The position numbers and the translations under genes were made by a program. This document shows, one piece after another, positions 1-36,389 of a stretch of DNA of 36,389 nucleotides (positions within the stretch are counted from its first letter, which is position 1; each line of letters starts with the position of its first letter). The notes below the pieces were generated by a model that worked only from the letters and a program-made list of their open reading frames with translations, ran no database searches and was not told the origin of the DNA. This stretch comes from Brevundimonas sp. Lineage in GTDB: Bacteria > Pseudomonadota > Alphaproteobacteria > Caulobacterales > Caulobacteraceae. The stretch is from the NCBI RefSeq assembly GCF_016463485.1, contig NZ_JAEMRD010000019.1, forward strand, positions 1-36,389, read 5' to 3'.

Positions 1-1107
1 GGCTCCGTCGAACCCGACGGTGAAGACGTGGGCGTCCGACCCCTTCAGCGCCTCGAAGAACCCGCCCGCATCCTTGTTGGCCAGCATCCCGACGATCAGG
101 GCCAGGGGGCGCGGTGCCTTGGCCTGACGGTCGGTCAGGGCCTGGGCCAGGGCCAGACCCGCATGCGGATTATGCCCGCCGTCCAGCCACAGCTCGGCCC
201 CCCCTTGGTCGCCTGGGGCCGCGCGCGCCGCCTCGGCGTAAGGCCCCGCCGTCAACCGCTGCATCCGCGCCGGCCACCGTACGGTCCGGAGCCCTTCCGC
301 GATCGCGTCCTCGGGCAGGTCCAGTTCCAGCGCCACAGCGACCGCCAGTCCCGCATTGTCGATCTGGTGGGCCCCGAACAGGGCCGGAGCCGGCAGGTCG
401 AGGAACCGCTCCAGGTCCTGGAACACCATTCCGCCCCGCTCGCCCCAGGCGTCGAAATCGGTGCCCATCACCGTCAGGGGCGAGGCGACCCGACCGGCTG
501 CCTTCTCGATCACGGCCATGGCCGTCTCCGACTGGCGCGCTACGATGCCCCGGGCCCCGGCTTTCAGGATGCCTGCCTTCTCTCCGGCCACGGCCTCGAT
601 CGTGGTGCCCAGGAACTCGGCATGGTCCAGATCGACGGGTGCGATCACGCTGACCAGGGGCCGTTCAATGACGTTGGTGGCGTCCAGCGATCCGCCCAGG
701 CCGACCTCGACGATGGCCAGGTCGGCGGGAACGTCCGCCATGGCCAGGAAGGCGGCGGCCGTGGTGCTTTCGAACACCGTCGCCTGCACGCCCCGCACCG
801 CCTCGATCCGGTCCAGGATCGCCTCCAGCCGCGCGTCGTCGATCAGCCGTCCCGCCAGCCGGATCCGCTCGTTGAACCGCACCAGATGCGGCGAGGTATA
901 GGTGTGGACCCGCAGACCCGCCGCCTCGGCCATCGCCCGGATGAAGGCGACCGTCGATCCCTTGCCATTGGTACCGGCCACATGGATCACCGGCGGCAGC
1001 CGATGCTGCGGCTCGCCCAGCACGGCCAGCAGGGTGCGCATCCGGTCCAGCGACAGGTCGATCTTCTGCGGGTGGCGCAGGCGCAGGCGTTCCGAGATCG
1101 GGTCCAT
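1..1107 (-). CDS. folC: Bifunctional folylpolyglutamate synthase/dihydrofolate synthase, 3' end cut off
   Basis: Adds glutamate to dihydropteroate and to reduced folates using ATP, in the cytoplasm. Reading the minus strand from the ATG at 1107 gives an open frame with no stop down to base 1, so the C-terminus (roughly 60 residues of a usual ~430) lies outside the window. The N-terminus MDPISERLRLRHPQKIDLSLDR is followed by the ATP-binding loop HVAGTNGKGSTVAFIRA and then TSPHLVRFNERIR, both hallmarks of FolC. Further motifs are VEVGLGGSLDATN, the metal-site region VDLDHAEFLG, FGAHQIDNAGLA and LDGGHNPHAG. It lies 58 bp downstream of the heparinase-like gene on the same strand. No defect is visible in the part present. 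Confidence 0.95.
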   Translation of the reverse strand, partial: MDPISERLRLRHPQKIDLSLDRMRTLLAVLGEPQHRLPPVIHVAGTNGKGSTVAFIRAMAEAAGLRVHTYTSPHLVRFNERIRLAGRLIDDARLEAILDRIEAVRGVQATVFESTTAAAFLAMADVPADLAIVEVGLGGSLDATNVIERPLVSVIAPVDLDHAEFLGTTIEAVAGEKAGILKAGARGIVARQSETAMAVIEKAAGRVASPLTVMGTDFDAWGERGGMVFQDLERFLDLPAPALFGAHQIDNAGLAVAVALELDLPEDAIAEGLRTVRWPARMQRLTAGPYAEAARAAPGDQGGAELWLDGGHNPHAGLALAQALTDRQAKAPRPLALIVGMLANKDAGGFFEALKGSDAHVFTVGFDGA

Positions 1108-1165
1108 GGTCCAAGCCGTATGGGCGGATGCCGGCGACTTCAAGTCTGCGGCACGCAAGCCCCCG

Positions 1166-2998
1166 TCAGACCGGATCGCCCGCCGCCCCGGCCGGGCTCA
1201 GCTTCCAGCGGATCTTGGTCTCGGCGTCGGTGCGGGCCGAGCCACGCACGACGATCTGAAGCGAGCGCCGGGTCAGGCCTTCGTCAATGTGGACGCTGGG
1301 CTCGATCGCCACGTCCGGCCCGTCGGTCCTGAACCACCAGCCCCGGCCGGAATGGCCGCGCAACAGGATCGAGCGGCGGTCACGGGCCAGGGAAGCCTGC
1401 ACCCCCGGCTCCAGATGGAAACGCACCGCATAGGGGGCGGCGATGGCGCGGACGACGTCGCCCTCGACATGGCTGGGGGCCGGATGCAGCCGTTCCTCGG
1501 CGCGAAGCTCGTCCAGCCTCTGATCCAGATAGAGGCGGCGCTGGTGCAGCAGGCCGAAGGGCACGGCCCAGCCGTCGTGCTCCATCTCCAGCCAGACGGC
1601 ACCCTCCGCCTCGCGATGTTCGGCGCCGACGTGGATCGGGCGGCCGATCAGGCGCGGTCCCAGAAGCTCGCCCTTCCACCCGCCGAGGGGATCGCCCAGC
1701 GACTGTTCCCCGAGCGTCAGGGTCGAATGGCCGGGGGTCAGGCGCAGGGCCTGTCGATCCGCGGCGCGCGGGCTCCAGCCGCAGCCGGTGACGATCCGGT
1801 CTCGGCCACAGGCGATCTCCAGCGCCAGGGGCTGGGCGCAGGCGGCCTCGCCCCAGGCCCCGTGCGCGGGCCGGGCGGTGTCGGCGACGACGGTCAGCAG
1901 CGCCCCGTGGATGCGACGCAGGCCGCCGACGCTGCCGGCGATCGGGGCCCTAGCGGCCTCGGTCTGGGACCAGTCGTCGTGCGCTCGGGCGGCGGCGACA
2001 AGGACCGCCTGGCTGGGCCCACCGCCCTGGAAGCTGGTCAGCCGGCCGTCGGGCAGGGTCTGGACGCGCAGGGCCGCCGTCAGCCGCTGGATGGCCCCGC
2101 CGATGGATTCCGGCGAGGTCTCCGACAACTGCGAGAGGGCATCCTCGAGCGTCAGCAGGTCCAGCAGCAGGGCCAGACCCGCCTCCGGATTGCGGGAGGC
2201 ATGGCCACCGTCGCCCGCCACGGTGGCGCGCAGGGCCCCGGCCAGGGCGTGGATGGCACGCTTGCGCAGGGACGCCCCGGAGGGTCCGGCGATGACGCAA
2301 CCCGCGACGGCGGCGGCGACCATCCGCTCGGCCTTTCCGGCCAAGCCGCCGGGCGGACGCAGCAGCTGGCGCGCCTGACGGCCCAGGATGTCGATCAGCC
2401 GCTGACGCTCGGCCTCGGTGGCGACCCCGCCCAGCTTGCGGGCGGCGCACGACAGGTTGAACACCCGCCGCGACAGGATCTCGGGGCCCCAGGCGAAGGG
2501 CGACCAGCGCGCGAAATGGTCGGCCCACAGCAGGGTCAGCCGCAGGGCCTCGCGCGCGCCCTTCTCGCCCTGCGTCATCAGGCCGGGCAGCCAGGCGAAG
2601 GCATGCAGATCGACCGCAAAGGCCTTGGTCGGACAGGGCCGGTCCCAGACGTCGCCGCCGGCCTCGACCTCGAGCGTCGAGCCGGCCAGGGTCGCGCGGC
2701 CGGACAGCAGCGCCTTGCCGACCTGGGCGTCGGCGGGACGGAAATCGCGCGGGGTCGCCGAGAAGGCCGTGGCCTTGGCCCCCTTCAGCGTCAGCGTATA
2801 GCCCGGCAGGCCATAGAGCTCGATCCACATCTGGCGGGTCAGCATCCGCCCGGCGATGGCGGGCCACAGGGTCGGGCCGGTGTGGGGACCACCGGCGCGG
2901 ACAGGGGTGCGGACGGGTGCCCCACGCAGGCCGGGGATGGCCCCGGGTGCGGGAGCCTCGGCCTCTGTGGCGCGGCGCGCGAAGGGGCTCAAGGCCAT
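1166..2998 (-). CDS. Heparinase II/III family protein
   Basis: 610 residues with the two-part build of alphaproteobacterial heparinase II/III-like proteins. An alpha-helical N-terminal half (about 1-300; WADHFARWSPFAWGPEILSRR near 165) is followed by a beta-rich C-terminal half (about 370-600; WLEMEHDGWAVPFGLLHQRR and the late RGHSGRGWWFRTDG). Family members are lyases of uronate-containing polysaccharides, but the substrate here cannot be told. No signal peptide is obvious at MALSPFARRATE. The ATG at 2998 is separated by one base from the rpe stop at 3000-3002, so the two genes are almost certainly co-transcribed. I recall this pairing with rpe in other Caulobacterales, which suggests an old link of unknown meaning. 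Family confidence is good; specificity is unknown. Confidence 0.88.
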   Translation of the reverse strand: MALSPFARRATEAEAPAPGAIPGLRGAPVRTPVRAGGPHTGPTLWPAIAGRMLTRQMWIELYGLPGYTLTLKGAKATAFSATPRDFRPADAQVGKALLSGRATLAGSTLEVEAGGDVWDRPCPTKAFAVDLHAFAWLPGLMTQGEKGAREALRLTLLWADHFARWSPFAWGPEILSRRVFNLSCAARKLGGVATEAERQRLIDILGRQARQLLRPPGGLAGKAERMVAAAVAGCVIAGPSGASLRKRAIHALAGALRATVAGDGGHASRNPEAGLALLLDLLTLEDALSQLSETSPESIGGAIQRLTAALRVQTLPDGRLTSFQGGGPSQAVLVAAARAHDDWSQTEAARAPIAGSVGGLRRIHGALLTVVADTARPAHGAWGEAACAQPLALEIACGRDRIVTGCGWSPRAADRQALRLTPGHSTLTLGEQSLGDPLGGWKGELLGPRLIGRPIHVGAEHREAEGAVWLEMEHDGWAVPFGLLHQRRLYLDQRLDELRAEERLHPAPSHVEGDVVRAIAAPYAVRFHLEPGVQASLARDRRSILLRGHSGRGWWFRTDGPDVAIEPSVHIDEGLTRRSLQIVVRGSARTDAETKIRWKLSPAGAAGDPV

Positions 2999-2999
2999 C

Positions 3000-3662
3000 T
3001 CAGACGGCCTTCAGGGCCGCGATATTGGCGGCGTAGGCGGATGGCCCGCCCCGGAAGACGGCGGTCCCGGCCACCAGGGCATCGGCTCCGGCAGCGACGC
3101 AGGCGGCGGCGTTCGCGGCAGTCACGCCCCCGTCGACCTGGAGGTGTGCCTTGGATCCGGCGGCGTCGAGCAGGGCGCGGGCCCGTTCGATCTTGCGATA
3201 GGAGGCGTCGATAAAAGCCTGGCCGCCGAAGCCGGGATTGACCGACATGATCAGCACCAGATCGACCAGGTCGATGACGTCCTCCAGCAGGCCCAGCGGC
3301 GTGCCCGGGTTGAACACCACCCCCGCCCTGGCCCCCAGCTGACGAATCCGGCCCAGCGTCCGGTGCAGATGCGGACCGCTTTCGGGATGAACCGTCAGGA
3401 TATCAGCCCCCGCCTCACGATACGCCTCAAGCCAGGGATCGACAGGCGCGACCATCAGGTGGACGTCGAACGGCAGGGTCGTATGCGACCGCAGGGCCTT
3501 CACCACGTCGGGGCCGATTGTGATGTTGGGCACGAAATGGCCGTCCATCACATCGACATGGACCCAGTCGGCCCCCGCCGCCTCGATGGCGGCGACCTCC
3601 GCCCCCAGCTTTGCAAAGTCGCTGGCCAGGATGGACGGGCAGATCAGGGGCGCGCGGGTCAT
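3000..3662 (-). CDS. rpe: Ribulose-phosphate 3-epimerase
   Basis: Interconverts D-ribulose 5-phosphate and D-xylulose 5-phosphate in the pentose phosphate pathway. The 220-residue length is normal for this TIM-barrel enzyme. Signature segments are CPSILASDFAKLG at the N-terminus, WVHVDVMDGHFVPNITIGP with the metal-binding His and catalytic Asp, FDVHLMV, LIMSVNPGFGGQ, and HLQVDGGV with the second catalytic Asp. GADALVAGTAVF forms the phosphate site. It is first of a minus-strand pair with the heparinase-like gene. A 410-bp gene-free gap lies upstream and should hold the promoter. Confidence 0.97.
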   Translation of the reverse strand: MTRAPLICPSILASDFAKLGAEVAAIEAAGADWVHVDVMDGHFVPNITIGPDVVKALRSHTTLPFDVHLMVAPVDPWLEAYREAGADILTVHPESGPHLHRTLGRIRQLGARAGVVFNPGTPLGLLEDVIDLVDLVLIMSVNPGFGGQAFIDASYRKIERARALLDAAGSKAHLQVDGGVTAANAAACVAAGADALVAGTAVFRGGPSAYAANIAALKAV

Positions 3663-4072
3663 GGTCAGGGGATAGGGCGCGTCGCCGGATCGGGCAAGCG
3701 GGGGCCTGTTTCAGACAGAGCAAACGCTTCAGATCAAAGACCTCCCAATCCCGAGCCTACCCCTCCGTGGAAAGGGCCCATGCGGACGTCAGCGTGCCGC
3801 GCCGTTTGGCGGTGGCGGTCCAAGAAACAGGCCGCCAAACCGCCAAACCGCCACGGCGGCTCCAAACAAATCAACGACTTGCGTTTCAGAGACCGAACCC
3901 ACGGCCACACGGCGTCGCCGCGATGTCCTGCAATTTCAAAGACCGTGGCGGAGAAGTGGGGAAGATTGGGTCGAGCCGCAAGGGAAAATAGGAAAATAAT
4001 CATCTCGCGGGGACAGGAGAGAGGATCGGCTTGCCGATGCCGCGCCTCGATCAAGCAAAAGCGATCGCGGTG
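3663..4072. other. 410-bp intergenic gap with lower GC and a strong stem-loop
   Basis: No convincing gene lies between the rpe start and the stop of the dienelactone hydrolase gene. Frames that stay open here read as unstructured Arg/Pro/Cys-rich text. The stretch is AT-richer than its neighbours, especially around 3970-4010, and contains a near-perfect hairpin at 3804-3848. It should hold the rpe promoter and the 3' end of the hydrolase transcript. I could not pick out a convincing -35/-10 pair. Confidence 0.6.
3804..3848. repeat. Long imperfect stem-loop with an octamer repeat
   Basis: GTTTGGCGG at 3804-3812 pairs with CCGCCAAAC at 3840-3848. Inside it, TGGCGG at 3813-3818 pairs with CCGCCA at 3832-3837, and two further C-G pairs close an 8-base A-rich loop at 3822-3829. 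The right arm extends into a direct octamer repeat (CCGCCAAA twice, then CCGCCA, 3832-3853), and a further CCGCC/GGCGG pair follows. There is no T-run on either side, so it is not a clean intrinsic terminator. Confidence 0.6.
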
Positions 4073-4972
4073 CTACTTCAACTTCGCCTCGAACACGCCC
4101 AGCAGTTTGCTCCAGCCGTCGGCGGCGTCGGCCGCGTTGTAGCTTGCGCGATAGTCGGCGTGGAAGCCGTGCTGGGCGTCGGGATAGACGTCGATGCGGC
4201 TGTCGGTCTTGCCGGCCGCGGTGAGGGCCGCGTTCATGGCCTCGACGGCCGTCAGGGGGATGCCCTGGTCCTGACCGCCGTACAGGCCCAGCACGGGGGC
4301 CTTCAGGTCCTTGGCCAGGTCGACGGGCCAGGGCGCACCGGCCGCGACCTGTTCCGGCGTGGCGGTGGACGACGGTGCCAGCTGACCGTACCAGGCGACA
4401 CCGGCGTCGATCTGGGCGAAGCGGGCGCAGGCCTGCCAGACGACCTTGCCGCCCCAGCAATAGCCGGTAATGCCGATCTTGTCGGTGGCCCAGGACTGGG
4501 CGGCGACCCAGTCCAGCGTGGCCGACACGTCGCCCATGACCTGTTCGTATTTGGCCTGGCTGACGATGGTGCGGATCTGGGCGAAGTCGGACAGGGGTGC
4601 CGGGTCGGCGACGCGCACGAAGAAGGCCGGGGCGATGGCGGCATAGCCGGCCTTGGCCAGCCGGCGGCAGATGTCCTCGATATAGGCGTGGACGCCGAAG
4701 ATTTCGGACGCGACGATCACCACCGGGAAGGGTCCCGCGCCCTCGGGCCGGGCGACATAGGCCGGAAGCGCGAAGCCGTCCGGGGCCGGATAGGTGACGT
4801 CAGCGGCGACCAGTCCGGCGGTGTCGGTGACCACCGGGGTCGCGCTCTGGGCCAGGGCGGCGACGGCGTATCCGCTGAAGAACAGGCCGCCTACGGCACC
4901 GACCCCCAGGGTCCGGCGCGAGAATTTCAGGTCGTCGGCGGTCTGGCCTTCGGGACGGATCAGGACGGTCAT
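4073..4972 (-). CDS. Dienelactone hydrolase family protein, probably Tat-exported
   Basis: 299-residue alpha/beta hydrolase. The nucleophile motif is GITGYCWGGK with Cys as nucleophile, as in dienelactone hydrolases, and DAQHGFHADYR near the C-terminus carries the catalytic His. The N-terminus has FSRRTLGVGAVGG followed by a hydrophobic stretch ending near ALAQS (residues 18-43), a twin-arginine signal. The protein therefore probably acts in the periplasm, unlike the cytoplasmic catabolic enzymes. The frame stays open upstream to 5365, but that part overlaps xth and reads as non-coding, so the ATG at 4972 is chosen because it places the Tat signal at the N-terminus. No ring-cleavage genes lie nearby, so the substrate is unknown. 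Confidence 0.88.
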   Translation of the reverse strand: MTVLIRPEGQTADDLKFSRRTLGVGAVGGLFFSGYAVAALAQSATPVVTDTAGLVAADVTYPAPDGFALPAYVARPEGAGPFPVVIVASEIFGVHAYIEDICRRLAKAGYAAIAPAFFVRVADPAPLSDFAQIRTIVSQAKYEQVMGDVSATLDWVAAQSWATDKIGITGYCWGGKVVWQACARFAQIDAGVAWYGQLAPSSTATPEQVAAGAPWPVDLAKDLKAPVLGLYGGQDQGIPLTAVEAMNAALTAAGKTDSRIDVYPDAQHGFHADYRASYNAADAADGWSKLLGVFEAKLK

Positions 4973-5108
4973 CAGGGGGCTCCGGGTGGTCGACTGGGGT
5001 TGAGGCAAGTCTGCGCCCGGCAGGGAAAGCCGTCGAGACCCCAACCCGTTCCATGCGACGATAGGCGCGGGGTCGCGCCCGGTGCGGCGGGCCGCTAGAA
5101 GCGGGGCC

Positions 5109-5906
5109 ATGACCCTGCGCATCGCCACCTGGAACATCAATTCGGTCCGCCTGCGCATCGACCAGGTGGCGCGGTTCGTGGCCGAGAGCGGGACCGACAT
5201 CCTGTGCCTGCAGGAAATCAAATGCCTGGAGGACCAGTTTCCCAGGAACGCCTTTGCCGAGATGGGGATGCCGCACCTGAAGATCGCGGGCCAGAAGGGC
5301 TGGCACGGGGTGGCCATCGCCTCGAAGCTGCCGATCGAGGACAGCCAGACCTTCCAGGCCTGCAAGCTCGGCCATGCTCGGTGCGTGTCGGGGCTGATCG
5401 CCGGGGTCGATGTCCAGAACTTCTACATCCCGGCGGGCGGCGACCTGCCCGACCGGGAGCTGAACGCCAAGTTCGATCACAAGATGGATTTCTATGAGCA
5501 GCTGACCGAGACGGTCGAGCGTCAGGACCGGTCGCGGCGACTGCTGATGTGCGGCGACTTCAACATCGCGCCCAGTGAGTTCGACGTCTGGAACCACAAA
5601 TACATGTCCAAGGTGGTCAGCCACACGCCGGGCGAGGTCCAGACGCTGAATCGGCTTCAGGCCGCGGGCGGGTTCGCCGATGTGGTCCGCGACGCCTTTC
5701 CCGAGCCGCAGAAGCTGGCGTCATGGTGGAGCTATCGCGCCCAGGATTTCAGGGTGTCGCAGAGGGGCCTGAGGCTCGACCACATCTGGACCTCGCCGGG
5801 ACTGACCCCGTCGGTGGTGCCGGGATCGGCGACCATCCACGAACCGGTGCGCGCCTGGGAGCAGCCCAGCGACCACTGCCCGATCACGGTCGATCTGGAC
5901 GTCTGA
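5109..5906 (+). CDS. xth: Exodeoxyribonuclease III (AP endonuclease family)
   Basis: 265-residue Mg-dependent nuclease of the exonuclease III/AP endonuclease family. These enzymes cut DNA at abasic sites and degrade double-stranded DNA 3' to 5' in base-excision repair. Catalytic landmarks: TWNINSVRLR at the N-terminus, LCLQEIKC with the metal-binding Glu36, CGDFNIAPSEFDVWN with the Asp/Asn pair, LDHIWTS, and the C-terminal PSDHCPI with the catalytic Asp-His. The ATG at 5109 gives the canonical MTLRIATWNINS start; an in-frame start at 5082 would only add an Arg-rich leader. It is divergent from the hydrolase gene and its stop lies 3 bp from the convergent ispG stop. Confidence 0.95.
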   Translation: MTLRIATWNINSVRLRIDQVARFVAESGTDILCLQEIKCLEDQFPRNAFAEMGMPHLKIAGQKGWHGVAIASKLPIEDSQTFQACKLGHARCVSGLIAGVDVQNFYIPAGGDLPDRELNAKFDHKMDFYEQLTETVERQDRSRRLLMCGDFNIAPSEFDVWNHKYMSKVVSHTPGEVQTLNRLQAAGGFADVVRDAFPEPQKLASWWSYRAQDFRVSQRGLRLDHIWTSPGLTPSVVPGSATIHEPVRAWEQPSDHCPITVDLDV

Positions 5907-5909
5907 AGG

Positions 5910-7046
5910 CTATTCGGCGGCTTCGAGGGCCAGCTTGGCGGCATCCAGTTCGGCGGCCTTGGCCTCGACCAGGCTGACGATGTGGTCGACCATCTCGCCG
6001 TTGGCCAGTTTGTGGGCGATCTTGCCGTTCAGATAGACCATGCCCGACCCCGCCCCGCCGCCGGTGAAGCCGACGTCGGTATAAAGGGCCTCGCCCGGGC
6101 CGTTGACGACACAGCCGATGATCGACAGCGACATCGGCGTGGCGATGTGGGCCAGCTTTTCTTCCAGGATGCCGACCGTCTCGATGACGTTGAACCCCTG
6201 ACGGGCGCAAGACGGACAGGCGATGATGTTGATGCCCCGGTGGCGCAGGCCCAGCGACTTCAGAATGTCGAAGCCGACCTTGATCTCCTCGACCGGATCG
6301 GCGGCGAGACTGACCCGGATGGTGTCGCCGATCCCGGCCCACAGCATGTTGCCCATGCCGATGGCGGACTTGATCGTGCCGGTGCGCAGCGGCCCGGCCT
6401 CGGTGACGCCGAGGTGCAGCGGGCAGTCGATGACCTCGGCCAGCTGCTGATAGGCGGCGACCGTCAGGAAGGGGTCCGACGCCTTCACAGAGATCTTGAA
6501 CTCGTGGAAGTCGTGGTCCTGGAGGATGCGGGCGTGGTTGAGGGCACTCTCGACCATGGCGTCGGGGCAGGGCTCGCCGTATTTTTCCAGCAGTTCCTTT
6601 TCCAGCGAGCCGGCGTTGACGCCGATGCGCATGGAGCAGCCGTGGTCCTTGGCCGCCTGGATGACGTCGCGGACGCGGCTGGCATTGCCGATATTGCCCG
6701 GATTGATCCGCAGACAGGCGGCGCCGGCCTCTGCGGCCTCGATGCCGCGCTTGTAATGGAAGTGGATGTCGGCGACGAGCGGCACCCTGGCGGCGCGGGC
6801 GATGGTCTTGAAGGCGGCGGTCGAATCCTCGTCGGGGCAGGAGACGCGGACGATGTCGGCCCCGGCCTCTTCAAGCTCGCGGATCTGGCCGATGGTGGCG
6901 TTGGCGTCGGACGTCGGGGTGTTGGTCATCGACTGGACGCTGATCGGCGCGTCGCCGCCGACCGGCACATTGCCGACCATGATCTGGCGGCTCTTGCGAC
7001 GCTCGATATGGCGCCAGGGACGGATGTGGGAGTGATCTGCGCTCAT
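5910..7046 (-). CDS. ispG: 4-hydroxy-3-methylbut-2-en-1-yl diphosphate synthase (GcpE)
   Basis: 378 residues. Converts 2-C-methyl-D-erythritol 2,4-cyclodiphosphate to HMBPP in the MEP isoprenoid pathway and carries a [4Fe-4S] cluster. The N-terminal TIM-barrel part shows [24 protein letters not shown] and ADIHFHYK. The C-terminal cluster domain has CPSC (Cys277, Cys280) and GCVVNGPGE (Cys312, Glu319), so all cluster ligands are present. It lacks the large insertion of plant and chlamydial forms. Upstream on the same strand is a RodZ-like gene, an order also seen in Escherichia coli (rodZ before ispG). A palindromic repeat occupies most of the 210 bp between them, so coupling here may be loose. 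Confidence 0.97.
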
Positions 7047-7095
7047 GACGGCATCAAGATAGGCGCTTTATCGTGGCGGGGCCATGACGGTCCGT

Positions 7096-7250
7096 CTCCT
7101 CCCCGTTCGCCGCTTGGCGAATGGGGAGCCATCGACTCCGAAGGGGTGGAGGGGCTCTGAAAGCACGCACCGTGTCTGGGGGGAAGAACCCCTCCGTCAC
7201 GACGCTGAAGAAGCGCCGCGCCACCTCCCCATGCTTCGCACGGGGAGGAG
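7096..7250. repeat. MITE-like palindromic repeat, family A, copy 1
   Basis: About 155 bp bounded by perfect 9-base terminal inverted repeats (CTCCTCCCC at 7096 and GGGGAGGAG ending at 7250). It contains three nested or adjacent hairpins: a left one around CCTTGGCG-like sequence, a middle one pairing GGAGGGG with CCCCTCC, and a right one around GCTTCGC. A second copy, matching in blocks over its whole length, is at 25447-25595. It lies between ispG and the rodZ-like gene. Short frames inside it (containing VWGEEPLR in both copies) are repeat artefacts and not genes. Confidence 0.85.
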
Positions 7251-7256
7251 ACGGGG

Positions 7257-8330
7257 TCACTGCGCCTGAACCGCCGTATTGAACTGTTGCCGCGTCTGCA
7301 CCGCAGCCCGGGCGGCGGCGATCTGGGCGGCTTCGACCTGGGCGGCGGTCTGGCGGGCGAGGGCGGCGGCGCGGGCGTTGAGCTGGCTCAGGGGGCTGAC
7401 GGTGGCGGGAAGCGCGCCGCCGTGTTCGCCGTTCAGATAGACGTCGAAGGCGGCCGGGTCGGAGACGTCCACGGTCGCGGCCAGGTCGATCGGTGCGCGC
7501 CAGGCCTCGCCGGCGGCCATCTGGCGGGCGAACAGGACCTGGCCGTTGGCGGTCGAGACGACCAGCAAGCCCGCCTTTTTCGCCTGAAGCACGACCTGGG
7601 AGGCGGTGGCGGCAGCGCCGTAGATGGCCCCGCGCGGATTGAAGGCCTTCTGAACCGGTCCGGCCTGGGCGGCGGCAGCGGCCGCGACGGCGGCGGGGTC
7701 CGTCGGATCGATGCCGGTCAGCTGGGCCTCGAGGCCCGGGGTGACGTACAGGGTCGGAGTGGTCTGGTCAGCCGGAGCCGGGCGCGGCGCGCCGACGGCG
7801 ACCACCGACTGGCCCGGCACCTGGCCCAGGGACCAGCTTTCGGGGATCTCGGCGATGTCCGACGGGGCCGGGGCATGCATCAGGTTGACGCGCTGGAACA
7901 CGTTCCAGCCGACGACGGCCAGCCCCACGACCAGCACGGCCCCGATCAGTCGGGGCGAATAGCGGCGCACATCCTCGAAAGCGACGCCCACAGGGGCCTG
8001 AAGCGGCACCGAGCCGTCCGGGCTCTCGCGCTTGAACCGCTCGACGGCCAGCTGTTCGTCGAGGCCGAGCGCAGCGGCATAGGCGCGCACATAGCCGATG
8101 GAGAAGACCCGCGACGGCAGGGAGGAAAAGTCGCCCTCCTCCAGCGCCTTGAGGAAGCGGGTGTGGACGCGGGTGATGACGGAGTATTCGGCCAGCGACC
8201 GGCCCGAGGCCTCGCGCGTCGCGCGCAGGCCGGCCCCCAGAGTCGCGGCGTCAGCGATGGAGGGCATGGGGTCCTTCCAGTCCGGATGCGCACGAAACTC
8301 GTCGGGGACAGTCCCCGTATCCAGCGCCAT
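7257..8330 (-). CDS. RodZ-like membrane protein with N-terminal helix-turn-helix
   Basis: 357 residues as drawn. The N-terminal HTH of the RodZ/HTH_25 type (GAGLRATREASGRSLAEYS then FLKALEEGDFSSLPSRVFSIGYVRAYA) is followed by one membrane span (LIGAVLVVGLAVVGWNVF). A Pro/Ala-rich linker then leads to a C-terminal DUF4115-like beta domain, and an Ala/Gln-rich tail ends the protein. In RodZ the HTH binds MreB in the cytoplasm and the C-terminal part is periplasmic, supporting rod shape. Position before ispG supports the family. The start is uncertain. ATG 8330 is used because G/C third-position bias fades further upstream. ATG 8267 has an AAGGA four bases ahead, and the frame stays open to 8504. 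The Ala/Gln tail is longer than I expect. Confidence 0.82.
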   Translation of the reverse strand: MALDTGTVPDEFRAHPDWKDPMPSIADAATLGAGLRATREASGRSLAEYSVITRVHTRFLKALEEGDFSSLPSRVFSIGYVRAYAAALGLDEQLAVERFKRESPDGSVPLQAPVGVAFEDVRRYSPRLIGAVLVVGLAVVGWNVFQRVNLMHAPAPSDIAEIPESWSLGQVPGQSVVAVGAPRPAPADQTTPTLYVTPGLEAQLTGIDPTDPAAVAAAAAAQAGPVQKAFNPRGAIYGAAATASQVVLQAKKAGLLVVSTANGQVLFARQMAAGEAWRAPIDLAATVDVSDPAAFDVYLNGEHGGALPATVSPLSQLNARAAALARQTAAQVEAAQIAAARAAVQTRQQFNTAVQAQ

Positions 8331-8484
8331 TAAGTCAGACCCCACTCTCGACGTTTCCGTTTGGCCCGGAGACGCCGTACTCGACCAGGACGCAAACGAA
8401 ATCACATTCGTCGCCGTCACATCCGTCGATACCATGTCCGGTGTGACATCCGGATCAGCCCCAGCCAATCCGTCGCGTCCGTCT

Positions 8485-8493
8485 TGTGGATAA
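8485..8493 (-). promoter_or_regulatory. Consensus DnaA box
   Basis: The minus strand reads TTATCCACA, the exact consensus 9-mer for DnaA. It lies about 155 bp upstream of the chosen rodZ-like start, in the AT-richer stretch between that gene and ptsP. It is a single site and could be chance. Confidence 0.5.
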
Positions 8494-8570
8494 CCCATTT
8501 GCATCGACGCATCAACGATCTGTTAGCCATGTCCGCTTTTCCCCTGACGCGTGTGCCAGGGCGGGACGGT

Positions 8571-10844
8571 TCAGATCGCGACGTTCAATTTCCGCGCCAG
8601 GCTTTCGATCTCGTTGCGGATCGAACCCGCCGATGAGCCCAGCAGGCTGGTCATGCCGCGCCGGGCGGCGGCGACGTCGGCGGACAGGATCATCCGCTTG
8701 ACCGGCCCCACCCCGCCCGCCGGCGCCGACAGCCGGGTGAAGCCCAGGGTGATCAGGGCAAAGGCCTCCAGCGGCCGGCCCGCCAGCTCGCCGCAGACGG
8801 ACACCGGGGTGCCGGTCTCGGCGCAGGCCTTCTGGATGGTCTGCAATGCCCTGAGCGCAGGCGGTGACAGGGGGTCGTAGCGGTCCGAGACCAGCGGATT
8901 GGTGCGGTCGGCGGCGTACATGTACTGGAACAGGTCGTTGGTCCCGACCGAGACGAAGTCGGTCAGGGGCAGGAGCGCATCGAGGTGCCACAACAGGCTG
9001 GGGCATTCGATCATGGCCCCGACCCGCAGCAGGGCCGGCAGGGGGCGGCCGCGGCGGCGGGCCCACTGGCATTCGATGTCCATCAGTTCGCGGGCGGCGC
9101 GGAACTCCTCGACCGTGGCGATCATGGGGAACATGACACGCAGCTCGCGCCCGGCCCCGGCGGCCAGCAGGGCCCGCAACTGAAGCCGCAGCAGGGCGGG
9201 CCGGTCGAGGCCCAGGCGGATGGCGCGACGACCGAGGGCCGGGTTCTCCTCCCGCTCGGTGGTCTCCATATAGGGCAGGACCTTGTCGCCCCCGATGTCA
9301 AGCGTGCGGAAGGTCACGGGCCGGTCGCCGGCGGCGTCGAGCACCAGCCTGTACAGCGCCGTCTGGGTGTCCAGGCGCGGCAGTTCCTCGGAGACCATGA
9401 ACTGGAACTCGGTGCGGAACAGGCCGATGCCCTCGGCCCCGACGAGGTCGAGATTGTCCAGGTCGACGGCCAGGCCCGCGTTGGTCAGCAGGGTGATGCG
9501 CTGGCCGTCGGCGGTGACGGCGGGCACGTCCTTCAGCTTGGCGAACTCGGCCTGGCGCTCGCTGCGCACGGCCATGCGCGACTGGACCGAATCGAGCATG
9601 TCCGGGCGGGGCCGCAGGTGGGCCTCACCCGTTTCCCCATCGACGATGACGAGGTCGCCCTCGCTCAGCCGGTCGCGCAGGCCGGGGAGGCGGCCGACAC
9701 AGGGGATACCGAGCGCCCGGGCCACGATGGCGGCATGGCTGGCGGCCGACCCCTCCTCGATCAGCAGGCCCTTCAGCGTCTCGCGCGGGTACTCCAGCAG
9801 GTCGGCGGGGCCCAGGTTCCGCGCCACCAGGATGGCGTCGTCGGGCAGGACGCGACCGCCGGGACTGTCGCCCGCCAGCACCCGCAGCAGCCGGTTGGCC
9901 AGGTCCTCGAAATCGTGCAGCCGTTCCTTGATATAGGGATCGCGGGCCTTGGCGAAGCGGGCGCGGTGTTCGTTCCTGACCCGATCCACGGCGGCCTCGG
10001 CGGTCAGGCCAGAGCGCACCGCCTCCAGCAGCGACCGGTTCCAGCCCCGGTCGTCGGCGAACATCCGATAGGTTTCCAGAACCTCGAACGACTGGCCCGC
10101 CAGCTTGCCCTGCCCGCCTTCCAGCAGGGCGTCGATCCCGGCCTTGAGGTCGGCCAGGGCCAGGTTGAGCTTCATCTCCTCCAGCACCGGATCGGCGGAG
10201 AGCAGCTTTTCGGGCGCGAGCGGGGCCTCGTGCAGAATGACGTGTCCGAAGGCGAGACCGTCGGCGAATTTCTGGCCCTTCAGCCGTTCGGGGCGGTGCG
10301 GCGCGACCTCGACGTCGCGCAGCTCCTCCTGGGCCATCAGCTCGCCACTGGCCACCGTCTCGGCCAGGACCATGGCGATGGTCTGGATGTCCTCGACCTC
10401 GTCGGGGTCGTAGCGCCGCTCGGCCCGGTTCTGGACGACCAGAACCCCGATGGCCCGGCCACCACGCAGCAGGGGCGCGCCGAGAAAGGCGTGGTAGGGA
10501 TCTTCGCCGGTTTCCGGGCGATAGGCGAAGGACGGGTGGGACGGGGCGTCCGACAGGCTGATCGGCTCGGCCATCCGGGCCACCTCGCCGACCAGGCCCT
10601 CGCCGGGACGCAGCCGGGTCTCGTGGACGGCGGCGGCGTTCAGGCCGTGGGTGGCGAACAGCTCCAGCTCGCCCGAGCCGCGCCGCAGATAGATGGAACA
10701 GACCTCGGCCACCATCGACTGGGCGATGGTGCGCACGACGCGGTCCAGCCGCTCCTGGGCCGGAGCCGCCCCGGCCATGGCCTCGCGGATCTGGCGCAGG
10801 AGGTTGCGCGGCCCCCTCGTCGTCAATCCGCCGCCTACCGGCAT
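8571..10844 (-). CDS. ptsP: Phosphoenolpyruvate-protein phosphotransferase PtsP (EI-Ntr, GAF domain)
   Basis: 757 residues. First enzyme of the nitrogen-related phosphotransferase system: it takes phosphate from PEP and passes it to NPr and then EIIA-Ntr, a regulatory chain and not a sugar uptake route. Domain order: GAF sensor (about 20-170), EI N-terminal helical domain (about 195-320), swivelling His domain with EEGSAASHAAIVARALG (active His370), and PEP-binding TIM barrel with LFRTEF, FRTLDIGGDK, SVGTNDLFQYMYAADR and SVCGELAGRP (Cys684). In alphaproteobacteria this GAF senses glutamine. The ATG at 10844 has GGGAGG just upstream. In Caulobacter I recall ptsP directly beside lysC and prfA; here three genes separate it from lysC, and prfA lies 18 kb away. 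Confidence 0.96.
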   Translation of the reverse strand: MPVGGGLTTRGPRNLLRQIREAMAGAAPAQERLDRVVRTIAQSMVAEVCSIYLRRGSGELELFATHGLNAAAVHETRLRPGEGLVGEVARMAEPISLSDAPSHPSFAYRPETGEDPYHAFLGAPLLRGGRAIGVLVVQNRAERRYDPDEVEDIQTIAMVLAETVASGELMAQEELRDVEVAPHRPERLKGQKFADGLAFGHVILHEAPLAPEKLLSADPVLEEMKLNLALADLKAGIDALLEGGQGKLAGQSFEVLETYRMFADDRGWNRSLLEAVRSGLTAEAAVDRVRNEHRARFAKARDPYIKERLHDFEDLANRLLRVLAGDSPGGRVLPDDAILVARNLGPADLLEYPRETLKGLLIEEGSAASHAAIVARALGIPCVGRLPGLRDRLSEGDLVIVDGETGEAHLRPRPDMLDSVQSRMAVRSERQAEFAKLKDVPAVTADGQRITLLTNAGLAVDLDNLDLVGAEGIGLFRTEFQFMVSEELPRLDTQTALYRLVLDAAGDRPVTFRTLDIGGDKVLPYMETTEREENPALGRRAIRLGLDRPALLRLQLRALLAAGAGRELRVMFPMIATVEEFRAARELMDIECQWARRRGRPLPALLRVGAMIECPSLLWHLDALLPLTDFVSVGTNDLFQYMYAADRTNPLVSDRYDPLSPPALRALQTIQKACAETGTPVSVCGELAGRPLEAFALITLGFTRLSAPAGGVGPVKRMILSADVAAARRGMTSLLGSSAGSIRNEIESLARKLNVAI

Positions 10845-10965
10845 CCCGCCTCCCGTGATGAGCGACCAAGATAGGCCGCAGGTGTGACGCTCGCTATAGC
10901 CGATCCGGGGGCGGAGACCGAATGACGGGCGGTTATCGGCGGGCTGCAGCCTGGGCGGCCGCTTC

Positions 10966-11811
10966 TTAGGCGTCCAGACACCCGACAGCGGCCAGGAGGA
11001 CGCTGAACATGCCGTAGAAATAGAGCTGGTAACCCTCCGCGAAGGCGGGGGTCAGGACCAGCTGGTCCGGTCGTGGGCCATCGGCAGTCAGACCGGCGTC
11101 CCGCAGCGTCGCCAGCACCCGCCGGACGTGGGTGCGCGACACGCCCAGCCGCCGGGCGAGGGCCGAGGTGTTGACGGTGACGACGCCCTCTGCGCGCGCC
11201 CCGCCGCCCGCGAACGCCGCCTCGGCCAGGGCATAGGCGCACATCAGCCCCATGGACCGCCGCCCGACCCCGCCCAGGGGATCGATCAGCTCCTGATCCA
11301 GGGCCGGCGCGGCCAGATGGCGGCTGGCCAGGAAGGCGACGATGCGGTCGAAGACGTCAGAGCGATCATAGGCCTCGACCATCGGCGCCACGCGCGCGTC
11401 GATCAGGGCCAGGCTTTCCAGCTCGATCCGGTAACAGGCGCGGAACGCCTGGACCATGGCGGGGGCCGGGACATAGCGGCGCTGGCGACCGAGCTGGAAG
11501 GCGTCGGCGGGCACGATCAGCCCCGCGCTCTGCATCCGGGCCAGGATGGCGCTGGCCCGGCCTGCGCTGAACAGATCCCGCGCCGCCTCCTGCAGACCCC
11601 GGTGATACAGGCGGTCGGTCGAATGCAGATAAAGCGCCAGCACCCCGAGCGCATAGGTCGGGATGTCGCCGATGCAGCGATAGAAGCCCGGATCGCGATC
11701 CAGCAGGGCCAGGGGCGCATGGGTCGAGTGACGCATGGCGGCGTCGAAACCGGGCCTCAGGTGAACCGGTCCGGTCGTGGGTGTCATCGCTGTCTCGGTC
11801 GCCGCGCTCAT
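10966..11811 (-). CDS. Tandem winged-helix protein, putative transcriptional regulator
   Basis: 281 residues that I do not recognise as a named family. The C-terminal part (about 212-245) is a clear winged helix: TSALARRLGVSRTHVRRVL followed by LRDAGL, as in Crp/MarR-type recognition helices. The N-terminal part (about 50-120) also looks like a winged helix: an Ala/Leu-rich helix, then SAILARMQSAGLI and a basic wing GRQRRYVP. A helical middle (125-205) may dimerise. DNA binding is inferred. It is the last of two minus-strand genes with a 272-bp gap from the exported hydrolase, so it could have its own promoter. Possible later starts are at residues 9 and 26. Confidence 0.7.
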   Translation of the reverse strand: MSAATETAMTPTTGPVHLRPGFDAAMRHSTHAPLALLDRDPGFYRCIGDIPTYALGVLALYLHSTDRLYHRGLQEAARDLFSAGRASAILARMQSAGLIVPADAFQLGRQRRYVPAPAMVQAFRACYRIELESLALIDARVAPMVEAYDRSDVFDRIVAFLASRHLAAPALDQELIDPLGGVGRRSMGLMCAYALAEAAFAGGGARAEGVVTVNTSALARRLGVSRTHVRRVLATLRDAGLTADGPRPDQLVLTPAFAEGYQLYFYGMFSVLLAAVGCLDA

Positions 11812-12083
11812 ACCCCGTCACTCATCGACAACCGTCCCAAAAGTGTCCAGTGGCGAGCCGAAAATCTTTGTTCTATCGCCGATGACAGGGCGTTCCTGAC
11901 GCCCGGCCGGACGGTCTCGTGGATCGTCTCTCACGCGGCGCTGGAATGCGCCCGACAGAGCTTCTGGGGTGTCGGGGGACCGCCTTGGAGCCCTGGAGAG
12001 ACCCACACGCCGCGCGTTGCCCCACGGCGCGCGGTGTTGACCGTCCGGCGTGGGGTGGGGACGACCGTCGACCCCAGGGGGCG

Positions 12084-13466
12084 CTATCGCACCGTCATCG
12101 CCCGGGCAAGGATGCGACCGTCGCCGTAGTCGCCCTCCAGCCGTCCCGCCCGCGCCCAATCCAGCATGGCCTGATAATAGCCGGGCGCATAGCCGAGCGA
12201 CGTACGGCGGCTGTCGGGACCGGTCTCGAACCGGACGATGCCGTGATCGGTGTCGGGATATTCCAGCAGGGTGATCGGGCGTCCCTGGGCCGCCAGGGCG
12301 ATCAGTCGACGGCGCGTGGCGTCCGGCGGCGCACCGGTGTCCTTCTCGGCCTGGATCCAGAGCATCGGGGTGGTCAGGCCGACGAGCACGGGCAGGGGGT
12401 CGTAGTCCCACGATGTCCCGACATCCAGTTGAGGAGCCATGGCGGTGATCTGTGCATTGGGGGTGTTCAGCAGCATGCCGGTGAACTCGCCCTTGATGTC
12501 GGCGAACCAGCGCTCGGCGCGGTAGCGGGCGCGGACCGCCTCCAGACCGTCGAAACCGACCGCGCCCCGTGAGGCGACGAACGCGCCGGTGACGTCGGTG
12601 ATCTCGCGCGCCCTGGCCAGGACGTCGGGGCCCCATCCCTTGGCCTCGAGCGTCTGGATCACCTCGTCGCTGTCTTCCGACAGGACGCCGTAAGCCAGAC
12701 CGAAGCCGACGATGACGAAATCGACGGGCGTCAGGCTGGCGGCGAGCGGCGCGACCCATCCGCCCTGGCTTGCGCCGTGCAGGCCGACACGGCTCGCGCG
12801 CGCCCCGGCCAGCCTACGGGCCTCGACCACGGCCGCCGCGGCGTCTTCGGCGAGGACATGGAAGTCCTGGGTGTAGGCGCCGTCCGATCCGCCTGACCCC
12901 CGTTTGGCATAGACGAAGACGCCGACGCCCGAGGCCGGGGCGAACCGCTGGAAGGCGTTGAAATCCAGCGCATTGGAGCCTTCCGAGCCGTGGACCTCGA
13001 CCATGACGGGAACAGGACCGTCACCGGGCGGCAGGATCAGTCGCCCCCTCAGACGGGTTCCCCCGTGGCCGACGAAGGTGGTCTCCTGCGCGTCGAGCGC
13101 CACACGGCGGCCCGGTCGGCCGTCGAACGCGATCCGGTCCTCGGCACAGCTCCCGAGCTGCGGCTGCGGGCCCTCGACACGGTTGGTCCAGCCCAGGGTG
13201 CTGACCCAGCGACCGTCGGCATTCTGGATCATCCTGCTGGTGGACCCGTCCAGCCTGCGCCACCGCAGACCCGTATCGACGTTGGGTGCCAGATCGACCC
13301 AGCTGCCGTCGTCCAGACGATAGACGCCGACATGGCAGACCGCAGTGGGTTCAGGGCGTGCGCCGACATCGGCACCGGGGAGCTGGGCCATGGCGGGAAG
13401 AGCAACAAGCGATGCGGCGACGGCTAGAGCCGCGGCCAGGGTTCGGGTGAGCCGGGAGTGGGGCAC
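12084..13466 (-). CDS. Exported alpha/beta hydrolase (prolyl oligopeptidase-like fold)
   Basis: 460 residues with a Sec signal peptide (residues 1-27, ending ALPAMA before Gln28). A 100-residue beta-rich N-terminal region precedes the hydrolase domain. The domain shows EVHGSEGSN (oxyanion region, 158-165), GLHGASQGGWVAP with nucleophile Ser233, an acid candidate in WIQAEKDTGAPPD, and His in YPDTDHGI. All triad members are present. The substrate is not evident; such periplasmic enzymes include esterases and peptidases. The start is the ATG at 13466 at the head of the signal peptide. It is divergent from the LytTR gene, with about 117 bp between start codons as the shared control region. Confidence 0.85.
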   Translation of the reverse strand: MPHSRLTRTLAAALAVAASLVALPAMAQLPGADVGARPEPTAVCHVGVYRLDDGSWVDLAPNVDTGLRWRRLDGSTSRMIQNADGRWVSTLGWTNRVEGPQPQLGSCAEDRIAFDGRPGRRVALDAQETTFVGHGGTRLRGRLILPPGDGPVPVMVEVHGSEGSNALDFNAFQRFAPASGVGVFVYAKRGSGGSDGAYTQDFHVLAEDAAAAVVEARRLAGARASRVGLHGASQGGWVAPLAASLTPVDFVIVGFGLAYGVLSEDSDEVIQTLEAKGWGPDVLARAREITDVTGAFVASRGAVGFDGLEAVRARYRAERWFADIKGEFTGMLLNTPNAQITAMAPQLDVGTSWDYDPLPVLVGLTTPMLWIQAEKDTGAPPDATRRRLIALAAQGRPITLLEYPDTDHGIVRFETGPDSRRTSLGYAPGYYQAMLDWARAGRLEGDYGDGRILARAMTVR

Positions 13467-13583
13467 GGACGGTTCCGATCAAAGGGGGGTGAGGCAGGGT
13501 TCGCTGATCGCCATTGCCGGTCGGACGGCGGCTCGCTAGGCCTTGCTTCGCGAACGGCGCCGTGGGTGCGTGAACGGGACGGC

Positions 13584-14357
13584 ATGGACGGCAAGGCGAA
13601 GAAGCCAGGGGCGGCGGCGGCGAGGCGGTGGGCAATAGACCTCGGCATGCTGGTCGCCATAGGCGTGCTTCTGGGGTTCCTCGGCCCCTTCGACAGCGAC
13701 AGTGCGCCCGCCGTGCAGCGCTATCTCTACTGGACGATCTGCCTGGTCGGATGCGGACTGATCGGGGTCGCGGCGGACGATCTGCTGAGCCGGGTCGTGA
13801 CCGTGACGTGGCGGCGCGTGGCGCTGGTCTCGCTGTTGATCACGCCGCCGGGCACTCTGCTGGTGCTGGCGACCCAGAAGCTGTTGATGGGGCAGGCGTT
13901 CGGCTGGACGGTGTTTCTGGACCTGCTCTGGCAGGTGTGGCCGATCGTGCTGGCGGTGATGGCGGTGAGGGCCCTGGTCTGGCGGCGGCGGCCCACGCGG
14001 ATCGAGACGCGAACCGTCATCGCCCCGCCCCTGCCCGACGCCGAGGCGGTATTCAGACGCCGCCTGTCAGCCAGACGGCGTGGTGCCCGTCTGATCGCCA
14101 TCGAGGCTCACGACCACTATCTCAAGGTCCATACCGACGCCGGCGAGGAACTGATCACCCTGCGTTTCGCCGATGCCCTGGAAGACCTGGCCCAAGCCCA
14201 CGGATGGCGGGTCCACCGGTCATGGTGGGTGGCCGCCGAGGCGGTGGAAGCCGTGCGTTGGCGACGCGGCGCGGGCGAGGCGCAGCTCGTCGGCGGACTG
14301 AAGGTGCCGGTCAGTCGAAGCTATAGTGCGGTGCTGAAACAGGCCGGCTGGTTCTAG
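13584..14357 (+). CDS. Membrane-anchored LytTR-domain transcriptional regulator
   Basis: 257 residues. Four hydrophobic segments (about 17-35, 47-65, 79-97, 108-132) are followed by a basic linker (RRRPTR) and a LytTR DNA-binding domain (about 155-255). The LytTR domain has the pattern LIAIEAHDHYLKVHT, then LRFADALEDL, then GWRVHRSWWVA, then VPVSRSYSAVLKQ. These proteins bind DNA while held in the inner membrane, often with an unknown membrane signal. The ATG at 13584 has GGGA six bases ahead; the open frame continues upstream to 13458 but that stretch overlaps the hydrolase signal-peptide region and lacks coding character. It is convergent with lysC (30 bp apart). Confidence 0.88.
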   Translation: MDGKAKKPGAAAARRWAIDLGMLVAIGVLLGFLGPFDSDSAPAVQRYLYWTICLVGCGLIGVAADDLLSRVVTVTWRRVALVSLLITPPGTLLVLATQKLLMGQAFGWTVFLDLLWQVWPIVLAVMAVRALVWRRRPTRIETRTVIAPPLPDAEAVFRRRLSARRRGARLIAIEAHDHYLKVHTDAGEELITLRFADALEDLAQAHGWRVHRSWWVAAEAVEAVRWRRGAGEAQLVGGLKVPVSRSYSAVLKQAGWF

Positions 14358-14387
14358 CCGTCGCGGATGTCGAACCTCGACGTCGCC

Positions 14388-15662
14388 CTAAAGCGCGTCC
14401 AGTCCGTAGGCCGCGTGCAGCGCGCGCACCGCCAGCTCCGCATAGGCGTCCTCGATCAGCACGCTGGTCTTGATCTCCGACGTCGAGATGGCCTGGAATT
14501 TGACGCCCTTGTCGGCGAGGGCGCGGAACATGGTCTGGGCGACGCCGGCGTGGCTGCGCATACCGACGCCGATGACCGAGACCTTGGCGACGTCGGCGTC
14601 GACGCGGATTTCCTCGAAATGCAGTTCGGTCTGGGCCGCGCGCATCATCTCCTCGGCGCGCACGGCGTCACGGCGGCCCGTGGTGAAGGTCAGGTTGACC
14701 GTGCCCTCGGTGCGGGACTGGGACTGGACGATCATGTCGACGTTGACGTTGGCCTCGGCCAGGCGGGTGAAGACGTCGGCCGTGGCCTCGGTGCGGTCGA
14801 TCAGGCCCAGCAGGGTGATCCGGGCCTCGTCGCGGCTCAGGGTCACGCCCGACACGATGCGCTTTTCCACGATGTCTTCCTCGTCACAGATCAATGTGCC
14901 GGCACCGACCGGCAGGTTTCCGTCCTCGTCGGGTTCGACGAAGCTCGACAGCACGCGCACGGGCACGCGCTTTGACATGGCCAGTTCGACCGACCGGGTC
15001 TGAAGCACCTTGGCGCCCAGGGACGCCATCTCCAGCATCTCTTCGTAGCTGACGCGGTTCAGCCGGGTGGCCTTCTTCTCGATGCGCGGGTCGGTCGTGT
15101 AGACGCCGTCCACGTCGGTATAGATGTCGCAGGGGCACTCCAGCGCGGCGGCGACCGCGACAGCCGATGTGTCCGAGCCGCCCCGACCCAGGGTGGTGAT
15201 CCGGCCGCCGGGGGTCACGCCCTGGAAGCCGGGGATGACGGCGATCTCGCCCAGATCCATGGCGGCGCCCAGCACCTCGCCCGGCACGTCCTCGATGCGG
15301 GCGCGGCCGTGGGCGTCGTCGGTGATGATCGGTATCTGCCAGCCCATCCAGCTGCGCGCGTTCAGCCCCATGTTCCTCAGGGTCAGGGACAGCAGGCCCG
15401 CCGTGACCTGTTCGCCCGAGGCGACGACGACGTCGTATTCATCATCCGACAGGGGAAGGCCGGGCGCGGCGGGGCCCGTGCCGTCGGTCCAGGCGACCAG
15501 TTCGTTGGTCTTGCCCGCCATGGCCGAGACGACCACGGCGACCTGTTTGCCCGATTTGACCTCGGCCGCGACGATACGGGCCGCTCTACGGATACGCTCG
15601 AGGTCGCCCATCGAGGTGCCGCCGAACTTCATCACCAGTCGTGTGGTCGCAGGCGTGGTCAT
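14388..15662 (-). CDS. lysC: Aspartate kinase
   Basis: 424 residues. Phosphorylates L-aspartate, the first step to lysine, diaminopimelate, threonine and methionine. The kinase domain opens with LVMKFGGTSMGDLERI and contains VVVSAMAGKTNEL, VASGEQVTAGLL, TTLGRGGSDTSAVAVAAAL and IYTDVDGVYTTDPR. The C-terminal third has two ACT regulatory domains (around ITLLGLIDRTEATADVF and KVSVIGVGMRSHAGVAQ), so feedback control by amino acids is expected. The start at 15662 gives MTTPATTRLVMKFGG, matching the family; a longer frame up to 15782 reads as non-coding. No clear Shine-Dalgarno is seen. It is divergent from the toxin-antitoxin module. Confidence 0.96.
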   Translation of the reverse strand: MTTPATTRLVMKFGGTSMGDLERIRRAARIVAAEVKSGKQVAVVVSAMAGKTNELVAWTDGTGPAAPGLPLSDDEYDVVVASGEQVTAGLLSLTLRNMGLNARSWMGWQIPIITDDAHGRARIEDVPGEVLGAAMDLGEIAVIPGFQGVTPGGRITTLGRGGSDTSAVAVAAALECPCDIYTDVDGVYTTDPRIEKKATRLNRVSYEEMLEMASLGAKVLQTRSVELAMSKRVPVRVLSSFVEPDEDGNLPVGAGTLICDEEDIVEKRIVSGVTLSRDEARITLLGLIDRTEATADVFTRLAEANVNVDMIVQSQSRTEGTVNLTFTTGRRDAVRAEEMMRAAQTELHFEEIRVDADVAKVSVIGVGMRSHAGVAQTMFRALADKGVKFQAISTSEIKTSVLIEDAYAELAVRALHAAYGLDAL

Positions 15663-15802
15663 GGAAAGGGGGCGCGTCCGTGCGTCTAGAGGGTCTTGGT
15701 TGCGGCCTTCTAACGGCGGGCGGTGCGGTTCACAACGCAGCTTTGCTGTCCGGTTCCGCGAACATTCGTGATCTTGTCGCATGTCTCCAGATGGAGTAAC
15801 TG

Positions 15803-16300
15803 ATGGATGTCATGGACGGACCAACCGAGACAATATCGAACCGGATACGGCGATTGTCAGAAGCCGGTCACTCGCGCGCAGAGATCGCGCGTCTCGTGAA
15901 TCGGTCATATCAGCAGGTTCGTCAGGTGCTGGTGAACGACGCAGCGCGCGGCAGACCTTCGCCTCAAGGCGTCAGCGAGGTCGGCGTGCGCTATGACACC
16001 GAGACCCGCGGCGATCATCGATCCGACCTGCCGATCCGAATAGCCGTGGCCGGCGACGGTTCAGTCACCCTGCCGGCGGGTCTGGTTCGTCGGCTTGGCA
16101 CCTCCGAGGGGAGATTTGTCATCGGCACCTGGACAGCAACAGGTCACGGCGAGGATACGCTGACGCTTATGGGGCCGGCGGTTGCGCTGGAGAAGGCACG
16201 CGAGGGCCTCCCCGTCTGGCAACCGGGTGAGCCCCTCTGGTCCGAGGAACTCATTGCCGAGCGACGGGCGGAGGCGGCCCGGGAGGCTGCGGATGACTGA
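15803..16300 (+). CDS. Putative antitoxin with HTH plus AbrB-like domain
   Basis: 165 residues. Residues 11-46 form a helix-turn-helix of the resolvase/Hin C-terminal type (ISNRIRRLSEAGHSRAEIARLV then QQVRQVLV). Residues 77-110 resemble a SpoVT/AbrB swapped-hairpin domain (RIAVAGDGSVTLPAGLVRRLG). The charged C-terminus ([18 protein letters not shown]) is typical of VapB-type antitoxins that neutralise a PIN toxin. GGAG lies six bases before the ATG at 15803. The gene overlaps the PIN toxin gene by 8 bp, the usual arrangement of a toxin-antitoxin operon, and probably represses its own promoter. It is unusually long for a VapB, which is mostly 70-90 residues. Confidence 0.8.
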   Translation: MDVMDGPTETISNRIRRLSEAGHSRAEIARLVNRSYQQVRQVLVNDAARGRPSPQGVSEVGVRYDTETRGDHRSDLPIRIAVAGDGSVTLPAGLVRRLGTSEGRFVIGTWTATGHGEDTLTLMGPAVALEKAREGLPVWQPGEPLWSEELIAERRAEAAREAADD

Positions 16301-16670
16301 CCCGGTCCTGGATTCCTCAGCGGTCATCGCGATGCTGAGGGGGGAACCGGGCGGTGATCGCGTGATGGCCATCGGCGGAGCGGGTACGCTGTGTACGGTG
16401 AACCTGGCCGAGGTCGTGGCCCGATTGGCAAAGCTCGATCCGGCGTCCGCCAGAATCCGCACGGCCCTGCTGCCTTACCGGATCGTGGATTTCGATGAGC
16501 AGCTCGCGGTCGACGCCGGACTCCTTCGGGCCACCACAGACGCGCATGGCCTGTCGATAGGGGACCGCGCCTGCCTGGCCCTGGCGCGACGCGAAGGCGC
16601 ACCGGTCTGGACCACGGACCAGCCATGGGCGAAGGTGGACGTGGGCGTCGACATCGTTCTGCTGCGCTGA
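16293..16670 (+). CDS. PIN-domain toxin, VapC type
   Basis: 125 residues, standard for VapC ribonucleases. The four acidic residues of the active site are present: Asp7 in [16 protein letters not shown], Glu40 in NLAEVVARL, Asp91 in [12 protein letters not shown], and Asp109 in [10 protein letters not shown]. VapC toxins cut tRNA or rRNA with Mg2+. The ATG at 16293 lies inside the antitoxin gene and the two frames overlap by 8 bp, so translation is coupled. The toxin looks intact, so the system should be active. ubiG begins 17 bp after its stop, so ubiG may be read from the same message. Confidence 0.88.
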
Positions 16671-16687
16671 TCTTCGAGAGCCTTCCA

Positions 16688-17458
16688 ATGACCGCCGTCC
16701 CTGTCCACACCGCCGCCGGCCCCTCGATCGATCCGGCCGATGTGGCGCGGTTCTCGGCCCAGGCAGCGGAATGGTGGGACGAGCGGGGGCCGTTCGCACC
16801 CCTGCACCGGTTCAACCCGGCCCGGCTGGCCTTCGTACGCGACCGGGTCGGCGAGCATTTCGGGCGCAACACCCGGCGCAGGGCACCGTTCGAGGGGCTG
16901 AGCCTGATCGATGTCGGATGCGGTGGCGGGCTGCTGGCCGAGCCGATGGCGCGGATGGGGTTCGCCGTCACCGCCATCGACGCCTCGGCTGAGAACATCG
17001 GCACGGCACGGGCCCATGCGGAGCCGCAGGGCCTGGACATCGCCTATCGGTCCGCGACCGTGGAGCAGATGGAGGCAGAGAACGCCGGACCATTCGACGT
17101 GGTCCTGACCATGGAGGTGGTCGAGCATGTGGCCGATCCCGAGGCCTTCTTGCGCAGTTGCTCGCGGCTGGTGAAGCCGGGCGGGATGCTGATCGTGGCG
17201 ACGCTGAACCGGACTCTGAAGTCGCTGGCCCTGGGCAAGATCGCGGCGGAATATGTGCTGGGCTGGGTGCCGCCGGGGACGCACGACTGGCGACAGTTCC
17301 TGAAGCCCGACGAGATCCGGATGATGCTGTCGGCAGAGCCCGTGGCGGTGTCGGGACCGTTCGGCCTGTCGCTCGATCCCTTGACGGGGCGGTGGAGCGA
17401 GGGCGACGATGCGGCCATCAACTACATGATGATCGCGACAAGAGGCGAGGCGGCATGA
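16688..17458 (+). CDS. ubiG: Ubiquinone biosynthesis O-methyltransferase
   Basis: 256 residues. SAM-dependent enzyme that makes both O-methylations in ubiquinone synthesis at the inner membrane face. Motifs: [25 protein letters not shown] at the N-terminus, SAM-binding [56 protein letters not shown], and the UbiG-specific [16 protein letters not shown]. The ATG at 16688 is preferred to an upstream in-frame start that would run into the toxin gene. A neighbour divergent from or close to lysC is what I remember for Caulobacter, except that the toxin-antitoxin pair now sits between them. Its stop overlaps the next start (ATGA). Confidence 0.95.
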
Positions 17459-17778
17459 TCGAAATCCTGGCAGCGGTGACGGCGCTGCAGTCCGTCGAGA
17501 CGATCCAGCAGGCACAGCGGCTGGCGGGCGTCGTCGGCATCTGCGCGCGCTGGGAAACCGATCCCCTGCGCGTCGTCGAGGTCATCGTGGTGCGCCCCTC
17601 GGGCAATGCGACGCTGGATGCCGCCGTGCCCCCGACCGTCAAGACGACCGCCTGGCCCAGGCCGGCCGGCGATACAGGCGGGTGGACCGGGCAGTGGGTC
17701 GCCATCGGCGGGGTGCCCATCCCGCCGGGGCCCCAGCCCGACTGCTCGGCCCTGCCCGCCCCGCGACCCGCGACCTGA
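17455..17778 (+). CDS. Small hypothetical protein
   Basis: 107 residues, not recognised. The ATG at 17455 overlaps the ubiG stop in an ATGA, so it is probably translated with ubiG. The first 30 residues are moderately hydrophobic without a clear signal sequence. The middle reads [20 protein letters not shown], and the C-terminal third is rich in Pro, Gly and Trp ([19 protein letters not shown]). G/C third-position bias supports coding. A longer frame on the opposite strand over the same bases looks like a shadow. Confidence 0.6.
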
Positions 17779-17886
17779 TCGGCCGAGGCTTACGGCGAAT
17801 TCATCCAGGTTGCGGTCTTGTAACGGGACAGGTGGCTGCGGGCGGTGAGAGACAGGGGCCTTCACACGCTCCACCGGGACCATGAC

Positions 17887-18111
17887 ATGAAACGCCTCCT
17901 GATCCTCGCCGCCGCCGCTTCGGCCGCGCTTCTGACCTCCGCCTGCGTCACCGTGATCGACGCGGACAGCGACGACGACCTGGCGTGGCACGGCGAGAAC
18001 GCCCAACCCTTCGATGCAGCCCGCAGCGAATGCCGCGCCTCGACCGGCAAGGGCCTGCGGTCCGACGATTTCCGGGACTGCATGGCCGCCAAGGGCTGGA
18101 CGCGCAGCTGA
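17887..18111 (+). CDS. Small putative lipoprotein
   Basis: 74 residues. The signal sequence MKRLLILAAAASAALLTSAC has a lipobox with Cys20 as the lipid-modified residue. The mature part is 55 residues, acidic at first (DADSDDDLAW), with two more Cys (SECRAS, FRDCMAAKGW) that could form a disulfide in the periplasm. Function unknown. The ATG at 17887 puts the signal at the N-terminus; the in-frame upstream extension to 17845 does not fit. Its stop lies 10 bp from the convergent GNAT stop, leaving no room for a separate terminator. Confidence 0.8.
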   Translation: MKRLLILAAAASAALLTSACVTVIDADSDDDLAWHGENAQPFDAARSECRASTGKGLRSDDFRDCMAAKGWTRS

Positions 18112-18121
18112 CCGACGCGGC

Positions 18122-18655
18122 TCAGAGCGGCCGGATCATGTAGCGGGCGTCAGACCCGTATCCGGCCAGCTTTGCCGTCATCACCTCGCTCTCGCGCACC
18201 GAAAAACCGTAGCGCGCCCAGAAGCCGGTCGCGTCGTTGACGGCGACCAGGGCCAGGGCGGGCGAGCCCTGTGCCCTTGCCTGATCCGCCAGTCGCTCGA
18301 CGATCGCCGCCGTCGCGCCCTGGCCCCTCGCGTCAGGGTGCAGGCAAAGGTCGTGCAGATACATCACCGCCGCATCGTCCGGGATCGCCGCGATCAGGGT
18401 GTTCAGCGCCGGGGCCTCATCCGCCCGCCACGGATAGGCGATCAGATAGCCGAGCGGGCGGTCGGTTTCGTCGGCCAGGACGAAACAGCCTTGGGGCCAG
18501 AGGATCAGACGGTTCTCGAAACAGTCCCGCCCCTCGAAATGGTCGGGAAAGCCGATCAGGGCGATGCCGGCGACCCCGTCGAGGTCGGCCGGGGCCATCG
18601 GTCTCCAGATCAGCGCGGGCAGCGGGTGTTCAGGGGTTTCGCCTCGAAGGTCCAT
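18122..18655 (-). CDS. GNAT family N-acetyltransferase
   Basis: 177 residues. GNAT fold with acetyl-CoA-binding motif A in MYLHDLCLHPDARGQGATAAIVERL, a preceding beta strand GYLIAYPW, and the C-terminal NDATGFWARYGFS typical of the family. The acceptor is unknown. The ATG at 18655 keeps IWRPMAPADLDGV, the usual first strand, and makes the gene overlap the end of the DUF6265-like gene by 46 bp. A start at 18598 is possible but would cut into that strand. Confidence 0.85.
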   Translation of the reverse strand: MDLRGETPEHPLPALIWRPMAPADLDGVAGIALIGFPDHFEGRDCFENRLILWPQGCFVLADETDRPLGYLIAYPWRADEAPALNTLIAAIPDDAAVMYLHDLCLHPDARGQGATAAIVERLADQARAQGSPALALVAVNDATGFWARYGFSVRESEVMTAKLAGYGSDARYMIRPL

Positions 18656-19095
18656 GCCATGCTCCGCGCCTCACCACCGATCGTGCCCTCGATCCGGGCG
18701 TTCAGGGCATCACCGGCCCGCTCATAGAGGATCCGGGTCGGGAAGTCGTTCGCGGCGTTCTCGAACACCGCCCGGTTCGCACCGCTCTCGATCAGCACGA
18801 AGGGGGTCGGCGGCGCACCGTTCGGCTGGGCCACATAGGCCAGGCCCTCGGGCGTCGGGACGATGTGCGACACCTCGAACGACGGACGCCCCCGGGCCGA
18901 GATGGTGACCGCATGGCCGACCATCAGCCCGGCGCGCAGGTCGCTCCAGGTCTCGGACACCTCGCCGCCGCCGGAGCAGTCCAGCCAGTAGCCCGCCATC
19001 CACGACAGGTCCGGCGACTGTGCCGGTGCCGGTGCCGGTGTGGCGGTCTGGATCAGGGCGGCGGTCAGCAGAGCGGTCAGCATGGCGGTCTCCAT
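18610..19095 (-). CDS. DUF6265-like exported protein
   Basis: 161 residues (157 if the second ATG at 19083 is used). A short hydrophobic N-terminus (MLTALLTAALIQTATPAPA) looks like a signal peptide. The mature domain contains LSWMAGYWLDCSGGGEVSETW, a pattern I associate with the DUF6265 family of lipocalin-like proteins, and later FENAANDFPTRILYER and LNARIEGTIGGEARSMAWTF. Probably periplasmic; no enzymatic residues can be named. It overlaps the GNAT gene by 46 bp on the same strand and lies 15 bp downstream of the AraC-type gene, so the three may be one transcript. Confidence 0.75.
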   Translation of the reverse strand: METAMLTALLTAALIQTATPAPAPAQSPDLSWMAGYWLDCSGGGEVSETWSDLRAGLMVGHAVTISARGRPSFEVSHIVPTPEGLAYVAQPNGAPPTPFVLIESGANRAVFENAANDFPTRILYERAGDALNARIEGTIGGEARSMAWTFEAKPLNTRCPR

Positions 19096-19110
19096 CGGTG
19101 CGGACCGACC

Positions 19111-19935
19111 CTAGAGCGGGGAATGGGGCGAGGGCTTGTAGGATTGCGACGCCAGGCTGCGGGCCAGCTCGACCTGGTCCCGCGCCCAGTCGGTGGCGGT
19201 GCAGCCCAGATACCGGCGGAAGTCCCGTGCCATCTGGGGCTGGTCGAAATAGCCGGCCTCCAGACCTGCCTCGAGCCAGGGCATGGGATCGGCCGAAGGG
19301 TCAGCCGCGTGGTCGAACACCCGCCGAAAACGCAGGATCGATCGCAACTCGCGGGGCGAGATGCCGACCCGGTCCCGGAAGCGACGCTGGAGGCCCCGCT
19401 GTTCGGCGGGGGAGCGAGCCGGGATCGCCGCCTCGGCAAGCGCGGCGTTCACCTCGGCGCGGACCAGGGGGTCGATCGTCCAGCCGTGTTCGCGACGGTG
19501 CGCCTCCAGAACAGCGACCATGACCGCGACCTGTCCCTGCGGATCGCGCGGGGGAGCGGTGACACCCGCCAGCCGCCCGGTCATGTCGAGACGGCGATCG
19601 ACGGCCAGATGCGCCGAATGGCCCAGCCAGTCGCGGGCGCCGTCGGGCTCGAAACGGACGGCGACCAGTTCGACGGGACCGACGGGCCGCAGGGCCAGGG
19701 GCCGGGTCATCTGGCCCGCGAACAGGGCTTGCGGCTGAAGACGGAAGACGCCGTCCTCGCCCGCTTCCTCGTACGGCGAACCGATGTCCAGGATCAGTTC
19801 GGGACAGCCGTCCGGTGCGATCCGCTGCACGGCCCCCGACGGGTTCGGCGAGCCATAGGTCCAGATGGTGCGCACGAAGGGCCGAAGCGAGGCCGGCGGT
19901 TCGTGCTCGGCGTAGTGATCCTCGCCTGCGGTCAC
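19111..19935 (-). CDS. AraC family transcriptional regulator
   Basis: 274 residues. The N-terminal domain (about 10-130) resembles the sensor of AraC proteins of the DUF6597 type: PPASLRPFVRTIWTY, CPELILDIG and VAVRFEPDGARDWLG. The C-terminal domain has the double HTH (about 175-260): SPAEQRGLQRRFRDRVGISPRELRSILRFRR, then the second helix region GYFDQPQMARDFRRYLG. It is likely to regulate itself or its downstream neighbours (DUF6265 and GNAT). Its start lies directly beside the DUF1178 stop (19937). Confidence 0.85.
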   Translation of the reverse strand: MTAGEDHYAEHEPPASLRPFVRTIWTYGSPNPSGAVQRIAPDGCPELILDIGSPYEEAGEDGVFRLQPQALFAGQMTRPLALRPVGPVELVAVRFEPDGARDWLGHSAHLAVDRRLDMTGRLAGVTAPPRDPQGQVAVMVAVLEAHRREHGWTIDPLVRAEVNAALAEAAIPARSPAEQRGLQRRFRDRVGISPRELRSILRFRRVFDHAADPSADPMPWLEAGLEAGYFDQPQMARDFRRYLGCTATDWARDQVELARSLASQSYKPSPHSPL

Positions 19936-19936
19936 G

Positions 19937-20371
19937 TCAGTTGATCTTGGCCGGATCGGGCGGGGCGGCGGGCAAAGGGGCGCAGGGGACGCCGTCGGCC
20001 TTCAGCGCCTTGACCTCGGCGGGCGTGGCCTCGCCGTAGATCTCGCGCTTTTCGGACGCGCCTTCATGGATGGCGCGGGCCTCGCGGGCGAAGGTGTCGC
20101 CGACGTAGTCGAAATTCTGCTCGACGTGCGCGCGGACCTCGCGGGCGGCGTCCATCATCATGGTCTGGAGCCTGGCGGCCATCTCGGGCGAGGCGTCGGA
20201 CCGCTTCGTGCCTGCGACGGCGGGGGCCATGATCTGTTTGGACACGCCGCGCGAGCCGCAGAACGGGCATTCGACCAGCCCACGCGCCGCCTGGTCGTCA
20301 TAGTCCGAGGACGAGCCGAACCAGGCCTCGAACGGGTGGGCGTGATCGCAATGCAGGGCGTAGCGGATCAT
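19937..20371 (-). CDS. DUF1178 family protein
   Basis: 144 residues. N-terminal YALHCDHAHPFEAWFGSS and VECPFCGSRGVSKQIMAPAV are the DUF1178 signature; the CPFC pair with the earlier Cys/His suggests a zinc ribbon. The C-terminal part is helical with a Pro-rich end. Function unknown. The ATG at 20371 is chosen because the frame further upstream (to 20623) runs through the Nit-type gene and is non-coding. It lies 10 bp after the Nit-type gene; this pairing is common in alphaproteobacteria as far as I recall. Confidence 0.88.
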   Translation of the reverse strand: MIRYALHCDHAHPFEAWFGSSSDYDDQAARGLVECPFCGSRGVSKQIMAPAVAGTKRSDASPEMAARLQTMMMDAAREVRAHVEQNFDYVGDTFAREARAIHEGASEKREIYGEATPAEVKALKADGVPCAPLPAAPPDPAKIN

Positions 20372-20381
20372 GATGGCCCAG

Positions 20382-21221
20382 TCACAAGGGAGGCGCGAAA
20401 TCGCGGTCGTGGCGCAGGGCGGGCACCGAGGCGCGGGCCTGTTCCACCTGGGCGAAATCCAGCGTGGCGTGAAGCACGGCCGGTTCGTCATGGTCAAGGC
20501 GGGCGATGACCTCGCCCCAGGGCGCGATGACGATCGAATGGCCAAAGGTCGCTCGGCCGTCCTCGTGGACCCCGCCCTGCGCCGGGGCCAGGACATAGGC
20601 TCCGGTCTCGATGGCGCGGGCACGCAGCAAGGTCTCCCAGTGGGCGCGGCCGGTCGGCACGGTGAAGGCGGCGGGCACGGCGATCATCACCGCCCCCGCC
20701 TTGGCCAGCTGGCGATACAGGTGCGGGAAGCGCATGTCGTAGCAGACGCTGAGGCCCAGCCGGCCCCAGGGGGTGTCGGCGACGCAGGCCCCGTCGCCGG
20801 GCCGGATGCCCGCGCTCTCGCGGTACCGCTCCCCATTGGCCAGGTCGACGTCGAAGACGTGCAGCTTGTCGTAGCGGGCGACGATCACGCCATGGGCGTC
20901 GATCAGCAGCGACCGGTTGGCGGCGCGGGCATCGCCGGCATGGCCCGAGTTCACGATGGCCGATCCTATCAGCAACCACACGCCCAGTTCGGCGGCCAGG
21001 TGGCGCAGGCCGATGACGGCGGCATCCTGATCCTCGTCCACGATACCGACACGGCGGGTATCGGGACGCTGGTCCAGCCGGTTGCAGGCCTCGGGCGTCA
21101 GGATGAATTTCGCGCCTTCGGCCGCCGCCTGGCGGATCAGGGACTCGACATGGGCCAGGGCCGCCTCCGCCGTCGCCGGGGTGCGGGTCTGGATCAGGGC
21201 GATGTCGAGCCCGTGAGACAC
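20382..21221 (-). CDS. Carbon-nitrogen hydrolase, Nit1 type
   Basis: 279 residues of the nitrilase superfamily. The Glu-Lys-Cys triad is intact: Glu44 in LTPEAC, Lys119 in YDKLHVFDVD, Cys160 in LSVCYDMRFP. VPAAFTVPTGRAHWETLLRARAIE is typical of the Nit1 branch, which hydrolyses deaminated glutathione, so a metabolite-repair role is likely. Only 5 bp separate it from the glutaredoxin gene upstream, consistent with one operon running comF, grxC, nit, DUF1178. Confidence 0.92.
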   Translation of the reverse strand: MSHGLDIALIQTRTPATAEAALAHVESLIRQAAAEGAKFILTPEACNRLDQRPDTRRVGIVDEDQDAAVIGLRHLAAELGVWLLIGSAIVNSGHAGDARAANRSLLIDAHGVIVARYDKLHVFDVDLANGERYRESAGIRPGDGACVADTPWGRLGLSVCYDMRFPHLYRQLAKAGAVMIAVPAAFTVPTGRAHWETLLRARAIETGAYVLAPAQGGVHEDGRATFGHSIVIAPWGEVIARLDHDEPAVLHATLDFAQVEQARASVPALRHDRDFAPPL

Positions 21222-21226
21222 GGCGA

Positions 21227-21484
21227 TCAGGCCGCCAGAAGCGGATCGAGGCCGCCGCGCCGTTCAAGCGCCTGGATGTCGTCACAGCCGCCGATGTGGT
21301 TCCCGTCGATGAAGATCTGGGGGAAGGTGGCGCGGCCGCCCGACTTCTGGATCATTTCCTGCTTCTTCTCCGGATCACTGGAGGCGACGATCTCCTGGTA
21401 CTCGGCCCCCTTCTTGTTCAGCAGGGCGATGGCCGAGGCGCAGTAGGGGCAACCGGGTTTGGTGTAGATGACGATCTCGGCCAA
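21227..21484 (-). CDS. grxC: Glutaredoxin 3
   Basis: 85 residues. Small dithiol oxidoreductase reduced by glutathione. EIVIYTKPGCPYCASAIALL carries the CPYC active site (Cys12, Cys15). ATFPQIFIDGNHIGGCDDI contains the cis-Pro loop and glutathione-binding GG. A TTG start at 21484 is chosen over the upstream ATG at 21547. It gives the exact family length and has GGAG eight bases ahead, whereas the upstream part reads as non-coding and almost reaches the comF stop. It is second in the comF-grxC-nit-DUF1178 run. Confidence 0.95.
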   Translation of the reverse strand: MAEIVIYTKPGCPYCASAIALLNKKGAEYQEIVASSDPEKKQEMIQKSGGRATFPQIFIDGNHIGGCDDIQALERRGGLDPLLAA

Positions 21485-21543
21485 GGCGAAGACTCCGCAA
21501 AAGGTTAGGGACAGGATTCCAACGCACGGAACCCGATTGAGGG

Positions 21544-22362
21544 TCACATAGGCAGTTCGCGCGCGGTTCGCACCCTCGCAATGACGGCCAGGTCCACGGC
21601 GCGGGCCCCCGCATCCATCAGGGCCCGGGCGCAGGCCTCGCCCGTCGCCCCGGTGGTCAGGACGTCGTCGATCAGCAGGATGCGCCGACCCTTGATCCGG
21701 CGGCGACCCGCCTCGGTGACGGCAAAGGCCCTGGCGACATTCAGACGACGGCCGCGCATCGACTTTCCCCCTTGCGTCGTCGTCGGCGTCGAGCGGACCA
21801 GAGCGTCGGGCAGATGGTCGAGGCCGGCATGGCGGGCCAGGGGACGGGCGATCTCGGCCGCCTGGTTGAAGCGCCGCGACAACAGCCGCATCGGGTGGAG
21901 GGGCACGGGAACGACGGCGTCGGCGTCGTCGATCAGGTCGGATGCCGCTCGGCCCAGCCAGCGGGCGAACAGGCCGGCGAACTGCTGCTGGTCGGCGTGC
22001 TTGAACTTGAGGATCAGACCGCGCGAGGCCTCGTCATAGACACAGGCGGCCCGGGCCCGGGCAAAGGCATAGGGGCTGGCCAGACAGGCGGCGCAGCGGG
22101 CGGCGGCGAAGGCCCCGCCGTCGAACTCGAAGGCCGCGCCGCAGCCGTCGCAGACGGGGGCCTCCAGGAACTGAACCCGGCTCCAGGCGTCGGCCGACAG
22201 GCCCGCCGCGGCGGTGGCCTCGCGGCTGTCATGGGCGACGGGCGGCAGGATCAGGTCGGCCAGGCACCGCCCCAACTCGGTCAGGGATGGAAGGCGAGGC
22301 AGGCGAAACGCGGCACGGCCCGCTTGGCTTTGCGGCGACGAACCCCCATCCTGAACCTCCAT
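21544..22362 (-). CDS. comF: ComF family protein
   Basis: 272 residues. The C-terminal phosphoribosyltransferase-type fold has VVPVPLHPMRLLSRRFNQAAEIARPLA, TTTQGGKSMRGR and the PRPP-loop RRILLIDDVLTTGATGEAC. ComF proteins are linked to DNA uptake in some bacteria. One Cys-X2-Cys pair is seen at 71-74 and another at 90-93. The usual first Cys pair after the LPP motif seems replaced (LILPPVAHDSREAT). The ATG at 22362 has GGAGGGGG five bases ahead. It shares its CATG with the start of the divergent methyltransferase gene. Confidence 0.88.
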   Translation of the reverse strand: MEVQDGGSSPQSQAGRAAFRLPRLPSLTELGRCLADLILPPVAHDSREATAAAGLSADAWSRVQFLEAPVCDGCGAAFEFDGGAFAAARCAACLASPYAFARARAACVYDEASRGLILKFKHADQQQFAGLFARWLGRAASDLIDDADAVVPVPLHPMRLLSRRFNQAAEIARPLARHAGLDHLPDALVRSTPTTTQGGKSMRGRRLNVARAFAVTEAGRRRIKGRRILLIDDVLTTGATGEACARALMDAGARAVDLAVIARVRTARELPM

Positions 22363-23233
22363 GAGCACCCCCTCCGGCCCCCCGGTCATCTTCGACAGTC
22401 GCCGCCGTGCCGCCCGGCTGGCCCGGTCCGCCGCCCGGTTCGGGTCGGCCGACTTCCTGCACGTGCGGGCCGCCGAAGACGCGGTGAACAGCCTGGAGGC
22501 CACCCTGCGCGATTTTCCGGCCGCGGTCGACCTGTCGGCGCATCCGGGGCCGTTCCGGGAGAGGCTGAGGGACAGCATCGCCGCCGCGCGGGTCGGAGAG
22601 CCCCGCTGGATGGGCGCGCAAGCCGCGGCACCGGGGGCGCAGGATCTGGAGATCGAGGCGGGATCGACCGACCTGATCATGTCGCTGATGACCCTGCACT
22701 GGGCCAACGACCTGCCCGGCGCGCTGAGCCAGATCCGACGCGCATTGAAGCCGGACGGGCTGTTCCTGGGCACGCTGCTGGGGGCCGGGACGCTGAAGGA
22801 GCTGCGCGCGGTCGTGACCGAGGCGGAGCTCGCCGAACGCGGCGGCACCCAGGCGCGGGTCTCGCCCTTCGCCGACGGATACGATGGCGCGGCCCTGTTG
22901 CAGCGGGCCGGGTTCGCCCTGCCGGTGTCGGACGTCGATCGGGTGACCGTACGCTATCCCGACCTGTTCGCCCTGATCCGCGACCTGAGGGCCATGGGCG
23001 AGACCAACCAGCTGGCGGGGACGATCCGCCCCCTGACGCGGGGAATCGTTGGCCGCGCCGCCGTCCTGTACGCCGAACGGTACGCCGAGCCGGATGGAAA
23101 GATCCCGGCCACCTTCGAGATCGTCAACCTCGCCGGCTGGGCCCCGCACGAAAGCCAGCAGAAGCCGCTCAAACGGGGGTCCGCGACCACGCGGCTGGCG
23201 GATGCGTTGAAGGTGAGCGAGCGGCGGAACTGA
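22361..23233 (+). CDS. NDUFAF5-like SAM-dependent methyltransferase
   Basis: 290 residues. It resembles the BioC/NDUFAF5 branch: IFDSRRRAARLARSAARFGSADFLH at the N-terminus, LIMSLMTLHWANDLPGALSQIRRALKPDGLFLGTLLG in the middle, and EIVNLAGWAPHESQQKPLKRGSA at the end. The mitochondrial relative modifies an arginine of complex I subunit NDUFS7. The SAM motif I is degenerate (AAVDLSAHPG in place of a glycine-rich loop), as in that branch, so the activity may not be methylation. The ATG at 22361 lacks a Shine-Dalgarno sequence. It is divergent from comF. Confidence 0.85.
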   Translation: MSTPSGPPVIFDSRRRAARLARSAARFGSADFLHVRAAEDAVNSLEATLRDFPAAVDLSAHPGPFRERLRDSIAAARVGEPRWMGAQAAAPGAQDLEIEAGSTDLIMSLMTLHWANDLPGALSQIRRALKPDGLFLGTLLGAGTLKELRAVVTEAELAERGGTQARVSPFADGYDGAALLQRAGFALPVSDVDRVTVRYPDLFALIRDLRAMGETNQLAGTIRPLTRGIVGRAAVLYAERYAEPDGKIPATFEIVNLAGWAPHESQQKPLKRGSATTRLADALKVSERRN

Positions 23234-23257
23234 TCCCACCCCATCCGCTGATCTAAG

Positions 23258-23431
23258 CTACATCGCGTCCCGCACCGCATACATGGCGGTGTTGAAGATG
23301 GCGGAGGCCTGGTTGCCGAAGGCGGTGACGGCCGAGACGATGACCAGGAAGATCAGCGAGATGATCAGGCCGTATTCGATGGCGGTGGCCCCGGAATCGT
23401 CGGTCAGGAAGCGGTCGAGCAGGGTGCGCAT
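23258..23431 (-). CDS. Flp family type IVb pilin
   Basis: 57 residues. The prepilin-type signal is short: LTDDSGATAIEYGLIISLIFLVIVSAV, with cleavage expected after Gly14 and Glu at position +5, followed by one hydrophobic helix. These subunits form thin Flp/Tad pili, as the holdfast-associated pili of Caulobacter do. No tad assembly genes are in the window, so this is a solitary pilin copy dependent on a locus elsewhere. The ATG at 23431 is the only start that places the charged leader correctly. Confidence 0.9.
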   Translation of the reverse strand: MRTLLDRFLTDDSGATAIEYGLIISLIFLVIVSAVTAFGNQASAIFNTAMYAVRDAM

Positions 23432-23478
23432 CGGTCGTCCTTTCCGGGTTTGGGCGCTGTCCTGGCGCAACCGTTGAT

Positions 23479-23889
23479 TCAGAGCAGGTCGCGCAACCAG
23501 GCGACCAGGGGGGCGTCGGCCGGCGGCATGGGATAGTCCGAAAGCTTGCTCGGCTTCACCCAGGCGAGGGCGGCGTGTTCGTGGGCCACGACCACGCCGG
23601 ACCAGCGTCGGCACAGATACAGTGGCATCAGAAGGTGAAAGCTTTCGTAAGCGTGGCTGGCAAAAACGAAGGGGGCCAGGCAGGATTCGGTGACCTCGAT
23701 GCCCAGTTCCTCGCGCAGTTCGCGGATCAGGGCGGCCTCGGGCCGTTCGCCCGGCTCGACCTTGCCGCCCGGAAACTCCCACAGGCCCGCCAGTTGCTTG
23801 CCCTCGGGCCGTTTGGCGATCAGCACCCGGCCGTCCACATCGATCAGGGCGACGGCGACGACGAGGACGGTGGGGAGGGTTTCGGACAT
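23479..23889 (-). CDS. mutT: MutT-type Nudix hydrolase, (d)NTP pyrophosphohydrolase
   Basis: 136 residues. The Nudix box is complete: GGKVEPGERPEAALIRELREELGI spans 41-64 with all catalytic Glu residues. The N-terminus VVAVALIDVDGRVLIAKRPEGKQLAGLWEFPGG and the C-terminal ALAWVKPSKLSDYPMPPADAPLV fit the 8-oxo-dGTP-cleaning MutT group. The ATG at 23889 gives MSETLPTVLVVAVAL; a start at 23907 adds only six residues. It may form an operon with the pilin only by chance, because they have 47 bp between them. Confidence 0.9.
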   Translation of the reverse strand: MSETLPTVLVVAVALIDVDGRVLIAKRPEGKQLAGLWEFPGGKVEPGERPEAALIRELREELGIEVTESCLAPFVFASHAYESFHLLMPLYLCRRWSGVVVAHEHAALAWVKPSKLSDYPMPPADAPLVAWLRDLL

Positions 23890-23918
23890 GAGCCGCCTGT
23901 AGCGCACACCTTCAAACC

Positions 23919-24059
23919 CGTCATCCTCGGGCTTGACCCGAGGATCGGACCGTCAGCGCATCGGAGGCGGGCGAGAGGCACACCCTCGATCCCGCTCAAT
24001 CCTCCTGTCCGTCTTCGCCCCGCGTCCGGCCCTCGGGTCGAGCCCGAGGGTGACGGCGT
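23919..24059. repeat. MITE-like palindromic repeat, family B, copy 1
   Basis: About 141 bp with near-perfect terminal inverted repeats of about 25 bases. Each end is itself a hairpin: left TCCTCGGG-CTTGA-CCCGAGGA, right CCCTCGGG-TCGAG-CCCGAGGG. A second copy is at 34689-34823, and the two share their ends and an internal block around CTTCGC. It fills most of the 299-bp gap between the Nudix and DUF350 genes. The remaining sequence at 24060-24188 shows nothing else I can name and should hold the DUF350 promoter. Confidence 0.85.
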
Positions 24060-24188
24060 TCAGAGGACCACCCGAAATCTTTCGTGACAGAGTGTGGCGT
24101 CGACGCGCTTGCGGATTGGGGCGGGATTCGGGCAAGGACGATCGACCGGCCGCATGGCCTAACCGCTTGAGTTCACGGACCGTCGTCC

Positions 24189-24617
24189 TTGCCCGACATC
24201 CTCGCCAGCCCCGAAATCCAGGCCTTCGCCAGCGGGTTCCCGGTGATGATCGGCCATGTGCTGCTGACCTTCGCCCTGCTGGGCCTCGGCGCGACCCTCT
24301 ATGCCTGGCTGACGCCGTGGAAGGAGATCGCCCTGATCCGCGAGGGCAATGCGGCGGCCTCGGTGGCCTTCGGCGGGGTGCTGATCGGACTGGCCATTCC
24401 GCTGGCGGTGTCGCTGTCGGTCTCGACCTCGCTCAGGGACATCGGCGTGTGGGGCATCGCGACCCTGGTGCTACAGCTGTTCGCCTTCCGGGTCGTGGAC
24501 CTGATCCTGACCGGCCTGCCGCAGCGGATCCAGGAGGGCGAGATTTCGGCGGCCGTGCTGCTGGTCTCGGCCAAGCTGGCCACCGCCCTGGTCCTGGCGG
24601 CCGCCCTGGCGGGATGA
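24189..24617 (+). CDS. DUF350 family membrane protein
   Basis: 142 residues with four predicted membrane spans: about 18-40, 58-78, 86-108 and 118-140. YAWLTPWKEIALIREGNAAASVAFGGVLIGLAIPLA is the DUF350 pattern, in which one two-helix unit is repeated. Function of the family is unknown. A TTG start at 24189 is used because no ATG lies before the first span. Four bases separate its stop from the GTG of the protease gene, so the two form an operon. Confidence 0.85.
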   Translation: MPDILASPEIQAFASGFPVMIGHVLLTFALLGLGATLYAWLTPWKEIALIREGNAAASVAFGGVLIGLAIPLAVSLSVSTSLRDIGVWGIATLVLQLFAFRVVDLILTGLPQRIQEGEISAAVLLVSAKLATALVLAAALAG

Positions 24618-24621
24618 GCGG

Positions 24622-25440
24622 GTGAGGATCCCGGACTGGGTCATCTATGGCGCGGTGATCGCGGGGCTTCTGATCGCCTCACTGACCGGCCGCGAGAACG
24701 CTGACGCCCCGCCCGCCCCACCGCCGCCGGACGCGGCAGAAGGCGCGCTGCTGGGTCCCATCACCCCGTTCGATCCGGCCATCACCGTTGATGCCCCCGA
24801 CATTCCGTTCCAGCCCGCCGCCGGGACCGCCTTTTCCATCGCCGAGACCGGCCGCTGGGCGACGGCGCGCCATGTGGTCGAGGGCTGCCGCCGCCCGGCC
24901 ATCGTGATCGGCGGCGACCGGGCCGTCGCGGCCTCGGTGCGGCTGGCGCGACAGGCCGACATCGCCATCCTGATCACCGATGGAGGCCCCCCTGCCCTGC
25001 CGGTGCTGATGGAAAGCCTGCGGATCGGCGAGCGCGCCTTTCATCCGGGATTCCCGCAAGGCCGCGCCGGAGAGGCCTCCAGCCTTTTGCTGGGCCGCGA
25101 GACCCTGCGGGTGCGCGGCCGGGGCCAGCGCGACGAGCCGGTGCTGGTCTGGGCCGAGACCGGGCGCACCGAGGGTCTAGCGGGGACGCTGGCCGGGCTA
25201 TCGGGGGCCCCGGCCCTGGACCGCGAAGGCCGCGTCCTGGGCGTCACCATCGCCGAGAGCCCGCGCCGGGGCCGCATCTACACCACCTCGCCCGAGACCT
25301 TCGGCCCCGCCGTTCTCGGCGTCGCCGCTCCCGGTGCCCGGCCTCTGGACGAACCGGTCACGGTCGAGAACTACGGCCGGGTGGCGGATACGCTGAGGCG
25401 CGAACTGCGGGTGGCGCAGGTGGTGTGTCTGTCTGTGTGA
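24622..25440 (+). CDS. Membrane-anchored trypsin-like serine protease
   Basis: 272 residues. One N-terminal membrane span (VIYGAVIAGLLIASL, 7-21) and a Pro/Ala-rich linker lead to a periplasmic trypsin-like domain. The catalytic triad can be read: His84 in WATARHVVEGC, Asp113 in QADIAIL, Ser194 in AGLSGAPALD. The GLSGAP form resembles HtrA/DegP-like proteases. There is no PDZ domain, so substrate choice may depend on its DUF350 partner. GTG start at 24622. The downstream repeat element separates it from the convergent isoaspartyl peptidase gene. Confidence 0.85.
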   Translation: MRIPDWVIYGAVIAGLLIASLTGRENADAPPAPPPPDAAEGALLGPITPFDPAITVDAPDIPFQPAAGTAFSIAETGRWATARHVVEGCRRPAIVIGGDRAVAASVRLARQADIAILITDGGPPALPVLMESLRIGERAFHPGFPQGRAGEASSLLLGRETLRVRGRGQRDEPVLVWAETGRTEGLAGTLAGLSGAPALDREGRVLGVTIAESPRRGRIYTTSPETFGPAVLGVAAPGARPLDEPVTVENYGRVADTLRRELRVAQVVCLSV

Positions 25441-25446
25441 AGCCTT

Positions 25447-25595
25447 TCCTCCCCGGTCGCCCCTTGGCGAATGGGGAGGGGCACCACGAAGTGGTGGAGG
25501 GGCTCTCGCCGCGCATACCGTGTCTGGGGTGAAGAACCCCTCCGTCTGCTCGCAAGAGCTCGCATCCACCTCCCCAAGCTCCGCTTGGGGAGGAG
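25447..25595. repeat. MITE-like palindromic repeat, family A, copy 2
   Basis: About 149 bp matching the copy at 7096-7250 in blocks: the left CCTTGGCGAATGGGGAG-like hairpin, the GTGGAGGGGCTCT block, the ACCGTGTCTGGGG block and the right CCACCTCCCC/GGGGAGG hairpin. It lies exactly between the convergent ends of the protease and isoaspartyl peptidase genes and ends only 6 bp before the latter's stop, so it could serve both as a terminator. Confidence 0.85.
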
Positions 25596-25601
25596 AGTCA
25601 T

Positions 25602-26489
25602 CTACCGCCCGAACACCTCGACCCCGATCTCGCCATCGGGGCGCAGCCAGGCGCGTTTCATGCCCTGGCTGTTGAAGGGGTCGGCGATATTCCCGGCGGC
25701 GTCCAGCGCGATCAGGCCGCCGTCGCCGCCCAGGGCGCCGATCTGGTCGATGACGCCCCGCGTCGCCTCGGCCAGGGACTGACCTGAACCGACGCGCCAG
25801 CCGACCTGGGCGCCCGCCGCGACGCGGATGAAATACTCGCCCTGACCGGTGCAGGACACCGCCGCGCCCTCGTCCGCCCAGCTTCCTGCCCCCGGAATGG
25901 GGGTGTCGCCGACCCGACCGGGCATCTTGCCGAACACACCCGCCGTCGAGGTGCCCGCGGCCAGAACGCCGTGGGTGTCCAGCACGCAGCAGCCGACGGT
26001 ACCGTGACTCAGCGTCCCCGGCGGATGATTGTCCTCGCCCTGTCCCGCGTGGGTGAACCAGGCAGCCTCGTCACCGATGGCTTCCAGCCCCTGATCCATC
26101 GCGAACAGGGCCGCGCCCTCTCCGGCCAGCATGACGTGGGGGGTCCGGTCCATCACGGCCCGGGCCGCCGTGATCGGGCTCTTGAACCCTTGCAGGGCCG
26201 CGACGGCACCCGCCCGGCGGGTCGAACCCTCCATCAGGCTGGCGTCCAGCTCGTAGGCCCCGGCCAGGTTGGGAGAGGCGCCGCGTCCGGCGACGTAGAG
26301 ACCCGATTCCTCCAGCATCGCCGTGGCTTCGACCACGACGTCCAGCGCCGACGCCCCGGCCTCCAGCCGCGCCTTCATGGCTTCGACCACTTCGCGCATA
26401 TGGACGATCTCACGGTCGTAGTTGCGCTCACGCCGGGCCCCGGCACCACCGTGCAGGATCAGGGCGGGGCGGGTGGTTCCAGCGGGCAT
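25602..26489 (-). CDS. Isoaspartyl peptidase/L-asparaginase (Ntn-hydrolase)
   Basis: 295 residues. Plant-type asparaginase family, made as a precursor that cuts itself before a threonine. N-terminal ALILHGGAGARRERNY, then YVAGRGASPNLAGAYELDASLM, the cleavage site SHGTVGCCVLD with nucleophile Thr164, STAGVFGKMPGRVGDTPIPGAG and CTGQGEYFIRVAAG. It removes isoaspartyl dipeptides and may hydrolyse asparagine. ATG 26489 has GGAG six bases ahead and is preferred to the TTG at 26501. Confidence 0.94.
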   Translation of the reverse strand: MPAGTTRPALILHGGAGARRERNYDREIVHMREVVEAMKARLEAGASALDVVVEATAMLEESGLYVAGRGASPNLAGAYELDASLMEGSTRRAGAVAALQGFKSPITAARAVMDRTPHVMLAGEGAALFAMDQGLEAIGDEAAWFTHAGQGEDNHPPGTLSHGTVGCCVLDTHGVLAAGTSTAGVFGKMPGRVGDTPIPGAGSWADEGAAVSCTGQGEYFIRVAAGAQVGWRVGSGQSLAEATRGVIDQIGALGGDGGLIALDAAGNIADPFNSQGMKRAWLRPDGEIGVEVFGR

Positions 26490-26607
26490 CGGGGGCTCCA
26501 AACGTACGGCCGCGTTCGATCGGGCCTTTTCTTATCGCGAGGGGCTGATTAGCGTCCCCACGACGCGAACGCCACGGGGGCGTTGGCCGACCCTCACCTG
26601 ACAAGAC

Positions 26608-26638
26608 CGCCTCAAGCAGCGCAACGCGCGTTAGGCGG
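26608..26638. repeat. Short REP-like palindrome
   Basis: CCGCCT at 26608-26613 pairs with AGGCGG at 26633-26638 around a CGC/GCG inner stem. It lies in the 174-bp gap before the oxidoreductase gene. The 11-mer CTCAAGCAGCG inside it recurs inverted at 36116-36126. Confidence 0.5.
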
Positions 26639-26663
26639 TCCGAGCGAAGCGAGACCCCAGAAG

Positions 26664-27665
26664 ATGCGCGCCATCCTGTCCAAGGCCGTCGGCGGTCCCG
26701 AAACCCTGGTGTTCGAAGAGGTGCTGGACCCCACGCCCAAGCCCGGCGAGGTCATCATCGAGGTCAAGGCGGTCGGCATCAACTTCCCCGACACCCTGAT
26801 CATCGAGGACAAATACCAGTTCAAGCCGCAGCGCCCCTTCTCGCCGGGTGCCGAGGTGGCGGGCGTGGTCGAGGGGGTCGGCGAAGGCGTCAAGGGCGTG
26901 TTCAAGGGCGACCGGGTCATCGCCGTGCCCGGCTGGGGCGGCCTGGTCCAGCGGATCGCCGTGCCCGCAAAATCGGTCATCAAGATGCCGGACGGAATGT
27001 CGTTCGAGGAGGGCGCCGCCCTCATCATGACCTATGGCACCAGCTATTATGCACTCAAGGACCGGGCGAACCTGAAACCCGGCGAGCGGCTGCTGGTGCT
27101 GGGGGCAGCCGGTGGGGTCGGTTCGGCGGCGGTCGAGCTGGGCAAGGCCATGGGCGCCGAGGTCACGGCCGTCGCCTCCACCAACGACAAGGTCCAGTTT
27201 GCCCTCGAACTGGGGGCCGACAACGGCCTGATCTATCCGGCTGGCGCCATGGACAAGGCGGCCCAGAAGGAACTGTCGGGCGAGCTCAAGCTGGCCTGCG
27301 GCAAGGATGGGCCGGACGTGGTCTATGACGCGGTCGGCGGCGACTATGCCGAGCCCGCGCTTCGATCGATGGACTGGTACGGCCGATATCTGGTGGTCGG
27401 CTTCCCGGCGGGGATCCCGTCCTTTCCGCTGAACCTGACCTTGCTGAAGTCGGTACAGGTGATCGGGGTGTTCTGGGGCGCCGCCGTGGCGCGCGATCCG
27501 GCCGGTCACGCGGCCAATGTCGCCGACCTGCTGAAACTCTACGCCGAGGGCAAGATCAAGCCGCGTATCTCGAAGACCTTCCCGCTGGAACGGGCCGGGG
27601 ATGCAATCCAGGCCCTGGGTGACCGGTCGGCCATGGGCAAGATCGTGGTGACGGTCGAATCCTGA
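26664..27665 (+). CDS. NADPH:quinone oxidoreductase family protein
   Basis: 333 residues of the zinc-free medium-chain dehydrogenase/reductase group. MRAILSKAVGGPETLVFEEV opens a GroES-like domain (VKAVGINFPDTLII, FSPGAEVAGVVEGVGEGV). The nucleotide-binding fold follows with LLVLGAAGGVGSAAVELGKAMGAEV and VYDAVGGDYAEPALRSM. No zinc ligands are visible, as expected for quinone reductases and enoyl reductases. The start at 26664 gives the canonical N-terminus; frames further upstream run through the palindrome. The oxygenase gene follows 12 bp later. Confidence 0.92.
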   Translation: MRAILSKAVGGPETLVFEEVLDPTPKPGEVIIEVKAVGINFPDTLIIEDKYQFKPQRPFSPGAEVAGVVEGVGEGVKGVFKGDRVIAVPGWGGLVQRIAVPAKSVIKMPDGMSFEEGAALIMTYGTSYYALKDRANLKPGERLLVLGAAGGVGSAAVELGKAMGAEVTAVASTNDKVQFALELGADNGLIYPAGAMDKAAQKELSGELKLACGKDGPDVVYDAVGGDYAEPALRSMDWYGRYLVVGFPAGIPSFPLNLTLLKSVQVIGVFWGAAVARDPAGHAANVADLLKLYAEGKIKPRISKTFPLERAGDAIQALGDRSAMGKIVVTVES

Positions 27666-27676
27666 AGGCGCGGGGC

Positions 27677-28450
27677 GTGAGCGACATCCGGCTATCGCCC
27701 GATCTGGACGTCGCATCGCTGGCGGCGGCCTTCGCCGGGCGGCAGCGGCTGCATATCCCCAACATCCTGGCCACGCCTTGCGCCGAGGCGGTGGCGGGGG
27801 TGCTGGAGGCCGAGACGCGGTGGAAGACCACGGTCGCGGCGGGCGGGGCCCATTTCGAGGTGCCGCTGGACGGGCGGCGGGCTGCCGATCCCGCGCGCCA
27901 GTCCTGGCTGGACGAGACGGCGGTCGACGGAACCAGCCCGGTGCCGCAGTACATCTTCGACACCCGCCGCCTGGGGCTGGAGCGGGTCGGTCTGGATGAC
28001 GGGCGGGGCGATCAGGACGCGGCCGACGCCGTGCTGGACTGGCTGAACAGCCGCGAATGCCTGGATTTTCTGCGCAAACTCACCGGCGACGACCGCATCG
28101 ACCTGTGCGACGCCCAGGCCAGCCGCTACCGCCCCGGTCACGTCCTGACCGCCCACAACGACACTTCGGTGGGGAAGAACCGGCTGTACGGCTATGTCCT
28201 GAACTTCAGCCGCGACTGGCGCGCCGACTGGGGCGGCAACCTGGTCTTCTATGGTCGTGACGGACATATCGAGCACGGCTGGGTCCCGGCCTTCAATGCG
28301 CTGAATCTGTTCGTCGTGCCGACGCGTCACGCCGTGACCCAAGTGTCCTCGTTTGCCGCCCGGGACCGGCTATCGATCGTCGGCTGGGTCCGGTCGCACC
28401 AGAAGGTCGGACCCCAGACCCGCGACGAGGCCGGGTCGGTGGCCTATTAG
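27677..28450 (+). CDS. 2-oxoglutarate/Fe(II)-dependent oxygenase
   Basis: 257 residues. Double-stranded beta-helix oxygenase of the prolyl-hydroxylase-like group. Metal ligands are His160 and Asp162 in LTAHNDTS and His218 in [10 protein letters not shown]; Arg231 in RDRLSIVGW should bind the 2-oxoglutarate carboxylate. WGGNLVFY and NLFVVPTRH are typical of the Ofd1/TPA1-like proteins, some of which hydroxylate ribosomal proteins or release-factor-related targets. GTG start at 27677, 12 bp after the oxidoreductase gene. Its stop codon overlaps the convergent prfA stop. Confidence 0.88.
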
Positions 28451-29514
28451 GAGAACTCCGCCTCCAGGTCCGCCAGCCGGGCGGCCTGATCCTCGGCGAT
28501 CAGGGCGTTCAGCAGGGGGTCGATGTCGCCCTCGATGATCTGGGGCAGGCTGTGCAGGGTCAGACCGATGCGGTGGTCGGTCACCCGGCCCTGCGGATAG
28601 TTGTAGGTCCGGATGCGTTCGGAGCGGTCGCCCGAGCCGACCTGGGACTTGCGCGCATCCGAGCGGGCATTGTCCTTCATCTGGCGCTGCATGTCGTACA
28701 ACCGCACCCGCAGGTTCTTCATCGCCTTGTCGCGGTTGACGTGCTGGCTCTTTTCCGACGAGGTCACCACGATCCCGGACGGGAAGTGGGTGATGCGCAC
28801 GGCGGAATCGGTCTTGTTGACGTGCTGGCCGCCCGAGCCGGAGGCGCGGAAGGTGTCGATGCGGATGTCCTTGTCCTGGATGTCGATCTCGACGTCCTCG
28901 ACCTCGGGCAGGACGGCGACCGTGGCGGCCGAGGTGTGGATGCGCCCTTGCGTTTCCGTCGCCGGGACACGCTGGACACGGTGGACGCCTGACTCGAATT
29001 TGAGCCGGCCGAAGACGCCGTCGCCGGTGACGGTGGCGATGATCTCCTTGTAGCCCCCGGCGTCGCCCTCGGTCGCCGAGTCCAGTTCGACCCGCCAGCC
29101 GCGCGTCGAGGCATAGCGCGAATACATCCGGAACAGGTCACCGGCGAAGATGGCGGCCTCGTCCCCGCCGGTTCCGGCACGGACTTCGAGCACGGCCGAG
29201 GCGTTCTCGTCGGCGTCGCGCGGTGCCAGCAGCAGGGCGACGTCGCGCTCCATGTCCGGCAGCCGGGCGTTCAGGGTCTCCAGCTCGTCGGCGACCATCG
29301 CCGCCATCTCGGGGTCTTCGGCCATCCCGGCCAGATCCTCGATCTCGGCGCGGGCTCGGGCCAGGGCCTGGACCGCGTCCGCGACCGGCTTCATCTCGGC
29401 GTGTTCCTTGGACAGGCGCACGATCTCCTGACCGTCGCTGGCCGCACCCATCCGCGCCTCCACCTGGTGGAAGCGGTCGAGCACCTGATCGAGCCGGGCC
29501 TGGGGCAGTCGCAA
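28447..29514 (-). CDS. prfA: Peptide chain release factor 1
   Basis: 355 residues. Ends translation at UAA and UAG. The stop-codon-reading PAT motif is at 184-186 ([10 protein letters not shown]), the peptidyl-hydrolysis GGQ at 228-230 ([14 protein letters not shown]), and [19 protein letters not shown] is the RF1 core. A TTG start at 29514 gives full length ([22 protein letters not shown]). The usual partner prmC, which methylates the GGQ glutamine, does not follow; instead the oxygenase gene converges with it and their stops overlap by 4 bp. Confidence 0.97.
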
Positions 29515-29725
29515 GGGGAAGGTCGCCTGTTCTGAAAGGAGGGGCGTCTTTACTCCGGCGGGCGGCGCCGTGTCGATGCGTCCGCGCCCGGTGTGCGGCC
29601 GATGCGCGCGATGGCGCGATTGTGACCCCCGCGTGAGCCGGTCTCACGTTGGCGTCAGAGGCGGTTACGGTCAGGGCCGCCGAGGCTTAGGTCTGGTCCC
29701 GCTGTTCAACCCGGAGGCTGCCCCG

Positions 29726-30343
29726 ATGTTCGACCGTCCCCCTGAGACACCCACCACCGAAGCCCCGCTCCAGGACAGTATCGAACGCCTGTGCGCTCTC
29801 TACGATCGGCTGCTGGGTCAGGTCCACGGCGACGGGATGACCGAAACCGCGTCGGCCGAGCTCAAGGCCCTGGCCGGAGTCTATGACCTCGATATCGACA
29901 GAGCCGACACCGAGGTCTGGGCCGACCTGCGTGCCGTCCTGATCCGCCAGACCGCACCGGGCGACACGACGACGCCCCTCTCGACCGAGACCTACACCCT
30001 GATGCTGGTCGAGGACGATCCGGAGACGGCCGCCGACCTGACGGCCCTGCTGTCCGAGGCCGGTCACCGCATCATCGGACCCTTCCACAGTGCCGAGGCG
30101 GCCGAGGCCATGGCGGCGCTTCAGCCGATCGACCTGGCCCTGCTGGACATCAATCTGTCTGGCGAGGGCGACGGCATCGCGCTTGCCCGAACGCTCAAGA
30201 CCCGGTGGGGCGTGCGAAGCCTGTTTCTCTCGGGAGACCTCCCGGCAGCCGCGCGTCACGCCGAACTGGCCGAGGCCCTGGTGCTCAAACCCTATACGGG
30301 CCGTGAGGTTCTGGACGCCGTGGCGCGAACCGGGGCCGGTTGA
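29726..30343 (+). CDS. Response regulator with receiver domain only and an N-terminal extension
   Basis: 205 residues. The receiver domain occupies about 90-203: LMLVEDDPE (Glu96-Asp98 acidic pocket), phosphoacceptor Asp141 in LALLDINLSGEGDG, Ser169 in LFLSGDLP and Lys188 in VLKPY. There is no DNA-binding or enzymatic output domain. The N-terminal 85 residues are helical (SIERLCALYDRLLGQVHG; LKALAGVYDLDID) and could bind a partner. No histidine kinase is nearby. ATG 29726 has GGAGG eight bases ahead; the longer open frame upstream is non-coding. Confidence 0.85.
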   Translation: MFDRPPETPTTEAPLQDSIERLCALYDRLLGQVHGDGMTETASAELKALAGVYDLDIDRADTEVWADLRAVLIRQTAPGDTTTPLSTETYTLMLVEDDPETAADLTALLSEAGHRIIGPFHSAEAAEAMAALQPIDLALLDINLSGEGDGIALARTLKTRWGVRSLFLSGDLPAAARHAELAEALVLKPYTGREVLDAVARTGAG

Positions 30344-30445
30344 GCCCCACCGCTCTGACGATGCGAGGAATACTCCCCTCCACCGCTAGGATTTGTCGCT
30401 TTACCGTGGGGCGGTCGCGTCTGAAAACCCGACCACGGTTTCAAC
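30344..30445 (+). ncRNA. Candidate structured leader RNA before the TauE/SafE gene
   Basis: A hairpin at 30403-30439 pairs ACCGT with ACGGT and GGTCG with CGACC around a 12-base loop, and leaves a bulge GGGGC at 30408-30412. The sequence GCCCC at 30344-30348 can pair with that bulge, crossing the outer stem and so making a pseudoknot. The element fills the space between the preceding stop codon and the exporter start. Alphaproteobacterial sul1 RNAs are known before such exporters, but identity is not established here. Confidence 0.4.
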
Positions 30446-30455
30446 ACAGGCCTCC

Positions 30456-31232
30456 ATGCAAGACTTCTGGATCTTCCTCCTCGTCGGTTTCGGCGCCCAG
30501 ATCGTCGACGGTGCCCTGGGCATGGCCTACGGGGTGATTTCGTCGACCGTACTGCTGGCCTTCGGCGTGCCGCCGGCGACGGCCTCAGCCAGCGTCCATG
30601 CCGCCGAGGTCTTCACGACGGCCGCATCGGCCGGGTCCCACGCGGTCAACAAGAACGTCAACTGGGGCCTGTTCGTGCCCTTGGCCCTGGGCGGGGCCCT
30701 GGGCGGAGGCTTGGGGGCCTTCGTCCTGACCAGCATCGACGGCGACCTGCTGAAGCCCTGGATCACCGCCTATCTGTCGATCATGGGCTTCGTCATCATC
30801 TGGCGCGCGACCAAACAGACGCGCGAACGGGTCTTTCCAACGAAACTGGCGGGGCCGCTGGGTCTGGTCGGAGGCTTCTTCGACGCCATCGGCGGCGGGG
30901 GATGGGGCCCCACGGTCACCACCACCATGGTCGGCTCGGGCCAGGATCCGCGCATCTCGATCGGCACCGCCAACACCGCCGAATTCTTTGTCACCGCCAC
31001 CATCTCGGCAACCTTCCTGGCTGCCCTGCTGACCGGTCACTGGCAACAGGCGGACGGGGTCGTGAACCACGCCATGTCGGTCGTCGGCCTGATCGTCGGC
31101 GGTCTGCTGGCCGCGCCGTTCGCCGGCATCATCGCCCGGATCGCCCCCAAGCGCGTCCTGACCTATGGTGTCGGCGCGGTGGTGCTGCTCAGCGCCGGCT
31201 ATCAGGCACTGCGGCTGTTCGGGGTGCTCTGA
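30456..31232 (+). CDS. Sulfite exporter TauE/SafE family (TSUP) membrane protein
   Basis: 258 residues with about eight membrane spans. The family repeat can be seen: FLLVGFGAQIVDGALGMAYGVISSTVLLAFG in the first half and GLVGGFFDAIGGGGWGPTVTTTMV in the second, each with the conserved Gly/Asp pattern. TSUP transporters move sulfite, sulfonates or other small organosulfur anions; the substrate here is not fixed. ATG 30456 gives MQDFWIFLLVGFGAQ at the start of span 1. No sulfur-oxidation or cysteine genes are next to it. Confidence 0.9.
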   Translation: MQDFWIFLLVGFGAQIVDGALGMAYGVISSTVLLAFGVPPATASASVHAAEVFTTAASAGSHAVNKNVNWGLFVPLALGGALGGGLGAFVLTSIDGDLLKPWITAYLSIMGFVIIWRATKQTRERVFPTKLAGPLGLVGGFFDAIGGGGWGPTVTTTMVGSGQDPRISIGTANTAEFFVTATISATFLAALLTGHWQQADGVVNHAMSVVGLIVGGLLAAPFAGIIARIAPKRVLTYGVGAVVLLSAGYQALRLFGVL

Positions 31233-31311
31233 AGCCACTCTCCCCGGTTGCAGCACAGCCGCTTTCGGCTAAGTCTCGGCCGGCGTCGGAAAGACGCGAG
31301 GGATTGAAAAT

Positions 31312-31818
31312 ATGCGTCTCGAAATACCCAGGGCGATCTTGGTTCTGGCGACAGGCCTTTTCCTTGCAACCGGTCTGTCCGGCTGTGTGACGTCGAGTAC
31401 GGGCGATACCATCAAGCCGCTGTCGGCCGATCGGGCGCGCGATGCCTCGATCGGAGACATCGTGCTGGTGGCCAAGCCGGACACGGTGTCGGCCGAGTTC
31501 GCCGGAATCTTCGAGACCCGGGTGCGCGAGGAACTTGCCAAATGCGCGACGGGGTCGAGTCCCTTGCGCCTCAACGTCCGCATCATCGAGATGAAGGGTG
31601 CCAACGCCGCCATGACGGTCCTGGTCGGCGATTCCAACGTCATTCGTGGCTCCGCCGCCCTGATCGATCCAGCGACGGGAGAGATCGTCGGCGACTATGA
31701 AATCAACCAGTCCACGGGTGGCGGCGGCCTGATCGCGGCCGTCAGCATGGGTCAGGCCGAGGAACAGATGAGCCGGGCCTTCGGCAAGGCCCTGTGCGAT
31801 CGGGCCTTCGCAGACTGA
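31312..31818 (+). CDS. DUF4410-like lipoprotein
   Basis: 168 residues. Lipobox LSGC at residues 22-25 after a hydrophobic signal (AILVLATGLFLATG). The mature part contains ASIGDIVLVAKPDTVSAEFAGIFETRVREELAKC, LRLNVRIIEMKGANAA, GSAALIDPATGEIVGDYEI, and a C-terminal Cys. This is the layout of DUF4410/YajG-type outer-envelope lipoproteins of unknown function. It is convergent with another lipoprotein of comparable plan, with a perfect palindrome between them. Confidence 0.75.
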   Translation: MRLEIPRAILVLATGLFLATGLSGCVTSSTGDTIKPLSADRARDASIGDIVLVAKPDTVSAEFAGIFETRVREELAKCATGSSPLRLNVRIIEMKGANAAMTVLVGDSNVIRGSAALIDPATGEIVGDYEINQSTGGGGLIAAVSMGQAEEQMSRAFGKALCDRAFAD

Positions 31819-31823
31819 CGGAT

Positions 31824-31853
31824 CGGCCTCCCGATCCCGGGATCGGGAGGCCG
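31824..31853. terminator. Perfect 30-bp palindrome, probable bidirectional terminator
   Basis: A 15-base arm (CGGCCTCCCGATCCC) is followed at once by its exact complement. It lies between two convergent lipoprotein genes (stops at 31818 and 31862). There is no strong T-run on either side, so termination may rely on the hairpin plus Rho or folding of both transcripts. Confidence 0.75.
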
Positions 31854-31861
31854 TCGTTCGA

Positions 31862-32446
31862 TTATTTCGACAGGGCGGCGGTAAAGGCCGGGTCGTCCAT
31901 CAGGGTGGCCAGGGCCGCCGACAGTGCCTGGGAAAGGCTGGTCGCGGCATTGCCGCCGTTGGCCAGCTGCACGCTCCGTTCGGCCGAGCCCTCGATGCGG
32001 CGGCTGTAGACCTCGGCCCCCGAACGGCCAGCGACGGTGATGGTCATCGCAACCGTGCCGGTCGATTTGCCCGCGAACATCCCGACCGAGAAGTCGTTGT
32101 AGAAGGTCTCGACCGAGGCGTTGATGCGCGATCCGGCCTCCCCGACCGCATAGCCGCGCTGGCGCAGTTCGTCGGCGATGGCGGCGCGAACGATCTCGGT
32201 CACCTCTGTGTCAGAGCGAATCGCGGCCATCTCCATGCCGTAGCCGTTGATCTGGGCACCGATACGGGCGCGGTTTTCGGTACGCGCGTCGGTGGAGGCG
32301 ACCGTGACCTGGATCGATCCGGCGCCCGGCACCGGCGCGGCCTGACTGACTGTGTAGGGAACGGGCACGACGTCTTCGGACGTTGCGCAAGCTGATAGGG
32401 TCAGGACGGCGGCGAGGGCCGTAACGCTGGCGAGACGAATGGACAT
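31862..32446 (-). CDS. YajG-like lipoprotein
   Basis: 194 residues. Lipobox LTLSAC with Cys20. The mature part has ARIGAQINGYGMEMAAIRSDTEVTEIVRAAIADELRQRGYAV, followed by VETFYNDFSVGMFAGKSTGTVAMTITV and a late SRRIEGSAERSV, the pattern of the YajG lipoprotein family. Function unknown; likely outer membrane. The ATG at 32446 has GGGGA four bases ahead and directly precedes the signal sequence, so the longer upstream frame is rejected. Confidence 0.82.
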   Translation of the reverse strand: MSIRLASVTALAAVLTLSACATSEDVVPVPYTVSQAAPVPGAGSIQVTVASTDARTENRARIGAQINGYGMEMAAIRSDTEVTEIVRAAIADELRQRGYAVGEAGSRINASVETFYNDFSVGMFAGKSTGTVAMTITVAGRSGAEVYSRRIEGSAERSVQLANGGNAATSLSQALSAALATLMDDPAFTAALSK

Positions 32447-32563
32447 GGATTCCCCGAAAGACGCTCCGACCGACATGGCCGGCGACGTCATTCTAGCGGG
32501 GTCGCCACCGAGGACCAGTCGCTTCGCCACGATAAGTTGCGCGGCAGGAAAATGGTTCCGGGC

Positions 32564-33250
32564 TCACGGCTGGAGGCGATAACCGCCTGCATCGGTCAGC
32601 AGCAGACGCGCCGCGCCCGGCTCGGGCTCGATCTTCTGGCGCAGGCGATAGATGTGGGTCTCAAGCGTGTGGGTCGTGACCCCGGCGTTGTAGCCCCAGA
32701 CCTCGGTCAGAAGCTCCTCGCGCGAGATCGGCTTGGCCCCGGCGCGGTACAGGTATTTGAGGATATTGGTCTCTTTTTCCGTCAGCCGGATCTTCTTGCC
32801 CTTGTCGTCGAGCAGAAGCTTGCCCGCCGGCCGGAACTCGTAGGGGCCGATGGCGAAAACGGCGTCCTCAGACTGCTCATGGCTGCGCAGGTGGGCGCGG
32901 ATGCGGGCCAGCAGGACGGCGAACCGGAAGGGCTTGGTCACATAGTCGTTGGCCCCCGAATCCAGCCCCAGCACGGTGTCGGCATCCGAATCCTGGGCCG
33001 TCAGCATGATGACGGGGGTCGAGACCCCGTCCTTGCGCAACAGGCGGCAGGCCTCTCGCCCGTCCATGTCTGGCAGGTCGACGTCCAGCAGGATCAGGTC
33101 GGCCCGGATTTCCCGGCCGAGCCTCACGCCCTCGGTCGCCGTCGCGGCCTGGACCGTGCGGAACTCCTCGTGCAGGGCCAGCTGTTCAGCCAGAGCCTCG
33201 CGCAGGTCGTCGTCGTCGTCGATGATGAGCAGGGTTTTGGCTGTGGGCAT
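32564..33250 (-). CDS. cenR: OmpR-family response regulator CenR
   Basis: 228 residues. The receiver domain has LLIIDDDDDLREALAEQLALHEEF, phosphoacceptor Asp56 in LILLDVDLPDMDG and Lys106 in YVTKPFRF. The C-terminal winged helix has LTEKETNILKYLYRAG, EELLTEVWGYNAGVTTHTLETHIYRLRQKIE and GGYRLQP. I recognise this as CenR, the essential envelope regulator of Caulobacter paired with CenK, from the very similar N-terminus and from yggS, thiE and ntrZ next to it. The kinase is not in the window. ATG 33250 is used because the frame upstream is non-coding. Confidence 0.85.
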   Translation of the reverse strand: MPTAKTLLIIDDDDDLREALAEQLALHEEFRTVQAATATEGVRLGREIRADLILLDVDLPDMDGREACRLLRKDGVSTPVIMLTAQDSDADTVLGLDSGANDYVTKPFRFAVLLARIRAHLRSHEQSEDAVFAIGPYEFRPAGKLLLDDKGKKIRLTEKETNILKYLYRAGAKPISREELLTEVWGYNAGVTTHTLETHIYRLRQKIEPEPGAARLLLTDAGGYRLQP

Positions 33251-33311
33251 GTCTTCAACAATGGCGAGGCTTGACCGATCCGCCAAGGGCAGGCCGGAAA
33301 ATGAAGCGGAA

Positions 33312-34040
33312 TCAGACCCTAGAGGGTGCCTCGGGCGACTTTCGTTCCCCGAAGATCGCCGATCCGACCCGGACATGGGTTGCGCCGAACCGAATCGCCG
33401 TCTCGAAATCGCCGCTCATCCCCATGGACAGGACCTTGAGACCGTTGCGCGCGGCAAGTTTGCCGAGCAGGGCGAAATGCAGTCCCGCCGCCTCGTCCAC
33501 CGGCGGAATGGCCATCAGACCCTCGACCGAAAGGCCGTAGTCGTCGCGGACGGATCTGAGGAAGGCGTCGAGGTCGCGGGGGATGATCCCCGCCTTCTGA
33601 GGCTCCTCACCGGTATTGACCTGGACCAGCAGGCGCGGTGCTCGCCCCGCCTTCTGGATCGCCGTGGCCAGGGCCCGGGCCAGGCTGTCGCGGTCCAGGG
33701 TCTCGATGACGTCGAACAGGGCCACCGCATCGGCCGCCTTGTTGGATTGCAGGGCCCCGATCAGGCGCAGTTCGACGTCGGTGGGCCGGGCGCGTTCCTG
33801 GGTCCAGCGCGTTTGCGCCTCCTGCACCCGGTTCTCGCCGAACAACCGGGCACCGGCCGCGAGCACAGCGTCTATGGCTTCGACGCCTTGCGTCTTGGAC
33901 ACGACGGTCAGGGCCACCGTGGCGGGATCGCGACCGCAGGCCTCAGCGGCAGCCCGGATGCGCGCATCGACCTGGGCCATTCGCTCGGCGATGGACACGG
34001 TCGATATGGACGCGGGGGTCTCGACAGGAGATGAGGGCAT
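33312..34040 (-). CDS. YggS family PLP-dependent protein
   Basis: 242 residues. Pyridoxal-phosphate-binding protein that buffers PLP and affects amino and keto acid balance. ALTVVSKTQGVEAI holds the PLP lysine; LFGENRVQEAQTRW, LRLIGALQSNKAADAVALFDVIETLD, VQVNTGEEPQKAGI, LSMGMSGDFETAIRFGATHVRVGSAIFGER are family signatures. ATG 34040 has GAGAGG six bases ahead, within the divergent thiE gene; an internal GTG at 33998 is possible. The gap to cenR is 61 bp. Confidence 0.93.
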   Translation of the reverse strand: MPSSPVETPASISTVSIAERMAQVDARIRAAAEACGRDPATVALTVVSKTQGVEAIDAVLAAGARLFGENRVQEAQTRWTQERARPTDVELRLIGALQSNKAADAVALFDVIETLDRDSLARALATAIQKAGRAPRLLVQVNTGEEPQKAGIIPRDLDAFLRSVRDDYGLSVEGLMAIPPVDEAAGLHFALLGKLAARNGLKVLSMGMSGDFETAIRFGATHVRVGSAIFGERKSPEAPSRV

Positions 34041-34668
34041 GATGGACCTCTCGGGCGACGCAAGGACACTGTGGGACGCCGCCGTGGCTCTAGCCCGCGC
34101 CGCTGCGCCTGTCAGCCCGCGCCCTTTGCCGCCCCTGCTGTTCTTCACCGACCCGGTGAGGACGCCTGAGCCTTGGCGGACGGCGGAGCGCCTGCCGGAG
34201 GGGGCGGCGGTGGTTTTCCGGGGCTTTGGACGAGAAGACGCGCCAGAGACGGCCTGGCTTCTCCGAGAGGCGACCGAGGCGCGGGGCGTTCGGCTGTTGA
34301 TCGGGGATGATGCGGCTCTCGCTGAAGAGGTCGCCGCCGATGGCGTTCATCTGCCCGCCCGACGCCGACAGGAGGCGACCCGGCTGAAAGCCGCGCGTCC
34401 CGACTGGATCGTCACGGCGGCGGTCCACCAAGCCCACGATGGGACCAGCCTGGAAGGACTGGACGCGTTGATCGCTTCGCCGATTTTTCCGACAGCCAGC
34501 GCGTCGGCGCGACCTCTGATTGGGCTTGAAGGTTTGTCCAGCACTGTGGCGCTCGGCCTTCCGGTCTACGCCTTGGGTGGTGTCAGTCCGGACACGGTGC
34601 GAAACCTTCTCGGCAGCGGCGCTTGTGGGTTCGCGGGCATTGAAGCGATCCAGCGGGCGTTCGGATAA
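34039..34668 (+). CDS. thiE: Thiamine phosphate synthase-like protein
   Basis: 209 residues. The ThiE/TenI-like TIM barrel can be read: LLFFTDPVRTPEP, VVFRGFGRED, LLIGDDAALAEEVAADGVHLPAR, DWIVTAAVHQAHD, ALIASPIFPTASASA, and ALGGVSPDTVRNLLGSGACGFAGIEAIQ. ThiE joins HMP-PP and thiazole phosphate. Some expected residues are altered (for example the usual GPVFPT is SPIFPT and the helix before it is shorter), so a TenI-like role is possible. GGAG lies eight bases before ATG 34039; ATG 34042 is also in frame. Confidence 0.8.
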   Translation: MMDLSGDARTLWDAAVALARAAAPVSPRPLPPLLFFTDPVRTPEPWRTAERLPEGAAVVFRGFGREDAPETAWLLREATEARGVRLLIGDDAALAEEVAADGVHLPARRRQEATRLKAARPDWIVTAAVHQAHDGTSLEGLDALIASPIFPTASASARPLIGLEGLSSTVALGLPVYALGGVSPDTVRNLLGSGACGFAGIEAIQRAFG

Positions 34669-34688
34669 CGGGCCCTCCCAACCCATCA

Positions 34689-34823
34689 CCGTCACCCTCG
34701 GGCTCGACCCGAGGGCCGGATTGTCGGCAGGGAGTGAAGGGATTGTGCGGACGCGATCGTAGAGCACACCTCTGTCCGGCTTCGCACCACGTTCGGCCCT
34801 CGGGTCAAGGCCGGGGGTGACGG
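34689..34823. repeat. MITE-like palindromic repeat, family B, copy 2
   Basis: About 135 bp with terminal inverted repeats like those at 23919-24059: the left hairpin CCCTCGGG-CTCGA-CCCGAGGG is perfect, while the right one is imperfect (CGGGTCAAGGCCGG). It lies between the convergent ends of thiE and ntrZ, ending about 10 bp before the ntrZ stop. Confidence 0.85.
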
Positions 34824-34833
34824 CGTCCGTAGC

Positions 34834-35226
34834 CTAGAAGCGGAAGATCGATTCCAGACGGATGCGCGGCTGGGAGCGGCGATCGGTCTCGGCGGCGCGC
34901 GCCGGATCCTGGGCCGGACGGCCCAGGGTGGCGGCGGCTCCGACGCTGAGACGCGGGGTCACGGAATAGTAGGCGCCGGCTTCGGCATCGCCCCAGCGGG
35001 CCTCGCGCCCCACCGGCTGGTTCATGTTGAAGTTCAGGCCCCAGCGACCGTTCTCGTTCCAGCGCAGGCCACGACGTTGCGGCGCGGCCTGGGAACGCTG
35101 TGCGGCGGAGGCTTCGGACAGGGAGACGGCGGGCGCGCGCGAACGCGTCTGCGCGGAGGCTTCTCCGGCGACGGTCACAAGGGCGGCGGCCCCGATAAGT
35201 CCTGCGATGATCGCGCCGAACCGCAT
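34834..35226 (-). CDS. ntrZ: NtrZ family periplasmic regulatory protein
   Basis: 130 residues. Signal peptide MRFGAIIAGLIGAAALVTVA ending EASA before Gln26. The mature part has RRGLRWNENGRWGLNFNMNQPVGREARWGDAEAGAYYSVTPRLSVGAA and ends RIRLESIFRF, which I remember from Caulobacter NtrZ, a periplasmic inhibitor of the NtrY histidine kinase. ATG 35226 has AAGGG six bases ahead. Position between thiE and the DUF3576 gene near cenR and leuS agrees with the Caulobacter order. The NtrY/NtrX pair is not in the window. Confidence 0.82.
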   Translation of the reverse strand: MRFGAIIAGLIGAAALVTVAGEASAQTRSRAPAVSLSEASAAQRSQAAPQRRGLRWNENGRWGLNFNMNQPVGREARWGDAEAGAYYSVTPRLSVGAAATLGRPAQDPARAAETDRRSQPRIRLESIFRF

Positions 35227-35575
35227 TTCCAACCCTTCATCGCGGCAAGGGTGCCGCGCTACACACGAACCGGTGTCTTCACCGTGATCAGCGGCGATTA
35301 GACACCCCGCGACCATTCGGTCAACGCAACGAGCCCAAATCCCCCCGGTTCCAGCGACTCTGGACCGGGCTGTGGCCCATGCGTCACGCGACAGGTGGGG
35401 GCCGGGTCGCTCGCTTGCAACGCCACGGGGGCAGCTTCGCCTTGTCATTGCCCCTTTTCAGCGTGTTATAGAGCCTCGCTACGGCGTCGACCTTGCACAG
35501 GCGGCGCTGTCGCGCCTGCGCGGCCCATCTGGCTCAAGCGGTTCGGCGTCCACAGACTTGACGGAGATTTTCTTG

Positions 35576-36061
35576 ATGGCCCCCCACACAGCGACGGCCA
35601 GGACCCGGTCAACGACCCTGACCCGGGGCGTCGCGATCGCCGCCATCGCCTCCGGCCTGTTGCTGTCCGCCTGTGGCGGCATCCCCTTCATGGGCAAGCG
35701 CGACAATACGGCGGCCCGCACGGCCGCGGCCCAGGCCGGGATCGGCGTCAACGCCTATCTGTGGCGCGCCACCCTCGACACCCTCAGCTTCATGCCCCTT
35801 ATGACCGCGGATCCCTGGGGCGGGGTCGTGAACTATGACTGGTACGTCAATCCCCAGACCCCGAACGAGCGTTTCAAGGCCACGGTCTTCATCCTCGACA
35901 CCCGTCTGCGGGCCGATGCGCTGAACGTCACGGTGACGAAAGAGGTCAAGGACGCCTCGGGGGCCTGGACCGGCGCGCCCGTCGCCGCCCAGACCGAAAC
36001 CGACCTCGAGAACGCCATCCTGACCAAGGCGCGTCAGCTGAACCTCGCCAACGCGGGCTGA
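35576..36061 (+). CDS. DUF3576 domain lipoprotein
   Basis: 161 residues. Lipobox LLLSAC with Cys33 after a hydrophobic segment, then GVNAYLWRATLDTLSFMPLMTADPWGG, YDWYVNPQTPNERFKATVFILDTRLRADALNVTV and ETDLENAILTKARQLN, the DUF3576 core. It is regularly next to leuS in alphaproteobacteria as I recall, and may help outer-membrane biogenesis, though the function is not established. ATG 35576 is chosen to put the signal at the N-terminus. Confidence 0.9.
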   Translation: MAPHTATARTRSTTLTRGVAIAAIASGLLLSACGGIPFMGKRDNTAARTAAAQAGIGVNAYLWRATLDTLSFMPLMTADPWGGVVNYDWYVNPQTPNERFKATVFILDTRLRADALNVTVTKEVKDASGAWTGAPVAAQTETDLENAILTKARQLNLANAG

Positions 36062-36089
36062 GGCAGGCTTAACCCGCTCTCTTTTTGGG

Positions 36090-36129
36090 GCGCTAACGCT
36101 CGGCTCGCGGAGCCTCGCTGCTTGAGCGC
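36090..36129. repeat. Nested short palindrome, REP-like or terminator
   Basis: Outer arms GCGCT at 36090-36094 and AGCGC at 36125-36129 enclose the inner hairpin GGCTC-GCG-GAGCC (36102-36114). It lies just after the DUF3576 gene and may end its transcript. It shares an inverted 11-mer with the element at 26608-26638. Confidence 0.5.
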
Positions 36130-36216
36130 GACGCGCGTCCCGATTTTCTTGGGCCGTCTTGCCATTCGGGCTATGTGAGCGCGGAGGGGATCGCCCTCTC
36201 CGCTTCCAGGATTGCC

Positions 36217-36389
36217 GTGGCCCGTTACGACCCCAAGACCGCCGAACCCCGCCAGCAGGCGCGCTGGGCCCAGGCCGACGCCTTCGTCGCCAAGGACACC
36301 GGCCGGCCGAAATACTATGTGCTTGAGATGTTTCCCTATCCGTCGGGCAACATCCACATGGGCCACGCCCGCAACTATGTGATGGGCGA
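36217..36389 (+). CDS. leuS: Leucyl-tRNA synthetase, N-terminal fragment
   Basis: Charges tRNA-Leu. The first 57 codons are present before the window ends: [19 protein letters not shown], then [27 protein letters not shown], where HMGH is the class I HIGH signature and MFPYPSG is specific to LeuRS. GTG start at 36217, with GGAGGGG about 30 bases ahead and no closer clear ribosome site. The 155-bp gap upstream probably carries its promoter. Confidence 0.96.

What the first reader, a model, noticed from the sequence alone, without database searches (positions are those of the whole stretch)
15803..16670. Toxin-antitoxin module with an HTH-AbrB fused antitoxin
The antitoxin is about twice the usual VapB length and carries a resolvase-type HTH (11-46) ahead of an AbrB-like domain (77-110), so it may bind DNA with two domains. 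The PIN toxin has all four acidic residues. The pair sits between lysC and ubiG, which I recall as neighbours in Caulobacter, and ubiG starts 17 bp after the toxin, so toxin autoregulation could reach an essential quinone gene.
Basis: partly seen in the sequence, partly recalled or inferred. Interest (0 to 1): 0.6.

Follow-up and report, generated by a model that had tools for sequence, protein, structure and literature searches.

The report
Toxin-antitoxin pair at ubiG's promoter
Between two housekeeping genes of a Brevundimonas-like bacterium sits a toxin-antitoxin gene pair whose antitoxin appears to have two different DNA-binding domains; in relatives of its family that carry the pair it nearly abuts the ubiquinone gene ubiG, so a respiratory gene may be driven by the toxin-antitoxin promoter.

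Summary
Window 15803-16300 encodes a 165-aa antitoxin (HTH 11-50, disordered linker, AbrB-like part about 77-123, C-terminal helices); 16293-16670 a PIN (VapC-type) toxin with all four acidic residues; ubiG starts 17 nt later.

The fusion is not unique: of 75 loci from a profile scan, 68 fuse this HTH to AbrB, and 67 of 68 have a PIN gene downstream. I found no family model or open-access paper that describes it.

What is new is the place. All 21 hits titled Caulobacteraceae or Caulobacterales lie beside lysC, 20 with ubiG seen on the other side. The module fills the lysC-ubiG gap in 6 of 125 genomes of the window's genus and 12 of 98 others of the family. Toxin stop and ubiG start are at most 31 nt apart in 26 of 26 resolved copies, within 4 nt or overlapping in 21. 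In 14 of 20 empty Caulobacter/Phenylobacterium-group alleles a -10-like element precedes ubiG; occupied copies have none (0 of 26). But neither do 108 empty alleles of the window's own genus, so promoter replacement is not shown there.

Toxicity, DNA binding and transcription are untested. TA pairs in host operons are known; this is a new variant.

The parts
14388..15662 (-). lysC, aspartate kinase (divergent neighbour)
   Evidence: NCBIfam NF005154 572.8 bits, cut-off 376; 424 aa
15707..15735 (-). putative lysC promoter on the minus strand: -10-like GTTAGAAG (15707-15714), -35-like TTGTGA (15730-15735)
   Evidence: CTTCTA-type element found near lysC in 104 of 115 anchored genomes; 3 of the 11 without it are occupied copies (G015, G727, G741). 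Reading it as a Caulobacter-type -10 (GCTANAWC) uses a recalled consensus
15774..15802 (+). putative TA promoter/operator region: TTGTCG (15774-15779), 5-bp arms CTCCA-GA-TGGAG (15785-15796), GAGTAACTG directly before the start codon
   Evidence: read from sequence and compared by eye with other copies; the E. coli-type scan reports no plus-strand promoter, so weak
15749..16706 (+). segment that stands where the module-free sister G766 has 121 nt
   Evidence: blastn: window 14301-15748 and 16707-17800 match G766 at 92% and 91%, no long match between
15803..16300 (+). antitoxin gene (vapB-like), 165 aa, HTH + AbrB
15833..15952 (+). HTH domain, residues 11-50
   Evidence: predicted helices 11-20, 25-32, 36-50, mean pLDDT of blocks 92-98; family pattern KIRAL..AG..RAEIAR.LgKRYQHVRNVL
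16031..16171 (+). AbrB/MazE-type domain, residues about 77-123
   Evidence: predicted model; family profile matches AbrB structures 1yfb and 1z0r over profile positions 77-120 and 81-120
16175..16297 (+). C-terminal helices, residues 125-165, with ELIAERRAEAARE; presumed toxin-binding part
   Evidence: predicted helices 125-135 and 146-164; like ends in AbrB-only antitoxins with PIN partners
16293..16670 (+). PIN-domain toxin gene (vapC-like), 125 aa, D7 E40 D91 D109
   Evidence: Pfam PF01850 E 7.7e-13; acidic set conserved
16688..17458 (+). ubiG, presumed third gene of the operon; another in-frame ATG lies inside the toxin gene at 16625
   Evidence: TIGR01983 E 6.1e-78; starts

Best explanation
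A chromosomal type II toxin-antitoxin module (VapC-type PIN ribonuclease plus a HTH-AbrB antitoxin) forms the first two genes of an operon whose third gene is ubiG. It lies so close to ubiG that ubiG is most likely transcribed from the TA promoter, with translation starting at or near the toxin stop codon. The antitoxin, holding the operator with two DNA-binding domains, represses that promoter together with the toxin, so ubiG output follows TA autoregulation. Shown by comparison: module, domain fusion, site, spacing, and, in the Caulobacter group, absence of a -10-like element that most empty alleles there have before ubiG. Inferred: toxin activity, DNA binding, co-transcription, repression.
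For: Fusion family: 68 of 75 loci HTH+AbrB; PIN next to it in 65 by profile and in L143 and L150 by tblastn (L150 about 220 nt away), the last (L163) an internally deleted PIN. Site: all 21 hits titled Caulobacteraceae or Caulobacterales (or a genus of them) beside lysC, 20 with ubiG too; gap survey 6 of 125 and 12 of 98 occupied. Spacing at most 31 nt in 26 of 26 resolved copies, within 4 nt or overlapping in 21. Caulobacter-group pair G319 (empty) and G169 (occupied): 216/229 identical on the lysC side, 123/124 on the ubiG side from 4 nt before the ATG. -10-like element within 40 nt of ubiG in 14 of 20 empty alleles of genera g19 and g20 (shuffled mean 0.8, most 4 of 20) against 0 of 26 occupied. 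CTANCTA repeats before the antitoxin in 20 of 28 distinct site regions (shuffled mean 1.0, most 5).
Against: The -10-like pattern occurs in 0 of 108 empty alleles of the window's own genus (shuffled mean 3.5), so there its absence in occupied copies says nothing; the pattern was also chosen after seeing sequences, and 6 of 20 in the other genera lack it. No expression data. A promoter inside the toxin gene is not excluded. The window's copy is less tight (17 nt), lacks CTANCTA, and the E. coli-type scan found no plus-strand promoter. Starts are nearest in-frame choices. Most relatives lack the module, so ubiG does not need it.
Confidence: 0.65

Rival explanations
1. An ordinary TA module that sits beside ubiG without regulatory consequence: ubiG keeps a promoter inside the toxin gene, and the lysC-ubiG gap is a permissive site where several things insert.
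For: 6 of the 18 gaps over 700 nt outside the window's genus hold no part of the module by profile but other open reading frames; the module is patchy (6 of 125; 12 of 98); a review says TA insertion loci are plastic and host operons work without them (PMC7167474 section 16); no ubiG-proximal -10-like element is seen in empty alleles of the window's genus either.
Against: In the family the fused module was found only here (searches score part of the candidates), in the direction of ubiG and at most 31 nt from it in 26 of 26 resolved copies. Chance insertion does not predict that.
Confidence: 0.28
2. The antitoxin is mainly a domesticated regulator of lysC and ubiG; the toxin is dispensable.
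For: L163 keeps the antitoxin and the run towards ubiG but its toxin gene has an in-frame internal deletion (38 codons left); G751 has Asn at the first catalytic position and its antitoxin frame runs on past the usual stop. A bifunctional VapB that also regulates other genes is reported (PMC10127717, start of abstract in a listing).
Against: Only two damaged copies; 92 of 93 distinct PINs keep the first Asp and 93 of 93 the second and third residues, so toxins are under selection.
Confidence: 0.15
3. Promoter capture is a selfish trick: losing the module costs the cell ubiG expression, so the module is kept by linkage as well as by its toxin.
For: Junction 4 nt before the ubiG start codon in the G319/G169 pair and missing -10-like element in occupied copies.
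Against: Empty alleles are the large majority (119 of 125 in the genus), and the sister G766 looks like a module loss that still has a ubiG start, so loss or allelic replacement happens.
Confidence: 0.18

Closest known systems
VapBC modules with AbrB/SpoVT-type VapB (Shigella flexneri VapBC, Rickettsia felis VapBC2; named in passages of PMC4803016)
   Same: AbrB-type antitoxin with C-terminal toxin-binding tail, PIN toxin, antitoxin gene first
   Different: Here an N-terminal HTH (one or two) precedes AbrB; no such domain is mentioned for those in the passages I saw
relA-mazEF-mazG and dinB-yafNO-yafP operons, ccd in folA-apaH (PMC7167474 section 16)
   Same: A TA pair within a host operon or fixed intergenic site, patchy among strains, site undisturbed elsewhere
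   Different: Here the pair comes first, ahead of a respiratory biosynthesis gene (ubiG), and the occupied site recurs in at least seven genera of one family (window's genus plus g19, g20, g333, g337, g341, g342)
AbrB/MazE/SpoVT + VapC pairs on plasmids (annotation of hits, mostly Alphaproteobacteria)
   Same: AbrB part and C-terminal end match the query to residue 146-148; VapC is named beside it in three of the 20 listed rows
   Different: No HTH in those matches; no plasmid record matches 80% of the fused query (0 of 22 matched records)
Cbp1, CRISPR repeat-binding protein (NF040595; PDB 2lvs)
   Same: HTH sequence and fold resemblance (E 6e-5, Foldseek probability 0.92)
   Different: 22.9 bits against a cut-off of 140; no AbrB or PIN partner known to me (recall)
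HTH proteins with a GIY-YIG-like second half (L164, L165, L167, L170, L178, L181)
   Same: Same RYQHVRNVL-type HTH; plasmid relatives annotated GIY-YIG
   Different: No AbrB and no PIN found beside them; Pfam GIY-YIG is seen in one of six and below cut-off (17.5 against 22.6 bits)

Membership tests
VapBC type II TA | PIN-domain toxin with four conserved acidic residues | tested here: met
   PF01850 49.6 bits; D7 E40 D91 D109 conserved
VapBC type II TA | Small antitoxin gene directly upstream, overlapping or abutting the toxin gene | tested here: met
   8-nt overlap
VapBC type II TA | Antitoxin with a recognised DNA-binding domain (RHH, AbrB, Phd, HTH) | tested here: inconclusive
   Two different domains; in the window copy both are below every curated cut-off and rest on relatives and predicted fold
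VapBC type II TA | Toxin is a ribonuclease that stops growth and is neutralised by the antitoxin | not testable with these tools
   No experiment
VapBC type II TA | Antitoxin and complex repress the operon | not testable with these tools
   Only operator-like repeats seen, and not in the window's copy
TA module embedded in a host operon | Same direction as and nearly abutting the host gene | tested here: met
   26 of 26 resolved site copies at 31 nt or less
TA module embedded in a host operon | Host genes are adjacent without the module in relatives | tested here: met
   119 of 125 and 80 of 98 genomes have gaps under 700 nt
TA module embedded in a host operon | Co-transcription shown | not testable with these tools
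   No transcript data
Cbp1 family | NCBIfam NF040595 cut-off 140 bits | tested here: not met
   22.9 bits

The most novel reading that the evidence does not exclude
A toxin-antitoxin module has captured the promoter position of a respiratory gene across a bacterial family: in occupied genomes ubiquinone synthesis (ubiG) is driven by a promoter that the two-domain HTH-AbrB antitoxin and its toxin repress, so toxin release under stress automatically raises a respiratory-chain enzyme, and the module cannot be lost without giving ubiG another promoter. The HTH reads 4-bp periodic CTAN operators, and HTH and operator change together (the four copies with RSYQQVRQ-type helices lack the repeats).
Probability: 0.27. 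Interest if true: 0.75.

Novelty: new variant of a known kind. Interest (0 to 1): 0.53.

Why it matters
It is disputed whether chromosomal TA modules do anything for their hosts. A TA pair that nearly abuts a ubiquinone gene, at one site in several genera and with natural empty-site sister strains, makes the question testable: compare ubiG expression, respiration and growth in nearly identical occupied and empty Caulobacter-group strains. The fused antitoxin also suggests that antitoxins can carry two different DNA-binding domains, with exchangeable N-terminal modules (none, one HTH, two HTHs, Xre-like) on the same AbrB-PIN core.

Tried and rejected
Rejected: simple recent insertion into a virgin site. 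The sister G766 (lysC 96%, ubiG 97%) is empty, but its lysC leader resembles that of the window and of two other occupied copies (TTCACAACGC), unlike the canonical empty allele of G732, so G766 more likely lost the module. On the lysC tree the six occupied genomes of the genus need six changes (110 rows; only 25 of 104 inner branches starred), while on the AbrB+PIN tree 30 site rows, some identical, fall with 2 others in one group (95*): old occupancy with losses or allelic exchange, not settled which.

Rejected: the CTTCTAACG element as a ubiG promoter. In most empty alleles of the genus that I read it lies in the first ubiG codons; since it is kept in three occupied copies where it is not coding, I read it as the lysC -10 on the other strand (consensus recalled).

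Weakened on re-check: promoter replacement in the window's own genus.

Led nowhere: single-sequence scan of genome contigs (41 stretches, no relative), plasmids with the window antitoxin, PADLOC, solved structures by single sequence. Genome searches scored only part of the candidates (for example 12 a genome), so their counts are lower bounds; gap sizes were used instead. Foldseek E-values for the antitoxin are all above 0.1.

Not settled: whether the window copy is a mosaic. Its HTH is nearest to other copies of its genus (76%), its AbrB and PIN to Caulobacter MAG copies (49%, 57%). Its branch is long.

Rows dropped: two partial lysC matches (G743, G763) were left out; G743 has no ubiG match and G763 has it on another contig. 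Duplicates of the same locus were left out (L037, L038, L110, L177, L180 in the tree; L110, L141, L169, L177, L180), and upstream regions shorter than 110 nt or identical. could not anchor 9 of 124 genomes.

Full report
WHAT IS THERE. The window (genome G000, contig C179) carries lysC on the minus strand (14388-15662), then on the plus strand a 165-aa antitoxin gene (15803-16300), a 125-aa PIN toxin gene (16293-16670) and ubiG (16688-17458). lysC, UbiG and PIN pass curated cut-offs. The antitoxin passes none alone: several HTH models at E 0.002-0.005, Cbp1 at E 6e-5 (22.9 against 140 bits), nothing for AbrB. G+C dips to 0.62-0.63 at 15500-16249 against 0.67-0.72 around it. The genome is close to Brevundimonas: G027 and G015, called 'same genus' by the search tool, lie on contigs of the same lengths (10739 and 332563) as NZ_BSOY01000079.1 (Brevundimonas denitrificans) and NZ_JAHBYB010000003.1 (Brevundimonas sp.), with the same module. 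The window's own name is not given.

TWO DOMAINS. An alignment of 19 sequences gave a predicted structure with mean pLDDT 81.9: helices 11-20, 25-32, 36-50 (block pLDDT 92-98), a stretch 56-73 under 50, helix 92-98, strands 107-113 and 117-123, helices 125-135 and 146-164. Foldseek splits the model: the HTH half matches serine recombinase 2r0q (probability 0.99) and the CRISPR repeat binder 2lvs (0.92), the other half SpoVT 2w1t (0.84), the small AbrB-like 5itm (up to 0.89) and MazE 2mrn (0.60); no E-value is below 0.1. The family profile matches AbrB structures at E 0.001-0.002 and 2glw at 1.6e-8 over the second half. MazE_antitoxin is hit by 8 of 13 HTH-AbrB members; the window protein is not among the hits.

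A FAMILY, NOT A ONE-OFF. A profile scan of genome contigs returned 75 loci. 68 of 75 encode HTH plus AbrB; in 65 of 68 a PIN gene follows within my distance limit. Of the other three, L143 and L150 have a PIN by tblastn (about 220 nt away in L150) and L163 has an internally deleted one. Seven of 75 have the HTH without AbrB. Six of these resemble each other and plasmid proteins annotated GIY-YIG, but Pfam shows GIY-YIG in only one of six, below cut-off; the seventh has DUF7662. By title, HTH-AbrB members come from Alphaproteobacteria, Gammaproteobacteria, Chloroflexota and Entotheonella. The AbrB-PIN core also occurs with no N-terminal domain, with two HTHs (G015, G352, L125), with an Xre-like domain (L044-L046, by eye) and with other N-terminal parts (L017, L020, L021, L029). 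In 93 distinct PINs the four acidic residues are kept in 92, 93, 93 and 92; the exceptions are Asn in G751 and one truncated row.

ONE SITE IN ONE FAMILY. tblastn with the window's lysC and ubiG shows lysC beside the module in all 21 of the 75 loci titled Caulobacter, Phenylobacterium, Brevundimonas, Caulobacteraceae or Caulobacterales, and ubiG in 20 (L143's contig ends first). Four more with vague titles (L149, L166, L171, L184) have both. The other 50 of 75 have neither within the 2500 nt or less held on each side. Against a wider claim: in other families of the same order (G095, G137, G306 and G141; Glycocaulis by title for G095 and G306) the module lies elsewhere. Independently, by gap size: in the window's genus 125 of 131 genomes have both genes divergent on one contig; 119 gaps are 36-187 nt and 6 are 903-1119 nt, and all six hold the module. 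Among 98 other family genomes (111 rows pasted for each gene from capped lists, 99 in both, 1 split over contigs) 18 gaps exceed 700 nt: 12 hold the module, in six genera (g19, g20, g333, g337, g341, g342), and 6 hold other open reading frames and no part of it.

UBIG NEXT TO THE TOXIN. I count 31 distinct occupied copies (6 of the genus, 12 from the gap survey, 13 further named loci). The distance from toxin stop to the nearest in-frame ubiG start was resolved in 26 (not in G835, G796, L173, L143, L163). It is -32 to +4 nt in 21 (often TGACCATG or TGAGCATG; L176 uses TTG), and 13, 17 (window), 24, 31 and 31 nt in the other five. In G727 and G741 the ubiG ATG lies inside the toxin gene in another frame. 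Close pairs show the junction: empty G319 and occupied G169 are identical at 216/229 positions on the lysC side and 123/124 on the ubiG side, the latter beginning 4 nt before the ubiG ATG; G319 with G212 gives 219/228 and 123/124; G299 with G227 223/230 and 107/114, from 1 nt before the ATG; the more distant G222 with G905 194/231 and 82/86, from inside ubiG.

PROMOTER TEST, FOR AND AGAINST. Of 20 empty alleles (17 of g19, 3 of g20) 14 have GCTANAW- or GATAGA-like elements within 40 nt before ubiG; shuffled mean 0.8, most 4 of 20. Of 26 occupied copies 0 have one, whether the last 40 nt of the toxin gene or the 40 nt before the ubiG start is read. But of 108 empty alleles of the window's own genus 0 have it either (shuffled mean 3.5, most 9). 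The pattern was defined after looking, and the occupied stretch is coding DNA. So replacement of a ubiG promoter is supported in the Caulobacter group and not shown in the window's genus, where only position and spacing speak for it. Co-transcription is an inference throughout.

OPERATOR. The stretch before the antitoxin in many site copies carries 4-bp periodic repeats such as CAACCTACCTAACTATCTA. Lag-4 identity over 66 distinct upstream regions is 0.299 against 0.256 (sd 0.005) in shuffles; controls are 0.265 (inside the gene) and 0.282 (further upstream). CTANCTA on either strand occurs in 20 of 28 distinct site regions (shuffled mean 1.0, most 5 in 200 shuffles) and 8 of 38 others. The 8 without it include the window and the three other copies whose recognition helix reads RSYQQVRQ (RSCQQARQ in G751) instead of KRYQHVRN-type; these have TGGAG near the start, but so have 3 of the other 24 site regions and 8 of 38 non-site regions. 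Helix-operator covariation is a lead from four related copies.

HISTORY. On the AbrB+PIN tree 30 site rows (some identical) group with two others (95* SH-aLRT; three changes, shuffled mean 26). On the lysC tree the six occupied genomes of the genus need six changes. Old presence with many losses and allelic exchange both fit. The sister G766 lacks the module but shares the window's lysC leader, which reads as a loss. Two copies look damaged: G751 and L163.

KNOWN OR NEW. Makarova et al. 2009 (PMC2701414, passages) and an antitoxin review (PMC4803016, passages) list AbrB-PIN pairs and HTH, RHH and AbrB antitoxins; I saw no HTH-AbrB fusion in the passages shown. PMC7167474 (passages and section 16) describes mazEF and yafNO in host operons and ccd in folA-apaH. 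Searches for ubiG with toxin-antitoxin, VapB with AbrB and HTH, two DNA-binding domains, and Caulobacter or Brevundimonas with VapC listed no paper on this fusion or site by title or start of abstract; most papers were seen only as listings, and most subscription papers are not held. No Pfam, NCBIfam, PHROGs or PADLOC model was seen to cover the fusion. I file it as a new variant of a known kind: an AbrB-type VapBC module with an added HTH, embedded directly ahead of a host gene.

Noticed in passing
L004 / L180 (G015), L027 / L146 (G352), L125: Antitoxins of this family with two tandem copies of the HTH ahead of AbrB.
   Followed up: partly
L044, L045, L046 (same genus as the window): AbrB-PIN modules whose antitoxin begins with an Xre-like HTH (by eye) instead, found by the family profile.
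   Followed up: no
L163, 2960-3160: Caulobacteraceae MAG allele at the lysC-ubiG site with intact antitoxin and an in-frame internal deletion of the toxin gene (38 codons left).
   Followed up: partly
L164, L165, L167, L170, L178, L181; L022, L048; L047: The same type of HTH ahead of other domains: a GIY-YIG-like half (plasmid relatives annotated so; Pfam support weak) and, in L047, an unidentified domain. The HTH is a promiscuous module.
   Followed up: partly
L267, L278-L282 (G889, G875, G883, G887, G246, G792): In six Caulobacteraceae genomes the lysC-ubiG gap holds other open reading frames and no part of the TA module.
   Followed up: no
window 15707-15714 and the same place in relatives: CTTCTA[A/G]C element near lysC conserved at DNA level, in most empty alleles of the genus that were read inside the first ubiG codons (GCT TCT AAC); probably the lysC -10 on the minus strand.
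   Followed up: partly
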